Part shown: piece by piece, positions 1 through 64,000 of the stretch
Layout: each line of letters starts with the position of its first letter
How positions within the stretch are numbered: position 1 is the first letter of the stretch
NCBI GenBank assembly: GCA_024639885.1
Contig: JAHEGD010000006.1
Span: forward strand, 83,633-147,632
Direction: 5' to 3'
Length of the DNA stretch: 64,000 nt
Origin: Porticoccaceae bacterium
GTDB taxonomy: Bacteria; Pseudomonadota; Gammaproteobacteria; Pseudomonadales; Porticoccaceae
Made by a program: the position numbers and the translations under genes
Notes under the pieces: generated by a model
Seen by the model: the letters and a program-made list of their open reading frames with translations, nothing else
What the model was told of the DNA's origin: nothing
Database searches by the model: none

Positions 1-2
1 GT

Positions 3-947
3 GGTGGTGAGACGAAAGTAGATGCAGACAAGAAGGGAGACAAGAAGGGAGAAAAAAAGGAAGAAAACAAACAGGAGTCGACTATCGTCGGCAGCGATGC
101 CAAGGTGCTGCTCGCCCAAATCTACTTCCAGCTCGAGCGCAAAAGCGAAGCGCTGGCACTGGTAGAAGAGGCGATTGGCGAGTACGAAGTGCGTGGCGAA
201 CTGCCCAAAGAGGGCTGGTGGAGCCTGCAGCGGGTGCTCTACTACGAGAAAAACGACTACAAAAAAGTCGCCTCTATCCTCGAAAAGTTGGTCACCCACT
301 ACCCGAGCTGGAGCTACTGGCGTCAACTTGGCGGTATGTACGGCGAGCTCGAGCGCGAGTCTGATCGACTGGTCGCCACCGAGGTGGTCTACCTCAACGG
401 TGAGCTGGAGACCGAGAGCCAGGTGATGAGCATGGGCTACATGTACCTCGGCGCCGGTGTCCCCTACCGCGCGGCCAAGATCATCGATCAGGGCATGCAA
501 GAGAAGAAGATTGAGCGCAGCCTCAAGAATCTCGAGGTGCTCGGCACCGCGTGGTATCAGGCTAAAGAGCTCAAGCGCGCGCTGAGCGCACTTGAAGCGG
601 CCTCGCGGCAGGCCAAAGATGGCAATATTCAGGCGCGCCTGGCCGGTCTCTACCTCGACCTCGGTAATGACCAAGCCTCCTACGACGCGGCGGTTAAAGC
701 GGACAAGCAGGGCAAGGTTAAAAAGCCTGATGCCAACTTCATGCTGATGGGCAGTGCGCTGGTCAATATGCACTGTTACAAAGATGCGATCGGCGCCTTC
801 AAGAAGTCGATCAAGGCGGCCGGCGACGATAAAAAAGCCAAGCGTTACCCGCAGCAGTGGATCCAGTACGCTGAAGCAGAGGGCGGCCGGCTCGAAAAGC
901 TGCGCCAGGCCGGTGCCGAAGTGCCGAGCTGCCGCAAGACCTCCTAA
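3..947 (+). CDS. TPR-repeat protein of a TonB-system type operon (5' end outside the window)
   Basis: The reading frame is open from base 3 with no obvious start, so the gene begins outside the window. What is visible is a Lys/Glu-rich linker (bases 3-80) followed by about 280 residues of helical TPR-like repeats, for example the segments around LLAQIYFQLERKSEALALVE and LGTAWYQAKELKRALSALEA. A protein of this appearance usually ends ExbB-ExbD-TonB operons in marine and soil Gammaproteobacteria; that link is family knowledge, since the upstream genes are not visible. The internal GTG at 105 is probably not the true start. A strong hairpin terminator follows the stop, so this is the last gene of its operon. 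Substrate and partners are unknown. Confidence 0.75.
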   Translation, partial: GGETKVDADKKGDKKGEKKEENKQESTIVGSDAKVLLAQIYFQLERKSEALALVEEAIGEYEVRGELPKEGWWSLQRVLYYEKNDYKKVASILEKLVTHYPSWSYWRQLGGMYGELERESDRLVATEVVYLNGELETESQVMSMGYMYLGAGVPYRAAKIIDQGMQEKKIERSLKNLEVLGTAWYQAKELKRALSALEAASRQAKDGNIQARLAGLYLDLGNDQASYDAAVKADKQGKVKKPDANFMLMGSALVNMHCYKDAIGAFKKSIKAAGDDKKAKRYPQQWIQYAEAEGGRLEKLRQAGAEVPSCRKTS

Positions 948-966
948 CGGCGGTTGGTTAGCTGTT

Positions 967-994
967 AAAAAAACCCGCTTCGGCGGGTTTTTTT
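967..994 (+). terminator. Rho-independent terminator after the TPR gene
   Basis: An AACCCGC / GCGGGTT stem closed by a short TTCG-containing loop is preceded by an A-run and followed by a run of T. It lies about 20 bases past the TPR stop codon. The flanking A-run means it could also work on the other strand. Confidence 0.9.
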
Positions 995-1090
995 GTCTCA
1001 ATTGCTCGGTTTTGACATTGTCTGAAGGGCTGGCGTTGGTAGTATTGAGGTCGTTAAAGAGGCGACAGCCACGTTTTTTGGGAGGGTTTT

Positions 1091-2914
1091 ATGGACGCGC
1101 AACACTACACCACGATTATCCGCAACGGGCTGCTGTTTGATGGCAGCGGCGCCGCCCCGGAGCCGGTCGACTTGGCGATTAGCGACGGTGTCATCGCCGC
1201 CCGCGGTGACCTGGCCGCGGCGACAGCCGACTGCGAAATCGATGCCGGCGGTCGCTGGGTGATGCCGGGCCTGCTCGATATCCACACTCACCTCGATCTA
1301 GAGGTGGAGCTCGACCCCAGCCTGCAAGAGGTGGTCCGCCACGGTACCACCACCGTGGTGGTCGGCAACTGCTCGCTGGGGGCGGCCTTCGGCCACCAGC
1401 GCAACGGCGACCAAGACCCGATCGTCGACTGTTTTGCACGGGTTGAGAACCTGCCCAAATCGGTGCTCAGCCGCTGCGGTGACGCGATGCACTGGAACAC
1501 CACTGCCGGCTACTTAGACCACTTTAAGGCGCTGCCGCTGGGGCCCAATATCGCCCCGCTGATTCCCCACTCGATGCTCCGCATCGAGGCGATGGGGCTC
1601 GAGGCGGCGGTGTCGCGGGCGCCCACCGCCGAGGAGATGGCGCGCATGGTCGAGCTGCTGCGTCAGGCGATGGAGCAGGGCTATGCGGGGTTCTCTACCG
1701 ACAGCCTGCCGTTTCACTACCTCGCCAACAATCCCAATAAAGAGAAGAAGATTCCCACCCACAACGCCAGCAGCCGCGAGCTGTCGACGCTGTTGGATGT
1801 GGTGCGCGACTACGACCGGGTCTGGCAGGCGACCCCCGATTCGCAGGACAAGCTGCACACCTTCAAGCTGTTCTCACGCACCAGCGGTTGGTTTAAGAAG
1901 CGCGCACTGCGCACCTCGGCGCTGACCGCCATTGATACCACCAGCAACCGCCAAACTTGGCGGCTGATGTTGTTCTTGGCCAAGCTGTTTAACTCGTGGC
2001 TGGTGCGTGGCAAGTTCCACTTCCAGGTGCTCTCAACCCCGTTTAAGGTCTGGGGTGACGGTGTCACCACGCCGGGCTTTGAGGAGCTGCCGGCAGCGAT
2101 GCAGTTGATCGCCAAAGAGGTCGACGACCGCAGCGGCCGCGAGCAGCTGATGGATGAGCCCGGCTTTAAGCAGGCGTTTATGCGCGACTGGAACGAGCCC
2201 AATGGCGACATCACTTTTAAGCGTGACCTGACTACTATGGTGGTCGATCGCGCTCCGGTGGCGAGTTGGCGCGGCCACCACTTTGGCGAGCTCAAGGCGC
2301 GCTGGCAGCGCTGGCAGGCCGGTGAGCTGGAATCCAGTGACGAGCAGGAGGCGGCCTTCTTTGCCGCCTGCCCAGCCGGCGCGGTCAGTGACGGCGAGTT
2401 CCTCTACTGGCTGGTGCGGGTTTTCGACCGCGATCTGCGCTGGTATTCGGTGACCGCCAACGACCGCCCCGAGGTGCTCGAAAAGCTGCTGTTTAACCAG
2501 TACACGCTGCCCGGTTTCAACGACTGCGGTGCGCACATTACCAACATGGCGTTTTACGACGGCAACCTGATCACCCTACAGATCGCCCAGCGTCACTCGC
2601 TGCAGCGGGTCGCTGAGGCGGTCAAGCGGCTGACCCGCGACCCGGCGGCATTTTTCAATCTAGAGACCGGTTCGCTGGCGATCGGCGCGCAGGCCGATGT
2701 GACCATTATCAACCCCGAACAGCTTGCCAAGCACGATGCCGAGGCCGCCCGGCAGTGGATTCACCGCGACCTGTTCAACCACGATCAGCTGGTCAACCGC
2801 CCCGACGGGGTGGTCGACAGCGTGTTGATCGCCGGCGAGCTGGCCTGGCAGCACGGGGTGGCCGGCGCAGCGCTGGGCAGTAAAACACTCGGTCGGGCAC
2901 TGCGCGCCGCTTAA
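1091..2914 (+). CDS. Amidohydrolase family protein, N-acyl-D-amino-acid deacylase-like
   Basis: A 607-residue cytoplasmic enzyme with a metal-dependent amidohydrolase fold. The N-terminus carries the small beta-sandwich (NGLLFDGSGAAPEPVDLAISDG) followed by the metal-binding HTHLD motif near residue 66 and, at the C-terminus, a second sandwich segment with the family signature GSLAIGAQADVTIINPEQL. The NCSLG segment near residue 92 is typical of the D-aminoacylase/D-glutamate deacylase subfamily, which hydrolyses N-acyl-D-amino acids; the exact substrate cannot be read from sequence. The start is supported by GGAGG at 1081-1085, and the gene sits alone between two terminators. It is longer than the usual D-aminoacylase (about 480-500 residues) and belongs with the roughly 580-600 residue bacterial branch. 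Confidence 0.85.
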   Translation: MDAQHYTTIIRNGLLFDGSGAAPEPVDLAISDGVIAARGDLAAATADCEIDAGGRWVMPGLLDIHTHLDLEVELDPSLQEVVRHGTTTVVVGNCSLGAAFGHQRNGDQDPIVDCFARVENLPKSVLSRCGDAMHWNTTAGYLDHFKALPLGPNIAPLIPHSMLRIEAMGLEAAVSRAPTAEEMARMVELLRQAMEQGYAGFSTDSLPFHYLANNPNKEKKIPTHNASSRELSTLLDVVRDYDRVWQATPDSQDKLHTFKLFSRTSGWFKKRALRTSALTAIDTTSNRQTWRLMLFLAKLFNSWLVRGKFHFQVLSTPFKVWGDGVTTPGFEELPAAMQLIAKEVDDRSGREQLMDEPGFKQAFMRDWNEPNGDITFKRDLTTMVVDRAPVASWRGHHFGELKARWQRWQAGELESSDEQEAAFFAACPAGAVSDGEFLYWLVRVFDRDLRWYSVTANDRPEVLEKLLFNQYTLPGFNDCGAHITNMAFYDGNLITLQIAQRHSLQRVAEAVKRLTRDPAAFFNLETGSLAIGAQADVTIINPEQLAKHDAEAARQWIHRDLFNHDQLVNRPDGVVDSVLIAGELAWQHGVAGAALGSKTLGRALRAA

Positions 2915-2937
2915 CGACCGGCAATTGGCTGGCACCA

Positions 2938-2976
2938 ACTAAAAACCCCCGCCGAAATTCGGTGGGGGTTTTTAGT
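2938..2976. terminator. Bidirectional terminator between convergent genes
   Basis: AAAAACCCCC-G-CC pairs with GG-T-GGGGGTTTTT around a short GAAATTC loop. A-run on one side and T-run on the other make it usable for both the amidohydrolase gene and the convergent ilvD gene. Confidence 0.85.
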
Positions 2977-2998
2977 GTTGGGGCCCAGCGGCCCGTAC

Positions 2999-4831
2999 TC
3001 AGAGCTGTGACAGGTCGCGCACCGCGCCCTTGTCGGCGCTGGTCGCCAGCTTGGCGTAGGCGCGCAGCGCCGCCGAAACTTGGCGCGGCCGCTGTTCTAC
3101 CGGCTGCCAGCCGAGCTGGTCCTGCTCGGCGCGGCGGCTGGCCAGCTCTTGGTCACTGAGCAGTACGTCGATATTGCGGTTGGGGATATCGATCTTGATA
3201 CGGTCGCCGTTGCGCACCAGCCCAATCGTACCGCCGGCGGCCGCCTCGGGTGAGGCGTGGCCGATCGACAGCCCCGAGGTGCCGCCACTGAAGCGGCCGT
3301 CGGTGAGCAGCGCACACGCCTTGCCGAGCCCCTTCGACTTAATGTAGCTGGTCGGGTAGAGCATCTCCTGCATACCCGGCCCGCCGCGCGGCCCCTCGTA
3401 GCGGACGATGACCACATCGCCGGCTTTGACTTCGTCGTTGAGGATGGCGTTGACGGCGGCGTCTTGGCTCTCAGTGACGAACGCAGGACCCTCGAATACC
3501 AGGATTGACTCATCGACACCGGAGGTCTTGACCACGCAGCCGTCGGCGGCGAGGTTACCGTACAGCACCGCTAACCCGCCCTCTAAGCTATAGGCATTGT
3601 CGAGGCTGCGGATGCAGCCATTGGCGCGGTCGGTATCCAGCGACGGCCAGCGCGTCGACTGGCTAAATGCGGTCTGCGAGGGGATCCCGGCCGGGCCGGC
3701 CTTGTAGAAGGTGCGCACCGCCTCGCTCGGCTGGTTGGCCAAGTCCCACTTGGCGAGTGCCTCGGCGAGGGTCTTGGAGTGGACAGTGGGCAGCTGGTTG
3801 TGGATCAAACCGGCGCGGTCGAGCTCGGCGACGATACCCATGATGCCGCCGGCGCGGTGGACATCTTCGATATGGTACTCCGGGGTGTTGGGTGCGACCT
3901 TGCAGAGCTGCGGCACCTTGCGCGACAGCTGGTCGATGTTGGTCATGTCGAAGTCGACACCGCCCTCTTGGGCAGCGGCGAGCAGGTGCAGGATAGTGTT
4001 GGTCGAACCGCCCATGGTGATATCGAGCGTCATGGCGTTCTCAAATGCCTCAAAGCTGGCGATCGAGCGCGGCAGCACCGAGTAGTCGTCCTCATCGTAA
4101 AAGCGCTTGGCCAGCTCGACGATGGTGGTGCCGGCCTGCTCAAATAGCGCGCGGCGGTCGGCGTGGGTGGCCAGTACCGTGCCGTTGCCGGGCAGCGACA
4201 GGCCGAGTGCCTCGGTCAGGCAGTTCATTGAGTTGGCGGTAAACATCCCCGAGCAGCTGCCACAGGTCGGGCAGGCGCTGCGCTCAATCTCATCGACCTC
4301 TTCATCGCTGGCTTTGTCGTCGACCGCTACGACCATCGCATCGACCAGATCCAAGCCGTGTTCAGAGAGTTTGGTCTTGCCCGCCTCCATCGGTCCGCCG
4401 GAGACGAACACGACCGGAATGTTGAGGCGCATCGCCGCCATAAACATCCCTGGGGTGATCTTGTCGCAGTTGGAGATGCAGACCAGTGCATCGGCGCAGT
4501 GGGCGTTGACCATGTACTCGACCGAGTCGGCGATCACATCGCGGCTCGGCAAGCTGTAGAGCATGCCGTCGTGGCCCATCGCGATGCCGTCGTCGACGGC
4601 GATCGTGTGGAACTCGCGGGCAATACCGCCGGCCTCTTTGACCTTTTCGGCGACGATTTCACCGAGGTCTTTAAGGTGGACATGGCCCGGCACAAACTGG
4701 GTGTAGGAGTTGGCGATGGCGATCATCGGCTTGTTGAAATCGTCGTCTTTGAGGCCGGTGGCACGCCACAGTGCGCGCGCGCCGGCCATATTGCGTCCTT
4801 GGGTGGTGGTGTGTGAACGGTAGCGTGGCAT
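2999..4831 (-). CDS. ilvD: Dihydroxy-acid dehydratase
   Basis: 610 residues, the normal length of the enterobacterial IlvD class. It catalyses the third common step of isoleucine and valine synthesis, dehydrating 2,3-dihydroxy acids to 2-keto acids with an iron-sulfur cluster and Mg2+. Visible family marks are the [12 protein letters not shown] segment, the [15 protein letters not shown] cluster segment and the C-terminal [14 protein letters not shown] motif. It lies 43 bases downstream of argA on the same strand, so the two may be cotranscribed, and ilvE, another branched-chain gene, is 4.5 kb away on the other strand. Confidence 0.97.
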
Positions 4832-4874
4832 AACAGATTCCTAATAAGTGACGAAAAGGTTGGCGGTGCCGCGT

Positions 4875-6185
4875 TCAGAGCGGCTTGCGGTAAATTTTTG
4901 AGTTGCGCTGGTAGTTGTAGAGCGACTGCCGCTCGGCCGGCAGTTCGCCCAGCGACGCCTCGACAAAGCCCTGTTCGCGGAACCAATCGGCGGTCTGGGT
5001 GGTGAGCACGAACAGCTCCGTGAGCGCCACCTGGCGGGCGTCTTTCTCAAGCGCCAGCAGCAGCCGCGAGGCGATACCGCGGCGGTGGAACTCGGGGTGG
5101 ACGGCGACCGCGGCGAGTTCGGCAGAGCGACCGTCGCCGGCCGGGTAGAGCGCCGCGCAGCCGATCAGCATCCCCTCGGGGTGGACCACCACCGAGAACT
5201 GCGAGATCTCGCGCTCGAGCGCCTCGCGCGAGCGCCGCACCAGCACTCCCTGCTCTTCGAGCGGGCCGATCAGCTCCAAGATGCCGCCGACATCCTCGAT
5301 GGTGGCGGCGCGGATAATCTCGCTGTTGTCGCGCGCCATCAAGGTACCGGCGCCGTCGCGGGTGAACAGCTCGGTCAGCAGCGCACCGTCGGCCTCGCAG
5401 TCAACCAGGTGGATGCGCGCCACGCCGTTGCGCAGCGCCTGGTAGGCGGCGGCCAGCAGCGGACCGGTCTCGCTGCCGGCGGCGGCGCTCTTGGCCACGG
5501 CCAGCTCCTCGAGCGACAGCGAGCGGCGCAGCTGGCCGCTGCCATCGCTGAGCTGCTGCTCGGGCGGTGCCAGCATAATCAGTTTCTCGGCGCTCAATGC
5601 AATGGCGACCCGCGCCGCCACATCGGCGTAGCTCATGTTGAACGATTCGCCGCTCGGCGAGTAGCCGACCGGTGAGATCAGCACCACACAGCCGTGGTCG
5701 AGCTGCTGGTTGATCGCCGCGGCGTCGACCCGGCGGACCTCGCCGGCGTGTAGAAAGTCGGTGCCATCGAGCACGCCGACGGGGCGCGCGACCACAAAGT
5801 TGCCGCCGACCACCTTGAGCCGTGCGCCGTGCATCGGCGAGTTGGGCAGCCCCATCGACAGCTCGGCCTCAATCTTAAAGCGCGCCGCACCGACCGCTTC
5901 GCGGACGCACTCCATCGCCGCGGCGTCGGTCACCCGCAGCTGGCTGGAGAACTCAGCGGCGAGACCGGCCGCCGCGCAGCGCTGATTGATCTGTGGCCGC
6001 GCGCCGTGGACCAGCACCAGGCGGATACCCAAGCTGTGCAGAATCGCTAGGTCGTGGATGGTGCGGTGAAAGTTTTCGCCCGACAGCGCCTCACCGCCCA
6101 GGCTGACCACAAAGGTCTTGTGGCGGTGGGCGTTGATGTACGGCGAGCTGCCGCGAAAAAAGGTCACATAGGCGTTGGTAGACAT
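4875..6185 (-). CDS. argA: N-acetylglutamate synthase
   Basis: Catalyses acetyl-CoA plus glutamate to N-acetylglutamate, the first step of arginine synthesis. The N-terminal two-thirds is an amino-acid-kinase-like regulatory domain (VVSLGGEAL, VLVHGARPQIN), followed by a GNAT acetyltransferase domain with the acetyl-CoA loop segment VHPEFHRRGIASRLL. I chose the ATG at 6185 (MSTNAYVTFF), which gives 436 residues as expected for ArgA; an upstream in-frame start at 6284 would add 33 residues unlike the family. A TATAAT ends 6 bases before this ATG, so the message may be leaderless. It is divergent from glnE, an arrangement tying two nitrogen-assimilation genes to one intergenic region. Confidence 0.93.
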   Translation of the reverse strand: MSTNAYVTFFRGSSPYINAHRHKTFVVSLGGEALSGENFHRTIHDLAILHSLGIRLVLVHGARPQINQRCAAAGLAAEFSSQLRVTDAAAMECVREAVGAARFKIEAELSMGLPNSPMHGARLKVVGGNFVVARPVGVLDGTDFLHAGEVRRVDAAAINQQLDHGCVVLISPVGYSPSGESFNMSYADVAARVAIALSAEKLIMLAPPEQQLSDGSGQLRRSLSLEELAVAKSAAAGSETGPLLAAAYQALRNGVARIHLVDCEADGALLTELFTRDGAGTLMARDNSEIIRAATIEDVGGILELIGPLEEQGVLVRRSREALEREISQFSVVVHPEGMLIGCAALYPAGDGRSAELAAVAVHPEFHRRGIASRLLLALEKDARQVALTELFVLTTQTADWFREQGFVEASLGELPAERQSLYNYQRNSKIYRKPL

Positions 6186-6191
6186 GCCGCG

Positions 6192-6197
6192 ATTATA
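6192..6197 (-). promoter_or_regulatory. Candidate -10 box of a leaderless argA transcript
   Basis: TATAAT on the minus strand ends 6 bases before the argA ATG, which puts the expected transcription start at or next to the A of the start codon. No good -35 is seen (TGCATC at a 17-base spacing) and no Shine-Dalgarno lies just before the ATG. This is a sequence-only prediction. Confidence 0.4.
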
Positions 6198-6323
6198 AGG
6201 TAGAACCTCGCGTCGATGCACGGTTTGTCGGCGCTTTGGCGCGTCACCAATTGCCAACGGTAGGGGTGCCGCGCATACTGTCACTACGGTTTTGTCGCCC
6301 TGTTACTCGCTTGTGAGCCCGCT

Positions 6324-9272
6324 ATGTCCCGCACTGCCCCACTCCCCAGCCAGCCGCGTCCACTGGCCGCGCTGCCCGACCAACTGGCCGCGCTGGCCGC
6401 CGAGCGCTGTGGCGATTTTATCGCCCTCGCTGATGCCGGCGGGCTGCTCCGTGAGCAGCTTGGCGACGCCGAGTTTGCCGCCCAGTTGGCGCGGGTCTGG
6501 GGCTGCAGCGATTACGCCGCCCAGCAGGCCTACCAGCACCCGGCGCTGTTTGTCGCTCAATTGCAAAGCGGCGAGCTATGGCGGTCGTGGAGCTACGCCG
6601 ACTGGGCCGCCGAGCTCGACGCGGTACTGGCCGGCTGCGCCAGCGAAGAGCAGCTCGGCGCCGCGCTGCGCCAGTTTCGGCGCCGCGCGCTGTTGCGGAT
6701 CATCTGGCGCGATCTGGCCGGACTGGCCGCGCTGCTGGAGACCACCGCCGACATGAGCGCGCTGGCCGAGGTCTGTGTGCGCGCCGCGCTGGCATTTCTC
6801 ACCCCGCTCGCCGAGGCGCAGTGGGGCCAGCCGATCGGCCGCGACAGCGGTGCCGTCCAGCAGCTGCTGGTGCTCGGTATGGGCAAGCTCGGCGGCGGTG
6901 AGCTCAATGTCTCGTCGGATATCGATCTGATTTTCTGCTACCCCGAGCGCGGCGAGACCCGCCCGCTGCCCGGCAGCCGGGCGCGCGCCATCGACAACCA
7001 GACCTTTTTTATCAAGCTCGGCCAGAAGCTGATCAAGGCGCTCGATGCGCCGACCGTCGACGGCTTTGTCTTTCGTGTCGATATGCGGCTGCGCCCGTAC
7101 GGCCAGAGCGGCGCACTGGTGCTCAACTTCGACGCGATGGAGGAGTACTACCTGACCCAGGGTCGCGAGTGGGAGCGCTACGCGATGGTTAAGGCGCGGG
7201 TGATCGCCGGTCCAGCCGAGCCGGCCGGCGAGTTAATGGCGATGTTGCGGCCCTTTGTCTACCGCAAGTACCTCGACTACGGCGCTATCGACGCGCTCCG
7301 CGAGCTGCAGCAGAGCATCCGCCGCGAGGTCGCCCGCCAGCAGCTCGACAACAACATCAAGCGCGGTGCCGGCGGTATCCGCGAGGCTGAATTTACCGCC
7401 CAGGCGCTGCAGATTATCCGCGGTGGCCGCGAGCGCCAGCTGCAGACTGCCCAGCTGTGCAGCGCGCTCGCCGAGCTCGCCGCGGCGGCCATTCTCACCC
7501 AGCCAGAGGTCGACAGCCTGTGGGCCGGCTACCAGTTTTTGCGCCACAGCGAGCACGCCATCCAAGCGATCAACGACCGCCAGACCCAGCAGCTGCCCAG
7601 CGAGCCGCTCGACCAGCTGCGCGTCGCGGTGCTCGCCGGCTGCGCCGACTGGCCCAGTTATCAGGCGGCGCTGGCCGAGCAGCGCAGCGCGGTCAGCGCG
7701 CTGTTCGACAGCCTGTTTGCCGCCACCGAGCAGCCCGAGCCAGAGCAGGGCAGCGAGCTCTGGCCGCTGCGCGGCGAGCGCGACGAGCTGCAAGCGCCGC
7801 TGCAGCAGGCACTCGCCGACAGCGGTTACCGCGCCGGCGCCGATGCGAGCGCGGCGGCCACCGCGCTGATCGAGCTGGCCGCCAGCCGCGCGGTCGGCAA
7901 TCTCGAGCGCCAGCCGCGCGAGCGGCTCGACCGGCTGCTGCCAAAGATTATTCTCGGCTGCGGCGGCACCGAGCAGCCCGCCCAAACTCTGCTGCGGCTG
8001 CTGCGGCTGGTCGAGGCGGTGTTGCGGCGCAGCGCCTATCTGGCGCTGCTCAACGAGAACCCGGCGGCACTCGACCAGCTGATGCGGCTCTGCGCCGGCA
8101 GTAGCTTTATCGCCGAGCAGTTGACCCGTCACCCGATGCTGCTCGACGAGCTGCTCGACGCGGGTACCCTCTATACGCCGAGCGACCGCGCCGCCCTGCA
8201 GGCGCAACTGCAGGCGAGCGTGCTGCGCATCGCCGACGACGACCTCGAAGAGCAGATGAACGCGCTGCGCTACTTTGTCAGCGCCCACCAGCTGCGCGTG
8301 GCGGCGTGCGATTTGACCGGCGTGCTGCCGGTTATGCAGGTCAGCGACTACCTTACCTGGTTGGCCGAGGTGGCGGTCGAGCAGGCGATTGAGTGGGGGT
8401 GGCGTCAGCTGGTGGCGCGCCACGGCGAGCCGGGCAGTGGCGACGGTGCCCGGCCGGGCTTTATCGCGGTTGGCTTCGGCAAGCTCGGCGGCATTGAGCT
8501 CGGCTACAGCTCCGACCTCGACATGGTGTTTGTCCACAACGCCGACAACCAGCTGGCCACCAGCGCTGCGGCTGGCCAGCGCCAGATCGATAACGCCACC
8601 TTCTTTACCCGGCTCGGCCAGCGGGTGATGCATATTTTGTCGACCCAGACGCCGGCCGGCAGCGCCTACGAAGTGGATATGCGGCTGCGTCCATCCGGCA
8701 ACTCCGGGCAGCTGGTAGTGCCGCTTGGCGGGTTTGCCAAATACCAGCGCGAGCAGGCCTGGACCTGGGAGCACCAAGCGCTGGTGCGCGCCCGGCCGGT
8801 CGCCGGCGACGCCGAGCTGGCTGCCCAGTTTGACGCGGTGCGCCGCGAGATTCTCTGCCGGCAGCGCGATCCCGTCGCCCTCAAAGCAGAGGTGGTGGCG
8901 ATGCGCGAGAAGATGCGCAGCCACCTCGCATCGCCGGCCAACGCCGACCAGTTTGACCTCAAGCAAGACCGCGGAGGTATCGTCGACATTGAATTTATGG
9001 TTCAATTCGCACTTTTAAAAGCAGCCCATCACCACCCTGAGTTGGCCCGTTGGAGCGACAATATTCGCCTCATCGAGTCGCTCAGCGCCAGCGCCGAGTT
9101 GGCGCCCGACAGTGCCGCTGTGCTGACTGCCGCCTACCAAGCCTACCGCACCGCCGGCCACCGCCAGCAGCTGCAGGCGCAGCCGGCCAAGTTGGCTGGC
9201 GACGCACTGGCCGAGCAGCGCCGCGCGGTGCAGGCGGTGTGGGCTGAACTGATGGCTACAGAGACTCATTAA
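6324..9272 (+). CDS. glnE: Bifunctional glutamine synthetase adenylyltransferase/deadenylase
   Basis: 982 residues, close to the usual GlnE length. The enzyme adds and removes AMP on glutamine synthetase in response to PII and glutamine, switching the enzyme off when nitrogen is ample. Two nucleotidyltransferase modules are evident: the N-terminal deadenylase site around residue 185 (GKLGGGELNVSSDIDLIF) and the C-terminal adenylylase site around residue 717 (GKLGGIELGYSSDLDMVF), each with the GxxDxD metal-binding pattern. The stop lies 21 bases before ilvE, so the two are probably one operon. The Shine-Dalgarno before the ATG is weak. Confidence 0.97.
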   Translation: MSRTAPLPSQPRPLAALPDQLAALAAERCGDFIALADAGGLLREQLGDAEFAAQLARVWGCSDYAAQQAYQHPALFVAQLQSGELWRSWSYADWAAELDAVLAGCASEEQLGAALRQFRRRALLRIIWRDLAGLAALLETTADMSALAEVCVRAALAFLTPLAEAQWGQPIGRDSGAVQQLLVLGMGKLGGGELNVSSDIDLIFCYPERGETRPLPGSRARAIDNQTFFIKLGQKLIKALDAPTVDGFVFRVDMRLRPYGQSGALVLNFDAMEEYYLTQGREWERYAMVKARVIAGPAEPAGELMAMLRPFVYRKYLDYGAIDALRELQQSIRREVARQQLDNNIKRGAGGIREAEFTAQALQIIRGGRERQLQTAQLCSALAELAAAAILTQPEVDSLWAGYQFLRHSEHAIQAINDRQTQQLPSEPLDQLRVAVLAGCADWPSYQAALAEQRSAVSALFDSLFAATEQPEPEQGSELWPLRGERDELQAPLQQALADSGYRAGADASAAATALIELAASRAVGNLERQPRERLDRLLPKIILGCGGTEQPAQTLLRLLRLVEAVLRRSAYLALLNENPAALDQLMRLCAGSSFIAEQLTRHPMLLDELLDAGTLYTPSDRAALQAQLQASVLRIADDDLEEQMNALRYFVSAHQLRVAACDLTGVLPVMQVSDYLTWLAEVAVEQAIEWGWRQLVARHGEPGSGDGARPGFIAVGFGKLGGIELGYSSDLDMVFVHNADNQLATSAAAGQRQIDNATFFTRLGQRVMHILSTQTPAGSAYEVDMRLRPSGNSGQLVVPLGGFAKYQREQAWTWEHQALVRARPVAGDAELAAQFDAVRREILCRQRDPVALKAEVVAMREKMRSHLASPANADQFDLKQDRGGIVDIEFMVQFALLKAAHHHPELARWSDNIRLIESLSASAELAPDSAAVLTAAYQAYRTAGHRQQLQAQPAKLAGDALAEQRRAVQAVWAELMATETH

Positions 9273-9293
9273 TTACCGGTAGGGATAAGCACC

Positions 9294-10229
9294 ATGACAA
9301 TGTCGTTTGCAGACCGCGACGGAAAAATCTGGATGGATGGCGAGATGATCGACTGGCGCGATGCCAAGACCCATCTGCTCACCCACACCTTGCACTACGG
9401 GCTAGGTGTCTTTGAGGGGGTGCGCGCCTATTACGCCGACGACATTGGCACCAGTATCTTTCGCCTTCAGGAGCACACCCAGCGGCTGTTTAACTCGGCG
9501 AAGATCCTGCACATGGAGATCCCCTACAGCCAGCAGCAGATCAACGACGCGCAGCGCCAAGTGGTCGCCGCCAACAACCTCAAAGAGGCCTACCTGCGCC
9601 CGATCGTGTTCCTCGGTTCCGAGGGGATGGGGCTGCGCGCCGAGGGGCTGACCGTCCATGTCGGCATTGCCGCTTGGGAGTGGCCGAGCTACATGAGCCC
9701 AGAAGCGCTCGAAGCCGGTATCAAAGTGCGCACCTCATCGTATACCCGCCACCACGTCAATATCACTATGGTCAAGGCCAAGGCGTGCGGCAACTACATC
9801 AACTCGCTGTTGGCGCTGCGCGAGGCGCTCGCCTCCGGCTGTGAAGAGGCGATCCTGCTCGACCCGGAAGGCTACGTCTGCGAGGGCAGCGGCGAGAACT
9901 TCTTTATGGTTCGCGACGGCGTCATCTACACCCCCGAGCTGACCTCGTGCCTCGACGGCATCACCCGCAACACGGTGATCAGGCTGGCCAACGAACTCGG
10001 CTACGAGGTGCGCGAGAAGCGCATCAGCCGCGACGAGGTATACATCGCCGACGAGGCGTTCTTCACCGGCACCGCCGCCGAGGTGTTGCCGATCTGCCGC
10101 TACGACGACCGCGACATTGGCTGCGGCAAGCGCGGCCCGATCGCCACCCAACTGCAGGCCGCCTACTTCGATGTCGTGCGCGGCCGCAACGCCGACCACC
10201 GCGACTGGTTGGCGCCGATCGCAGACTAA
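9294..10229 (+). CDS. ilvE: Branched-chain amino acid aminotransferase
   Basis: 311 residues, PLP fold type IV. It transfers the amino group between glutamate and the keto acids of leucine, isoleucine and valine. The N-terminal segment HTLHYGLGVFEGVRAY, the central GNYINSLLALREA and the LDGITRNTVIRLA segment are typical of IlvE. A second ATG six bases downstream (9300) is an equally good start with respect to the upstream GTAGGGA. The gene follows glnE closely and is followed after 7 bases by the ELM1-like gene, so glnE-ilvE-ELM1-waaA may be cotranscribed. Confidence 0.96.
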   Translation: MTMSFADRDGKIWMDGEMIDWRDAKTHLLTHTLHYGLGVFEGVRAYYADDIGTSIFRLQEHTQRLFNSAKILHMEIPYSQQQINDAQRQVVAANNLKEAYLRPIVFLGSEGMGLRAEGLTVHVGIAAWEWPSYMSPEALEAGIKVRTSSYTRHHVNITMVKAKACGNYINSLLALREALASGCEEAILLDPEGYVCEGSGENFFMVRDGVIYTPELTSCLDGITRNTVIRLANELGYEVREKRISRDEVYIADEAFFTGTAAEVLPICRYDDRDIGCGKRGPIATQLQAAYFDVVRGRNADHRDWLAPIAD

Positions 10230-10236
10230 CCGCAAG

Positions 10237-11145
10237 GTGGCGGCGATCTGGGTAGTCTCCGACGGCAAACCCGGCCATCTCAACCAGAGCCTTGGGCTCG
10301 CCGAGGCGCTGCAGCGGGCTCGCCCCGATCTCGGCTGCGAGCTGATTGCGCCGCTGCCACTGGCCACTGCCGCCGCGGCCTGGTGGCGGCGCCGCCCGCC
10401 GGCGCTGCCCGCCGCTGCGCCAGCACTGCTGCTGTGTGCCGGCCACGCCACCCACACCACCGCGCTGGCGCTGGCGCGCCTGACCGCCGCGCCGAGCGTC
10501 GTGCTGATGCGCCCATCGCTACCGCTGGGCTGGTTCGACTACGCGCTGCTGCCGCGCCACGACCTCCCGTCGCCGCGCCCGACTACCCTGCCCACCGAGG
10601 GCGCTATCAACCGCTTGCGGCCGGCCGCCAAGCGCCCCAACAGCGGACTGATTCTGCTCGGCGGGCCCTCCCGTCACTACCGTTGGGAGCCCGCCGCGCT
10701 GCTCGACAAGCTCGCCGCACTGGCGGCCGCCAGTGACCGCCAGTGGCTGCTGAGCGGCTCGCGGCGCACCCCGCAGAGTACCCTCGACCAGATCGCTGAG
10801 CTGGCGCTCGACACGATTGAGCTGGTGCCACTGGACGCCCAGCCGGCTGGCTGGCTGGCGGCGCAGCTGGCGGTCAGCGAGCAGTGCTGGGTGAGTTGTG
10901 ACAGTGTCTCGATGGTCTATGAAGCGCTCACCGCCGGCTGCCAGACCGGGCTGTTGGCGCTGCCGAGCACCGCCGCGAATAACCGGTTGGCGGCCGGGCT
11001 CGACCGGCTGCTGGCCGCTGGTCGGGTGGCGCGCTTTGACGACCGGCTGCCGGCGCTGCCGCCGGCCAGCCAGTTAAACGAGGCCGAGCGCGCGGCGGCC
11101 TGGCTGTTGGCAGAGCCGGCCGTGGCGCGGCGGTTGTCGCTGTGA
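10237..11145 (+). CDS. ELM1/GtrOC1-like putative glycosyltransferase (DUF1022 family)
   Basis: About 302 residues from a GTG at 10237; the frame stays open further upstream but that part overlaps ilvE and does not look like protein of this family. The N-terminus VVSDGKPGHLNQSLGLAEAL and the central LLGGPSRHYRW segment are the usual marks of the mitochondrial-fission ELM1 family, a GT-B-like family named after a plant homologue. In Proteobacteria these genes commonly sit beside lipid A/LPS core genes, as here, where the stop overlaps the waaA start by four bases (GTGA). A role in LPS or surface-sugar transfer is inferred from that neighbourhood; the substrate is unknown. Confidence 0.8.
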   Translation: MAAIWVVSDGKPGHLNQSLGLAEALQRARPDLGCELIAPLPLATAAAAWWRRRPPALPAAAPALLLCAGHATHTTALALARLTAAPSVVLMRPSLPLGWFDYALLPRHDLPSPRPTTLPTEGAINRLRPAAKRPNSGLILLGGPSRHYRWEPAALLDKLAALAAASDRQWLLSGSRRTPQSTLDQIAELALDTIELVPLDAQPAGWLAAQLAVSEQCWVSCDSVSMVYEALTAGCQTGLLALPSTAANNRLAAGLDRLLAAGRVARFDDRLPALPPASQLNEAERAAAWLLAEPAVARRLSL

Positions 11146-12422
11146 GTGCGGCGCGGCTGGGTTACAGCGCCCTCTACTACGCGCTGCTGCCGCTGGTGGT
11201 AGCGCGGCTGCTGTGGCGCAGCCGGCGCGACAGCGACTACCGGCGCCGAATTGGCGAGCGGTTTGGCTGGGTCACCCGATTGGCGGCGGAGGACCGGCCG
11301 GTTATCTGGCTGCACGCGGTGTCGGTCGGCGAGACGATCGCCGCCGCGCCGTTGATCGACGCGCTGCTGGCGCGCTATCCCAGCCACCGGCTGCTGGTTA
11401 CCAGCATGACCCCGACCGGCTCGGCGCAAGTGCGGGCGCGGTTTGGCGAGCGGGTCGCCCACTGCTACGCCCCCTATGACACGCCGAGCAGTGTGGCGCG
11501 CTTTTTGCGCCGCACCCGGCCGCGGCTCTACGTCATTATCGAGACTGAACTGTGGCCTAACAGCGTCGCCGGCTGCCGCGCCCGCGGCATTCCGGTGCTG
11601 CTCGCCAATGCCCGGCTATCGGCCAAGTCGGCGCGCGGTTATGCGCGTTTTAGCCGGCTCAGCAGCGAGTTGATGGACGGTCTCAGTGCGGTCTGCGCCC
11701 AGACCGCGGCCGACCGCGAGCGGCTGCTCGGGCTGGGGTTGGCCGCCGAGCGCTGTACGGTGACCGGCTCGATTAAGTTTGACCTCGCTATCGACGACGG
11801 CCAGCGTTCGCGCGCGGCAGTGCTGCGTACCCAGTGGCAGGGCGCAGCGGCGCGGCCGATCTGGTTGGCGGCCAGCACCCACCCCGGCGAAGAGGCGCAG
11901 CTGCTGACGGCATTTACCGCCCTGCGCCGCCAGTTCGACAACCTGCTGCTGGTGTTGGTGCCGCGCCACCCCGACCGCGCCGCCGAGTTGGTTGCGCTAG
12001 CCGCCGGCGGCGGCTGGAGAGTGCAGCGCCACAGCAGTGGTGAACCGCTCGGCGCCGGTGTGGATATCTTGCTCGGCGACACCATTGGTGAGTTGCTGGC
12101 CTTTTACGGGGCCGCCGATGTCGCCTTTGTCGGCGGTAGCCTGATCGCCCGCGGCGGCCACAACCCGATCGAGCCAGCCGCGTGGGGCTGCCCGCTGGTG
12201 GCCGGCGAGAGCCAGTACAACTTTGCCCAAGCTAGCCAATTGCTGCTAGCGGCGGGGGCGATGGAGCTGGTTAGCGGCGCCGATCTAGCCGCGCGGGTCG
12301 GCGCCTATCTGACCGACCCGGCACTGCGCAGTGCCGCCGGCGCAGCCGGACGGGCGGTCGCCGAGGCCAACCGCGGCGCGCTGGCGCTGCAGCTGGCGGT
12401 GCTCGCCGAGCAGCTCGATTAG
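11142..12422 (+). CDS. waaA: 3-deoxy-D-manno-octulosonic acid (Kdo) transferase
   Basis: 426 residues, almost exactly the length of E. coli WaaA (KdtA). It attaches Kdo to lipid A at the inner membrane, the first step of core assembly. The N-terminal hydrophobic segment (SALYYALLPLVVARLLW) is the membrane anchor, followed by the conserved WLHAVSVGET motif that holds the catalytic Glu, and further down GSIKFDL and a C-terminal GGSLIARGGHNPIEPA donor-site motif. The start GTG overlaps the previous stop. The stop codon TAG overlaps the convergent tolC stop by 4 bp and there is no terminator between the two. Confidence 0.96.
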   Translation: MSAARLGYSALYYALLPLVVARLLWRSRRDSDYRRRIGERFGWVTRLAAEDRPVIWLHAVSVGETIAAAPLIDALLARYPSHRLLVTSMTPTGSAQVRARFGERVAHCYAPYDTPSSVARFLRRTRPRLYVIIETELWPNSVAGCRARGIPVLLANARLSAKSARGYARFSRLSSELMDGLSAVCAQTAADRERLLGLGLAAERCTVTGSIKFDLAIDDGQRSRAAVLRTQWQGAAARPIWLAASTHPGEEAQLLTAFTALRRQFDNLLLVLVPRHPDRAAELVALAAGGGWRVQRHSSGEPLGAGVDILLGDTIGELLAFYGAADVAFVGGSLIARGGHNPIEPAAWGCPLVAGESQYNFAQASQLLLAAGAMELVSGADLAARVGAYLTDPALRSAAGAAGRAVAEANRGALALQLAVLAEQLD

Positions 12423-13834
12423 CTGCTGGTTACCGCCAACTCGGCCGACAGCCACTCGTTGAGCTGGTAGATGTCGTCCGGCGACAGCTGGCCGGCGACC
12501 TGCTTGAGGCGCAGTTGCGAGAGGATGTAATCGTAGCGGGCGTTGGCAAAGTTGCGCTGCGCCTGGAACAGGGTGCGCTGGGCAAACAGCACATCGACGA
12601 TGTTGCGGGTGCCGACCTCGTAGCCGGCCTGGGTGGCGGCCAGCGCGCTCTCTGCCGAGACCACCGCCTGGCGGCGGGCGTCGACGCGGGCGGCGTTGGT
12701 GGTGACCAGCTGGTAGCTGCTGCGCGCGCTCTTAACGGTATTGCGTTTGGCCAGCGTGTAGTCGTCGCCGCTGCGCAGTGACTCCTGCACCGCTTGGCGG
12801 CGCTGGCTGCTGACCAGCCCGCTGGTGAACAGCGGCATGCTCAAGTTAACCGCCAGCGTGGTGGTCTCGTTGTCGAGTGCGCTGTCGCTGGGGCCGCTCA
12901 GCAGTGACTCGGTGAGTGCGTCGCGCTGTTGGCTGTCGGTGTGGGTGATGCCGTCGTTGTAGGTGAGCGACATCGACACCGACGGCAGGTGGGCGGCGCG
13001 GCTCGCTCTGGCACCGCTGGCGGCGGCATCGCGGGCCAGCTCGGCACTCTTTAAGGTCGGGTTGTTGGCCAGTGCGTAGGCGACCCACGCCTCGCTCTGT
13101 TCGCTCGGCGGGTTGGCTGTAAACTGCGCCCCGAGCCCATCGAGGCTGGTGTAGCGCTGGCCGGTTAACACTTCAAACTGTTCAAAGGCGATCACTAGCG
13201 CGCTCTCGGCCTCGAGGGTGTTGACGCGGGCATCGTCGAACGCTGCCTGCGCTTCGTGGACATCGGTGATGGCGATCAGGCCGACATCGTAGCGCTCGCG
13301 AGTCTGCTCTAGCTGGCGGGCGATGGCGCGCTGCTCGGCGCGGCGGGTAGCGAGGTTATCGGCGCTGCGCAGGGCGCTGAAGTAGTCGTTGGCGACGCGC
13401 ACGATCATGCTCTGCTGGGCGGCATCAAATTGCGCCTTGGCGGCTTCGCTGAGCGCGCTGCCGCGCTGGAAGCGGTACCACGCCGACAGGTCAAACAGCG
13501 GCTGGTTGAGCCGCGCCCCCCAGCTGTCGCTCTCGGTCTCGGTCGCGGTGGTGGTCACCGCACTGCTGCCGACCGTGGTGCTGTTGGCCTCGTATTCGGT
13601 GCGCCCGTAACTGGCCAGGGCGGTAATCTGTGGCAGCAGCGCGGCGCGGCTCTGGCTCTTGGCCTCGCGGCCGGCTAGGTAGGTCGCCTCGGCGGCGCTC
13701 AGAATCGGGTCGTTGGCGAGCGCGTCGCGAAACAGCTCGGCGAGATCGGCCGCCGTGGCCGGGCCGCCGGCGAGCAGGGTCAGCGACAGCAGTGAGCTGG
13801 CGAGGGGGGTGGCGAAGGGGTTGCGGTAGGCCAT
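12419..13834 (-). CDS. tolC: TolC-family outer membrane efflux channel
   Basis: 471 residues with an N-terminal signal peptide that should be cut near GPATAA-DLAEL. The body shows the two-fold repeat of long coiled-coil helices typical of TolC, and the conserved start of the mature protein (LFRDALANDPILSAAEA). The channel links inner-membrane pumps and type I secretion systems to the outside. A Shine-Dalgarno (AAGGA) lies 7 bases before the ATG. The position immediately beside nudF is conserved in many Gammaproteobacteria, and this supports the tolC name over a generic outer-membrane efflux protein. Confidence 0.94.
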   Translation of the reverse strand: MAYRNPFATPLASSLLSLTLLAGGPATAADLAELFRDALANDPILSAAEATYLAGREAKSQSRAALLPQITALASYGRTEYEANSTTVGSSAVTTTATETESDSWGARLNQPLFDLSAWYRFQRGSALSEAAKAQFDAAQQSMIVRVANDYFSALRSADNLATRRAEQRAIARQLEQTRERYDVGLIAITDVHEAQAAFDDARVNTLEAESALVIAFEQFEVLTGQRYTSLDGLGAQFTANPPSEQSEAWVAYALANNPTLKSAELARDAAASGARASRAAHLPSVSMSLTYNDGITHTDSQQRDALTESLLSGPSDSALDNETTTLAVNLSMPLFTSGLVSSQRRQAVQESLRSGDDYTLAKRNTVKSARSSYQLVTTNAARVDARRQAVVSAESALAATQAGYEVGTRNIVDVLFAQRTLFQAQRNFANARYDYILSQLRLKQVAGQLSPDDIYQLNEWLSAELAVTSS

Positions 13835-14016
13835 GCCAATTCCTTAATAGTTGAGCAAAACATAGAGCGCGAGCAGCGCGCGCCAAACGAAACCGTGGCA
13901 AAAGCGCACAACGCGAAGGGGGATTATCGCGGTTATCGGGGGCAATGGCTATCCCGCTGGGCCGGTTCGGTGCAAACTGAGCAGCCACCAGTAACCGCCA
14001 CCGTGAGAGGCCCGTT

Positions 14017-14643
14017 TTGTCCGACCAGCCGCTGCGCCATCAGTACCGCCACCAAGATTGCCAGATCAGCCCGGCCCAGCCGTGCTATCAGGGATTTTTT
14101 GCGATTAACCGCTACACCGTCCGTCACCGGCTGTTTGGCGGCGGCTGGAGCGCGCCGATGCAGCGCGAGCTGTTTGAGCGCGGCAACGCCGCCGGCGTGC
14201 TGCTCTACGACCCCCAGTTGGATCAGGTCGGGGTGGTCGAGCAGTTTCGCATTGGCGCCCACCGCCAGAGCGGTTCGCCGTGGCAGTTTGAGGTGGTCGC
14301 CGGGGTTGTCGAGCGCGGCGAGAGCGCCGAGCAGGTGGCCCGCCGCGAGACGCTAGAAGAGGCCGGCCTGGCGCTCGCCGCACTGCACCCGATCGCCAAC
14401 TACCTGGTCAGCGCCGGGGGCAGCGACGAGCAGATGGCGCTGTACTGCGGGGTCTGTGATCTCAGCGGCGGCGGTGGGCTGTTTGGCCTGGCCGGCGAAC
14501 ACGAAGATATCAAACTGCACTGCCTCAGCTACCAGGCCGCTATCGAGGCGCTCAACGCCGGCCAGTTCAACAATGCGGCGCTCACCATGGCGCTGTTTTG
14601 GCTACAATTAAACCGACAGCTGCTGCACCCGGCGGCGCTGTGA
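14017..14643 (+). CDS. nudF: ADP-ribose pyrophosphatase (Nudix hydrolase)
   Basis: 208 residues from a TTG start, chosen because GAGAGG lies 6 bases upstream and the length matches NudF. It hydrolyses ADP-ribose to AMP and ribose-5-phosphate. The Nudix box is complete: G at the start of GVVERGESAEQVARRETLEE, with the REtlEE metal-binding core and the following AGL. The gene opens the nudF-DUF1249-cpdA-parE-parC string, a conserved neighbourhood, and is divergent from tolC. Confidence 0.94.
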   Translation: MSDQPLRHQYRHQDCQISPAQPCYQGFFAINRYTVRHRLFGGGWSAPMQRELFERGNAAGVLLYDPQLDQVGVVEQFRIGAHRQSGSPWQFEVVAGVVERGESAEQVARRETLEEAGLALAALHPIANYLVSAGGSDEQMALYCGVCDLSGGGGLFGLAGEHEDIKLHCLSYQAAIEALNAGQFNNAALTMALFWLQLNRQLLHPAAL

Positions 14644-14712
14644 TAGAGTGACCGCGCAAAAATTTTGAGGAGTTGTGAGTGACTGTGTTGATCCCCCGCT
14701 GGGGCCGCCAGT

Positions 14713-15153
14713 GTGTTTAACCGCCGCCACACCAGTGAGGCGCTGAGCCGGCTGCACGCGACCTTTGAGCTAAACCATGCCCGCTTGGTGCGGCTGCTGC
14801 CGCGTTCGCTGGCGGCCGGCAGCCGCCGCGACTACCAGTTGGCGTTTGGCGAGGTGGCGTTGACCCTGCTCGAGCGCGCCCCGTACAGCGATTTGGTGGC
14901 GGTTGAGCTGGCCCAGCCGGGGCCGGCGTGGATGCGCCCGATTACCCTGCAGCTGCGCCGCTACCACGACGCCAACATGAGTGAGGTGATCGACTGGTGC
15001 GGCGAGCGCACCGTGCCGTGGCAGCTGGTTGAACGGCCGGCACAGCTGGCCCGCGATGAGAAGTGGCAGTGGAACGCCTTCCTCGCTGAGCTGCTCGCCG
15101 AGCTGCAGCGCAGCGGCCGGCTGCTGCCAGCCAGCGCCTTCGACCTGTCGTGA
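14713..15153 (+). CDS. DUF1249 family protein (YqiB-like)
   Basis: 146 residues, uncharacterised family found between nudF and cpdA in Gammaproteobacteria. Conserved features seen are the ELNHARLVRLLPR segment near the N-terminus, a central YHDANMSEVIDW and the RDEKWQWNAFLAELL near the C-terminus. The only in-frame start after an in-frame stop at 14689 is the GTG at 14713, which has no Shine-Dalgarno; a GAGGAG at 14667 instead precedes short leader frames (see findings). The stop overlaps the cpdA start by four bases. Function is unknown. Confidence 0.88.
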   Translation: MFNRRHTSEALSRLHATFELNHARLVRLLPRSLAAGSRRDYQLAFGEVALTLLERAPYSDLVAVELAQPGPAWMRPITLQLRRYHDANMSEVIDWCGERTVPWQLVERPAQLARDEKWQWNAFLAELLAELQRSGRLLPASAFDLS

Positions 15154-15896
15154 GCGCCATACAGCTGCTCCAGCTCAGCGACCTGCACCTGTGCGCCGAC
15201 CGCGACGAGCGGCTCCACGGCGTCGACAGCCGCGCCACCCTGCAGGTACTGCTCGCCGAGATTGAGCGCCATCAGCCGCCGCAGCTGCCACTCTTGTTGA
15301 CTGGCGATATCGCCGCCCACGGCGAGTTGGCCGCCTACCAGTGGCTCAACCAGCAGCTGCTGGCCACCGGCCGCGAGGTCTATTGGCTGCCCGGCAACCA
15401 CGATCAGATAGAGGCACTGCGCAGCGGTTTGGCCGACTTTCCGCAGCGCAGCGCGGTCGAACTCGGCAACTGGCAGCTGCTGCTGCTCGACAGCAGCCAG
15501 CCCAATTCGCCGGTCGGCCAGCTGCGCGACAGCGAGCTGGCACGGCTGCAGCAGCAGCTGGCCAACAGCTGCGCCGACCACCTGCTGCTGGCGCTGCACC
15601 ACCCTCTGGCGGCGATCGGCAGCGCTTGGATCGACACCATGCGGGTCGCCAACGGCGACGCGCTGGCCGCCGTGCTGAGCGGTGAACCGCGCCTGCGCGG
15701 CCTGCTCTGCGGCCATGTCCACCAGCCCAGCGCGGTCGATTGGCGCGGCTGGCCGCAGCTCTCGGCGCCGGCCAGCTGCTTTCAATTTGCCGCCGGCAGC
15801 GCCGAGTTTGGCATCGACAGCGCCGCCAGCCCCGGCTACCGGGCGCTCACTCTGCACGTTGACGGCCGGCTCAGCAGCGAGCTGATTAGCGTCTAA
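15150..15896 (+). CDS. cpdA: 3',5'-cyclic-AMP phosphodiesterase
   Basis: 248 residues, class III calcineurin-like metallophosphoesterase that lowers cAMP. All the metal-binding motifs are visible in order: SDLHL near residue 10, LTGDIAAHGE, LPGNHD, LHHPL and GHVHQP. The GTG start overlaps the DUF1249 stop (GTGA), so translation is probably coupled. The yqiA-type esterase gene that often follows cpdA is missing; parE comes next after about 100 bases. Confidence 0.94.
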   Translation: MSAIQLLQLSDLHLCADRDERLHGVDSRATLQVLLAEIERHQPPQLPLLLTGDIAAHGELAAYQWLNQQLLATGREVYWLPGNHDQIEALRSGLADFPQRSAVELGNWQLLLLDSSQPNSPVGQLRDSELARLQQQLANSCADHLLLALHHPLAAIGSAWIDTMRVANGDALAAVLSGEPRLRGLLCGHVHQPSAVDWRGWPQLSAPASCFQFAAGSAEFGIDSAASPGYRALTLHVDGRLSSELISV

Positions 15897-15934
15897 TTGC
15901 CAGCGGCGGTTGCCGCCGGGCGGGGCGCTAGGGC

Positions 15935-15940
15935 TATAAT
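15935..15940 (+). promoter_or_regulatory. Candidate -10 box for parE
   Basis: A perfect TATAAT about 57 bases before the parE start. The best -35 is TTGCCG at 15910-15915 with a long 19-base spacer. That -35 lies inside a CGGCGG-ttg-CCGCCG hairpin (15904-15918) just after the cpdA stop, which has no T-run. The upstream genes may also read through. Confidence 0.5.
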
Positions 15941-15997
15941 GCGACACACCACCGCCCGCCTCTGCGGCGCCCCGGCCACCTGTAAAATGAGCAGTGA

Positions 15998-17890
15998 ATG
16001 AGTAATTACGACGCGAAAGATATCGAGGTATTAACCGGCCTCGACCCGGTGCGCAAGCGCCCCGGTATGTACACCGATACCACCCGCCCCAACCACCTCG
16101 CCCAAGAGGTGATCGACAACAGCGTCGACGAGGCGCTGGCCGGCCACGCCAAGCAGATCGAAGTGACTCTGCACAAAGACGGTTCGCTGTCGGTCAGCGA
16201 TGACGGCCGCGGTATGCCGGTCGATCTCCACCCCGAGCTGGGGCTGCCCGGCGTCGAGGTGATTCTCTCGACGCTGCACGCCGGCGGCAAGTTCTCCAAC
16301 GATAACTACCAGTTCTCCGGCGGTCTGCACGGGGTTGGGGTGTCGGTGGTCAACGCGCTGTCGACGACCCTTGAGGTCACCGTTAAGCGCGGCGGCAAGG
16401 TGCATCAAATTGTCTTTGCCGACGGCAATAAAAAGAGTGATCTGCAGGTGATCGACAGCTGCGGGCAGCGCAACACCGGCACCATCGTGCGGTTCTGGCC
16501 GGACGCCAAATATTTTGACTCGGTCAAGTTTTCGCTGGCGCGGCTGCGCCATGTGCTGCGCGCCAAGGCGGTGCTGTGCAGCGGCCTGCGAGTCAGCTTT
16601 TATGACGAGCAGAGCGGCGAGCGCGACGAGTGGTACTACCAAGATGGCCTCGCCGACTACCTGATCGGGGCGCTGCAGGGTTGGGATGTACTGCCAGCCA
16701 CGCCGTTCATCGGCACTTTTGCCGCCGCTAATGAGGCCGCCGACTGGGCGGTGCAGTGGCTGCCCGAGGGAGGCGAGCTGGTTCAGGAGAGCTACGTCAA
16801 TCTGATCCCGACCCCGCAGGGCGGCACCCACGTCAACGGCCTGCGCAGCGGGCTGCTCGAGGCGATGCGCGAGTTCTGCGAGTTTCGCAACTTGCTGCCG
16901 CGCGGCGTTAAGCTGACCCCCGACGATATCTGGGAGCGCTGCAGTTTTGTGCTCTCCTCGAAGCTCGCCGACCCGCAGTTCTCCGGCCAGACCAAAGACC
17001 GGCTCTCCTCGCGCGAGGCGGCCGGGTTTGTCTCGGGGGTGGTTAAAGATGCTTTTAGCCTCTGGCTTAACCGGCACACCGCCGACGCCGAGCAGCTCGC
17101 CGAGCTCTGTATCAGCAACGCCCAGAAGCGGATGCGCGCAAGCAAAAAAGTGGTCCGCAAAAAGATCACCCAGGGGCCGGCGCTGCCCGGCAAGTTGGCC
17201 GATTGCGCGAGCGACGACCCGGCTTTTTGTGAGCTGTTTTTAGTTGAGGGCGACTCGGCTGGCGGCTCTGCCAAGCAGGCGCGCAGCCGCGAGAACCAGG
17301 CGATCATGCCGCTGCGCGGCAAGATCCTCAACACCTGGGAGGTCGACCCGCAGGAGGTGCTGGCCTCGCAAGAGGTGCACGACATTTCGGTGGCGCTGGG
17401 CATCGATCCGGGCGAGGAGAGCTTGGAGAAGCTCCGCTACCACAAGGTCTGTATTCTCGCCGACGCCGACTCCGATGGCCTGCACATTGCCACCCTGCTG
17501 TGCGCGCTGTTTGTCCGCCACTTCCGCCCGCTGGTGGTGGCCGGCCATGTCTACGTGGCGATGCCGCCGCTGTTTCGTATCGATATTGGCAAAGAGGTCT
17601 ACTACGCGCTCGACGAGGCCGAACGGCAGGGTGTGCTCGACCGATTGGCCGCCGAGGGCAAGCGCGGCAAGCCCAATGTGCAGCGCTTTAAGGGGCTCGG
17701 TGAGATGAACCCGGCGCAGCTGCGCGAGACCACCATGGACGCCGACACCCGTAGGCTGGTGCAGCTGACCCTAGAGCACGGCGACGACACCAACAGCGTG
17801 ATGGATATGCTGCTGGGTAAAAAACGGGCCAGTGACCGTCGCTCCTGGTTAGAGGTCAAAGGCAATTTAGTCGACCGCGCCATTCTTTGA
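15998..17890 (+). CDS. parE: DNA topoisomerase IV subunit B
   Basis: 630 residues, same length as E. coli ParE. Together with ParC it decatenates daughter chromosomes. The N-terminal GHKL ATPase shows VIDNSVDEALAG near residue 38 and GGLHGVGVSVVNALS; the C-terminal TOPRIM domain has EGDSAGGSAKQARSR near residue 416 and the DADSDGLHIATLL metal-binding segment. It is parE rather than gyrB because it lacks the long insert of GyrB and is followed 32 bases later by parC. Confidence 0.97.
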   Translation: MSNYDAKDIEVLTGLDPVRKRPGMYTDTTRPNHLAQEVIDNSVDEALAGHAKQIEVTLHKDGSLSVSDDGRGMPVDLHPELGLPGVEVILSTLHAGGKFSNDNYQFSGGLHGVGVSVVNALSTTLEVTVKRGGKVHQIVFADGNKKSDLQVIDSCGQRNTGTIVRFWPDAKYFDSVKFSLARLRHVLRAKAVLCSGLRVSFYDEQSGERDEWYYQDGLADYLIGALQGWDVLPATPFIGTFAAANEAADWAVQWLPEGGELVQESYVNLIPTPQGGTHVNGLRSGLLEAMREFCEFRNLLPRGVKLTPDDIWERCSFVLSSKLADPQFSGQTKDRLSSREAAGFVSGVVKDAFSLWLNRHTADAEQLAELCISNAQKRMRASKKVVRKKITQGPALPGKLADCASDDPAFCELFLVEGDSAGGSAKQARSRENQAIMPLRGKILNTWEVDPQEVLASQEVHDISVALGIDPGEESLEKLRYHKVCILADADSDGLHIATLLCALFVRHFRPLVVAGHVYVAMPPLFRIDIGKEVYYALDEAERQGVLDRLAAEGKRGKPNVQRFKGLGEMNPAQLRETTMDADTRRLVQLTLEHGDDTNSVMDMLLGKKRASDRRSWLEVKGNLVDRAIL

Positions 17891-17922
17891 GCGTGCCACT
17901 AGCGGATTAATGAGATAACCCT

Positions 17923-20169
17923 ATGAATGAGAAAGTGACCTTTAGTGAAAACGGCCAGGAGCGCCGCGCACTCAAAGACTACACCGAAGAGGCCTACCTC
18001 AACTACTCGATGTACGTCATCCTTGACCGCGCCCTGCCCAACATCGGCGACGGTCTCAAACCGGTGCAGCGGCGCATTATCTATGCGATGAGCGAGCTCG
18101 GCCTGAAGGCGACCGCCAAACATAAAAAGTCGGCGCGCACGGTCGGCGATGTGATCGGCAAGTTTCACCCGCACGGCGACAGCGCCGCCTACGAGGCGAT
18201 GGTGTTGATGGCGCAGCCGTTCTCCTACCGCTACCCGCTGGTCGACGGTCAGGGTAACTGGGGCTCGGCCGATGATCCGAAGTCGTTTGCGGCGATGCGT
18301 TACACCGAGTCCAAGCTGAGCCCGTACGCCGAGCTGCTGCTCGCCGAGCTGGGCCAGGGCACAGTGGATTGGAAGCCTAATTTTGACGGCAGTATGGATG
18401 AGCCGGAGATCCTGCCGGCGCGGGTGCCGAATGTGCTACTTAACGGCACCACCGGCATCGCGGTCGGTATGGCCACCGACATTCCGCCGCACAACCTGCG
18501 CGAAGTGGTGTCGGCCTGTATCCACCTGCTCGACCACCCGAAGGCGACCAGCGCCGAGCTCTGCGAATTGGTCCCCGGCCCCGACTACCCCACCGAAGCG
18601 GAGATTATTACGCCGCGCAAAGACCTGTTGGCGATCTATGAGAGCGGCCGCGGCTCGGTCAAGATGCGCGCGGTATGGCACAAAGAGGATGGCGACATTA
18701 TTGTCACGGCGCTGCCTTTTCAGGCCTCTGGTTCGAAAATTCTCGAGCAGATTGCCGCCCAGATGCGCAATAAAAAGCTGCCGATGGTCGAGGATCTGCG
18801 CGACGAGTCAGACCACCAATACCCGACCCGGCTGGTGATTACCCCGCGCTCTAACCGCATCGACGTAGAGCAGCTGATGGGCCATCTTTACGCCACCACC
18901 GATCTGGAGCGCAGCTACCGGGTCAACCTCAACATCATCGGCCGCGACGGCAAGCCTGGGGTGATGTCGCTGCGCCAAATTATTAAAGAGTGGCTGGCGT
19001 TTAGGGTCGACACCACCCGCCGCCGGCTTGAGCACCGGCTCGACAAAGTCGACCGCCGCCTGCATTTGTTGGACGGTTTGTTGACGGCGTTTTTAAACAT
19101 CGACGAAGTGATCCATATCATCCGCACGGAGGACGAGCCCAAGCAGGTGTTGATGGCGCGCTTCCAGCTTAGCGAGCTGCAGGCCGACTACATTCTCGAC
19201 ACCAAGCTGCGCCAGTTGGCGCGCCTAGAAGAGGTCAAGATCCGCGCCGAGCAAGAGCAGCTCGCCGCTGAGAAAGCCAAACTCGAGCAGCTACTGAGCT
19301 CAGAGGCGCGGCTAAAAACCTTGGTTAAGAAAGAGCTCCAGCAGGCCGCCGAAGAGTTTGGCGATGACCGTCTGTCGCCGCTGGTCGAGCGCGCCGAGAC
19401 TCAAGCGTTCAGCGAGACCGAGCTGCTGCCGAGCGAGCCGATCACCGCCGTACTCTCCGATAAAGGCTGGATCCGCGCCGCCAAGGGACACGATATCGAC
19501 CCAGCCGCGCTCAGCTACAAAGCGGGCGACAGCTTTTTAGCCGCCGCCAAAGGGCGCAGTAACCAGAACCTGTTCCTGCAGGACAGCAGCGGCCGCTTCT
19601 ACGCGCTGGCCGCCCACACGCTGCCGTCGGCGCGGGGCCAGGGCGAGCCAGCCACCGGCCGTCTCAACCTGCCGGCCGGCGCGGTGATCACCAACATTGT
19701 GATGGGCGCCGATGAGCAGAAGGTGCTGCTCAGCTCGGACGCAGGCTACGGCTTTATCGCCAAGGTGAGTGATCTCTACACCAAGAACCGCGCCGGCAAG
19801 GCGGTGGTCTCGATTCCGAAAGGTGGCCGAGTGCTGGCGGCCAAGCTGATCGATGGCGACGACGCGCTGATCGCTGCGGTCAGCAACGAGGGCCGGATGT
19901 TGGTGTTCCCGCTCAGCGAGGTGCCAGAGCTGGCGCGCGGCAAGGGCAACAAGCTGCTGAGTATTCCCAGCTCGCGGCTGCAGAGCCGCGAAGAGTACGT
20001 GGTTGACTACGCGGTGGTGCCGACCGGTGCCGAGCTGCGGGTCTACTCCGGCAAACGCCACTTGGCGATGAAGGCCAAAGACCTAGAGCACTACCTAGGT
20101 GAGCGCGGTCGGCGTGGCCACAAGTTACCGCGCGGCTTCCAGAAAGTGGATGGGCTCGGGGTCGAGTGA
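17923..20169 (+). CDS. parC: DNA topoisomerase IV subunit A
   Basis: 748 residues. The breakage-reunion domain contains the active-site Tyr in [10 protein letters not shown] near residue 126. The quinolone-determining segment [13 protein letters not shown] has Ser87 and Glu91, corresponding to E. coli Ser80 and Glu84, so the common resistance substitutions are absent. The C-terminal beta-pinwheel domain is present but short, as usual for ParC, and lacks the GyrA box. It follows parE by 32 bases and precedes the mscS-like gene by 30 bases, so the three may be transcribed together. Confidence 0.97.
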
Positions 20170-20199
20170 CAACCACGACTATCAGCAGAGGGCTAGGCT

Positions 20200-21027
20200 A
20201 TGAATGAGACCGTGATCAGTTATCTGGCCGAGGCCGAGGGGTTGGCGCTAGCCTACGCCGTCAAGCTGGTCAGCGCGGCGGCTATTTTTGTGATCGGTCG
20301 CTGGCTGGCCAAGCGGCTGGTCAGCTGGGCAGAGCGGCTGATGGCGCAGCGCAGTGTCGATGCCGCGGTCAGCCACTTTATGGCCAACCTGCTCAACTGG
20401 GGGTTACTGGCGGCGGTGGTGATTGCTGCACTCGGCCAGCTCGGCGTGCAGACCGCGTCACTGGTTGCGGTGGTGGGTGCCGCCGGCTTGGCGATCGGCC
20501 TGGCCCTGCAGGGCTCGCTCTCCAACTTTGCCGCCGGTGTGCTGCTGCTAGTGTTTCGGCCGTTTAAACTCGGCGACTACGTCGAGATGGCCGGCACCGC
20601 CGGCAGTGTGGCGCGCATTCAGATCTTCACCACCGAGCTGACCAGTCCCGACAACAAAAAGATTATTGTTCCCAACGGCCGGGTGATCGCCAGCAACATC
20701 GTCAACTACTCAGCCAACGACACCCGCCGGGTCGATATGGTGTTCTCCGTCAGCTACGGCGACGATCTCGGCAAGGCCCAGCAGCTGTTGCGCGACCTAC
20801 TGGCGGCCGAGCCCCGGGTACTAGCTGAGCCGGCGCCGCTCGTTGCGGTCCACACCCTCGCCGATAGCAGTGTCAATATTATCGCTCGGCCGTGGGTGGC
20901 CAGCGGCGACTACTGGGCGGTCCACTACGCTGTGACCGAAGCGGCCAAGCGCGCTTTTGATGCCAACGGCATCACTATTCCCTTCCCGCAGCGGGTGATG
21001 CACGTCGAAAAACCCCCATTAGCGTAG
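20200..21027 (+). CDS. mscS: Small-conductance mechanosensitive channel, MscS family
   Basis: 275 residues. Three transmembrane segments (about residues 19-38, 62-85 and 88-110) are followed by the beta domain and the cytoplasmic cage. The pore helix shows the Gly/Ala-packed sequence VVGAAGLAIGLALQGSLSNFAAG followed by the conserved FRPFKLGDYVE, as in E. coli MscS (286 residues). It opens on membrane stretch to release solutes during hypo-osmotic shock. The gene follows parC closely. Confidence 0.93.
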   Translation: MNETVISYLAEAEGLALAYAVKLVSAAAIFVIGRWLAKRLVSWAERLMAQRSVDAAVSHFMANLLNWGLLAAVVIAALGQLGVQTASLVAVVGAAGLAIGLALQGSLSNFAAGVLLLVFRPFKLGDYVEMAGTAGSVARIQIFTTELTSPDNKKIIVPNGRVIASNIVNYSANDTRRVDMVFSVSYGDDLGKAQQLLRDLLAAEPRVLAEPAPLVAVHTLADSSVNIIARPWVASGDYWAVHYAVTEAAKRAFDANGITIPFPQRVMHVEKPPLA

Positions 21028-21047
21028 CGCTATTGGCCGCCGAGTGA

Positions 21048-21173
21048 CTATTGGGGCTGGGCCTCAGTTGGTCGGCAGACTTGGTCGCCGTAGTAGTTAT
21101 CGGCGTAGTTGCAGTCGCAGTGGTTTGGCGCGCTGGGGTTGGCGGTCGCGGTGTTGTTATTTTCAGTTTTCAT
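21048..21173 (-). CDS. Small Cys/Asn/Tyr-rich peptide, 41 residues, unknown
   Basis: A short frame on the minus strand, 117 bases downstream of oxyR. The peptide starts MKTENNNTATANPSAP, then has HCDCNYADNYYGDQVC, so three Cys in a C-x-C-x10-C pattern, and ends in PTEAQPQ. Third codon positions are dominated by C (AAC, GAC, TAC, TGC, GCC), like real genes in this genome, and GAGAG lies about 9 bases before the ATG. In the same frame the sequence stays open further upstream to 21308 and adds another C-x-C. I do not recognise the family. It may be a metal- or redox-active small protein, but that is only a guess from the Cys pattern and the oxyR neighbourhood. Confidence 0.45.
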   Translation of the reverse strand: MKTENNNTATANPSAPNHCDCNYADNYYGDQVCRPTEAQPQ

Positions 21174-21272
21174 GGCTATCACTCTCATTGGGTTGGGCGC
21201 ATCCGTTTGCGCACAGCCACAGTAGGCGTAAATGTACGGCCGGTAAAAGTGATTGTCTTTATTTTGGTGTTC

Positions 21273-21289
21273 TAAAAAACCGAACGGTT
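21273..21289 (-). terminator. Weak candidate terminator after oxyR
   Basis: On the minus strand, immediately after the oxyR stop, AACC-GTTC-GGTT is followed by T-rich sequence. The four-base-pair stem is short, so partial read-through into the small downstream frame is possible. Confidence 0.35.
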
Positions 21290-22180
21290 CTAGCGGCTGC
21301 GCAGCCACGCCTTAAAGCGCTTTACCAGCAGTTCTATGTCGCTAACCGCGGTGTAGTTGGGTCGCACCACAAAAGCTAGGGTGCGGTGGGGGCCGGGTTC
21401 GTTGAGTTTGGCGCGGGTTAGCTGCGGGTTATTGTCGACCAGCAATGGCAGCGCCAACGCCGGTACTAAGGTGGCACCCATGCCGCTGGCAACCAGTGCG
21501 ACTAAGGTTGCCAGACTGGTCTCGCTGACGGTGTAGGGGCCGCTTGCCTGTAGCGCGCAGGCGTTCAGCGCGTGGTCTTTTAGGCAGTGGCCCTCGGCGA
21601 GTAGCAGCAGGCCGCTGTCTACAGCTTTAGACGCGCGGATAGTTTTACGCGGCGCGGCGCTAGTGGCGGGGCCGACCCAGTAGAAATCCTCCGGCCAAAA
21701 CTCGAAGCTCAGCAGACCACTGCAGTCGTAGGGCAGCGCTATCACCGCACAATCCAGATCGCCGCGGCGGACTTTGTCGAGTAGCTCGGCGCTCTGCGCC
21801 TCTTCAATGCGCAGGCGCAGCCGCGGGTAGTCGTCGGCCAGCCCCGGCAGTACGCTCGGTAGCAGATAGGGCGCCACAGTCGGAATCAGCCCGATCGACA
21901 GCGGCCCGCTGAGCGGTTGGTCGCTGACGCGGCGCAGCTGCATGATCTCGTCGAGTTGCAGGTTGACCTGGCGGGCCTTGTCGAGCAGCTGCCGGCCGCG
22001 GGCGGTTACCAGCACTTTTTTGTTGTCGCGCTCAAAAACCATAAAGCCGAGCTGGCTCTCCATCTCGGCCAGTGCACTGCTCAGCGCCGATTGCGAGATC
22101 GAACACTCCTCGGCGGCCTTGCGAAAGTGGTGGTGGCGCTCGACTGCCAGTGCGTATTTTATCTGCTTGAGTGAAATCAC
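21290..22180 (-). CDS. oxyR: Hydrogen-peroxide-sensing LysR-type regulator OxyR
   Basis: 296 residues. The N-terminal winged helix-turn-helix (KAAEECSISQSALSSALAEME) is typical of the LysR family. The redox pair is present with E. coli numbering: Cys199 and Cys208 in the segment GHCLKDHALNAC. Oxidation to a disulfide by H2O2 turns the protein into an activator. It is divergent from ahpC-ahpF across a 156-base region, the classical layout in which OxyR controls the peroxidase genes and itself. Confidence 0.96.
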   Translation of the reverse strand: MISLKQIKYALAVERHHHFRKAAEECSISQSALSSALAEMESQLGFMVFERDNKKVLVTARGRQLLDKARQVNLQLDEIMQLRRVSDQPLSGPLSIGLIPTVAPYLLPSVLPGLADDYPRLRLRIEEAQSAELLDKVRRGDLDCAVIALPYDCSGLLSFEFWPEDFYWVGPATSAAPRKTIRASKAVDSGLLLLAEGHCLKDHALNACALQASGPYTVSETSLATLVALVASGMGATLVPALALPLLVDNNPQLTRAKLNEPGPHRTLAFVVRPNYTAVSDIELLVKRFKAWLRSR

Positions 22181-22238
22181 GATGAGCCCTTTTTGAACAT
22201 CTTCAATAAAAACGAATAATAACTTCTGTTTAACCGGT

Positions 22239-22267
22239 TTTTCAAATGGCAGGGCTCTCCCTATTAT
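22239..22267 (+). promoter_or_regulatory. Candidate sigma-70 promoter of ahpC
   Basis: TTTTCA (22239-22244) and TATTAT (22262-22267) are separated by 17 bases, matching 4/6 and 5/6 of the consensus hexamers. The AT-rich block just upstream (22200-22238) is where an OxyR tetramer would bind, though a clear four-part OxyR motif could not be read by eye. Confidence 0.55.
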
Positions 22268-22336
22268 CTCTCCCGTCGCCGCCGAGACGGCTACAGCAAC
22301 CCACTACCGGCACACAGTGCCACAGGAGCCAACACC

Positions 22337-22894
22337 ATGATCAATACCGCCATCAAACCCTTTTCTGCAAAAGCCTACAAGCAGGGTCAGTTTGTCGATA
22401 TCAGTGACAGCGATGTCACCGGCAGCTGGTCGATCTTCTTTTTCTACCCAGCGGATTTCACTTTTGTCTGCCCCACCGAGCTTGGCGATGTCGCCGACCA
22501 CTACGCTGAGCTGCAAGCGCGCGGTGTTGAAGTCTACTCGTTCTCTACCGACACCCAGTTCACCCACAAGGCGTGGCACGACTCATCCGATACGATCGGC
22601 AAGATTAACTACACCATGGTCGGCGACCCGACCGGCACAATCACCCGCAACTTCGGGGTGATGCGCGAAGCCGAGGGGCTGGCCGATCGCGCTACCTTTA
22701 TTGTCGACCCGCAGGGCATTATCCAGGCGGTGGAAATGACCGCCGAGGGCATCGGTCGCGACGCCAGCGATCTGCTTCGCAAGGTTAAGGCCGCTCAGTA
22801 TGTCGCCAGCAACCCCGGCGAAGCCTGCCCGGCCAAGTGGAAAGAGGGCGAAGCGACCTTGGCGCCATCGTTCGATTTGGTGGGCAAAATTTAA
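22337..22894 (+). CDS. ahpC: Alkyl hydroperoxide reductase, peroxiredoxin subunit
   Basis: 185 residues, typical 2-Cys peroxiredoxin that reduces H2O2, organic peroxides and peroxynitrite. The peroxidatic Cys is in [11 protein letters not shown] and the resolving Cys in GEACPAKW near the C-terminus. AGGAG precedes the ATG at about 9 bases. It is followed by ahpF after 67 bases that contain a stable hairpin. Regulation by OxyR is inferred from the divergent oxyR. Confidence 0.97.
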
Positions 22895-22914
22895 CCGCAA
22901 CAGCAGTAGAGCGG

Positions 22915-22932
22915 CGGCGGGGCAACCCGCCG
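22915..22932 (+). promoter_or_regulatory. Intercistronic hairpin between ahpC and ahpF
   Basis: CGGCGGG and CCCGCCG form a perfect 7-bp stem closed by a GCAA tetraloop, a GNRA loop. There is no T-run after it, so it is not a standard terminator. Such hairpins often protect the 3' end of the upstream message, which would allow more AhpC than AhpF; this role is inferred. Confidence 0.55.
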
Positions 22933-22961
22933 TCGACAGCATACGATTGAGGAGTACGACC

Positions 22962-24551
22962 ATGTTAGATTCCAATACCCTTGCCGCCGTGACGACCTAT
23001 ATGGCCGATATCAACCGCGATATTGAGCTGGTAGTGGCCACCGGCGAGCACAGCAAGCGCGCCGAGTTGATGGCGTTGCTTGGGCAGATCGCCGGCTGCT
23101 CACCGCGCATCAGTGTGGTTGAGCGCGATCAGCCGGGCTTGCGCAGCCCAGTGAGCTTTACGCTGATGGCCGACGGCCAACCAACCGGTATCAGCTTTGC
23201 CGGGGTGCCGGGCGGCCACGAGTTCAACTCGTTGATCTTGGCGTTAGTGGGTGCCGGTGGCCGCGCTAGCGGCGTCGATGACGGTGTCCGTCGGGTCGTC
23301 GAGGCGGTCGCGGAGCCGCTCCACTTTGAGGTGTTCGTCAGCCTGAGCTGCCACAACTGCCCAGAGGTGGTGCAGACCTTGAATGCGTTCAGTCTGCTCA
23401 GCCCGATGATCAGCTGCGAGATGATCGATGGCGGCTTGTTTCCCGGCTTGATCGCCGAGCGCGATATTCAGGGGGTGCCCTCGGTCTATGTCAATGGCGA
23501 GCTGTTCGCCAACGGTAAAATTGACGCCGCGGTAATTGTCGCCCAGCTGTTGGCCCGCCAACCGCAGCCGGCGGTCGCCGCGACAACCGGCGAGTGCCAA
23601 GATGTGACCATCATCGGCGGCGGGCCGGCCGGTGTCAGCGCAGCTATCTACAGCGCCCGCAAGGGGCTCAAGGTAACCGTCATCGCCGACCGGATCGGCG
23701 GTCAGCTCAAAGACACCATGGCGATCGAGAATATGATCTCGGTGCCCGAGACCGATGGCCCAGCGCTGGCGGCAGCGCTTGAGCGGCATATGCGCGACTA
23801 CCCGATCACCGTCAAATCGGCGCTGCGGGTCGAGCGTATCGAGCGCCATGGCAACCTTGAGCGGGTGCTGCTCAACAGCGGCGAAGTGGTCGAGACCCGC
23901 ACCGTGATTGTGGCGACTGGTGCTCGCTGGCGCGAGCTCGGCGTGCCCGGTGAGCGCGAAAACATCGGCAGCGGGGTCGCCTACTGCCCGCACTGCGACG
24001 GGCCGTTTTTTGCTGGCAAAGAGGTCGCAGTGATCGGCGGTGGCAACTCCGGCATCGAGGCGGCGCTGGACTTGGCGGGGATTGTTAAGTCGGTGACCGT
24101 GTTCGAGTTTATGGATAGCCTCAAGGCCGACCAAGTGCTGGTCGACAAAGCGCGCAGCCGCGGCAACATCACTATCCGCACCGGTGTTGCCGTGCAAGAG
24201 ATCGTGGCGGCGGACGGCAAGGTGAGCGCGATTGCCTACCAGCAGCGAGCAAACGGCGAGCGTATCGAGCAGCCGCTGCAAGGGGTGTTCGTGCAGATCG
24301 GCTTGGTGCCCAACGGGCAGTTTGTGGCGGACCGTGTGGCGATGAACGAGCGCGGCGAAATTGTCATCGACGACCGCTGTGCCACCTCGGCGCCGGCAAT
24401 TTTTGCCGCCGGCGATGTCACGACTGTGCCCTACAAGCAGATCAGTGTATCGATGGGTGAGGGCGCCAAAGCGGCGCTGGCTGCCTACGAGCGGATTTTG
24501 CTCGGCGACGAAGAAGAGGTTCAACCAGTGGTTGCACGGCAAGCGGCATAA
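22962..24551 (+). CDS. ahpF: Alkyl hydroperoxide reductase, flavoprotein subunit
   Basis: 529 residues from the ATG at 22962, chosen because GAGGAG lies 7 bases upstream; longer readings run into ahpC. The N-terminal thioredoxin-like tandem carries the CHNC redox centre ([13 protein letters not shown]) that reduces AhpC. The C-terminal thioredoxin-reductase part has the FAD-binding [10 protein letters not shown], the CPHC disulfide and the NAD(P)H-binding [10 protein letters not shown]. Electrons pass NADH to FAD to CPHC to CHNC to AhpC. It converges on aceK with a 24-base gap and no strong terminator. Confidence 0.97.
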
Positions 24552-24575
24552 CGATTAGCGAGCGACTAGTAGTGC

Positions 24576-26345
24576 TCAGCTAGAGTAGATCTGCAGCCGG
24601 TCGTCGTCTTGGTGGCGCGGGAACCGTTTGGCGCGCCGGTACGGGAATACGTCGACGACGTAGCCGGCGCGGATCTTCTCTTGTAGTCCCTGCCAAAATT
24701 CGACTTGGTAGAGATCGCTGTGCATCTCTTCGAAGTATTTGCGCGCTTTCGGCCGGCCCGAGAAGAACAGTCGGAACTCTTCGGGGAAAATATCTTGCGG
24801 GCCGACCGTGTACCAGGTGCCGGCGCGCATCTCGTCCTCTTCGTTGCGCGGCACCGGTATGTGCCTAAAGTTACAGTCGGTGAGCAGTTCAATCTCGTCG
24901 TAGTCGTAGAACACCACCCGGCCGTGGCGGGTGACACCAAAGTTTTTCAGCGGCATGTCGCCGGGGAAGATGTTCGCCGCCGAGAGCTGCTTGATACAGT
25001 TGCCGTACTCCTCGATAGCGTTGCGCTGTTCGGCGTCACTGGCGCTCTCTAGGTAAATGTTGAGCGGCGTCATGTAGCGCTCGGTGTAGAGGTGGCGAAT
25101 TATCAGCCGGTCGCCATCGATCACCACCTGCGAGGCGGCGACTTTTTGCAGCTCTTCAATCAGCTCCGGTGAAAACCGATCGAGCGGAAACACTAGGTTG
25201 TCAAACTCTTGGGTGTCGGCCATCCGGCCGATACGGTCGTGGCGCGATACCAGCCGGTAGCGGTCGCGGACAATCTCGTGGGTGACCTCTTTGGGCGGCG
25301 CAAACTTGTCTTTAATAATTTTGAAGACGATGTTGTAGCTGGGCAGCGTAAACACCGTCATCACCATCCCCTTAATGCCGGGTGCGATGATGAACTGGTC
25401 GTCCGAGCTGCGCAGGTGCTGGACCATCTCGCGGTAGAACTCGGTCTTGGCGTGTTTGGGAAAACCCAGTGCGTTGTAGATCTCGTAGTCGCGCTTGTTG
25501 GGCATCAGCTGCTTGAGAAAGTGCGCGTACTGGTAAGGAAGCGGCGCGTCGACCATAAAGTGGTTGCGGGCAAAACTGAATACCACGCTCATATCATCTT
25601 GGTCGAACAGCGCGGTATCGACGTAGCAGCTGCCGCTCTCGTTGTTGAGTATCGCCAAAATCACCGGGTGGGCGCTGCCGGCTAGGATCACCCGGCCGAC
25701 CATGTAGGCCGCCTTGCCGCGGTAAAAGATCGACTCGAGAATATCGACGGCGATGGCTTGGCCGGCGCGATGGTGCTCGCCGTGCTGGGCGTTGAAATTG
25801 GTGACGATACCGTTGAGATCGTCCTCGATATCTTCAAACGGCAGTGAAAACTCGGACTCCTCAAGCACCCGCCGGAAGATGTCGCGGCAGTCGTCACCCT
25901 GGTAGTGGATATAGATCGAGTACTCTGAGCTGGGCACGCTGAGCAGCTGCGACGACAGCACGTAGACGATGTCGTCGTCGATTTTGTCGTGGTCGTGGAC
26001 ATCGGCAAACACCGAGTTAAAAAAGGTCTCGGCGATCTCAAAGTTGGGGAAGTTATAGACCAGCTGCGAGTAAGCCGATTTGGCTTGGCGCCAGAGGTCG
26101 AGGCTGCGGATATCGCGGTTGGTGACAATGCCGAGAAACTGGACGGTCTGGTGAACCTTCTCTTTGTAGAGCTCCAGGCGCATCACGTTGGCCTGCTGTA
26201 CCCCCTGCCAGTCGGCCTTCTCAAAGCGCGCTTTGGCGGCCAGGGTGGCGTTGAGGTAGTCGGCAAAATAGCTGTTAAAACCGTTTAAAACAGTCTTCGC
26301 CATCCGCCGCGCGCTGGAGTTGTGGGTGGTTACCGATTGGGCCAT
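24576..26345 (-). CDS. aceK: Isocitrate dehydrogenase kinase/phosphatase
   Basis: 589 residues. AceK switches isocitrate dehydrogenase off and on by phosphorylation, sending carbon into the glyoxylate shunt during growth on acetate or fatty acids. The family start (KTVLNGFNSYFADYLNATLAAKARFE) and the kinase-like C-terminal half (VFYDYDEIELLTDCNFR) are clear. aceA and aceB are not next to it, unlike in E. coli. It lies 22 bases downstream of the P-like gene on the same strand, so it may be at the end of that operon. This lifestyle fits the short-chain acyl-CoA mutase IcmF elsewhere in the window. Confidence 0.96.
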   Translation of the reverse strand: MAQSVTTHNSSARRMAKTVLNGFNSYFADYLNATLAAKARFEKADWQGVQQANVMRLELYKEKVHQTVQFLGIVTNRDIRSLDLWRQAKSAYSQLVYNFPNFEIAETFFNSVFADVHDHDKIDDDIVYVLSSQLLSVPSSEYSIYIHYQGDDCRDIFRRVLEESEFSLPFEDIEDDLNGIVTNFNAQHGEHHRAGQAIAVDILESIFYRGKAAYMVGRVILAGSAHPVILAILNNESGSCYVDTALFDQDDMSVVFSFARNHFMVDAPLPYQYAHFLKQLMPNKRDYEIYNALGFPKHAKTEFYREMVQHLRSSDDQFIIAPGIKGMVMTVFTLPSYNIVFKIIKDKFAPPKEVTHEIVRDRYRLVSRHDRIGRMADTQEFDNLVFPLDRFSPELIEELQKVAASQVVIDGDRLIIRHLYTERYMTPLNIYLESASDAEQRNAIEEYGNCIKQLSAANIFPGDMPLKNFGVTRHGRVVFYDYDEIELLTDCNFRHIPVPRNEEDEMRAGTWYTVGPQDIFPEEFRLFFSGRPKARKYFEEMHSDLYQVEFWQGLQEKIRAGYVVDVFPYRRAKRFPRHQDDDRLQIYSS

Positions 26346-26367
26346 AAGGGGTGCTCGCGGCGGTTAG

Positions 26368-27036
26368 CTACTGGTCAAACAGCGATTTTAGCGCCGCCAT
26401 ATTGCGCGCCGCAGTGGCCTCGCTGGCGGGCCGGTGGGGCGCCTCTTCCAGCGCGGCAGGCGGCTCGATGGCGAGCGTCTCGCCGGCGGCGACGCGGTCG
26501 GCGTAGTGCTGATAGATCTCGCTGTACTCGGGCAGCACTTGGCGCTCGGCGTAATTGGCGAGCCGGTACCAGCCGCAGTCGCGGCCGGCCAGATAGACCG
26601 CCGGGTGGCTCCAGCGCTGCGCCGCTTTGGGGCTGGCCGCATTGCACGCCTCGCGGTAGGCCGCTAGCGGGCTCGGCAGTTGGCCGGGCAGGCCGGCGCG
26701 GCGGCACGCCTCCAGCATCTTGTTGAGGGTTGGCAGGTACTCGCTGTCGGCGATAATCCGCTCGGCCGCGGCACAGATGACCGCCGCTGGAAAGCCTTTG
26801 AGCGTCTGCAGCCAGAGCTTTTTGGTGATCGCTACCGAGCCCTGGTCGTTGCCGAACGCGCTGTAGTACTGGTTGTGGTAGTTGGCGCGAAACAGCGCAA
26901 AGGTCTGGTTGATCGCGTCGATCAACTCGGGGCTGGCCGCGGCGCTGGGTTCAGGACGCCCAGCTGCGGTCGTTGAGGTCGTCGACAAAGCTGCGGTTGC
27001 GGAGGCGAGTTGATGGTTGAGTCGAGTTTTGGCCAT
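26368..27036 (-). CDS. Replication protein P family (helicase-loader-like)
   Basis: 222 residues from the ATG at 27036 (MAKTRLNHQ). The part from about residue 30 (ELIDAINQTFALFRANYHNQYYSAFG, KKLWLQTLKGFPAAVICAAAERI) resembles the phage lambda P family, which brings the DnaB helicase to DNA. The first 28 codons overlap the 3' end of the DnaT-like gene by 86 bases in another frame, a strong sign that the two are translated together. The natural reading is a chromosomal DnaC-like partner of the DnaT-like protein in replication restart. That is inferred from family and context; no Walker A ATPase motif like that of DnaC is seen. Confidence 0.75.
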   Translation of the reverse strand: MAKTRLNHQLASATAALSTTSTTAAGRPEPSAAASPELIDAINQTFALFRANYHNQYYSAFGNDQGSVAITKKLWLQTLKGFPAAVICAAAERIIADSEYLPTLNKMLEACRRAGLPGQLPSPLAAYREACNAASPKAAQRWSHPAVYLAGRDCGWYRLANYAERQVLPEYSEIYQHYADRVAAGETLAIEPPAALEEAPHRPASEATAARNMAALKSLFDQ

Positions 27037-28132
27037 GCGATGTCTCTGCCGTTGGGCTGTTTTCGCGCGCCCACTGGCGCTTGACGAACTGAAGGAATTT
27101 ACTGCTCCACGAGCTCTGCGGTTTGCCGCTCTCGCGCCAGTAAAGAATAAATTCGGCGACCAGCTGCTCGGCAAACGAGCGGCGGATATTGGCCATCTCG
27201 AGCAGCTCGTAGACCGCCGGGTTGGGCTGCCAGTTGGCGCTGATCACTCGCGGCGCGTGGTCGTTCTCGATCAGCCCGCAGTAGTGCTGCCACTGGTGGC
27301 GAATGTGGCCGATAAATTTCGAGTCCCAGGTCGCCGAGCGCTCGCCGCGGTCGCGCCAGTAGAGCACAAACTCGGGGATCGCATCGTCGATAAAGTTGCG
27401 GTTAATCCCGCCCTGGTCTACCAAAATAGCCAGCGCATCTATCGATGGTTGCCAGTCGTTGGCGATCGGCTGCTCGCTGCGGCGGCGGTTGTCGCTGCTC
27501 ATCTGCTGCTGCCACTGGCGCCACACCTCTTTAATATATTTGGACTCCCAACTGTGCCGGGAGACGTTGCGGTCGCGCCAGTAGGCGACAAACTGGCCGA
27601 CCTGGGTAGCGGCAAACTCGCGGGTGACGCCGAGCTGGCTGAGTTGACGCAGCGCATCCTCGCTGGGTTGCCAGCTGTTGCCGATGGTTTTGGCGGCGGC
27701 CGGCTGGGCGGCGGCCGGCGGCAGGTTGGGCGATAGATTGACAGCAGAGGCGGCTGCCGGCACAACCGCGGCGGGTGTTGGGCTGGCCGCCGCAGTGGGC
27801 AGCGCGGCCACTGCCTCAGCGCTGCTGGCGACCGTTTCGTTGAAAGCAAAGGTGAACTGGCTGTCGCTGCCGATCCGGCCGCCGCGGTAGAGCAGCAGCC
27901 CCTTCTCGTGGAGGCTGGCGACCAGCCGCTGGAGGTCCTCACTGCGCCAGAACGGGGTGCTCTGCTGCAGCTGCTCAAGTGCGACCCGGTGCCAGACAAA
28001 CCCGTCGCGCGGCTCGCCGGCCACCACTGCCCGGCAGTCGCCGAGCAGCTGCAACAGCAGCGCCTCCTCAAGGCCGATAGTAGCGGCCAAGGTGGGCGAT
28101 AGGGTGAGCATTTTTTCTGGGAACAGCGACAT
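26951..28132 (-). CDS. DnaT-like protein with three tandem ssDNA-binding domains
   Basis: 393 residues. Residues 1-85 form an N-terminal domain of predicted helices (ATIGLEEALLLQLLGD, SEDLQRLVASLHEKGLLLY), like a winged-helix. After an Ala/Pro linker (100-150) come three copies of the DnaT DNA-binding domain at about 153-209, 226-283 and 300-355. Each copy has the same frame: W-Q-P, then F...F-x-x-Y-W-R-(D/E), then S-x-W-x-S-K-(F/Y) and a final Q-W. E. coli DnaT has one such domain and works with PriA and DnaC to reload the helicase at stalled forks. The gene starts 63 bases from a LexA box and overlaps the P-like gene, so a damage-inducible restart role is inferred. Confidence 0.8.
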   Translation of the reverse strand: MSLFPEKMLTLSPTLAATIGLEEALLLQLLGDCRAVVAGEPRDGFVWHRVALEQLQQSTPFWRSEDLQRLVASLHEKGLLLYRGGRIGSDSQFTFAFNETVASSAEAVAALPTAAASPTPAAVVPAAASAVNLSPNLPPAAAQPAAAKTIGNSWQPSEDALRQLSQLGVTREFAATQVGQFVAYWRDRNVSRHSWESKYIKEVWRQWQQQMSSDNRRRSEQPIANDWQPSIDALAILVDQGGINRNFIDDAIPEFVLYWRDRGERSATWDSKFIGHIRHQWQHYCGLIENDHAPRVISANWQPNPAVYELLEMANIRRSFAEQLVAEFILYWRESGKPQSSWSSKFLQFVKRQWARENSPTAETSHGQNSTQPSTRLRNRSFVDDLNDRSWAS

Positions 28133-28194
28133 TCCGCAACTCTACCAGAAACCGACAGAGGCCAGAAGCTGGGCGCGTCCAGTTGCGCCCGGAC

Positions 28195-28212
28195 ACTGTA
28201 TGTTCATACAGT
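28195..28212. promoter_or_regulatory. LexA box between the DnaT-like gene and radA
   Basis: ACTGTATG-TT-CATACAGT is an 18-base inverted repeat with perfect 8-base arms, and contains CTGT-N8-ACAG exactly as in the gammaproteobacterial LexA consensus. It is 63 bases from the DnaT-like ATG and about 55 bases from the radA start, so it can repress either or both. TATGCT at 28220-28225 is a possible radA -10 box right beside it. Confidence 0.85.
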
Positions 28213-28266
28213 TTTGAGCTATGCTGTGCGGCCATTCAATGGTTATCACCGATCAGGAGCCGTGCC

Positions 28267-29634
28267 GTGGCCAGCAAACCCAAACGCGCTTATGTCTGCA
28301 ACGATTGCGGCGCCGACTACAGCAAATGGCAGGGCCAATGCAGCGAGTGCCACGCTTGGAATAGCCTCAGCGAGGTGCGGCTCGGCAAGGGTGCGCCGGT
28401 AGCGCGCAGCGGTGGCGGTTTTGCCGGCGCCGCCGACGGCCAGATCAGTACCCTGGCCGATATCGAGCTGGCCGAAATCCCGCGTATCAGCACCGCCAAT
28501 AGCGAGCTCGACCTGGTGTTGGGTGGCGGCTTGGTGCCGGGCTCGGCGGTGCTGCTCGGCGGCGAGCCGGGTGCCGGCAAGAGCACCCTGTTGCTGCAGA
28601 CCCTGTGTGCGCTCGCCGAGCGCCAATCGACGCTCTACGTCACCGGCGAGGAGTCGCCCCAGCAGGTGGCGATGCGCGCCAACCGGCTCGGCCTAGCGAC
28701 CGATAAGGTCGAGATTATGGCCGAGACCTCGGTCGAGGTGATCTGCGCTACCGCCGAGCAGCGGCGGCCGAAAATTCTGGTGATTGACTCTATCCAAGTG
28801 ATGCACCTCGACGAGGTCAGTTCGGCGCCTGGCAGTGTCTCGCAGGTGCGCGAGAGCGCCGCGATGATGGTCCGCTACGCCAAGCAGAGCGGCACCGTTT
28901 TACTGCTGGTCGGCCATGTCACCAAAGATGGCTCGCTGGCCGGGCCGAAGGTGCTCGAGCACATGATCGACTGCTCGCTGATGCTCGAGGGCAACAGCGA
29001 CAGCCACTTCCGTATCTTGCGCAGCAACAAAAACCGCTTTGGCGCCGCTAACGAGCTGGGCGTATTTGCGATGACCGACCGCGGCCTGCGCGAGATCGCC
29101 AACCCTTCGGCGATCTTTCTGCAGCGCGGCGAGGCGGTCGCCTCCGGCAGTGTGGTGATGGTGGTCTGGGAGGGCACTCGGCCGCTGCTGGTCGAGCTGC
29201 AGGCGCTGGTCGACGACAGCCATCTGGGCAACCCGCGGCGGGTGACGGTCGGGTTGGAGCACAACCGTCTGGCGATGTTGTTGGCGGTGCTGCACCGTCA
29301 CGGCGGTATTATGGTTGGCGACCAGGATGTCTTTGTGAACGTGGTCGGCGGCGTCAAGGTGCTGGAGACCAGCGCCGACTTGGCAGTGATTCTCTCGGTA
29401 ATCTCGAGCTTTAAAGATCAGCCGCTACCGCGCCAGCTAGTGGTGTTTGGCGAGGTTGGGCTGGCCGGCGAGATCCGCCCAGTGCCCAACGGCGCCGAGC
29501 GGCTCCGCGAGGCGGCCAAGCACGGCTTTACCAAAGCGATTGTGGCGGCCGCCAACGCACCGAAAAAACCGCTGCCCGGTATGCAGGTGATAGCGGTTAA
29601 GAATATTGCCGAGGCGCTCGATGCGCTGGAGTGA
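28267..29634 (+). CDS. radA: DNA repair protein RadA (Sms)
   Basis: 455 residues from a GTG at 28267, chosen because AGGAG lies 7 bases upstream and the protein then starts ASKPKRAYVCNDCG; the longer open frame would translate the LexA box. The zinc finger is CNDCG...CSECHAW, the RecA-like ATPase has GGEPGAGKST, and the RadA-specific KNRFG motif is present (SNKNRFGAANELG). A Lon-like domain ends the protein. RadA is a helicase that processes branched recombination intermediates. It is divergent from the DnaT-like/P-like pair. Confidence 0.96.
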   Translation: MASKPKRAYVCNDCGADYSKWQGQCSECHAWNSLSEVRLGKGAPVARSGGGFAGAADGQISTLADIELAEIPRISTANSELDLVLGGGLVPGSAVLLGGEPGAGKSTLLLQTLCALAERQSTLYVTGEESPQQVAMRANRLGLATDKVEIMAETSVEVICATAEQRRPKILVIDSIQVMHLDEVSSAPGSVSQVRESAAMMVRYAKQSGTVLLLVGHVTKDGSLAGPKVLEHMIDCSLMLEGNSDSHFRILRSNKNRFGAANELGVFAMTDRGLREIANPSAIFLQRGEAVASGSVVMVVWEGTRPLLVELQALVDDSHLGNPRRVTVGLEHNRLAMLLAVLHRHGGIMVGDQDVFVNVVGGVKVLETSADLAVILSVISSFKDQPLPRQLVVFGEVGLAGEIRPVPNGAERLREAAKHGFTKAIVAAANAPKKPLPGMQVIAVKNIAEALDALE

Positions 29635-29661
29635 ATAGCCGCGCTTAATGGCCGCTATTGA

Positions 29662-29691
29662 TTGACGGGGGCGGCCAATTTGTTAAATTGG
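29662..29691 (+). promoter_or_regulatory. Candidate nhaA promoter with an embedded inverted repeat
   Basis: TTGACG (29662-29667) and TAAATT (29684-29689) with a 16-base spacer form a plausible promoter 30 bases before the nhaA start. CCAATTT-gtt-AAATTGG (29675-29691), a perfect 7-base inverted repeat, covers the -10 box and looks like an operator. No regulator gene is next to it, so the binding protein is unknown. Confidence 0.5.
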
Positions 29692-29719
29692 GCGCCCTAC
29701 TGTCAATTGAGAATTTACC

Positions 29720-30937
29720 GTGTCCAACCCGTTACATGCATCGAATTCACGCGACTCGTGGCTGCAGTCAGAGTCGGCCGGCGGGCTAATTTTGATGGCC
29801 TGCGCGGCACTGGCCATCGTCGTCGCCAACAGCCCGCTGTCTGGCTACTATGACCTGTTACTGAGCACCCCGGTGGAGATTCGGGTCGGCGCGCTGCACA
29901 TTGCCAAGCCCCTGCTGCTGTGGATTAACGACGGCTTGATGGCGCTATTTTTCTTTTTGGTCGGGCTCGAGCTCAAGCGCGAACTGCTAGAGGGTGAGCT
30001 GTCAAAGCCGGCTAACATTATTCTGCCCGCCGTAGGCGCGGTTGGCGGCATGGTTGTTCCGGCGCTGGTATTTGCGTACTTCAACTGGGGCGACGCGATC
30101 GCGATGCAGGGCTGGGCGATCCCAGCAGCGACCGATATCGCCTTTGCACTGGCGGTGCTATCGCTGCTCGGCCCGCGGGTGCCGCTCTCTATTAAGCTAT
30201 TTTTGACCTCACTGGCGATCTTTGATGATGTCGGTGCGGTGCTCATCATTGCAATTTTTTACACCGACAACATCTCGTTGCTGGCGCTGACTGTGGTGGC
30301 CGCCTGTCTGCCGTTATTGGCGTGGCTGAACTGGCGCGGCTTCACCCGGGTAGGGCTCTACCTGATGGTCGGCGCGGTGATGTGGGTGGCTACACTCAAG
30401 TCGGGTGTCCACGCTACATTGGCCGGTGTGGCGCTGGCGATGTTTATTCCGCTGCGGGTTGATGAGGGCGACAAGTACTCGCCGTTGCGCACCCTCGAAC
30501 ACGGCTTGCACGGTTTCGTCGGCTTTGTAGTGCTGCCGGTATTTACGTTTGCCAATGCTGGGCTGAGCCTAGCCGGCGTCGGTATTGAGCAGCTCCTCCA
30601 CCCGGTGCCGCTAGGGATTGCCGCTGGGCTGTTTGTCGGCAAACAGCTTGGGGTGTTTGGGTTCTGCTGGTTAGCGGTGCAGCTGGGGTTTGCCAAGCTT
30701 CCCAAAGCGGTCAATTGGACCATGCTCTACGGCACCGCCGCGCTGTGCGGCATCGGCTTTACCATGAGCCTGTTCATCGGCTCGCTGGCCTTTGAAGCGG
30801 GTGGCGGCGCCGGCGATTACGCGATGCTGTTCGATGAGCGGCTCGGTATTATCATCGGCTCGCTCGGCGCCGGTCTGCTTGGTTATCTGCTACTCAAGCG
30901 CTCACTGCCGGCCGATCCTGTCGGCGAAGACGATTGA
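29720..30937 (+). CDS. nhaA: Na+/H+ antiporter NhaA
   Basis: 405 residues, about 11-12 hydrophobic segments, inner membrane. The antiporter exports Na+ in exchange for protons. The ion-binding pair of Asp residues is in SLAIFDDVGAVLIIAIFY near residue 168, and the LFFFLVGLELKREL and AATDIAFALAVLSLLG segments are family signatures. The start is the GTG at 29720 (MSNPLHAS). The gene fits life with variable salt. Confidence 0.95.
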   Translation: MSNPLHASNSRDSWLQSESAGGLILMACAALAIVVANSPLSGYYDLLLSTPVEIRVGALHIAKPLLLWINDGLMALFFFLVGLELKRELLEGELSKPANIILPAVGAVGGMVVPALVFAYFNWGDAIAMQGWAIPAATDIAFALAVLSLLGPRVPLSIKLFLTSLAIFDDVGAVLIIAIFYTDNISLLALTVVAACLPLLAWLNWRGFTRVGLYLMVGAVMWVATLKSGVHATLAGVALAMFIPLRVDEGDKYSPLRTLEHGLHGFVGFVVLPVFTFANAGLSLAGVGIEQLLHPVPLGIAAGLFVGKQLGVFGFCWLAVQLGFAKLPKAVNWTMLYGTAALCGIGFTMSLFIGSLAFEAGGGAGDYAMLFDERLGIIIGSLGAGLLGYLLLKRSLPADPVGEDD

Positions 30938-30984
30938 CGGCCGCCAGTCCGCTGCCTACACTGTCGCTCACTTGCTACGTGTAA

Positions 30985-31170
30985 AGGTGTCTGTTTGGCC
31001 AGCCGGCCAACCAGATGAAACGGGAAGTTGGTGAAAACCCAACACTGCCCCCGCAACGGTAAACAAGAGAAGCCCGACAGTTACGCCACTGTGCTAAAGC
31101 ACGGGAAGGTTGTCGGGTAGAGCGCAGAGCTTCGCTAGCGCTCACTTGTGAGTCCGGAGACCGGCCTAAC
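30985..31170 (+). ncRNA. Cobalamin (adenosylcobalamin) riboswitch
   Basis: All key blocks of the class I cobalamin riboswitch are present in order: GGGAAGTTGGTGAAAACCC, then CTGCCCCCGCAACGGT (31045-31060), then GCCACTG...GCACGGGAAGG (31085-31109), and finally the B12 box GTCCGGAGACCGGCC (31152-31166). It precedes btuB by about 150 bases. Bound cobalamin should switch the uptake operon off. The aptamer 5' end is approximate. Confidence 0.93.
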
Positions 31171-31174
31171 ACTT

Positions 31175-31206
31175 TGCAAGCAAACCGCGGGGCGCGGTTT
31201 GCTGCA
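31175..31206 (+). promoter_or_regulatory. Strong hairpin just after the B12 box
   Basis: GCAAACCGCG (31180-31189) pairs perfectly with CGCGGTTTGC (31193-31202) around a GGG loop, and TGCA on each side extends it past a single bulged A. No T-run follows, so it is not a usual terminator. It may be the riboswitch P13/kissing-loop hairpin or part of its switch. A second hairpin GCGCTC-N6-GAGCGC (31288-31305) ends 4 bases before the btuB ribosome site. Confidence 0.55.
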
Positions 31207-31320
31207 CAGACCCTTCGCGTCGGTCGCACTGCCGTGCCCGCCCCGTTTATCGTCTCTGCTTCACTGCTGCTCCGTATCACCCAAACTGCGCTCGGGTGAG
31301 AGCGCTTGTGGAGCTTGCCA

Positions 31321-33249
31321 ATGAAGACCTACCCCTGTTCACTGCGCCGCTGTGGCGTCGCTTTTTCTGTTATTGCTGCATTTGCCGGTGGCCTCGCCCA
31401 CGGCCAGCAGCCGATCGAAGAGATCACCGTTACTGCCTCGCACTTTCCGCTCGCCACCAACCAAGCGGCGGCGGCGGTGAGCGTGATCGACCAGTATAAG
31501 ATTGATAACCGCGCCGCGCTGTCGATGCTCGACCTACTGCGCGACGTGCCCGGTATGGCGGTCAGCCAGTCGGGTGTGCTCGGCTCAATGAGCGATATCC
31601 GTGTGCGCGGGGCCGAGGCCAACCAGCTGCTAGTGTTGATCGACGGCGTTGAGGCCAACGACCCGTCGCAAGACGATGGGCTCAACTGGGGCGTGTTGAG
31701 TGCTGCCGACATTGAGCGCATCGAGGTGATCCGCGGTTCACAGAGCGCGCTCTACGGCAGCGACGCGATGGCGGGTGTCGTCAATATCATTACCCGCACC
31801 AGTAGCGCGCCGCTGTCGGCCGGCTTCAATGTCGAGCGCGGCGGCAACAATACCTGGCAGAGCGGGGTTAACTTAGGTGTCAGTGGCGACAGCTACTCGC
31901 TGCGCCTCGCGGCCAGCCAGCTCGATACCGATGGCGAGAATATCGCCCGCCAGGGCGGTGAAATTGACGGCCACGACAACACCACCTACACACTTAAAGC
32001 GAGCTGGCAGCCCAGCGCCCGCTGGAGTGCCAGCGTCACTGCGCGGCGCTCGGACGGCGCCAGTGATTTTGACGACAACGACAGCGCCTCTGGTCTGATG
32101 GTCGATGCCTCGAGCTACAGTGAGTTCACCAACAGTAACTACGGTTTCAGCCTCGATTACCAATCCGACTGGGGTATCAGCCAGCGCTTTAAGTGGGCGC
32201 TGACCGATACCGACAATACCAACTATCCGGGCGGTGACTACGACGGCAGCACCGCCGCCGAGAAGCAGCAGCTACAGTACCTGCTCTCCTACGCCAGTGA
32301 CAGCGCCCGCGCCACGCTGCTGGTAGAGCGCGAGCACGAGGACTTTGAGCGTCGCGGTGTGGTTGCCGAGTCGTGGGGCTCTATCCTCGACCCCAACCAA
32401 GACCGCGAGCGCAATACCGACTCGGTCGGTATCGAGCTGCGCAAGACCTTTTTTGAGGCGTTTACCGTGGCGGCTAGCGGCCGCTTTGACGACAACAGCG
32501 AGTTTGACGACGGCGGCAGCGAAAGGGTTGAGTTGAGTTACCAGCTCAACGAGCAGTGGCGACTGCGCAGCAGCTATGCCACCGCAGAGAAAAACCCCAC
32601 CTTCTCAGAGCGCTACGGTTTCTACTCTAACTTTATTGGCAACCCCGACCTGCAGCCGGAGAGCTCAGCGACCACCGAGTTGGGTTTTGATTGGAATTCG
32701 CAGGATAACCGGTTCGCGGTTGATCTGACCCTGTTTGACAGCCAGCTCGAGGATGAGATCAACGGCTTCGTCTACGACAGCGCGCTGTTTGCGTTTACGT
32801 CGGCCAATAAATCAGGCGAGAGCAACCGCCGTGGTGCCGAACTCGGTTTCTCGTGGCAGTTGGGCGAACAGTTGGCGATCGACGGCAGCTACAGCTACAT
32901 AGACAGTACGGAACAGACCAGTGACGGTGATCGCGATGAGCTGCGCCGCCCCAACCACTTGGCGTCGCTGACACTCGACTGGCAGGCGAGCGATAGCGTC
33001 CAAGTCAACTTCAACCTACAGCATAGCGGCAGCCAAATTGACCAACATTTTTATGGTTGGGAGAGCCGTTACGTCGAGCTCGACGCCTTCACCCTGCTGG
33101 CGATCAATGTAAACTACGCGGCAACCGATGAGCTCACCGTCTACGCCAAGGCGACCAATGCCGGTGGCGTTGACTACGAAGAGGTCTTTGGCTACAGCAC
33201 CCCCAGCCGCCAGCTGGCGATCGGCGTCCGCTACCAGTGGGGCCGTTGA
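31321..33249 (+). CDS. btuB: TonB-dependent vitamin B12 receptor
   Basis: 642 residues from the ATG at 31321; GGAG lies 7 bases upstream. A signal peptide ends near residue 28 (GGLAHG-QQ), followed by a TonB box (EEITVTAS) and the plug domain with VLIDGVEANDPSQDDG and SQSALYGSDAMAGVVNIIT. The 22-strand barrel ends in the usual aromatic-containing strand (IGVRYQWGR). The protein takes cobalamin across the outer membrane with energy from TonB. The BtuB name rests on the cobalamin riboswitch and the downstream cobO-btuCDF genes. Confidence 0.93.
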   Translation: MKTYPCSLRRCGVAFSVIAAFAGGLAHGQQPIEEITVTASHFPLATNQAAAAVSVIDQYKIDNRAALSMLDLLRDVPGMAVSQSGVLGSMSDIRVRGAEANQLLVLIDGVEANDPSQDDGLNWGVLSAADIERIEVIRGSQSALYGSDAMAGVVNIITRTSSAPLSAGFNVERGGNNTWQSGVNLGVSGDSYSLRLAASQLDTDGENIARQGGEIDGHDNTTYTLKASWQPSARWSASVTARRSDGASDFDDNDSASGLMVDASSYSEFTNSNYGFSLDYQSDWGISQRFKWALTDTDNTNYPGGDYDGSTAAEKQQLQYLLSYASDSARATLLVEREHEDFERRGVVAESWGSILDPNQDRERNTDSVGIELRKTFFEAFTVAASGRFDDNSEFDDGGSERVELSYQLNEQWRLRSSYATAEKNPTFSERYGFYSNFIGNPDLQPESSATTELGFDWNSQDNRFAVDLTLFDSQLEDEINGFVYDSALFAFTSANKSGESNRRGAELGFSWQLGEQLAIDGSYSYIDSTEQTSDGDRDELRRPNHLASLTLDWQASDSVQVNFNLQHSGSQIDQHFYGWESRYVELDAFTLLAINVNYAATDELTVYAKATNAGGVDYEEVFGYSTPSRQLAIGVRYQWGR

Positions 33250-33278
33250 GCCCACCATCGACAACAGGAGCAGCAACA

Positions 33279-33872
33279 ATGAGCGACAAGCATCAGAAGA
33301 AAATGGAGAAGCTCAAAGAGAGCGTCGATGCCTCGATCGCCGCCGCCGACACCGAGCAGGGGGTGATGATCCTGCTGACCGGCAACGGCAAGGGCAAGTC
33401 GTCGTCGGCGTTTGGCATGGTGATGCGCGCGCTCGGCTACGGCTACAAGGTGGGCGTGGTGCAGTTTATCAAGGGCGAGCAGCTCTCTGGCGAGGAGCTC
33501 TACGTACGTGAAAAGTGCCCCGAAGTCACCTTCTACCAGATGGGTACCGGCTTCACCTGGGACACCCAAGACCGCAGCGGCGATATTGCGGCGGCAGAGC
33601 GCACCTGGGCGGTCGCCGCCGAGCTGCTGGCCGACCCGAGCGTCCACCTGGTGGTGCTCGACGAGCTCACCTATATGCTCAGCTTTAAGTACCTCGACCA
33701 GGCGATGGTGCTCGACGCGCTCGCCAACCGCCCGCCCGAGCAGAGCGTGGTGGTGACCGGCCGCGGCGGCGGCAGCGAGCTGATTGCGCTCGCCGACACG
33801 GTCAGCGAGCTCAAAGAGGTGAAGCACGCCTACAACAGCGGTATCAAAGCGCGCCGCGGCGTCGACTTCTAA
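33279..33872 (+). CDS. cobO: Cob(I)alamin/cob(I)yrinic acid a,c-diamide adenosyltransferase
   Basis: 197 residues, same length as E. coli BtuR (CobA). It moves the 5'-deoxyadenosyl group from ATP to the reduced cobalt of corrinoids, giving the coenzyme form. The P-loop GNGKGKSS is near residue 33, followed by GVVQFIKGE and the C-terminal EVKHAYNSGIKARRGVDF typical of the BtuR/CobO family. CAGGAG lies 8 bases before the ATG. It is 29 bases after btuB and 6 bases before btuC, so salvage and activation are in one operon. Confidence 0.95.
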   Translation: MSDKHQKKMEKLKESVDASIAAADTEQGVMILLTGNGKGKSSSAFGMVMRALGYGYKVGVVQFIKGEQLSGEELYVREKCPEVTFYQMGTGFTWDTQDRSGDIAAAERTWAVAAELLADPSVHLVVLDELTYMLSFKYLDQAMVLDALANRPPEQSVVVTGRGGGSELIALADTVSELKEVKHAYNSGIKARRGVDF

Positions 33873-33878
33873 CTGCCT

Positions 33879-34892
33879 GTGGACGTTCGTCGGGTCGACC
33901 CGCACTGGCTGATTGGCGGTCTGGCAGCGCTGCTACCGGTGGCGCTGATCGGCGCGTTGCTGGTCGGTTCTAGCGTTATCTCTTGGCAGCAGACGTGGCA
34001 GTCGCTGGCCGGCGACGGTGGCCACACCGCGACTATTCTCTGGCAGATCCGGCTGCCGCGGGTGGTGCTGGCCGCGGCGGTTGGCGCGGTGTTGGCGCTC
34101 TGCGGTGCGGTGATGCAGGGGCTGTTTCGCAACCCGCTCGCCGACCCCTCGCTGATCGGTGTCTCCAGCGGCGCCTCGGTCGGCGCCAGCCTCGCCATCG
34201 TGCTGGCGGCGGCCTGGCTGCCGGGGTTAGTCGGGCTGCCGGTGACCGCGGCATCGGCCTTTCTCGGCGGCTTGCTGGCCACCCTGCTGGTTTACCGGTT
34301 GGCGACCTCGGCGCTGGGTACCTCGGTCGCCACCATGTTGCTGGCCGGCATCGCCATCACCGCACTGGCGGGCGCCGCCGGTAGCCTGCTCAGTTACTTT
34401 GCCGACAACACCACGCTGCGCCGCATCAGCCTCTGGCAGATGGGCAGCCTGAGCGGTGCCGGCCGCGACCGCGCAATGTTGATGGCGGCGGTGGCAGTGG
34501 CGCTGGCGGCTTGGCTGCCGCGTTACGCGCGGCCGCTCAACGCGATGCTGCTCGGCGAGTCAGAGGCGCGCCATCTCGGTGTGCCGGTGCAGGCGATCAA
34601 ACGCCAGCTGATTGTGCTGACCGCACTCGGGGTTGGTTGCGCGGTGGCCAGCGCCGGGATCGTCGCCTTTGTCGGGCTGGTGGTGCCGCACATTGTGCGG
34701 CTGCTGGCTGGCCCCGACCACCGCTACCTACTGCCGGCCAGCGCGCTGGGCGGCGCGCTGTTGGTGGTGGCCGCCGACACCCTGGCGCGCGTGGTGATCG
34801 CCCCGGTAGAGCTGCCGACCGGGGTGATTACTGCGCTGCTCGGGGCGCCCTTTTTTGTCGCGCTGCTCTACCAGCAGCGCAGTAGGCTCTAG
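33879..34892 (+). CDS. btuC: Vitamin B12 ABC transporter permease (FecCD family)
   Basis: 337 residues from a GTG start; nine to ten hydrophobic segments. Family marks are RLPRVVLAAAVGAVLALCGAVMQGLFRNPLADPSLIGVSSG (first transmembrane block) and GIVAFVGLVVPHIVRLL (near the C-terminal third). It forms the inner-membrane channel with BtuD and receives cobalamin from BtuF. The FecCD family also moves haem and siderophores; the B12 assignment comes from the operon and riboswitch. The btuD start follows within 2 bases of the stop. Confidence 0.92.
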   Translation: MDVRRVDPHWLIGGLAALLPVALIGALLVGSSVISWQQTWQSLAGDGGHTATILWQIRLPRVVLAAAVGAVLALCGAVMQGLFRNPLADPSLIGVSSGASVGASLAIVLAAAWLPGLVGLPVTAASAFLGGLLATLLVYRLATSALGTSVATMLLAGIAITALAGAAGSLLSYFADNTTLRRISLWQMGSLSGAGRDRAMLMAAVAVALAAWLPRYARPLNAMLLGESEARHLGVPVQAIKRQLIVLTALGVGCAVASAGIVAFVGLVVPHIVRLLAGPDHRYLLPASALGGALLVVAADTLARVVIAPVELPTGVITALLGAPFFVALLYQQRSRL

Positions 34893-34893
34893 G

Positions 34894-35664
34894 GTGAGTT
34901 TGCGGGTCGCCAATCTGTCGCTGCGGGTGGCCGGCTTTGAGCTGCTGCGCGGTATTGATATGGCGGTACCGAGCGGCCAGGTGACGGTGGTGGTCGGCCC
35001 CAACGGCGCCGGCAAGTCATCGCTGCTGAAAGTGCTGTGCGGCGAGTTGCCGGCGAGCGCCGGTAGCGTGCTGCTCAACGATCTGCCGCTGGCCAGCTGG
35101 GGCGACCGCCAGCGCGCCCGACAGTTGGCGGTGCTGCCGCAGCAGTTGGCGTTGGCGTTTCCGTTTAGCGCCCAAGAGGTGGTCGGACTCGGCCGCATAC
35201 CGCACGCCAGCGGCGCCCGCCGCGACGCCGAGATCGTTGCCGCGGCGCTCAAGCGGTTGGATGCCAGTTACCTGCAGCGGCGTCCCTACACCGCGATGTC
35301 GGGTGGCGAGAAACAGCGCGTCCAGCTGGCGCGGGTGATCGCCCAGATCTGGGAGCCGGCCGACGGCGCGCGCACGCTGCTGCTCGACGAGCCGACCTCG
35401 GCGTTCGACCTACAGCACCAACAGATGACTCTGGCGCTGGCGCGCCAGCTGGCCGGCCAGGGGGTCGGGGTGTTGATGGTGGTTCACGATTTGAATTTGG
35501 CCGCTTCGGTCGCCGACCAGTTGATCGTTATGAAAGATGGCACCATCGCCGCCTGCGGCAGCCCCGCCGAGGTCCTTACCGAGCGGTTGATCGACGAGGT
35601 ATTTAAGGTGGACTGCACGATCACCGCCCACCCGCGCAGCGGTCTGCCGATGGTGGTGGTATGA
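34894..35664 (+). CDS. btuD: Vitamin B12 ABC transporter ATP-binding protein
   Basis: 256 residues from the GTG at 34894. Walker A is GPNGAGKSS at residues 35-43, the signature is SGGEKQRVQLAR, Walker B is TLLLDEPTSAFD and the switch His is in MVVHDLNLAA. Standing alone, the sequence would look like a haem importer ATPase (HmuV-like), but its place between btuC and btuF makes cobalamin the likely cargo. Its stop overlaps the btuF ATG by four bases. Confidence 0.9.
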   Translation: MSLRVANLSLRVAGFELLRGIDMAVPSGQVTVVVGPNGAGKSSLLKVLCGELPASAGSVLLNDLPLASWGDRQRARQLAVLPQQLALAFPFSAQEVVGLGRIPHASGARRDAEIVAAALKRLDASYLQRRPYTAMSGGEKQRVQLARVIAQIWEPADGARTLLLDEPTSAFDLQHQQMTLALARQLAGQGVGVLMVVHDLNLAASVADQLIVMKDGTIAACGSPAEVLTERLIDEVFKVDCTITAHPRSGLPMVVV

Positions 35665-36533
35665 GCCGCCGGTTGGCAGCGCTGTTGGCGCTGCTGCTGG
35701 CCGGGCCAGCGGCCGCCGAGCCGGTAGTGGTCGATGATTCAATCAACGGCCGGCTGGCATTGCCGGCGCCGGCGACGCGGCTGGTCTCACTGGCGCCGCA
35801 TATCACCGAAATGCTGTTTGCGATCGGCGCCGGCGAGCTGCTGGTCGGCGCCGACGAGTACAGTGACTACCCTGCAGCGGCCGCCGCTGTGCCGCGCGTC
35901 AGCAACTATGCGGGCGCCAATTACGAGCAGATTGTCGCGCTGGGCACAGAGCTGGTGATCGGCTGGCAGAGCGGCAACGGCGAGCCGTTAGTGGCACCAT
36001 TGCGGGCGCTGGGGGTGCCGGTGTTTATGGTCGAGGCGCGCCGCCTCGACGATATTCCGGATACTGTCGAGCAGCTCGGCCGGTTAACCGGCCGCGCCAC
36101 TGCCGCCGGCGAGTTGGCGACGACGCTGCGCCAGCGGTTGGCGGCGCTGCGGGCCCGCTACGCCGGCGCCGCACCGGTGCGCTATTTTTACCAGATCTGG
36201 GACGAGCCGTTGATCTCCTATAACGGCGACCATCTGATCAGCAGTGCCTTGGCTGAGTGCGGCGGTGTCAATATTTTTGCCGAGGCCGTGCCGCTGGTCC
36301 CCTATGTCAGCGCCGAGGCGGTGCTGGTTGCCGACCCGGCGGTGATGATCAGTGCCGGCGACAGCCCCGACGACAACGCCAGCACCGCCGCCTGGCAGCG
36401 GTGGCCAAGTATGGCCGCGGTGGCCGGCGGCCACCGCTATGGGATCAGCGCAGACCTCACCGCCCGCCACGGGCCGCGTTTTATCGACGGGGTCGAGCAG
36501 CTCTGCGCGCTACTCGACCGCGCCCGCCGCTAG
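35661..36533 (+). CDS. btuF: Periplasmic cobalamin-binding protein
   Basis: 290 residues with a short signal peptide (LLALLLAGPAAA-EPVVV). It has the two-lobe class III binding-protein layout: RLVSLAPHITEMLFAIGAGELLVGADEYSDYP at the start of lobe 1 and a long helix linking to lobe 2 (YFYQIWDEPLISYNGDHLISSALAECGG). These segments are typical of BtuF-like proteins. The stop codon TAG shares the CTAG tetramer with the convergent amtB stop. It completes the uptake chain from outer membrane to cytoplasm. Confidence 0.92.
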   Translation: MSRRLAALLALLLAGPAAAEPVVVDDSINGRLALPAPATRLVSLAPHITEMLFAIGAGELLVGADEYSDYPAAAAAVPRVSNYAGANYEQIVALGTELVIGWQSGNGEPLVAPLRALGVPVFMVEARRLDDIPDTVEQLGRLTGRATAAGELATTLRQRLAALRARYAGAAPVRYFYQIWDEPLISYNGDHLISSALAECGGVNIFAEAVPLVPYVSAEAVLVADPAVMISAGDSPDDNASTAAWQRWPSMAAVAGGHRYGISADLTARHGPRFIDGVEQLCALLDRARR

Positions 36534-37840
36534 AGGTCGTAGCCGCGCTCGTCGTGGGCGCTCAAGTCGAGGCCGATAGTCTCTTGCTCGGCATCGACGC
36601 GCAGGCCGAGCAGGGCGTCGACCAGTTTCAGCAGCAGATAGCTGATTACCGCGGTGTAAACAAAGGTGGCGCCGATACCGATCAGCTGTACAGTCACTTG
36701 TGAGCCCATGGTGACACCCTCGGCGTAGCCGCCGCCGCTGAACACGCCGAGCTGGTCGCTGGCAAAGATGCCGGCAAAAAAAGTGCCGAGAATGCCGCCG
36801 ACACCGTGTACTGGGAAGACATCCAGCGAGTCGTCGATGCGCCAGCGCTGTTTGATCAGCTGGGTGGCGTAGTAGCAGATGATGCCGGCGCTGAAGCCGA
36901 TTACCAGTGCGCCGCCGGGGCCGACAAAGCCAGACGCTGGGGTGATCGTGCCGAGCCCAGCGACCATGCCGGTGACGCCGCCGAGCACCGATGGCTTGCC
37001 GTACTTGACCCACTCCATCAGCATCCACGCCAGTACCCCGGCCGCTGCCGAGATATGGGTGACCAGCATCGCCATCGCCGCGCTGCCGTCGGCGGCCAGC
37101 GCTGAGCCGGCGTTAAAGCCAAACCAGCCGACCCAGAGCATGCCGGCGCCGGTCACGGTCATCGTCAAGTTGTGCGGCATCATCGCCTGGCCGGGGAAGC
37201 CCTTGCGGTTGCCAATCACCAGTGCCGCAACCAGCGCGCCGACCCCGGCGGTGATGTGCACCACGGTGCCGCCGGCGTAGTCGAGCAGCCCGAGCTGGGC
37301 GAGCCAGCCGCCGCCCCATACCCAGTGGGTGACCGGCAGATAGACCAGCACCAGCCAGACCGCGCAGAACAGTAGCATCGCCGAAAACTTCATGCGCTCG
37401 GCAAAGGCGCCAACCATCAGCGCCGGGGTGATGATCGCAAAGGTCATCTGAAACATCGCAAACAACGACTCGGGGATGGTGCCGCTAGCGGTGTCGATAG
37501 CGATATTGGCCAGCATCAGGTTGTCGAGATTGCCGATCCAGTTGTTCAGTGCGCCGCCGTCGCCAAACGCCAGCGAGTAGCCGGCCACCAGCCAGATGAT
37601 CGACATCACGGCGGCGATGGTAAAGCACTGCATCAGTACCGAGAGGACGTTTTTAGAGCGCACCAAGCCGCCGTAAAAGAGCGCCAGGCCGGGCAGGGTC
37701 ATGAACAGCACCAGCGCGGTGGCGGTCAGTATCCAGGCGGTATCGGCGCCGCTGATATCGCTGGCGGTAGCCGACAGCGGCAGGGCGGCCAGGGCGAGCG
37801 CGGCGCAGCGGCCTAGCTGGCGAATAAACATTGAGTACAT
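36530..37840 (-). CDS. amtB: Ammonium transporter AmtB
   Basis: 436 residues with a cleavable N-terminal signal (about 26 residues, ending near ATA-SDISG) and 11 transmembrane segments. The family signature DTAWILTATALVLFMTLPGLALFYGGLVR and the DYAGGTVVHITAGVGALVAA segment, which includes the first pore His, are clear. GAGGAG lies 6 bases before the ATG. A consensus sigma-54 promoter is 200 bases upstream. The PII gene glnK, which usually precedes amtB, is absent here. Confidence 0.95.
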   Translation of the reverse strand: MYSMFIRQLGRCAALALAALPLSATASDISGADTAWILTATALVLFMTLPGLALFYGGLVRSKNVLSVLMQCFTIAAVMSIIWLVAGYSLAFGDGGALNNWIGNLDNLMLANIAIDTASGTIPESLFAMFQMTFAIITPALMVGAFAERMKFSAMLLFCAVWLVLVYLPVTHWVWGGGWLAQLGLLDYAGGTVVHITAGVGALVAALVIGNRKGFPGQAMMPHNLTMTVTGAGMLWVGWFGFNAGSALAADGSAAMAMLVTHISAAAGVLAWMLMEWVKYGKPSVLGGVTGMVAGLGTITPASGFVGPGGALVIGFSAGIICYYATQLIKQRWRIDDSLDVFPVHGVGGILGTFFAGIFASDQLGVFSGGGYAEGVTMGSQVTVQLIGIGATFVYTAVISYLLLKLVDALLGLRVDAEQETIGLDLSAHDERGYDL

Positions 37841-37947
37841 GGGTGACTCCTCGGTAAATGGTGGCCCAGCGGGCGGGCGGCTGGGTTGTCGTTATCGCCC
37901 TATTGCGGAAGATTCTAGCCGTTCCGCACAAAATTAGCGCATAAAAA

Positions 37948-37962
37948 GCACCATAACGGTGC
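37948..37962. promoter_or_regulatory. Candidate NtrC-binding site
   Basis: GCACC-ATAAC-GGTGC fits the NtrC enhancer pattern GCAC-N7-GTGC. It lies inside the predicted leader of amtB, between the sigma-54 promoter and the gene, which is an unusual but possible position for an enhancer. The match is by eye only. Confidence 0.5.
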
Positions 37963-38039
37963 GTAATCGCCCGTTGCGGTCGTTGATGGTGCGTCAAACT
38001 GGCGCCATCGGTGCAATCAGTCGCACGTGTCTGGTTAGC

Positions 38040-38055
38040 TGCAATTGGCGTGCCA
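38040..38055 (-). promoter_or_regulatory. Sigma-54 promoter directed at amtB
   Basis: On the minus strand the sequence reads TTGGCACG-CCAA-TTGCA, matching the full YTGGCACG-N4-TTGCW consensus with GG and GC at the correct 10-base spacing. Transcription should start near 38029, giving a leader of about 190 bases. The same bases are part of an inverted repeat CAATTGGC-GT-GCCAATTG (38042-38059), so a repressor site is an alternative reading. Confidence 0.7.
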
Positions 38056-38150
38056 ATTGTTATCGGCGACAGCGACCGCCAGTCCATTGTGGTCGCGCAG
38101 ACAAGGCAGTAATCTAGGGGCTGTGTTGGCCAATTTGAGGAGGCGTGACC

Positions 38151-38417
38151 ATGAACAAACAAGCACTGCAAAACGAGCTGGTGGAGCTGCGAGCAACCCT
38201 CGACAGCGAACTGCAGCGCAGCGACCACCACCCCGACCCGTTTGGTCACCTGCTCAGCCGCGTGGCGGTGCAGGCCGACCCGACCGAGCCCGAGCCGCTC
38301 GATGACGATCTGCTCGACCAGCTTCGCGAGCGGGTCGCCGAGCAGAGCATTGAGCACCCGCGGCTCGCCGCGGTCGCCCGCCAGCTGCTCGACCTGTTGT
38401 CGCGAATGGGGGTGTAG
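38151..38417 (+). CDS. DUF4404 family protein
   Basis: 88 residues, small, soluble, mostly helical. The C-terminal half (LLDQLRERVAEQSIEHPRLAAVARQLLDLLSRMGV) carries the family-typical HP-x-L...L-x-x-MG(I/V) ending. GAGGAGG lies 7 bases before the ATG at 38151, one of the best ribosome sites in the window, and this excludes the GTG at 38145. The function is unknown. The next gene begins within 4 bases of the stop, so the pair is probably translated together. Confidence 0.8.
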   Translation: MNKQALQNELVELRATLDSELQRSDHHPDPFGHLLSRVAVQADPTEPEPLDDDLLDQLRERVAEQSIEHPRLAAVARQLLDLLSRMGV

Positions 38418-38420
38418 CCG

Positions 38421-39293
38421 TTGCCGATGTTAATGAGCACCGACCGGCGGCTGTTCTGGTTTACCCTGTTTAAGTACACCATTTACACCCTGCTGCTGGG
38501 CAACATTGTGCTGTTTTTGTTCGACGACTACGCCGGCGCGCAAGCCGCCTATGGCGGCGATTTTGAGTCGGTGAGCCTGATCGCGCTGTTCCCGTCCACG
38601 GTGGATACCGCCGCTTGGGTGGTGTTGCTGCTGCTGTTTGAGGCGGAGACCTGGATCATCAGCGACGCCACCCTCAAAAAGCGCCGCGTGCAGTACTCGC
38701 TGGTGGCCGGCCGCGCCGTCGCCGCAGCGGTGATTGTCTACGCCTTTTACGGTTACTCGCTGACCCTGGTCGAGAGCTACGCACTGCTCCCGCTGGGCGA
38801 CATTGGCCAGCTCTGTGGGTTGGCCGCCGAAGGTTACCAGCGGGTGATTGCGCTGGGCGAATTTGAGCCGCTCGGGGCCGGCTGCGCGAGCTTGGCAGAC
38901 CCCGGCTGGCTGATTCATCGCGACCAGTTGGCGGTCGGCAGCGCCGCCGATTGGGGTTTGGTGCAGTGGCTGGCGTGGCTAGACTTTATCAACGCCGGTG
39001 CTTGGCTACTGATTGTGGTGATGCTCGAGGCAGATGTCTGGCTGCAGGTGCGCGGCCGCCTCAAGGGCGCAGCACTGCTGTGGAGCCGCTACGCCAAGCT
39101 GCTGCTCTACTCGCTACTGGCGATCGCCGTGGCGGCGTGGCTGTGGATGGGCGACTACCTGTCTGGCTGGGATGGCGCGATCTGGCTGATCGCCTTTGTG
39201 TTTATCGAGATGAACCTGTTCCAGTGGCAGGCCGAGCTGGCCGAGCAGCAGGCCGCCAAGCGCGCCCCGCCGGCCGGGCTGGCGGCCGGTTAG
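38421..39293 (+). CDS. Uncharacterised integral membrane protein with internal repeat
   Basis: Up to 290 residues with six hydrophobic segments, near residues 12-36, 52-76, 92-116, 178-202, 215-235 and 242-262. The segments around WVVLLLLFEAETWIIS and WLLIVVMLEADVWLQV share a membrane-to-(F/L)EA(E/D)xW pattern, each followed by a basic loop with LK and another membrane segment, so the protein looks duplicated. A loop of about 60 residues (118-178) is probably outside and has two Cys. The TTG at 38421 is the start best placed for the upstream G-run; ATGs at 38427 and 38433 are alternatives. I do not recognise the family. The stop overlaps the convergent thioesterase stop. Confidence 0.75.
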   Translation: MPMLMSTDRRLFWFTLFKYTIYTLLLGNIVLFLFDDYAGAQAAYGGDFESVSLIALFPSTVDTAAWVVLLLLFEAETWIISDATLKKRRVQYSLVAGRAVAAAVIVYAFYGYSLTLVESYALLPLGDIGQLCGLAAEGYQRVIALGEFEPLGAGCASLADPGWLIHRDQLAVGSAADWGLVQWLAWLDFINAGAWLLIVVMLEADVWLQVRGRLKGAALLWSRYAKLLLYSLLAIAVAAWLWMGDYLSGWDGAIWLIAFVFIEMNLFQWQAELAEQQAAKRAPPAGLAAG

Positions 39294-39721
39294 CTGCGTT
39301 TTTCAACCACCGCCAGAATCAGCTTAGAGATACAGGTGAGCTTGCCGCGCTCATCTTCGAGGCGGATCTCCCAGACCTGCGAGGTGCGGCCGAGGTGGAT
39401 CGGCCGCGCCGTGCCGGTCACCAGCCCGCTGCTGACCGAGCGAATGTGGGTCGCCGAGACCTCTTGGCCGTAGACCTGAAAGCGCTCGCCATCGACGCAG
39501 CAGTAACCCGCCGAGCTGCCGAGCGTCTCGGCCAGCACCACGTTGGCGCCGCCGTGAACGACCCCAAACGGCTGGAAGGTGCGGGTATCGGCCGGCATGG
39601 TGCCGCGCAGAAAGTCGTCGCCGACCTCGGTCATGGTCAGGCCGATGTGTTCAAGAATAGTGCCTTGGCCCATCCGGTTGAGTAACTCGACGGTGGGACG
39701 CTGGTGCCAGATACTGCTCAT
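39290..39721 (-). CDS. Hotdog-fold acyl-CoA thioesterase (MenI/EntH-like)
   Basis: 143 residues, matching E. coli YdiI (MenI) and EntH in length and in conserved segments: MPADTRTFQPFGVVHGG with the catalytic-loop GVVHGG, then VLAETLGSSAGY with the catalytic Glu, and HIRSVSSGLVTGTARPIHLG. These enzymes cleave aryl- and acyl-CoA thioesters. No menaquinone or enterobactin gene is nearby, so the physiological substrate cannot be given. The gene lies 9 bases after ettA on the same strand, and its stop shares TTAG with the convergent membrane-protein gene. Confidence 0.9.
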   Translation of the reverse strand: MSSIWHQRPTVELLNRMGQGTILEHIGLTMTEVGDDFLRGTMPADTRTFQPFGVVHGGANVVLAETLGSSAGYCCVDGERFQVYGQEVSATHIRSVSSGLVTGTARPIHLGRTSQVWEIRLEDERGKLTCISKLILAVVEKRS

Positions 39722-39730
39722 AGTGGGCCC

Positions 39731-41395
39731 TTAACTTTTCAGTGGTTTGTACTTGATCCGTTGCGGGGTGGCGTTGGCGCCGCGGCGTTTTAGCAGGTCT
39801 TCGTGGTAGTCGCTAAAGTTACCCTCGTGGAAGACCACCTCGCTGTTGCCTTCAAAGGCGATGATGTGGGTCGCCACCCGGTCGAGAAACCAGCGGTCGT
39901 GCGAGATGACCAGCGCACAGCCGGGGAACGCCAAGATCGCCTCTTCGAGCGCGCGCAGCGTCTCCACGTCGAGATCGTTGGACGGTTCATCGAGCAGCAG
40001 CACATTGGCGCCCTGCTTGAGTGTGTTGGCCAAGTGCAGCCGGCCGCGCTCACCGCCAGAGAGGTCGCCGACCCGTTTCTGCTGGTCGCTGCCTTTAAAG
40101 TTAAAGCGGCCGATGTAGGCGCGCGAGGAGACCTCGTAGCCGCCGATCTTGATCAGATCGGCACCGTCACTGACCGCCTCCCAGACGCTCTTGCTGTCGT
40201 CCAAGTGGTCGCGGCTCTGGTCGACCACTGCCAGCTTGACGGTCTCGCCGAGGGTGACCGTGCCGCTGTCCGGGCTGTCAGCGCCGCTGATCAACTTAAA
40301 CAGGGTCGACTTACCGGCGCCGTTGCCACCGATGATGCCGACGATCGCCCCTTTGGGGATCGATAGGCTGAGGTTGTCGATCAGCAGGCGGTCGTTAAAC
40401 CCTTTGCTGACGCCGTCCAGCTCAATTACTTTGTCGCCGAGCCGCTCGCCGGGCGGAATGTAAATTTCGTTGGTCTCGTTGCGGGCCTGGAACTCGCGAG
40501 ACTGCATCTCTTCAAAGCGGGCCAGTCGCGCCTTGCTCTTGGCCTGGCGGCCTTTGGGGTTTTGACGAACCCACTCAAGCTCCTCTTTCATCGACTTAAC
40601 GTGGGCTGACTCCTCGCGCGACTCCTGCTCTAGACGCTTCTCTTTGGTCTCTAGCCAAGTAGTGTAGTTGCCCTCGTAAGGGATGCCGTGGCCGCGGTCG
40701 AGCTCGAGAATCCAGCCGGCGACGTTGTCGAGAAAGTAGCGGTCGTGGGTGACGGCGACCACGGTGCCGGCGAAGCCCTCAAGAAATTTTTCCAGCCAGT
40801 AGACTGACTCGGCATCCAAGTGGTTGGTCGGCTCATCGAGCAAGATCATATCGGGGCGCGACAGCAGTAGTCGGCAGAGTGCCACCCGGCGGCGTTCACC
40901 GCCGGAGAGTTTAGTGACATCGGCATCCCACGGCGGCAGCCGCAGCGAGTCGGCGGCCACTTCGAGAGTGTGGTCGAGATTGTGCGCGTCCCACGCCTCG
41001 ATGACCGCCTCGAGCCGCTCCTGTTTTTTGGCCAGCGCGTCGAAGTCGGCATCCGGGTCTGCGTAGTCGACAAATACCTGCTCGAGTGCCGCCAGCGCAT
41101 CAACCGCCTCGCGGACGCCGTCCTCGACGTTGCCGCGGACATCTTTGGCCGGGTCTAGCTGTGGCTCCTGCGGCAGGTAGCCGACCGAGATATCCGGCAT
41201 CGGCCGCGCTTCACCCTGAATGTCGGTGTCCAGCCCGGCCATAATTTTTAGCAGCGTCGACTTGCCCGAGCCGTTTAGGCCGAGTACGCCGATCTTGGCG
41301 CCGGGGAAAAACGACAGCGAGATATCTTTAAGGATCTCGCGCTTGGGCGGCACAATCTTGCCGACGCGGTTCATGGAGTAGACGTATTGGGCCAT
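39731..41395 (-). CDS. ettA: Energy-dependent translational throttle protein, ABC-F family
   Basis: 554 residues from the ATG at 41395 (MAQYVYSMNRVGKIVPPKR), one residue short of E. coli EttA; the longer start at 41407 adds four residues unlike the family. Two ATPase domains are visible, with GLNGSGKST and GGNGAGKST as Walker A, LSGGERRRVALCR and LSGGERGRLHLAN as signatures, and the arm and linker regions between them. EttA binds the ribosomal E site and slows translation when ATP is low. Confidence 0.96.
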   Translation of the reverse strand: MAQYVYSMNRVGKIVPPKREILKDISLSFFPGAKIGVLGLNGSGKSTLLKIMAGLDTDIQGEARPMPDISVGYLPQEPQLDPAKDVRGNVEDGVREAVDALAALEQVFVDYADPDADFDALAKKQERLEAVIEAWDAHNLDHTLEVAADSLRLPPWDADVTKLSGGERRRVALCRLLLSRPDMILLDEPTNHLDAESVYWLEKFLEGFAGTVVAVTHDRYFLDNVAGWILELDRGHGIPYEGNYTTWLETKEKRLEQESREESAHVKSMKEELEWVRQNPKGRQAKSKARLARFEEMQSREFQARNETNEIYIPPGERLGDKVIELDGVSKGFNDRLLIDNLSLSIPKGAIVGIIGGNGAGKSTLFKLISGADSPDSGTVTLGETVKLAVVDQSRDHLDDSKSVWEAVSDGADLIKIGGYEVSSRAYIGRFNFKGSDQQKRVGDLSGGERGRLHLANTLKQGANVLLLDEPSNDLDVETLRALEEAILAFPGCALVISHDRWFLDRVATHIIAFEGNSEVVFHEGNFSDYHEDLLKRRGANATPQRIKYKPLKS

Positions 41396-41489
41396 GCGGG
41401 TTCTCACTAAACAGGTTGACGCGTTGCCGCGCCAGCGGCGCAGCGGTGTGTGGCAGGATTGTAAACTAAAGCGCCGCCGGCGTAGAGCC

Positions 41490-44357
41490 TCAGGTGACCA
41501 CGATCACCCGCACCGCGTCGAGGCGCAGTTGCAGCCGCTCGAGCTGATCGCTCAGCTGGTGTTGTTTGGCCGCCAGCGCTTGCAGCTCGGCGGGGTCAAA
41601 CAGCGGGTTGCGCCGTGCCAGTGCGCGCAGCCGTTGGGCCTCGGCCTCTAGCTGCTGCTCGGCGGCGGCCATCGCCGTGGCGGTCAGTGTCGGTGAGGCC
41701 GCCGCTGCGGCGCGCTCGCCGAGCGCGATCAGCTGGCGCAGTTCACGCTGTTTGCTTTTGACCGCCTGCGCCGCCAAGCGGCGCCCGACCGGCTTGCAGA
41801 GCTTGGCGAGAATGGCCGGCGCCAGCGGCCCGGCGAGGTCGCGGCCGCGCTCGTCAAACAGCCAGCGCGCCGGTGTCGGCGGCAGGTAGCGGCGGTTGGC
41901 GCCGGGCGCCTCTAGCACAAAGCAGAGCTCGACCAGCACTGCGCCACTGGCGATGCCCACTTGCTTGAGTGGCCGCCCATCGAGGGTGGCCAAGGTAGCG
42001 TTGCCGCGGCTGCTGTGCAGCAGCTGCTCACTGGCCGCTGTCACCATCGGGTGGTCCCAGCTCAGAAACGCCAGCTCCTCGCGCTGCAGTGCGGTGTCGC
42101 GGTCGAAGGTGACCGACAGGCCGTCGTCGTCTAGCTCTGGAAACGGCTCACTCATCTCGCTGGTCGGGCGCAGCGCCCAGCTGTGTTGGTCGAGTGGCTC
42201 GCGCTCAACGCCCCAGCTGTCGAGCAGCAGCGCCAAGTAGTTGGTCAGGCTGCTGTCGCCATCGCTGGCGCGCAGCGCGGCGGCCAGGTTGTCGGCGTGC
42301 GGTTGGCGGCAGCTATTGCGCTCCAGGAGCCGATCGCGGCCACTGGCCAGCTCGGCTTGTAGCTGGCGGTTGCGGGCCGCTGCCTCGTCAATCAGGCGGT
42401 CGAGCGCGGCGCTGTGTGGGGCGTGCCCCGCCAGCTGGGCGGCGTATTCGCGGAAGAGCGGCTCGGCGGCCGGGTTGTAGTGCTCAATACTGTCGGCCGC
42501 CTCGCTGTGCCAGCGCAGCAGCGTCTGCTGGTGCGAGCCGGCCAGCATCGGCAGGTGGATATCGACCGTATGCTGCTGGCCGATGCGGTCGAGGCGGCCG
42601 ATGCGCTGCTCGAGCAGGTCGGGGTTGGCGGGTAGATCGAACAGCACCAGCTGGTGGGCAAATTGAAAGTTGCGGCCCTCGCTGCCGATCTCAGAGCAGA
42701 CCAGCAGCGGGCAGTCGGGGTCGTCGGCAAACATCGCAGCGGCGCGGTCGCGCTCGACCACGGACATCTGCGGGTGGAACACCGCCGCCAAAATGCCGCG
42801 CCGGATACGCAGAAAATCAACCAGATCTAGGGCGCTCTCTGCGCAGTGAACAATCACTAACAGCTTGCCATTGCGGCGCTGCTTGAGCAGCTCGAGCAGC
42901 CAGCTGACACGCGGGTCGATGCGCGTCCAGTCGCTGCCACCGGCGTCTCGGTAGTGGCGCTCCGGGGTGGCGCTGGCCAGTGCCGCGGCGTCGTACTGGG
43001 GCGGTGCCGGCAGCAGCGTGGGGTGGGCGCGGCGCGCGGCAAAACCACCAATCGCCGCGCGGCTGTTGCGCAGCAGTACCCGGCCGGTGCCATAGCGGTC
43101 GAGCAGTAATTCGGCCAATTCGGCCTGCCTATCGCTGGCGGCTGGCTCAGCCTGCTGGGCGCTCAGCAGCGCCTGCTCGCTGGGGTCGAGCAAACCGTCG
43201 AGCAGCGCACGGCTGGTCGGGCAGAGCCGCTGGCCAGTTTCGATCTGCTCGATGGCGGCGGCCAGCGGGGTCAGCTGCGCCTGCTGGCGCTGGTAGTCGG
43301 CCAGCGAGCTGAACCGCTCTGGGTCGAGCAGCCGCAGCCGCGCGAAGTGGCTCTCTGCGCCGAGCTGTTGCGGGGTGGCGGTCAGCAGTAGCAGGCCGCT
43401 GGTGCGCTGGGCGAGCCGTTCAATGGCGCGGTACTCGCTGCTGACCAGCGCCGGGTCGCTCTCCCAGCGCAGGTGGTGGGCCTCGTCGACGACCAGCAGG
43501 TCCCAGCCGGCGCCCTCGGCCAGCTCGCACCAGCGCGGCTCGGTCGCGGTCGCCAGCGAGCAGATCGCCAGCTGGCACTGCTCAAATGGGTTGCGCTCAC
43601 CCTCGTCACTGAGCGCCGCTAACCGCTCGTCGTCAAGCAGGGTCGGGGCGAGATGAAAGCGCCGCCGCAGCTCCACCAGCCACTGGTGCTGGAGCGCCTC
43701 CGGCACCACTACCAGCACCCGCTCGGCGCGGCGGTTGAGCAGTTGGCTATTGATAATGGCGCCCGCTTCGATGGTTTTGCCCAAGCCGACCTCGTCGGCG
43801 AGCAGCACTCGCGGCCGGCGTCGATTGGCGACCTCATTGATGATGTAAAGCTGGTGGGGCAGCAGCGCAATGCGTCCGCTGCTGAGCCCACGCAGCGGGT
43901 CCTGCGCTTGTCGCAACGCCGCTTGGCGGGCGCTGTGGCGCAACTCAAACCAGTGGCCGGCGTCGAGCTGACCGCTGAATAGGCGCAGGGTCGGCCGGTG
44001 CAGCGGCATGTAGGGGTCTATCCAGCCCTCTGGTACCACGCTGCTGCCGGTGGCGCTGTCGATGCGATAGAACAGCAGCCCCTCGTCAACCACCACCTCG
44101 CTGATCTCGCCGCTGGCGAGCGGTTGGCTGCTATCGGCCGCCGGGTAGTAAGAGAGCGTGTCGCCGACTGCAAAGCTGATCCGCACCAGTGGCGCCGAGC
44201 TCAGCGCGTAGCAGCGGCTCTCTTCGCTGTCGGCAAACAGCAACGTGATAGTGCGCCGGTCGCTCTCCAGCAGTGTCGCCAATCCCAACTCAAGCTCGGC
44301 CTCGTTTATCCAACGTTGGCCGGGCGTGGGCATCGAGTGGTCGGTGGTCTGCTGCAT
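41490..44357 (-). CDS. rapA: RNA polymerase-associated SWI2/SNF2 ATPase RapA
   Basis: 955 residues, near the 968 of E. coli RapA. It binds RNA polymerase and promotes its recycling. The N-terminal GQRWINEAELELGLATLLE segment is the RapA-specific start; the helicase core has LADEVGLGKTIEAG (Walker A) near residue 186, VVDEAHHL (DEAH) and the C-terminal lobe QRIGRLDRIGQ (motif VI). An ATG at 44333 (MPTPGQRW) is a possible alternative start. A modular repeat array begins about 90 bases upstream of the gene. Confidence 0.95.
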   Translation of the reverse strand: MQQTTDHSMPTPGQRWINEAELELGLATLLESDRRTITLLFADSEESRCYALSSAPLVRISFAVGDTLSYYPAADSSQPLASGEISEVVVDEGLLFYRIDSATGSSVVPEGWIDPYMPLHRPTLRLFSGQLDAGHWFELRHSARQAALRQAQDPLRGLSSGRIALLPHQLYIINEVANRRRPRVLLADEVGLGKTIEAGAIINSQLLNRRAERVLVVVPEALQHQWLVELRRRFHLAPTLLDDERLAALSDEGERNPFEQCQLAICSLATATEPRWCELAEGAGWDLLVVDEAHHLRWESDPALVSSEYRAIERLAQRTSGLLLLTATPQQLGAESHFARLRLLDPERFSSLADYQRQQAQLTPLAAAIEQIETGQRLCPTSRALLDGLLDPSEQALLSAQQAEPAASDRQAELAELLLDRYGTGRVLLRNSRAAIGGFAARRAHPTLLPAPPQYDAAALASATPERHYRDAGGSDWTRIDPRVSWLLELLKQRRNGKLLVIVHCAESALDLVDFLRIRRGILAAVFHPQMSVVERDRAAAMFADDPDCPLLVCSEIGSEGRNFQFAHQLVLFDLPANPDLLEQRIGRLDRIGQQHTVDIHLPMLAGSHQQTLLRWHSEAADSIEHYNPAAEPLFREYAAQLAGHAPHSAALDRLIDEAAARNRQLQAELASGRDRLLERNSCRQPHADNLAAALRASDGDSSLTNYLALLLDSWGVEREPLDQHSWALRPTSEMSEPFPELDDDGLSVTFDRDTALQREELAFLSWDHPMVTAASEQLLHSSRGNATLATLDGRPLKQVGIASGAVLVELCFVLEAPGANRRYLPPTPARWLFDERGRDLAGPLAPAILAKLCKPVGRRLAAQAVKSKQRELRQLIALGERAAAAASPTLTATAMAAAEQQLEAEAQRLRALARRNPLFDPAELQALAAKQHQLSDQLERLQLRLDAVRVIVVT

Positions 44358-44448
44358 AGTGGCCCCGTGGTTTTATCAAGAGTCGCCATCTTAAGGGCCA
44401 CGGCTGAAATTGCCAGTTCTCGCTAGCCGCAGATGGTTATCGCCGTTA

Positions 44449-45506
44449 GTCGGCAGCGCTTGAACTCGGCTCTGGACCACCTGCATCGTCATCTCGGACG
44501 GCGCGTAGCGCTTGATCTCGGCTCTGGACCACCTGCATCGTCATCCCGGACGGCGCGCAGCGCCAGATCCGGGATCTCTGTTCGTTTGAGTCACTGCAAC
44601 ACCGCAGAAAGATCCCGGCTCAAGGCCGGGATGACGGGGTTAAGAGGGCGCGTAGGGTCAGATCCGTAGGCCGTCATCCCCGACGGCGCGCAGCGCTTGA
44701 TCTCGGCTCTAGTCCACCGACATCGTCATCCCGGACGGCGCGCAGCGCCAGATCCGGGATCTCTGTTCGTTTGAGTCACTGCAACACCGCAGCAAGATCC
44801 CGGCTCAAGGCCGGGATGACGGGGTTGAGTGGGCGCGCAGCGCCAGATCCGGGATCTCTGTTCGTTTGGGTCACTGCAACAGCGCAGCAAGATCCCGGCT
44901 CAAGGCCGGGATGACGGGGTTGAGAGGGCGCGCAGGGTCAGATCTCGGCTCTGGACCACCTGCATCGTCATCCCGGACTGCGCGCAGCGCCAGATCCGGG
45001 ATCTCTGTTCGTTTGAGTCACTGCAACAGCGCAGCAAGATCCCGGCTCAAGGCCGGGATGACGGGGTCGAGTGGGCGCGCAGGGCTCGATCTCGGCTCTA
45101 GTCCACCGACATCGTCATCCCGGACGGCGCGCAGCGCCAGATCCGGGATCTCTGTTCGTTTGGGTCACTGCAACACCGCAGCAAGATCCCGGCTCAAGGC
45201 CGGGATGACGGGGTCGAGTGGGCGCGCAGCGCCAGATCCGGGATCTCTGTTCGTTTGAGTCACTGCAACACCGCAGCAAGATCCCGGCTCAAGGCCGGGA
45301 TGACGGGGTTAAGAGGGCGCGCAGCGCCAGATCCGGGATCTCTGTTCGTTTGGGTCACTGCAACAGCGCAGCAAGATCCCGGCTCAAGGCCGGGATGACG
45401 GGGTTAAGAGGGCGCGCAGCGCCAGATCCGGGATCTCGGTTCGTTATAGCGTATGCAACATCACAAAAAAATCCCGGCGCAAGGCCGGGATGACAGGGAA
45501 CGAAAG
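44449..45506. repeat. Modular array of 95-bp and 52-bp palindromic units
   Basis: About 1.06 kb without a credible gene, between rapA and the EF-hand gene. All units begin with GCGCGCAGCGC or a close variant. The 95-bp type starts at 44553, 44738, 44833, 44980, 45127, 45222, 45317 and 45412 (the last one degenerate). The 52-bp type starts at 44449 (degenerate), 44501, 44686, 44928 and 45075; a 38-bp partial lies at 44648. The spacings are therefore exactly 95, 52, or their sum 147, with one 185. Each 95-bp unit has AGATCC-G-GGATCT, a 31-base spacer and the hairpin ATCCCGGC-N5-GCCGGGAT. Every 52-bp unit ends in CATCCCGGACG or a near copy and so completes a longer hairpin with the next 95-bp unit. 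Confidence 0.95.
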
Positions 45507-45534
45507 GCGGTGCGGGAGACTGCCAGCTGGTCGG

Positions 45535-45873
45535 TTAGTCGTGCTTGTCGCGCCACTCTTCACGGCGCTCGCGGCGTTCTTCGCGCATCGCCTTGTGGTG
45601 CTCGCGGGCCTCATCCTTGGAGACCTTGCCGTCGCTGTTGGCATCCATGTCGGTAAACCGCTCGTTCATCTTGGCAGTCATTTCGGCGATACCGGCGGCG
45701 TGCTCGTCTTTGCTGATGAAGCCGTCGTCGTTGCTGTCGACGCGCTCAAACATATCGCGGTCACCGCGCGGTGGCTTGTCGCCGTGGTGGCTGGCTAAGG
45801 CGCTAGCTGACAGTGTCGCCGCGGCTGCGAAGGCGACTGCGAGTAAGCTCGCTTTTAAAATGGGTTGGCTCAT
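45535..45873 (-). CDS. Secreted EF-hand calcium-binding protein
   Basis: 112 residues with a signal peptide (LLAVAFAAAATLSASALA-SHHG). Two EF-hand loops are intact: DSNDDGFISKDE and DANSDGKVSKDE, each with the acidic residues at positions 1, 3, 5 and 12. The C-terminus is a highly charged helix (EAREHHKAMREERRERREEW). GGAG lies 8 bases before the ATG. The protein is probably periplasmic and binds Ca2+; its partner is unknown. The neighbouring M6 peptidase gene upstream on the same strand may also use Ca2+. Confidence 0.88.
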   Translation of the reverse strand: MSQPILKASLLAVAFAAAATLSASALASHHGDKPPRGDRDMFERVDSNDDGFISKDEHAAGIAEMTAKMNERFTDMDANSDGKVSKDEAREHHKAMREERRERREEWRDKHD

Positions 45874-45966
45874 AGTGTTGGCTCCATTGGTTTAGTTTGA
45901 GTGGTTTTGTTACCCACACCTACCATAACGGCACTGGGCCCGTTCGGTTGACAGCGGCCGATCACG

Positions 45967-48750
45967 CTACTCACTGCGCTGCCACCGATAGTCGACATAG
46001 AGCTGGCCACTGGCATCGCTGCGCACCGTAAAGCTGAATGGTGTGGCCGGCAGCGCGACGCTGCCAAAGGGCAGTTTTGGGTTTAGGTAGCGCTCTGGAT
46101 AGCGGCCGTCAAAGTGGCTGACTGCGCCATGCGGTTGGCTGGTAGCCGGCTGCAGAGTGCCATCGGCAGTCGCCACCCACTGCTGCAGTCCGTCGCTAAA
46201 CGGTTGGCTGGCGAAGGGCGCATCGGCGCTGTGGCGGTTGCGCAGCAACCGGTCGTAGAGCCGATAAAACGGTTGGCCGCCCTTGGGCTGCATATCGTAA
46301 AAGCTAGAGGCCGCTTTGAAGCGTTGACGATCGGCGCCCGGCAGCAGCTCGTTGATCAGCGTGTAGCCGTAGCGCAGTGGCCGACCCTGGTAGTTGAGCG
46401 ACTCGACCGCGGGCGTGGTTGGCGCACCGCACAGGCTCGGGTAGTCGTCGGCCAGTTCGCTTGGGAAGTAGTTGCTGCGCCGCAGCAGGCAGGCGGTGGC
46501 TAGATAGCGCTGGCGCAACAGCGGCTGATCGCTCTCTGCAAACTGATAGAACCGCCAACCCGCTTCGCTCTGGTAGTGCGGCGTTAAACCGGGCAGGTCG
46601 AACTCTTGCGGGGTGCTGTCGAGCAGCAGCAAAAAGCCGTTGCCGGGACCGTTCTGGGAGGGCTCGTTTTGGCTCCACAGATACTCGCCGTTGTAGTACC
46701 AGACCAGCAGGCCGGGCCGGTAGTTGATGCTCAGTGCGCTGAAGCCAACCGGCTGGCTGTCGTCCGGGTAGAACAGCATGCCGGGTTTGGCGAGGCTAGC
46801 ATCGTAGTTGGTGGCGCCGTCAAACTGTGCGTAGGGGTTGCGGTGCTCAAGCAGCAGGTAGTGCGGCATCGCCAGCTGGTGGTCGCCACCGGAGAGACTG
46901 AAACCGCGGTTGTGCCAGCCGCTGTTGCTGTTGAGTGCGCTGGCTTGCTCAAAGTCCTCGCGGTAGTTGATCGCCGGCACGGCGATGTTGTCGATCAGGG
47001 CGCCATCGTTCACCGCTGCGCCATCAGTAAAGTAGTGCCAGCGCAGGGTCACGGTCTGGCCGCGCCAGCGCTCTAAATCAAACTCGGCGGTTATCCACAG
47101 CGGTCGGCTGCACGGATCGGGTGCGCTGTCGCCGGCGATCTGCTCCTCGGCGCTGGCGCGCTCGCTACTCGGGTCACAGTCGGCGCGGCGCTCGACCCGG
47201 CCGTCGCCATCCAAGTCGCCGGAGAGGCCGGTCAGCCCGGGCAGCGAGCCATCGCCCTCGTGGCCCTTCTGAGAGGGCATCACCGAGCCGCTGGTGCTGT
47301 CGCTGCGGTCGATCGGCAGCAGCCGCTGGAACGGCTCGCCGGCCGCTGCAGCCTCGATATAGAGATAATCCCAGGCGGCTTCGATATCGAACCAGCTGTC
47401 GAAGCTGAGCGTCAGCGGCTCCTCTTCGCCGGCGCCGCGCAGGTCAAAGTCGCGGCTCAAGGTGCGCTGCAGGTCGTTGCCTTGGCCGCTGTAAGCGGCT
47501 TGTCGGCCCTGCGCCGAGGTTAGCGGGCCGAGCGCCAGCGTGCGGATTTTCGGCGGCAGTATCACCATGCTGGCCGCGCAGCCGTCGCCGTGGTGCGGTG
47601 CGTTCATCACCGGCTGGTGCAGTGTGCCGCTGTCGGCGCCGCCAAACTCGGGCGGCCGCACCACGCACGGCTCCAGCCAGCCGAGCATCATCCGCGACCA
47701 GCTGCTCAGCGCTTGCGGCAGTGGTGCGCTGGTCGATGACATCAGGTCCCAGCTGGCGGTCGAGTTGTTGGTGCGCGAGGCGTACAGGTCGGGCAGCCCG
47801 AGCGAGTGGCCAAACTCGTGGATAAAGGTCGAGACATCGGTGTACTCGGACTGCATGTTGTAGTCGTAGAGCCACAGGCCGTCGGCGATCGGTACGCCAC
47901 CGCGTCGATGTTGTGAACCGTCGGCCAGGGTCGGCCCGGCGCTCAGGTTCTCGGTGATCGAGCTGCGGTGCGGCCAGATCCGGTTGGCACAGGCGAGTTG
48001 GTCGGCGGTGAGGGTGGCGAACACGCCCTCATCGGCGTTGGCGGTGAAGCGTTGGCCGAGCTTGTAGAGCCCGTGACAGGAGGACTGCGCCTTACCGGCA
48101 TAGACCACCACCAAGTGGTCTATGTAGCCGTCCGGCTCGTCGCGCTCGCCGTCGCCGTCAAAGTCGGTCGGGTCCCATATATCGTGCTGCTGCCAGTCGT
48201 AATCGGGGTTGGCGGCGTAGGCCGCGGCCATTGCCGCCGCCACTAGCCGGCTCGGTTTGCTGTCGTTGCGCCAGCTGCCGTCGCTGTTGCGCTGCGGCCG
48301 GCCGTAGTCGGCCAGCGGTCGCTCGAGGACAACCGTGGGCAACACGCTGCCGTCAATATGGTAGCGGCCAGACGATTGCTGGCGATAGTAGTGGGGCAGC
48401 GTACCGGGCTTGGGTTGGCCGTCGGCGTCGCGTCCGAACAGGCTCTCCTGCAGGTAGGCGCGGTTGCGCTCGGCGGCGTCGGGCTGGCCGGCAAAGCGGT
48501 CAAAGCCATGCTCGGGCGAGGCGACAGTCAACACCAGCAGCTGGTGGGGGCGCTCGGCGCCGGCGCGCACCGGCGCAACTTGGTCGCTGGCGATCTGAAT
48601 ATGTCCCAGTTGATCGAACTGCCCGGCGGCCAGCTTCTCAACCATGGCGGCGCTCTCTGCGGTGACAGCGCGCTCTGCTGGCGGGTTGCAGGCGGCCAGT
48701 GCGGCGCAGGCGGCGATCAGGCAGGTGTGGCGAAATATGGCGGAGAACAT
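45967..48750 (-). CDS. M6-family (immune inhibitor A-like) metallopeptidase, putative lipoprotein
   Basis: 927 residues from the ATG at 48750. The first 21 residues end in a lipobox (ALAAC-N), so it is probably anchored to a membrane; an upstream start at 48894 would place a non-signal sequence in front of it. The catalytic zinc motif is HEFGHSLGLPDLYA, the M6 form of HExxH with the downstream D, and Asp-rich Ca2+-like segments (DPTDFDGDGERDEPDG) precede it. The C-terminal region (RPLWITAEFDLERWRGQTVTLRW) resembles the beta-sandwich domain of immune inhibitor A. The substrate is unknown; degradation of outside proteins is inferred from the family. Confidence 0.85.
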   Translation of the reverse strand: MFSAIFRHTCLIAACAALAACNPPAERAVTAESAAMVEKLAAGQFDQLGHIQIASDQVAPVRAGAERPHQLLVLTVASPEHGFDRFAGQPDAAERNRAYLQESLFGRDADGQPKPGTLPHYYRQQSSGRYHIDGSVLPTVVLERPLADYGRPQRNSDGSWRNDSKPSRLVAAAMAAAYAANPDYDWQQHDIWDPTDFDGDGERDEPDGYIDHLVVVYAGKAQSSCHGLYKLGQRFTANADEGVFATLTADQLACANRIWPHRSSITENLSAGPTLADGSQHRRGGVPIADGLWLYDYNMQSEYTDVSTFIHEFGHSLGLPDLYASRTNNSTASWDLMSSTSAPLPQALSSWSRMMLGWLEPCVVRPPEFGGADSGTLHQPVMNAPHHGDGCAASMVILPPKIRTLALGPLTSAQGRQAAYSGQGNDLQRTLSRDFDLRGAGEEEPLTLSFDSWFDIEAAWDYLYIEAAAAGEPFQRLLPIDRSDSTSGSVMPSQKGHEGDGSLPGLTGLSGDLDGDGRVERRADCDPSSERASAEEQIAGDSAPDPCSRPLWITAEFDLERWRGQTVTLRWHYFTDGAAVNDGALIDNIAVPAINYREDFEQASALNSNSGWHNRGFSLSGGDHQLAMPHYLLLEHRNPYAQFDGATNYDASLAKPGMLFYPDDSQPVGFSALSINYRPGLLVWYYNGEYLWSQNEPSQNGPGNGFLLLLDSTPQEFDLPGLTPHYQSEAGWRFYQFAESDQPLLRQRYLATACLLRRSNYFPSELADDYPSLCGAPTTPAVESLNYQGRPLRYGYTLINELLPGADRQRFKAASSFYDMQPKGGQPFYRLYDRLLRNRHSADAPFASQPFSDGLQQWVATADGTLQPATSQPHGAVSHFDGRYPERYLNPKLPFGSVALPATPFSFTVRSDASGQLYVDYRWQRSE

Positions 48751-48888
48751 AGGCGGCTCGTTGGCATGGTGGATGAAGAGATTGAGACGGCACTGTCGAT
48801 CGCGCTGTTGATGGCGCTGCCGCTGTTCTATCATAGCGCCCCCGCGCAGGCCAGAGCTATGGCCGCCGACTGGAGAGGACACCGCTAG

Positions 48889-49120
48889 GTGCAAGAGCTG
48901 TTAAAAAAATTGGCCCGCCAGACTATGCCGTTTGGCAAGTACAGCGGCCGCGTGCTGATCGACCTGCCCGAAAAGTATCTGCTCTGGTTCCGCCGCAAGG
49001 GCTTTCCCAGTGGCGAGCTGGGCACCCTGCTGGCGCTGGCCTTAGAGATCCACAGCAACGGCCAGCGGCGGCTGCTCGATCCACTGCGGGCGCCGGGCAG
49101 CGCAGCGCAATTTAGCGGAG

Positions 49121-49137
<17 letters not shown>
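48889..49137 (+). CDS. DUF3820 family protein
   Basis: 82 residues from a GTG start, with AGAGGA about 10 bases upstream. The conserved core MPFGKYSGRVLIDLPEKYLLWFRRKGFPSGELG is almost the whole family signature. Members are small cytoplasmic proteins; some are annotated as quorum-sensing-regulated virulence factors, but no role is firmly established. The 3' end overlaps the ABC-F gene by 17 bases. It is divergent from the M6 peptidase gene. Confidence 0.88.
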
Positions 49138-51034
<1,897 letters not shown>

Positions 51035-51116
51035 AGGCGTGATGCAAGCGTTGCGCACCTGATTAAATAGGTTAAAGTTACCTCTGCCGGTAGACAGAGT
51101 TTGTGAGGAGTGGAGT

Positions 51117-51593
51117 ATGTTCAACCGCGGCAAGCAGGCGATTGAAAAAGAACAACATCAAATAGAGCAACTAACAGGTAATAGCACAATGCGCAAAGAT
51201 TCAGCCCAGCCAACCAGTGGAGCACGGTCAATGATTGGAACCAAGGTAGTAATTAAAGGCGACCTTTTTAGTGAAGAGGACCTGACTATTGAAGGTGAAG
51301 TAGAGGGCACCGTTACAGCCAAGAGCAACGAGGTGCACGTCGGTAAAGCGGGCAAGTTAAAGGCCACTGTGAAGGCTAAAACGGCGCGTGTTGAAGGTGC
51401 CGTAAGCGGTGAGATTCACTGTTCAGAGAGCGCTCTAATAACAGCTACTGCCAATGTTCAAGGTAGTATCGTTGCGCCGAGAGTTATTTTAGAGGATGGG
51501 GCCAAGTTTAAGGGTAGTATCGATATGGATGGGGCCGCCAAGCCAGCTGCGGTCGCGCCGCCGCCGGTAAAGCCCGCTGAGCCGGCTAAGTAA
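51117..51593 (+). CDS. Bactofilin family cytoskeletal protein
   Basis: 158 residues. A disordered N-terminus of about 37 residues is followed by the beta-helical core (MIGTKVVIKGDLFSEEDLTIEGEVEGTV and repeats such as GSIVAPRVILEDGAKFKGSIDMDG) and a Pro/Ala-rich tail. Bactofilins polymerise without nucleotide and organise cell shape or poles. GGAG lies just before the ATG. Possible promoter elements are TTGCGC (51051) and TAAAGT (51073). Codon use and base composition are clearly more AT-rich than in the neighbours. A methyltransferase-like gene follows after 18 bases. Confidence 0.92.
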   Translation: MFNRGKQAIEKEQHQIEQLTGNSTMRKDSAQPTSGARSMIGTKVVIKGDLFSEEDLTIEGEVEGTVTAKSNEVHVGKAGKLKATVKAKTARVEGAVSGEIHCSESALITATANVQGSIVAPRVILEDGAKFKGSIDMDGAAKPAAVAPPPVKPAEPAK

Positions 51594-51611
51594 CCAATTC
51601 GACCAACAAAT

Positions 51612-52334
51612 ATGAAACAGCTTGAGCCAGCGATGGGGCTAGCACAGCGCTTGTCGAGCTTAGTCATTGCGCTTACGGGCGGGCAGCCGGATCCCGAGCC
51701 AGAGCCGGTACTTGAGGATTTGACGTCTTCATTGATGGTCGACGTGTTCTCACAAGTGCCAGCTAGTCGGCAGTTGCATCTGTTAGATTTTGGTGTTGCA
51801 AGCGCGGCTACGGTTAATTTCCTAAATCACTTTAACTGCCGTGTGAGCTTTCTGGACCTACTGAGTTGCCATGCTCAAATTGAGGCCGCGGAGTCAGAGC
51901 AGCGGGAGTATGGTGAGGATTTCGTTGCCTTCTCTCATGATCAATTGGTAGCCCAATATACGACGATACTAGATGGCTTTGAGGTTGAGTCCCTCGATAT
52001 CTGTCTGTTTTGGGATCTGCCAAACTACCTTCCTGCAGAACACATTAATGCGTTAATGATGGCGTTGGCGCCCAGGTTGCACGCCCACAGCTGCGCCCAC
52101 TTAATTGGTATTTACAACGCCCACTCTACAGTCACGCCGGTCGACTACGGCTTGCGAGATTTGGTGTCAATGGTTCAGCGTCGTACCGAGTCAGCCACAG
52201 CGCAACGCTTTCACCCTTATCGCCAAGGTGAGCTGGATAATCTATTGACGCACTACAAAATAGATCGCAGCCGTCTGCTGGGCAAGGGGCTGGTTGAGTA
52301 TCTGCTTTTTCATCGCGACCGGTTTGGAGACTAA
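51612..52334 (+). CDS. Methyltransferase-fold-like protein of unknown function
   Basis: 240 residues. The segment HLLDFGVASAATVNFLNHFNCRVSFLDLL resembles the first beta-alpha-beta of class I SAM-dependent methyltransferases, but the glycine-rich motif is degraded: DFGVASAAT in place of DxGxGxG. ICLFWDLPNYLP further on fits motif IV. It may be a methyltransferase with an unusual cofactor site or one that has lost activity. The gene is 18 bases after bactofilin, has the same lower GC content and probably belongs to its operon. A role in the envelope or cytoskeleton is inferred from context only. Confidence 0.7.
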   Translation: MKQLEPAMGLAQRLSSLVIALTGGQPDPEPEPVLEDLTSSLMVDVFSQVPASRQLHLLDFGVASAATVNFLNHFNCRVSFLDLLSCHAQIEAAESEQREYGEDFVAFSHDQLVAQYTTILDGFEVESLDICLFWDLPNYLPAEHINALMMALAPRLHAHSCAHLIGIYNAHSTVTPVDYGLRDLVSMVQRRTESATAQRFHPYRQGELDNLLTHYKIDRSRLLGKGLVEYLLFHRDRFGD

Positions 52335-52362
52335 TAGGAGCGCGCTGCGCTGTTCGCGGGTA

Positions 52363-53094
52363 TTAGCCAGTTACTGGCTGCTCAAAGCCCAGCTCGGCGA
52401 TCTCGATGCCGCGCCGAAAATCCTCCATATGTTTCTGCATCCACAGCCCGGCTTGGTCGGGGTTGTTGGACTCGATCGCCTCGAGCACATGGCGGTGGGC
52501 GACGACAATTCGCTCGCCCGGCGACAGCGCCCGAATGACCGCTCCCCAGGCTGGGTAGAACAGGTCGTTGAGCGGTGCGCGCGCCTGCAGTAGGGCGTGG
52601 TTGTGGGTCGCTGCAGCGACCCGGTTGTGGAACTCTAGCTCGCACTCGAGCAGTGCCTGGTGGTCGTCGACCGCCTCGCGGCTGCGCTGCCAGTTGGCGC
52701 GCAGCTCGCGCTTCTCTTGGTCGCTGGCGTTGGCACAGGCGAGCCGCGCAGCGAGCGGCTCGAGCCCCATCGCCACCTCCCACAGCTCGCGAAAGGTCAC
52801 CTTGTGCATCAGCATGGCCGAGCTTACCGAGCGGCCGATCTGGTCGGTTTGCGGCAGCGTCACTACCAGCCGCTTGCGGTCGGCGCGGCCGATCAGCCCG
52901 CCATGTTCGAGCAGCCGGATCGCCTCGCGCAGGGTGGAGCGGGTCACCCCAAACTGTTCGGCCAGTTCGGTCTCGGTCGGCAGCAGGTCACCGGTCGCCA
53001 GCTCGCCACTGGTGATGGCGTGGCGAATCTTCTCACTCACCACCCGGTAGGCGGGCTGGTGGTCGAGCTTGGCAAAATTTTGGGCACGGCTCAT
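52363..53094 (-). CDS. GntR-family transcriptional regulator, FadR subfamily
   Basis: 243 residues. The N-terminal winged helix-turn-helix (LLPTETELAEQFGVTRSTLREAIRLLEHGGLI) and the all-helical C-terminal FCD ligand domain (ELEFHNRVAAATHNHALL...VVAHRHVLEAIESNN, with likely metal-binding His) define the FadR subfamily. The gene is divergent from icmF, and a perfect palindrome suitable for this subfamily lies between them, so it probably controls icmF and itself. The ligand is not known; an acid or acyl-CoA of the branched-chain pathway would be natural. Confidence 0.9.
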   Translation of the reverse strand: MSRAQNFAKLDHQPAYRVVSEKIRHAITSGELATGDLLPTETELAEQFGVTRSTLREAIRLLEHGGLIGRADRKRLVVTLPQTDQIGRSVSSAMLMHKVTFRELWEVAMGLEPLAARLACANASDQEKRELRANWQRSREAVDDHQALLECELEFHNRVAAATHNHALLQARAPLNDLFYPAWGAVIRALSPGERIVVAHRHVLEAIESNNPDQAGLWMQKHMEDFRRGIEIAELGFEQPVTG

Positions 53095-53189
53095 CGGTGG
53101 CGGTCCTTCAATAGCGCGGCCCAGCGGCCGGCGCGGTGGCAGTGAGCCGCTAGGGTAGTCTAATTGGCGCTTAATGAGAAGATTGACCG

Positions 53190-53202
53190 ATTGTCCGACA
53201 AT
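53190..53202. promoter_or_regulatory. Candidate FadR-type operator
   Basis: ATTGTC-C-GACAAT is a perfect 13-base palindrome fitting the TNGTNNNACNA pattern of FadR-subfamily GntR proteins. It lies about 95 bases from the regulator start and 107 from the icmF start. TTGACC at 53183-53188, just in front, could be a -35 box directed at icmF. Confidence 0.6.
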
Positions 53203-53308
53203 ATGTCAATATTGCCCGGTTAGCGAGACATCACCAGTGGTAACTGGCGCTTGCAGCCATTAATTAACCAATCGCGGTGCTGTTGTCGGTGTCGCCAACG
53301 AGGTACCT

Positions 53309-56300
53309 ATGACTGATCACGCCACCCCGTCTGCCGCCGCACCCCTGCGGTTTGTCACCGCCGCTTCGCTGTTCGACGGCCACGACGCCGCTATAAATGT
53401 TATGCGCCGGCTGATCCAAGCGCAGGGCACCGAGGTGGTTCACCTCGGCCACAACCGCAGCGTTGACGATGTAGTCCGGGCGGCGATACAAGAGGATGCC
53501 GATGCGATCGCCATGAGCAGCTATCAGGGCGGCCATGTCGAGTACCTCAACTACATGCTCGAGCTGCTCAAGCGCTACAACGCCGAGCACATTCAGGTCT
53601 TTGCCGGTGGTGGCGGCACTATCACGCTTGAGGAGATCGAGGCGCTCGAGGCCGCCGGGGTCAACAAAATTTACCACCCCACCCACGGTATGCAGCTCGG
53701 CCTCGAGGGGATGATCGCAGACCTAGTCGGGCGCGCCGGCCAGCACCGGGTGGCCACCGCGCTGCCGGCGGCGATCACCATCGACGACGAGATCGCTATC
53801 GCCCAGACCATCTCGGCCATTGAGGAGGGGGTGATACCGGCCGCCGATTTGGCCGAGCTCAAACAGCAGTGGCAGCAGCGCGCCGGCAGCACGCCGGTGG
53901 TCGGTATCACCGGCACCGGCGGCGCTGGTAAAAGTAGCTCGGTCGACGAGCTGCTGAGCCGATTTATTCAGCACCGCCCCGATATGCGTATCGCAGTGTT
54001 GGCGGTCGACCCAACCCGCCGTCGCACCGGCGGTGCGCTGCTCGGCGATCGCATCCGCATGAACACCCTCAGCGAGAAAAACATCTACATGCGTTCGATG
54101 GCGACCCGCCGTCAGCACCTCGCCACCAGCGAGATGCTCGGCGATGTCACGCTGTTTTTGAAATCGCTCGGCTACGATATGGTGATCGTCGAGACTGCTG
54201 GTATCGGCCAGAGCGACTCAGAGATCGTCGACTTGGTCGATTTCTCGCTCTACATCATGACCAGCGACTACGGCGCCGCCAGCCAGCTCGAGAAGATCGA
54301 TATGATCGACTACGCCGACATGGTGGTACTCAACAAGTACGACAAGCGCGGTGCCCAAGACGCGCTGCGCGACATCCGCAAACAGTGGCAGCGCAACCAC
54401 AACCGCTTCGATATAGAGGCCGAGCAGATCCCGGTCTACCCAACTATCGCCAGCCAGTTTAATGACCCCGGTGTCAACGCCGCCTACTACCACTTGACCC
54501 GCCTGCTGGCCGACAAGGTAGGGCTAGATGCCGCCGTCTGGCAGCCCGCGGCACCCGACCAGAGCCTCGAGCCGAACGCCGTCGCGCTGATCCCCGGTAG
54601 CCGCATTCGCTACCTGTCGGAGATTAGCGAGCAGGGCCGCGCGATCGCCAAACGCGATCAACAGCAGGCCGAGCTGGCCGCCACCGCCTACCACAACTAT
54701 CAGGCGCTCGCCTCGCTCGACGACAGTGAACTGCCCGAGCCGCTGCAGTCTTATCCGGCCAGCGCACTGACCAGCAGTGCTGCCGATGCCACCCTGCTGA
54801 CGCTGCGCCAGCGCTACAACGCCGCGCTCGGCGAGCTCAGTGGCGACTCGCTCAACCTGCTTGCGCAGTGGCCGGCCCGCAAAGCCGGCGTCGAGAGCGA
54901 GCAGTACAGTTACGAGGTGCGCGGCAAGGCGATCACCGGCAACAACTATGTCGAGTCGCTGGCCCAGCTCAAGATCCCCAAGATCGCCGCACCGCAATAC
55001 AAAGATTGGGGCGAGCTGCTCGCCTTCCTGCTCGCCGAGAACCTGCCCGGCAGCTACCCCTACACCGGCGGCGTGTTCCCCTACCGCCGCGCCGGTGAGG
55101 ACCCGACCCGGATGTTCGCCGGCGAGGGCTCGCCCGAGCGCACCAACCGCCGCTTCCACTACATCTCGGTCGGCCAGCCGGCAACTCGGTTGTCGACCGC
55201 CTTTGACTCGGTGACCCTGTACGGCGCCGACCCCGATGAGCGCCCCGATATCTGGGGCAAGGTCGGCAACTCCGGGGTCAGCATCGCCACCCTCGACGAC
55301 ATGAAAAAGCTCTACTCCGGCTTTGATCTGTGCGCACCGACCACCTCGGTGTCGATCACCATCAACGGCCCAGCGCCGATGATTCTCGCCTTTTTTATGA
55401 ACGCCGCCATCGACCAACAGGTAGAGCTGCACCTCAAAGAGAGCGGCCAGTGGGAGGCCGCCCAGGTCAAAATCGACCAGCTGCTTGAAGGCCAGTTGCG
55501 ACCCAGCTACGCCGGCGAGCTACCCGCCAACCACAACGGGCTCGGCCTGGCGCTGCTCGGCGTCAGTGGCGATCAGCTGGTCGATGCCGATACCTACGCG
55601 CAGATCAAAGCGCGCACCCTCAGCACCGTGCGCGGCACCGTGCAGGCCGATATCCTCAAAGAGGACCAGGCGCAAAACACCTGTATCTTCTCGACCAACT
55701 TCGCGATGACGATGATGGGCGATATGCAGCAGTACTTTATCGACCATCAGGTGCGCAACTACTACAGCGTCTCGGTCAGTGGTTACCATATCGCCGAAGC
55801 CGGCGCCAACCCGATCTCGCAGCTGGCGTTCACTCTTTCTAACGGTTTCACGCTGGTCGAGTACTACCTGTCGCGCGGCATGAACGTCGACGACTTTGTG
55901 CCCAACTTCAGTTTCTTCTTCTCCAACGGCATGGACCCCGAGTACACCGTGATGGGCCGTGTCGCTCGGCGCATCTGGGCGCGGGCGATGAAAGAGCGCT
56001 ACGGCGCCGCACCGCGCAGCCAGATGCTCAAGTACCACATTCAGACCTCGGGCCGCAGCCTGCACGCTCAGGAGATGAGCTTCAACGATATCCGCACCAC
56101 GCTGCAGGCGCTCTACGCCATCTTCGACAACACCAACAGCCTGCACACCAACGCCTACGATGAAGCGATCACCACCCCCACCGAGGAGTCGGTGCGCCGC
56201 GCGGTCGCCATCCAGCTGATCATCAACCGCGAGTTCGGGCTCAACTTCTGCGAAAACCCCTGGCAGGGCTCGTTCATCGTCGAGCAGCTCACCGATCTGG

Positions 56301-56734
56301 TCGAGGAGGCGGTCTACGCCGAGTTCGACAAAATCTCTGAACGCGGCGGCGTGCTCGGCGCTATGGACACCATGTACCAGCGCGGCAAGATCCAAGACGA
56401 GAGCATGGTCTACGAGCACAAAAAGCACGACGGCTCGCAGCCAATTATCGGCGTCAACACCTTCCTCCCCGAAGCCGGCAAAGAGGAGGTGATCGAAGGC
56501 CGTGAACTGGCCCGCGCCGATCAGGGTGAGAAGCAGCAGCAGGTCGACAACCTGCGCGCTTACCAAGCTCTCCACGGTGAGCGTGCCGGAGTCGCCTTGG
56601 GCGAGCTGCGTCAAGCGGCGTTGGCGCGCGGCAACACCTTCGACCAGCTGATGGAAGCGTCCAAGAGTGCCTCGCTCGGCCAGATGAGCGGCGCGCTCTA
56701 CGCGGTCGGTGGCCTCTACCGGCGCAACATGTAG
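53309..56734 (+). CDS. icmF: Fused isobutyryl-CoA mutase IcmF (with G-protein chaperone domain)
   Basis: 1141 residues, a three-part fusion. Residues about 12-150 are the B12-binding domain with the DGHDAAI loop (DxHxxG-type; base-off binding) and the GGGG segment. Residues about 190-420 are the MeaB-like GTPase chaperone, with GTGGAGKSS near residue 202 and NKYDKRG as the guanine-specific motif. From about 520 to the end is the substrate-binding barrel (YPYTGGVFPYRR, GYHIAEAGANPISQLAF). It interconverts isobutyryl-CoA and butyryl-CoA and needs adenosylcobalamin, which the btu-cobO operon in this window would supply. GAGG lies 5 bases before the ATG. Other acyl-CoA mutase activities (pivalyl, 3-methylbutyryl-type) cannot be excluded. 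Confidence 0.93.
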   Translation: MTDHATPSAAAPLRFVTAASLFDGHDAAINVMRRLIQAQGTEVVHLGHNRSVDDVVRAAIQEDADAIAMSSYQGGHVEYLNYMLELLKRYNAEHIQVFAGGGGTITLEEIEALEAAGVNKIYHPTHGMQLGLEGMIADLVGRAGQHRVATALPAAITIDDEIAIAQTISAIEEGVIPAADLAELKQQWQQRAGSTPVVGITGTGGAGKSSSVDELLSRFIQHRPDMRIAVLAVDPTRRRTGGALLGDRIRMNTLSEKNIYMRSMATRRQHLATSEMLGDVTLFLKSLGYDMVIVETAGIGQSDSEIVDLVDFSLYIMTSDYGAASQLEKIDMIDYADMVVLNKYDKRGAQDALRDIRKQWQRNHNRFDIEAEQIPVYPTIASQFNDPGVNAAYYHLTRLLADKVGLDAAVWQPAAPDQSLEPNAVALIPGSRIRYLSEISEQGRAIAKRDQQQAELAATAYHNYQALASLDDSELPEPLQSYPASALTSSAADATLLTLRQRYNAALGELSGDSLNLLAQWPARKAGVESEQYSYEVRGKAITGNNYVESLAQLKIPKIAAPQYKDWGELLAFLLAENLPGSYPYTGGVFPYRRAGEDPTRMFAGEGSPERTNRRFHYISVGQPATRLSTAFDSVTLYGADPDERPDIWGKVGNSGVSIATLDDMKKLYSGFDLCAPTTSVSITINGPAPMILAFFMNAAIDQQVELHLKESGQWEAAQVKIDQLLEGQLRPSYAGELPANHNGLGLALLGVSGDQLVDADTYAQIKARTLSTVRGTVQADILKEDQAQNTCIFSTNFAMTMMGDMQQYFIDHQVRNYYSVSVSGYHIAEAGANPISQLAFTLSNGFTLVEYYLSRGMNVDDFVPNFSFFFSNGMDPEYTVMGRVARRIWARAMKERYGAAPRSQMLKYHIQTSGRSLHAQEMSFNDIRTTLQALYAIFDNTNSLHTNAYDEAITTPTEESVRRAVAIQLIINREFGLNFCENPWQGSFIVEQLTDLVEEAVYAEFDKISERGGVLGAMDTMYQRGKIQDESMVYEHKKHDGSQPIIGVNTFLPEAGKEEVIEGRELARADQGEKQQQVDNLRAYQALHGERAGVALGELRQAALARGNTFDQLMEASKSASLGQMSGALYAVGGLYRRNM

Positions 56735-56761
56735 CGGCTGCGTCGCCACCGCCGGCTGGTG

Positions 56762-56767
56762 TAGAAT
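56762..56767 (+). promoter_or_regulatory. Candidate -10 box of the moxR-bat operon
   Basis: TAGAAT, 5/6 of the consensus, lies 39 bases before the MoxR start. No convincing -35 is visible (TGCGTC at 17 bases). This is the only open space before the operon, since the following seven genes are nearly contiguous. Confidence 0.4.
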
Positions 56768-56806
56768 CACTGCACAATAACAGCGGGCAGAGTGGGGTTG
56801 GGCGGT

Positions 56807-57796
<990 letters not shown>

Positions 57797-57800
57797 CGCC

Positions 57801-58721
57801 GTGCTCTCTCGCCACCCGTCAGCGCACGATCCGCGCCTCGCCGTCACGCTCGATCAGCTGCTGGCGCTGCAGTACCGCAGCTCAGCCAGCGCCGCTCGGC
57901 TGGCTGGCCAGCGCCGCCCCGGCGATCAGCCGAGCCGCCGCCGCGGCCCCGGTTTGAGCTTTGACCAGCTGCGCGACTATCTGCCCGGCGACGATGTCCG
58001 CAGTATCGACTGGCGGGTGACGCGGCGCACCGGCAAGCCGCACAGCCGAGTCTTTCACCAAGAGAGCGAACAGCCGCTGCAGCTGGTGGTCGATCAGCGC
58101 GCGGCGCTCTATTTTGGCAGCGTCAGCCGGCTCAACTCCGTGGTGGTCGCCGAGGCCGCCGCCGTCGCGCTGTTTGCCGCGCTGGCGGCACGCCAGCCGG
58201 TCGCTGCAGAGCTGTGCGGCGAGCGCGGCACCGTCAGTTTTGGCCGGGTTCGCGGCCGCACCGCGGCGCTGCCGATGGTCGCCGCGCTGGCCGAGCTCAA
58301 TGCCGCGCTGGCCGAGCCAGCACAGGCCACTGCCAGCGCCGCCGGCCCAGTCGCGGTACTGGAGCGGTTTGCCAGCGGCCAGCTGCACGGCCGCGATATC
58401 CATCTGCTCGGCGGGCAGGGGCTGCTCGAGGAGCTACCGACAGCGCTGCTGGCACATCTGGCTCAGCGCAATCAGCTCCAGCTGTCGATCGCCATCGACC
58501 CGCTCGAGTGGGCGCCGCCGGCCGGCTTTAACGGCCAGCTACTCGACGCCGCCGGTCAACTCCGCCAGGTTGCGCTGAGCCGTGGCGCGGCGCGCCAAGT
58601 CGCCGCGGCCAACCGGGCGCGTTGGCAGCGCTGGCAGCAGCGTTGCAGCGCACTCGGGGTCGGTTTAACCGCGATCGGCGACCGCCTGCCGGCCGAACTC
58701 AGCGGCGCGGTGGCAGTGTGA
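57801..58721 (+). CDS. DUF58 domain-containing protein
   Basis: 306 residues from the GTG at 57801, 4 bases after the MoxR stop. The conserved DUF58 core is GLSFDQLRDYLPGDDVRSIDWRVTRRTGKPHSRVFHQESEQ, followed by the VWA-like region LQLVVDQRAALYFG. Members occur almost always beside MoxR genes. No transmembrane segment is seen. Its stop overlaps the next start by four bases (GTGA). Confidence 0.93.
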   Translation: MLSRHPSAHDPRLAVTLDQLLALQYRSSASAARLAGQRRPGDQPSRRRGPGLSFDQLRDYLPGDDVRSIDWRVTRRTGKPHSRVFHQESEQPLQLVVDQRAALYFGSVSRLNSVVVAEAAAVALFAALAARQPVAAELCGERGTVSFGRVRGRTAALPMVAALAELNAALAEPAQATASAAGPVAVLERFASGQLHGRDIHLLGGQGLLEELPTALLAHLAQRNQLQLSIAIDPLEWAPPAGFNGQLLDAAGQLRQVALSRGAARQVAAANRARWQRWQQRCSALGVGLTAIGDRLPAELSGAVAV

Positions 58722-59248
58722 GTGACGATCTGAGTGCGGGTCTGTTAGCACTGCCGCCACTGCAGCTGCCCGAGCCGATCTCCTATTGGCCGCAGACCTG
58801 GCCGTGGGCGATCGCCGGCCTGGCATTGGCGGTACTGCTGGCGCGGCTTGGTTGGCGCGGCTGGCGGCGCTACTGGCGCGGCCGTTACCGGCGCGCCGCC
58901 CTGGCCGAGCTCCAGCGCTTTAGTGCGGGTTTGGTTGAGCCGGCGGCGGGGGCGGTGGCGGCGCAGCTCAACAGTCTACTTAAACGCACTGCACTGGCCG
59001 AGTCGGCGGCAGCCGGTCGGCCGCGCAGCGAGCTCGCCGCGCTCACTGGCAGCGGCTGGTGGCACTATCTGGACAGCGGCCTCGGCGCAGACGAGGGGCG
59101 GTTCGCTGAGCTCGGACTGCGCTGGCAGGCGGCGATCTACCGCGACGAGCGCACAGTGCTGGCCGACAGCGAATGGCAGCACTGGCAGTCGGCGGCCCGC
59201 CACTGGCTAAAACACCACCGTCAGCCAGCGGGGTGGCAGGGTGATTGA
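58718..59248 (+). CDS. DUF4381 domain-containing protein
   Basis: 176 residues from the GTG at 58718. A single membrane segment (WAIAGLALAVLLARLGW) follows the conserved LPPLQLPEPISYWPQTWPWAI, and a basic stretch (RRYWRGRYRRAAL) marks the cytoplasmic side. The domain is found only in MoxR/Bat operons and has no known biochemical activity. Its 3' end overlaps the VWA gene by 8 bases. Confidence 0.9.
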   Translation: MSDDLSAGLLALPPLQLPEPISYWPQTWPWAIAGLALAVLLARLGWRGWRRYWRGRYRRAALAELQRFSAGLVEPAAGAVAAQLNSLLKRTALAESAAAGRPRSELAALTGSGWWHYLDSGLGADEGRFAELGLRWQAAIYRDERTVLADSEWQHWQSAARHWLKHHRQPAGWQGD

Positions 59249-60218
59249 GCTGGCCGCCCCAGCGGCGCTGCCGCTCGCACTGCTAGCGGCGCTGCTGGCA
59301 CTGCTGTTGCCGCTGCGGGCCGGGCTGGCGTGGCCGCGCAGTGGTTACCGCGGCGGTCAGCTGGCGGCCGCTCTGGCTGGGCAGTCTGCTGCGCCGACGG
59401 CGCGCCGCTACCAGTGGCGGCTGCGCGCCGCGCTGCTGCTGTTGGCCGCGGTCACCCTGCAGCCGCAGTGGCTGGCCGGCCAGCAGTTGATCGAGGAGCG
59501 GCGCAGCGAGCTAGTGGTGGCGATCGATCTCTCAGAGTCGATGGCCAGTGCCGATTTTATGGTCGATGGCGCGCCGATCGAGCGGCTCGCCGCCGTCAAA
59601 CAGCTGCTGCGACCGTGGCTGCTGGATTCGCGCGACGAGCAGCTGGCGCTGCTGGTGTTCGGTGCGCAAGCCTATGTGCAGATGCCGTTTAGCGCCGACC
59701 GCGAGCTGTTTGTCGAGCTGCTCGACGACAGTGAGATCGGCAGCGCCGGCGATAAAACCATGATCGGCGATGCCATCGGACTGGCGGTAGCGCTGTTTGA
59801 GGGCCGTCCGCCCGCCGCCGAGGGTGCGCCGCGGCGGCTGCTGCTGCTCACCGACGGGGTCGATTCGGGCAGCCTGGTGCCGCCGTTGGAGGCGGCCAAG
59901 GTGGCGGCCAGCAGCGGTGTGGCGATCTACCCGGTGGCGCTCGGCGACCCCGCCCGCGATGGCGACTACCCGGTGGCGCTAGAGCTGCTCGCGGCGGTCG
60001 CCGAGATCACCGCCGGCGAGCTGCTGCAAGCCGCCGATGGCGAACAGCTGGCAGCCGTCTACGCGCGGCTAGACGGCATCGCCCCGGCAGAGCTGCAGCG
60101 CCACTGGCAGCCGCGCCGGATCGCGCTCTACCCCTACCTGCTACTGCTGGCGACGCTGCTGTTGTGGTCGCAGAGCGGCCTAGCTGGCGCCCTGCGCCGG
60201 GGTGCTCAACATGATTGA
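59241..60218 (+). CDS. VWA-domain membrane protein, BatA-like
   Basis: 325 residues from a GTG start. Two N-terminal membrane segments and one near the C-terminus (IALYPYLLLLATLLLW) enclose a von Willebrand A domain. The metal site is intact: DLSES (DxSxS), the GDKTMIGDAIG Thr and LLTDGVDSG. It probably binds a partner through Mg2+ and works with the MoxR ATPase. The gene overlaps its downstream neighbour by 8 bases. Confidence 0.93.
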   Translation: MIELAAPAALPLALLAALLALLLPLRAGLAWPRSGYRGGQLAAALAGQSAAPTARRYQWRLRAALLLLAAVTLQPQWLAGQQLIEERRSELVVAIDLSESMASADFMVDGAPIERLAAVKQLLRPWLLDSRDEQLALLVFGAQAYVQMPFSADRELFVELLDDSEIGSAGDKTMIGDAIGLAVALFEGRPPAAEGAPRRLLLLTDGVDSGSLVPPLEAAKVAASSGVAIYPVALGDPARDGDYPVALELLAAVAEITAGELLQAADGEQLAAVYARLDGIAPAELQRHWQPRRIALYPYLLLLATLLLWSQSGLAGALRRGAQHD

Positions 60219-61788
60219 CGGCTTCGCTTGGCAGAACTTGGCGGCGCTCGACTGGCTGCGGCCGCTGTGGCTACTGCTGCCGCTGCTGTTGGCGCTGGCC
60301 GGGCGCAGCGCCGCCGCCGGCTGGCTCGGGGCGCGGCTGCCGGCCCATCTGGCCGCGGCACTGCGTTTGGCCCCCGGCCACAGTCGCGCGGCGCGTATCG
60401 ACCGCTGGTTGCGCTGGCTGCTGGTGGCGCTGCTCAGCGCTGCGCTGGCCGGACCGGCGCTGCGGCTCGATCCGCTCGACGCCAGCCTCGCCGACACCCA
60501 GTTAACCGTGGTGGTCGATCTCTCTGCCGCTGCGCTGCAGAGCGACTTGGCGCCGTCGCGTCTAGAGCGCGGCCGCTACCTGATGGAGGCGCTGTGGGCG
60601 CGCGCCGACGGCGTTGCCAGCGAGCTCTGGGCGGTCGCCGGCTCCGCCCACCGGGCGCTGCCGGTCAGCCGCGACAACGCCATCAGCGCGCTCTACCTGC
60701 GCGAGTTAACCCCGCAGCGGATGCCGCAGCCGGGCCGCGACTTGGCGGCGCTGGTGCCGCTCTGGACGACACCGCCGGCCACGGTTGTGCTGCTGACCGG
60801 GGTGTTGAGCGGTGTCGACCGCCAGCTGCTGGCCGACTGGCGGGCGGCAGGTACCGCCGTGCATCTAGTCTGGCTCAACAGCCAGCCGCTGGCCGACCCA
60901 CCGGCCGGGGTGGCGCTCTACGCCGGCGAGCAGACTCGCCAGAGCGCCGCCCAACTGCACCGCCAACTGATGGCCGAGCAGTGGCGTCGCCAGCCGGCCG
61001 AGCGCCGCCACTACACAGATTTTAGCCCGTGGTTGGCGGCGGCGGCGCTCTGGCTGATACTGTTACGCGGTGCGGTGCTGGGTCGCAGGCTGCGGCGTGG
61101 CGGGCTGCCGGTGGTCGCCTGCGCGCTGCTGTTGGCGGCGCTGCTGCCCGGCCGCAGTTACGCCGACCCGCCGCCGGCCGACGCCCAGCCGTGGCGCGAC
61201 CGGCTGCTCGGTGAGCTGCTTACCGCCGACCAGCGCGGCCGCTGGTGGTATGAGCGCGGCGACTACCGGCGGGCTGCCAGCCACTTTGTCGACCCGGCGT
61301 GGGCCGCGGTCGCCCACTACCGGGCCGGCGACTACAGCGCGGCGCGCAGCCAGTTTGCCCGGCTCAACAGCGCCGTCGGCTGGTATAACGCGGCGCTGGC
61401 GGCGGCCGCCGAGCGCCGTTACGACTACGCACTAAACGACGTCGGCCGCGCGCTGGCAGCACAGCCGGGGTGGCCGGTGGCGGTGGCGCTGCGCGACCAG
61501 CTGCGCGCGCTGCTGGCGGCGATGGCCGAGCAGGCCGCCAACCAGCAGACCGAGCAGTGGCAGAGCGATTCGCAGCCGCTGGCACTGGACGATGACGAGC
61601 TGCCGGTGACCAATAGCGGTGAGCTAGCCGAGCTCGGCGGCGGCGCCCAGCTTAGCGCCGAGCAGCTCGCCGACGAGGCGCTGCGGGCCGCCTGGTTAAA
61701 GCAGGTAAGCCATGGCCCGGGCGATTTTTTGGCGCGTAAATTTAGTCGCCAGTGGCGCGCTAGCCGAGCGCAGGGCGACGATGAGTAG
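60211..61788 (+). CDS. VWA/TPR membrane protein, BatB-like with degenerate metal site
   Basis: 525 residues from the ATG at 60211. A membrane segment near residues 10-30 and a second at about 65-80 precede a VWA domain; after another membrane pair (270-310) comes a periplasmic TPR part (RGRWWYERGDYRRAASHFVD, VGWYNAALAAAAERRYDYAL). The VWA domain has lost its metal-binding residues: the motif reads DLSAA instead of DxSxS, and LLTGVLSG replaces LLTDG. It therefore probably acts as a scaffold next to the intact VWA protein upstream. The C-terminal LKQVSHGPGDFLARKF is family-typical. Confidence 0.88.
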   Translation: MIDGFAWQNLAALDWLRPLWLLLPLLLALAGRSAAAGWLGARLPAHLAAALRLAPGHSRAARIDRWLRWLLVALLSAALAGPALRLDPLDASLADTQLTVVVDLSAAALQSDLAPSRLERGRYLMEALWARADGVASELWAVAGSAHRALPVSRDNAISALYLRELTPQRMPQPGRDLAALVPLWTTPPATVVLLTGVLSGVDRQLLADWRAAGTAVHLVWLNSQPLADPPAGVALYAGEQTRQSAAQLHRQLMAEQWRRQPAERRHYTDFSPWLAAAALWLILLRGAVLGRRLRRGGLPVVACALLLAALLPGRSYADPPPADAQPWRDRLLGELLTADQRGRWWYERGDYRRAASHFVDPAWAAVAHYRAGDYSAARSQFARLNSAVGWYNAALAAAAERRYDYALNDVGRALAAQPGWPVAVALRDQLRALLAAMAEQAANQQTEQWQSDSQPLALDDDELPVTNSGELAELGGGAQLSAEQLADEALRAAWLKQVSHGPGDFLARKFSRQWRASRAQGDDE

Positions 61789-62773
61789 TCGTCTCTGTGC
61801 GGCGCTGTGGCTGTGGCTAGCGCTGCTGCCGTTGGCTGCCGATGCCGCCGCGCCGCGCGCCGAGGTGCGGCTGGTCAGCGCCGAGCCGATCTACCTCGGC
61901 CAGCAGGTGACGATCGCCATTGAGCTGCAGGTCGACGGCTGGTTTGCCGGTGCCACCCAGCCGCCGCTGTTTACCCTCGACGATGCGCTGGTGGTCCGCC
62001 AGCCGCCGTTTGCCAGCAACGGCTCGCGGCGCATCGCGGGCCGCAACTGGGCGACCCAGACTTGGCAGCGCAGTTTTTTCCCGCAGCGCGTCGGGTTGTG
62101 GCGTTTTCCCGCGCAGCGCTTTGAGCTGCGGATCGGCAGCGCCGGCGTCGCGGCCAGCCGGGTGGCAGTCAGCTCGCCGGCGCTCGAGTTTGCCGTGCTG
62201 CCACTGCCGGCCGGCGGGCCGGCTGGCCAGTTTGCCGCCGTCGCCGAGCAGTTGGCGGTCGACAGCCGCTGGAGCCGGGTCGGCGGGCTCGCCCGCCAGC
62301 GCATCGAGCTGACCGCTGGCGGGCTCTCCAACGCGCTGCTGCCGGATCTCGCCGCCCAGGCCGCGGCGGCGCTGCCGGACGGTGTCCAGCTGTTTGCCAG
62401 CGAGCTCGAGCGCAGCGATGAATGGCAGCGCGGCGAGCTGACTGGGCGGGTGGTCTGGCAGTTGGATTATCTGCCCGACCAGCCCGGTAGCTACCCACTG
62501 CCGGCGCTGCGGGCCGACTACTGGCAGCCGTCGACGGCGCGCTGGCGGTCGCTGCTGGTCGAGGGCTACCAGTTGGAGCTGGCCGCTGCGCCGGGCGCGG
62601 CGGTGCAACACCCGCTACCCGTAGGGTGGCGGACGGCGCTGCTGGCCGGGCTGCTATTGGCCGCGGCTGCGCTATTTTTCTGGTGGCGGCCGCTGGTCGC
62701 TGCCGGCCGCGCAGTTTATCGGCGACGGCCGCGCTGGCGCAGGGTATCCTTGCCGCCGCTCAACCCGCGTTAA
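61781..62773 (+). CDS. BatD-like protein (oxygen tolerance/protein BatD family)
   Basis: 330 residues from the ATG at 61781, which overlaps the previous stop by 8 bases; AGGG lies 5 bases upstream. It has a signal peptide (LWLWLALLPLAADA-AAPRAEV), periplasmic Ig-like domains (YLGQQVTIAIELQVDGW, WATQTWQRSFFPQRVGLWRFP) and a C-terminal membrane helix (ALLAGLLLAAAALFFWW), which is the BatD layout. It closes the operon; rlmD starts 19 bases later. Confidence 0.88.
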   Translation: MSSRLCAALWLWLALLPLAADAAAPRAEVRLVSAEPIYLGQQVTIAIELQVDGWFAGATQPPLFTLDDALVVRQPPFASNGSRRIAGRNWATQTWQRSFFPQRVGLWRFPAQRFELRIGSAGVAASRVAVSSPALEFAVLPLPAGGPAGQFAAVAEQLAVDSRWSRVGGLARQRIELTAGGLSNALLPDLAAQAAAALPDGVQLFASELERSDEWQRGELTGRVVWQLDYLPDQPGSYPLPALRADYWQPSTARWRSLLVEGYQLELAAAPGAAVQHPLPVGWRTALLAGLLLAAAALFFWWRPLVAAGRAVYRRRPRWRRVSLPPLNPR

Positions 62774-62792
62774 CCGCTATGGAACCACCGCT

Positions 62793-64000
62793 ATGAAGAG
62801 ATCGTCACCGCCCCGCGTTGGCCGCCCGCCGCGTCGCCGCCCGGCCAACCCCGGCGCCAGCCGGGGGCGCGCCGAGCGCTCGACACCGCCGCCGCTGGCG
62901 CTGCCCGACCAGCCGATTGCAATCGATGACCTCAGCCACGACGGCCGCGGCTTTGGGCGCAGCGACGGCAAGGCCTGTTTTGTCCGCGGCGCACTGCCCG
63001 GTGAGCAGGTGGTGTGGCGTCGCGAAGCGAGCCAACGCAACTTCGATGAGGGGGTGGCGACCGAGCTGTTGAGCCGCTCGCCGCAGCGCCGCGAGCCGGG
63101 CTGTAGCGCCTACCCACGGTGTGGCGGCTGCTCGCTGCGCCACCTCGAGCCGGCCGCCGCGCTCGCCTACAAGCAGGCGGCACTGCAGCGCGATATCGAG
63201 CGCGCCGGCATGGCGGTCGAAGAGTGGCTGGCACCGCTGCAGGGCGACAGCGACGGCTACCGGCGGCGCGCCCGGCTGGCGGTGCAGCGGACCCGCGACG
63301 GCCGTATCGAGCTGGGCTTTCGCAACGCGGCCAGCAAGCGCATCGAGCCGATTAGCCACTGCCCGGTATTGTTGCCAGCGCTGGCGGCGCTGCTGCCGGC
63401 ACTGCCCCAGTTGCTCGGCCGCGACTGCCCGATCGGTGTGGATGAGGTGGAGTTGACGGCGACCGACAGCGCGCTGTTGGTAGCGCTGACCGGTGCGGCC
63501 GGCCAGCAGCTTAATGAATCCGGCGCGGCCAAGCTGGCCGCGGCGGCGATCCACGCCGGCTGCGCTGAGCCGCTGCAGATCTGGTGGCGGGACGCCGGCC
63601 AGCGCGACTTTAGGCAGATTAGCGCCGGCCCCGAGCCGCAGCTGGCGATCACCGACCAGCTCCGGCTGAGCTGTCGGCCCGGCCAGTTTTTACAGGTCAA
63701 CGACGCCGTCAACCGGGCGATGGTCGCACAGGTAGTGGCGCTCGCCGACGGCGGTGAGCTGGCCGTCGACCTGTTTGCTGGGGTCGGCAATTTTGCGCTG
63801 CCACTGGCCGACCGCTATCGGCGGGTGGTGGCGGTCGAGGGGCTCGAGCAGCTGGTCGAGTCGGGTCGCCGCAACGCCGCCAGTAACGCCATCGATAACG
63901 TCGAGTTTGTCACCGCCGATCTCAACCAGCCGCTGCCGGTGCGGGTGATCGATGCGCCGCGCCGCGACGCTATCGACCTGCTGGTGATCGACCCGCCGCG
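62793..64000 (+). CDS. rlmD: 23S rRNA (uracil(1939)-C(5))-methyltransferase (3' end outside the window)
   Basis: 402 complete codons are present and the frame is still open at the edge. A basic Pro/Arg-rich N-terminal tail of about 35 residues is followed by a TRAM domain (IAIDDLSHDGRGFGRSDGKACFV), the Fe-S cluster Cys in CSAYPRCGGC and a further Cys in SHCPVL, then the catalytic domain with QFLQVN, the SAM-binding DLFAGVGNFALPLA and VIDPPR. It methylates U1939 of 23S rRNA. The ATG at 62779 in front opens only a 5-codon frame, so 62793 is the start. Confidence 0.93.
   Translation, partial: MKRSSPPRVGRPPRRRPANPGASRGRAERSTPPPLALPDQPIAIDDLSHDGRGFGRSDGKACFVRGALPGEQVVWRREASQRNFDEGVATELLSRSPQRREPGCSAYPRCGGCSLRHLEPAAALAYKQAALQRDIERAGMAVEEWLAPLQGDSDGYRRRARLAVQRTRDGRIELGFRNAASKRIEPISHCPVLLPALAALLPALPQLLGRDCPIGVDEVELTATDSALLVALTGAAGQQLNESGAAKLAAAAIHAGCAEPLQIWWRDAGQRDFRQISAGPEPQLAITDQLRLSCRPGQFLQVNDAVNRAMVAQVVALADGGELAVDLFAGVGNFALPLADRYRRVVAVEGLEQLVESGRRNAASNAIDNVEFVTADLNQPLPVRVIDAPRRDAIDLLVIDPP

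Follow-up and report, generated by a model that had tools for sequence, protein, structure and literature searches.

A dopC/dopE-like gene pair divergent from radA as a putative phage-derived helicase loader in a Porticoccaceae bacterium

Does the gene pair that lies divergent from radA in a Porticoccaceae bacterium, with a LexA-type palindrome in between, form a dedicated DNA-damage-inducible module for replication restart, as originally predicted, or does it act as the basic helicase loader of its host? For this locus, here called dopC/dopE, we computed protein domains, conservation, exclusion with DciA, the lambda-P-like predicted fold, the retention of ssDNA-contact residues and the position of the box. 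The features below are numbered within the window, i.e. the whole stretch of DNA analysed (64,000 nucleotides of contig JAHEGD010000006.1).

26368..27036, minus strand: dopE-like gene, putative lambda-P-like helicase loader of 222 aa (PHROG_109, start comparison, fold match)
26951..27036, minus strand: 86 nt shared by the end of dopC and the start of dopE, read in two frames
26951..28132, minus strand: dopC-like gene, 393 aa; from the N-terminus, an initiator-like domain, three DnaT domains and, at the C-terminus, DRSWAS
26954..26971, minus strand: DRSWAS C-terminal tail of DopC, a possible docking peptide (alignment and named loci)
27050..27244, minus strand: DnaT domain 3 (PF17948, E=7.0e-24; genome profile search, contig C23:110682-110876)
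27281..27472, minus strand: DnaT domain 2 (PF17948, E=5.0e-24; contig C23:110913-111104)
27491..27685, minus strand: DnaT domain 1 (PF17948, E=1.2e-19; contig C23:111123-111317)
28139..28149, minus strand: TCTGGTAGAGT, a conserved element close to dopC, 6 nt ahead of its ATG
28195..28212, strand-neutral: LexA-type box, 54 bp from the radA start and 62 bp from the dopC start
28267..29634, plus strand: radA (TIGR00416, E=1.6e-201)

The neighbours of the pair are aceK, radA, nhaA and ahpC.

Domain composition of DopC and DopE

The three DnaT-type domains initially read from the DNA were recovered by a Pfam search of the 393-aa protein, which matched PF17948 DnaT over three stretches (E=1.6e-66). 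The DopC profile also matched DnaT chains in the PDB (E from 4.5e-4 to 2.3e-3), and counterparts of the ssDNA-stacking Phe/Tyr/Trp of DnaT are retained in every repeat, which may bind ssDNA. DopC thus shares with E. coli DnaT the ssDNA-binding domain and its ssDNA-contact aromatic residues but has another N-terminus and three tandem domains in one chain, not the single-DnaT layout of the E. coli type; the NCBIfam DnaT equivalog PRK02854 scored 9.1 bits for a cut-off of 201. In the PHROG search, DopC matched the replication initiation families PHROG_1408 and PHROG_1032 and its N-terminus PHROG_6493, a DnaD-like loader, and no phage O domain of Pfam was listed at E<=1. Fold matches of the DopC AlphaFold model (mean pLDDT 77.8, pTM 0.45) were weak, none reaching E<=0.001.

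PHROG_109, "P-like helicase loader", matches the 268-aa frame of dopE (E=1.7e-16), and the best PDB match of the predicted DopE fold is lambda P in complex with DnaB (9oa1), three chains of which were matched with E from 9e-5 to 8e-4 and a TM of about 0.5; in a profile-to-PDB search, DopE matched the sequence of the 9oa1 lambda P chain with E=0.0022. Pfam lambda P gave 21.5-22.1 bits, under its curated cut-off of 26 bits, and phage records gave four weak matches to DopE, from Pseudomonas phage. From the PHROG_109 and fold matches, and with a Pfam score below cut-off, DopE would appear to derive from lambda P. The start of dopE is most likely the ATG at 27036 and not 27174, and an ATG lies 82-91 nt ahead of the dopC stop in 28 of the 30 loci compared, this one included; with that start, the overlap of the triple-DnaT gene with the lambda-P-like gene, already recognized in the original prediction, is 86 nt. 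As in phage lambda O/P, an initiator gene precedes a P-like loader whose predicted fold resembles lambda P with DnaB, but here the pair is a conserved part of the chromosome, DopC carries the DnaT domain three times and the Pfam lambda P score of DopE stays under the cut-off.

Distribution of the pair and of other helicase loaders

The pair had been proposed for a search in related genomes, and both dopC and dopE, without DciA, were found in 48 of 58, while eight encode DciA and neither dopC nor dopE, in two all three genes are missing, and none of the 58 combines the pair with DciA (exclusion of pair and DciA, Fisher p=2.3e-8, uncorrected for relatedness). The pair belongs to the chromosomal core of the group, although in three of the 48 relatives that carry it the partner is only a weak single-DnaT protein.

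In the host genome, which is 97.8% complete so that a gap is possible, DciA (PF05258) gave no match. The sole strong match to PF01695 (DnaC-type) is IstB of an IS21 element, beside a transposase-like gene, the second match is DnaA and the third, with 18.9 bits, is under the cut-off; DnaC was rejected on account of the first two. By the PF05258 and PF01695 searches of this 97.8% complete genome, the host therefore lacks both DciA and DnaC/DnaI. PriA is present and PriB has one match, far under the cut-off (20.5 vs 72 bits). The arrangement differs from PriA-DnaT-DnaC of E. coli, as had been predicted, since the partner of the triple-DnaT protein is P-like and there is no DnaC. A passage of PMC5109545 singles out the Cellvibrionales as being without dciA and dna[CI].

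DciA is unrelated in sequence to the pair and was not found in the host genome, but their mutual exclusion suggests an equal genomic role. Because the pair is present in these 48 relatives, exactly where DciA was not found save for the two genomes with neither, it is most likely dopC/dopE that provides basic helicase loading here, and it looks like a phage-derived loader in a marine bacterial group lacking both of the usual ones.

Brezellec et al., in Genome Biol Evol in 2017, reportedly proposed DopC/DopE as a "third" helicase matchmaker derived from lambda O/P. The pair presumably corresponds to this DopC/DopE, which reportedly also associates an adjacent lambda-P-like loader with an initiator-type partner, in Cellvibrionales-type hosts without DciA and DnaC. 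The present locus displays a triple-DnaT layout, a DRSW tail, a putative SOS box and relatives in Mu-like phages.

The LexA-type box and the dopC-proximal element

The palindrome, previously noticed between radA and the triple-DnaT gene and located at 28195-28212, reads ACTGTATG-TT-CATACAGT, with perfect arms of 8 nt and an unpaired central TT. Its bare core CTGTN8ACAG, of which 0.82 copies are expected per window by chance, was dropped as evidence. The radA-dopC box is a two-mismatch copy of TACTGTN8ACAGTA, and at <=2 mismatches the genome has 16 sites vs 28 for the reversed control, i.e. no enrichment; at <=1 mismatch there are three sites genome-wide vs one for the reversed control, which adjoin an imuA-like gene, lexA and recA and which the radA-dopC box resembles. 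The case for a LexA box is therefore made by its perfect arms, by the <=1-mismatch sites at lexA, recA and the imuA-like gene and by conservation at this spot in relatives, and with these the originally predicted box is plausible. It is of the CTGT-N8-ACAG type of the gammaproteobacterial LexA/SOS regulon, as at the three host genes, but differs in lying at radA and in only part of the group.

Looked for in relatives, as had also been proposed, the box was found close upstream of radA in 47 of the 73 named loci. Its distance to radA is near-constant (13-70 bp), whereas that to dopC varies from 62 to 1524 bp, genes having been inserted on the dopC side in relatives: in 20 of the 47 box-bearing loci over 300 bp separate it from dopC, and no long insertion occurs in the other 27. 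The 26 named loci without a box nevertheless keep the pair beside radA's side of the locus. The box thus seems mainly to track radA rather than dopC; divergent control of both genes by LexA is possible, since the box of the window lies almost midway between them.

Near dopC, 71 of the 80 named loci contain TCTGNTANAGT, against 3 of 16,000 shuffles, the pattern having been picked after viewing the sequences, and this element is conserved with or without the LexA box. One possibility is that it is a -10 region, in which case the leader would be very short; a promoter scan of the radA-dopC interval listed no site of sigma-70 consensus.

C-terminal tail and role of the pair

DRSWA is invariant across 21 aligned DopC proteins, and a D[RT]SW[AS]-type tail ends DopC in all 80 named loci (80/80); this stretch is also read as dopE, an added constraint that inflates tail conservation in chromosomes. 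Mu-like phages encode a small two-DnaT protein with a DRSWA tail and no P-like gene in the stretch examined. Conservation through two-frame reading alone is weakened as an explanation because DRSWA also ends four phage proteins for which no P-like gene was found within 5 kb upstream and about 1-2.5 kb downstream, even if this constraint still inflates the chromosomal figure. A D-x-S/T-W tail is common to DopC and some phage initiators beside P-like loaders: a first pattern matched 8/57 upstream genes, among which one gene was counted twice, vs 5/350 control ORFs, and a revised one, changed post hoc after viewing tails, 7/56 vs 1/615. We tentatively suggest, with more doubt than conviction, that this tail acts as a transferable docking peptide through which initiators of the O/DnaT type bring in the complex of DnaB with a P-type loader, that Mu-like phages draft host DopE-DnaB to transposition forks, and that the tandem repeats of DopC are a covalently pre-assembled DnaT filament.

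Since both proteins have phage relatives, a prophage remnant or a recent phage acquisition could be considered, but it is hardly credible: the same locus is kept in 48 of the 58 relatives, both genes are unbroken and show purifying selection (dN/dS 0.22 and 0.15), its neighbours, listed above, argue against it, and a search of 50,697 phage records with DopC gave nothing at E<=0.001. A decayed prophage, with broken genes, phage neighbours and patchy distribution, named at the outset as what would overturn the original prediction, is refuted by this conservation. It is also unlikely that DopCE acts only at oriC, in initiation, PriA carrying out restart another way. The role proposed in 2017 is reportedly at the origin, where lambda O and P also act, but DopC carries the restart-type ssDNA module DnaT three times and DopC-like proteins occur in Mu-like phages, relatives of which depend on restart proteins.

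We likewise judge improbable a DNA-damage-inducible replication-restart and recombination module in which LexA controls dopCE, alone or with radA. The box in the divergent intergenic region, at 62 bp from dopC, the 27 box-bearing loci without long insertion and the association of DnaT-type domains with restart in E. coli (PMC13377028) would fit it; however, the pair replaces DciA/DnaC, 26 of the 73 named loci keep the pair but have no box, the box stays with radA when dopC is distant (20 of 47 loci), and dopC has its own conserved element, box or no box. The DnaT-type and P-type parts and the helicase-(re)loading role first ascribed to the pair are supported, but its dedication to damage-inducible restart is not, given that it occurs in 48 of 58 relatives in which DciA was not found. 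We consider it likely that the pair is dopC/dopE, a domesticated phage O/P-type initiator and helicase loader that replaces DciA/DnaC and serves initiation and restart, the LexA box mainly providing SOS control of radA.

With its three linked DnaT domains, DopC would cover a short stretch of ssDNA where PriA has prepared a fork, and probably at oriC too, in the manner of an E. coli DnaT filament assembled in advance. The N-terminal domain and DRSWA tail would give the contacts that bring in DopE-held DnaB, and DopE, as a lambda-P-type ring breaker, would open DnaB onto the strand, the pair thereby serving both processes. LexA binding at the box would mainly place radA under SOS induction in this clade, any effect on dopC being possible but secondary. 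Rather than a damage-inducible restart cassette, the locus most likely comprises the basic loader of the helicase, with an SOS-controlled radA as its neighbour.

According to a passage of PMC13377028, the way in which the helicase-loader complex is brought to the E. coli preprimosome "remains unknown". This lineage seemingly runs its chromosome on a phage-type loader and would offer a compact system in which to study this recruitment, the linked DnaT array and the tail shared with phages being part of its value, and, with radA under a LexA box in one clade, the SOS response there would extend to the processing of recombination intermediates.

A putative dopC-dopE locus beside radA

The locus consists of two overlapping genes divergent from radA, with a LexA-type palindrome (hereafter the box) in the intergenic region:

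26368-27036, minus strand: dopE, 222-aa lambda-P-like protein (PHROG_109, E=1.7e-16, scored on a longer 268-aa frame)
26951-28132, minus strand: dopC, 393-aa protein with three DnaT domains (PF17948, E=1.6e-66)
28195-28212, between radA and dopC: palindrome ACTGTATGTTCATACAGT
from 28267, opposite direction to dopC and dopE: radA (TIGR00416)

The three DnaT-type domains, the P-like gene overlapping the 3' end of their gene and the palindrome had all been described in the original prediction and were all recovered. As an ATG lies 82-91 nt ahead of the dopC stop in 28 of 30 loci, including this one, the P-frame start listed at 27174 is too early; in many of the 30, the P frame is closed shortly upstream of this shared ATG. 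Relative to G001, a genome of the same genus, the two genes show purifying selection outside the overlap (dN/dS 0.22 and 0.15; 0.06 for radA). The surrounding genes are ordinary chromosomal ones (ahpC, aceK, nhaA and a TonB-dependent receptor), and DopE, although related to P of phage lambda, is itself chromosomal.

A 2017 follow-up study reportedly described dopC and dopE as lambda-O/P-derived genes acting as helicase operator in orders devoid of DciA and DnaC/I. Because the host group, the gene content and the relationship to lambda P fit, we filed our pair as putative DopC/DopE; it belongs to a named, little-studied kind, of which this locus is, as far as the tests go, a clear member. The preceding 2016 study reports that Cellvibrionales have neither dciA nor dna[CI] and asks if another helicase operator is present (PMC5109545), and a 2026 article states that in bacteria with no AAA+ loader the task generally falls to DciA or DopE (PMC13326638).

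Distribution of the pair and of other helicase loaders

In the search of related genomes that had been proposed (58 genomes, our own included), 48 gave a match to the triple-DnaT protein, and those same 48 also to the P-like protein. DciA (PF05258) was found in eight, every one among the ten genomes without the pair; the remaining two, G002 and G019, have neither the pair nor DciA, which may be due to assembly gaps. In three of the 48 (G037, G041 and G043), the P-like gene is adjoined only by a weak, single-DnaT partner. Our own genome gave no match for DciA or PriC, a single PriB match far below the cut-off, and a PriA. Of its PF01695 matches, the strong one is an IstB by a transposase-like gene, DnaA comes second and the third is below the cut-off; the IstB belongs to an IS21-type element (L044, G000:C36 near 396931-397632).

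Relatives are encoded in 512 stretches across GTDB genomes. The best 80 of these were kept as the named loci; their records mainly name Porticoccaceae, SAR92, Porticoccus and Cellvibrionales, and in all 80 the three DnaT domains go together with a D[RT]SW[AS]-type C-terminal tail (DRSWA in the window) and a P-like gene. Among 143 genomes sampled across the class, PF17948 was detected in six, one being our own: two others have three DnaT domains, an overlapping or adjoining P-like frame and the tails DRHWG and DTDW, one has two DnaT domains but lacks both a tail of this kind and, within the stretch taken, a P-like gene, and two have a single weak domain, in one case adjoining a P-like gene.

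Some variants were also observed. Of 12 loci examined more closely, the one in G051 (L158, 3017-4387, minus strand) codes for a relative of DopC that has four DnaT domains and a frame ending in DTSW. G042 (L236, 2315-3019) and G051 (L237, 2219-3001), which already have the pair, carry second, divergent P-like genes, possibly of prophage origin. In G088, a 0.9-Mb genome (L232, 2309-3130), a DopC-like gene with two DnaT domains lacks the DxSW tail, and the stretch taken shows no P-like gene.

Putative control elements between radA and dopC

In our genome, TACTGT-N8-ACAGTA occurs with at most one mismatch at three places (control pattern: one), which precede lexA, recA and an imuA-like gene (ImuA model 124 bits, under the 150-bit cut-off). 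The box between radA and dopC has two mismatches; sites of that class are no commoner genome-wide than the control (16 versus 28), and what counts is the conservation of the box in relatives. radA is present and divergent in 73 of the 80 named loci, the other seven stretches ending short of it. A box (at least 9/12 matches, at most 110 bp from the radA start) is found in 47 of these 73 versus 377 of 7300 single-base shuffles, the genomes being related and not independent.

The box could control both radA and dopC, as its distances in the window are similar (54 bp to radA, 62 bp to dopC). Over the 47 loci, however, the spacing is steady to radA (13-70 bp, median 38, sd 13) and variable to dopC (62-1524 bp, median 129, sd 568); the box follows radA. 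In 20 of these loci radA and dopC lie more than 300 bp apart, and the gap contains, in the loci checked, GNAT and short-chain dehydrogenase genes (L007) or a GNAT gene (L009). A second element, TCTGNTANAGT, picked after the sequences had been viewed, lies no more than 40 nt from the start of dopC in 71 of the 80 loci versus 3 of 16,000 shuffles; it is present in 45 of the 47 box-bearing loci, 19 of the 26 boxless loci with radA and all 20 long-gap loci. It stops 6-7 nt short of the dopC ATG (28133-28149 in the window, 6 nt before the ATG). On this positional evidence, we read the box as the putative operator of radA, which is probably SOS-controlled, and TCTGNTANAGT as a putative promoter of dopC itself, whose transcript would perhaps have almost no leader.

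Predicted folds, C-terminal tail and phage relatives

The predicted fold of DopE (mean pLDDT 81.7) best matches lambda P bound to DnaB (three 9oa1 chains, E 9e-5 to 8e-4, TM about 0.5); lambda P is listed as a DnaB ring breaker (PMC9912922). The N-terminus of the DopC model has a winged-helix-like succession of helices and strands, and plasmid Rep initiators and E. coli DnaT are among the fold matches of DopC; as none reaches E 0.001, they are supportive only. In DnaT, ssDNA bases are held by Phe124, Tyr127 and Trp128 (PMC4132743). Mapping with part of the E. coli DnaT sequence, we found counterparts in each DopC repeat (21 sequences), invariant in repeats 1 and 2; in repeat 3 the Phe and Trp never vary, and the residue between them is Tyr or Phe. 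Four DnaT C-terminal domains in the E. coli preprimosome assemble into a filament around the lagging strand, two bases sitting at each junction (PMC13377028). DopC carries three DnaT domains in one chain and would be a short, pre-assembled version of it. We infer that DopC/DopE would bind DNA, load the helicase and act at oriC.

Four IMG/VR contigs (L163-L166, about 5000-5630) encode a protein with two DnaT domains and, a few residues from its end, the motif DRSWA; a GemA gene comes directly after, and upstream is an AAA gene, which we read as MuB-like. In two of the contigs a transposase-like rve match scores below the cut-off, and the stretches covered showed no P-like gene; all four resemble Mu-like phages. 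In a set of 61 phage loci that have a P-like loader, the D-x-S/T-W tail, a pattern fixed after tails had been seen, ends 7 of 56 upstream genes versus 1 of 615 control ORFs (8 of 57 versus 5 of 350 with an earlier pattern); most phage partners of P-like loaders therefore lack it. The motif suggests a docking peptide for the loader-helicase complex.

With the pair so widespread, DciA confined to genomes without it and the box following radA, the damage-inducible restart module originally proposed is replaced by another reading: the locus is probably a basic helicase loader beside radA. As leads for further tests we point to the tail and the Mu-like phages.
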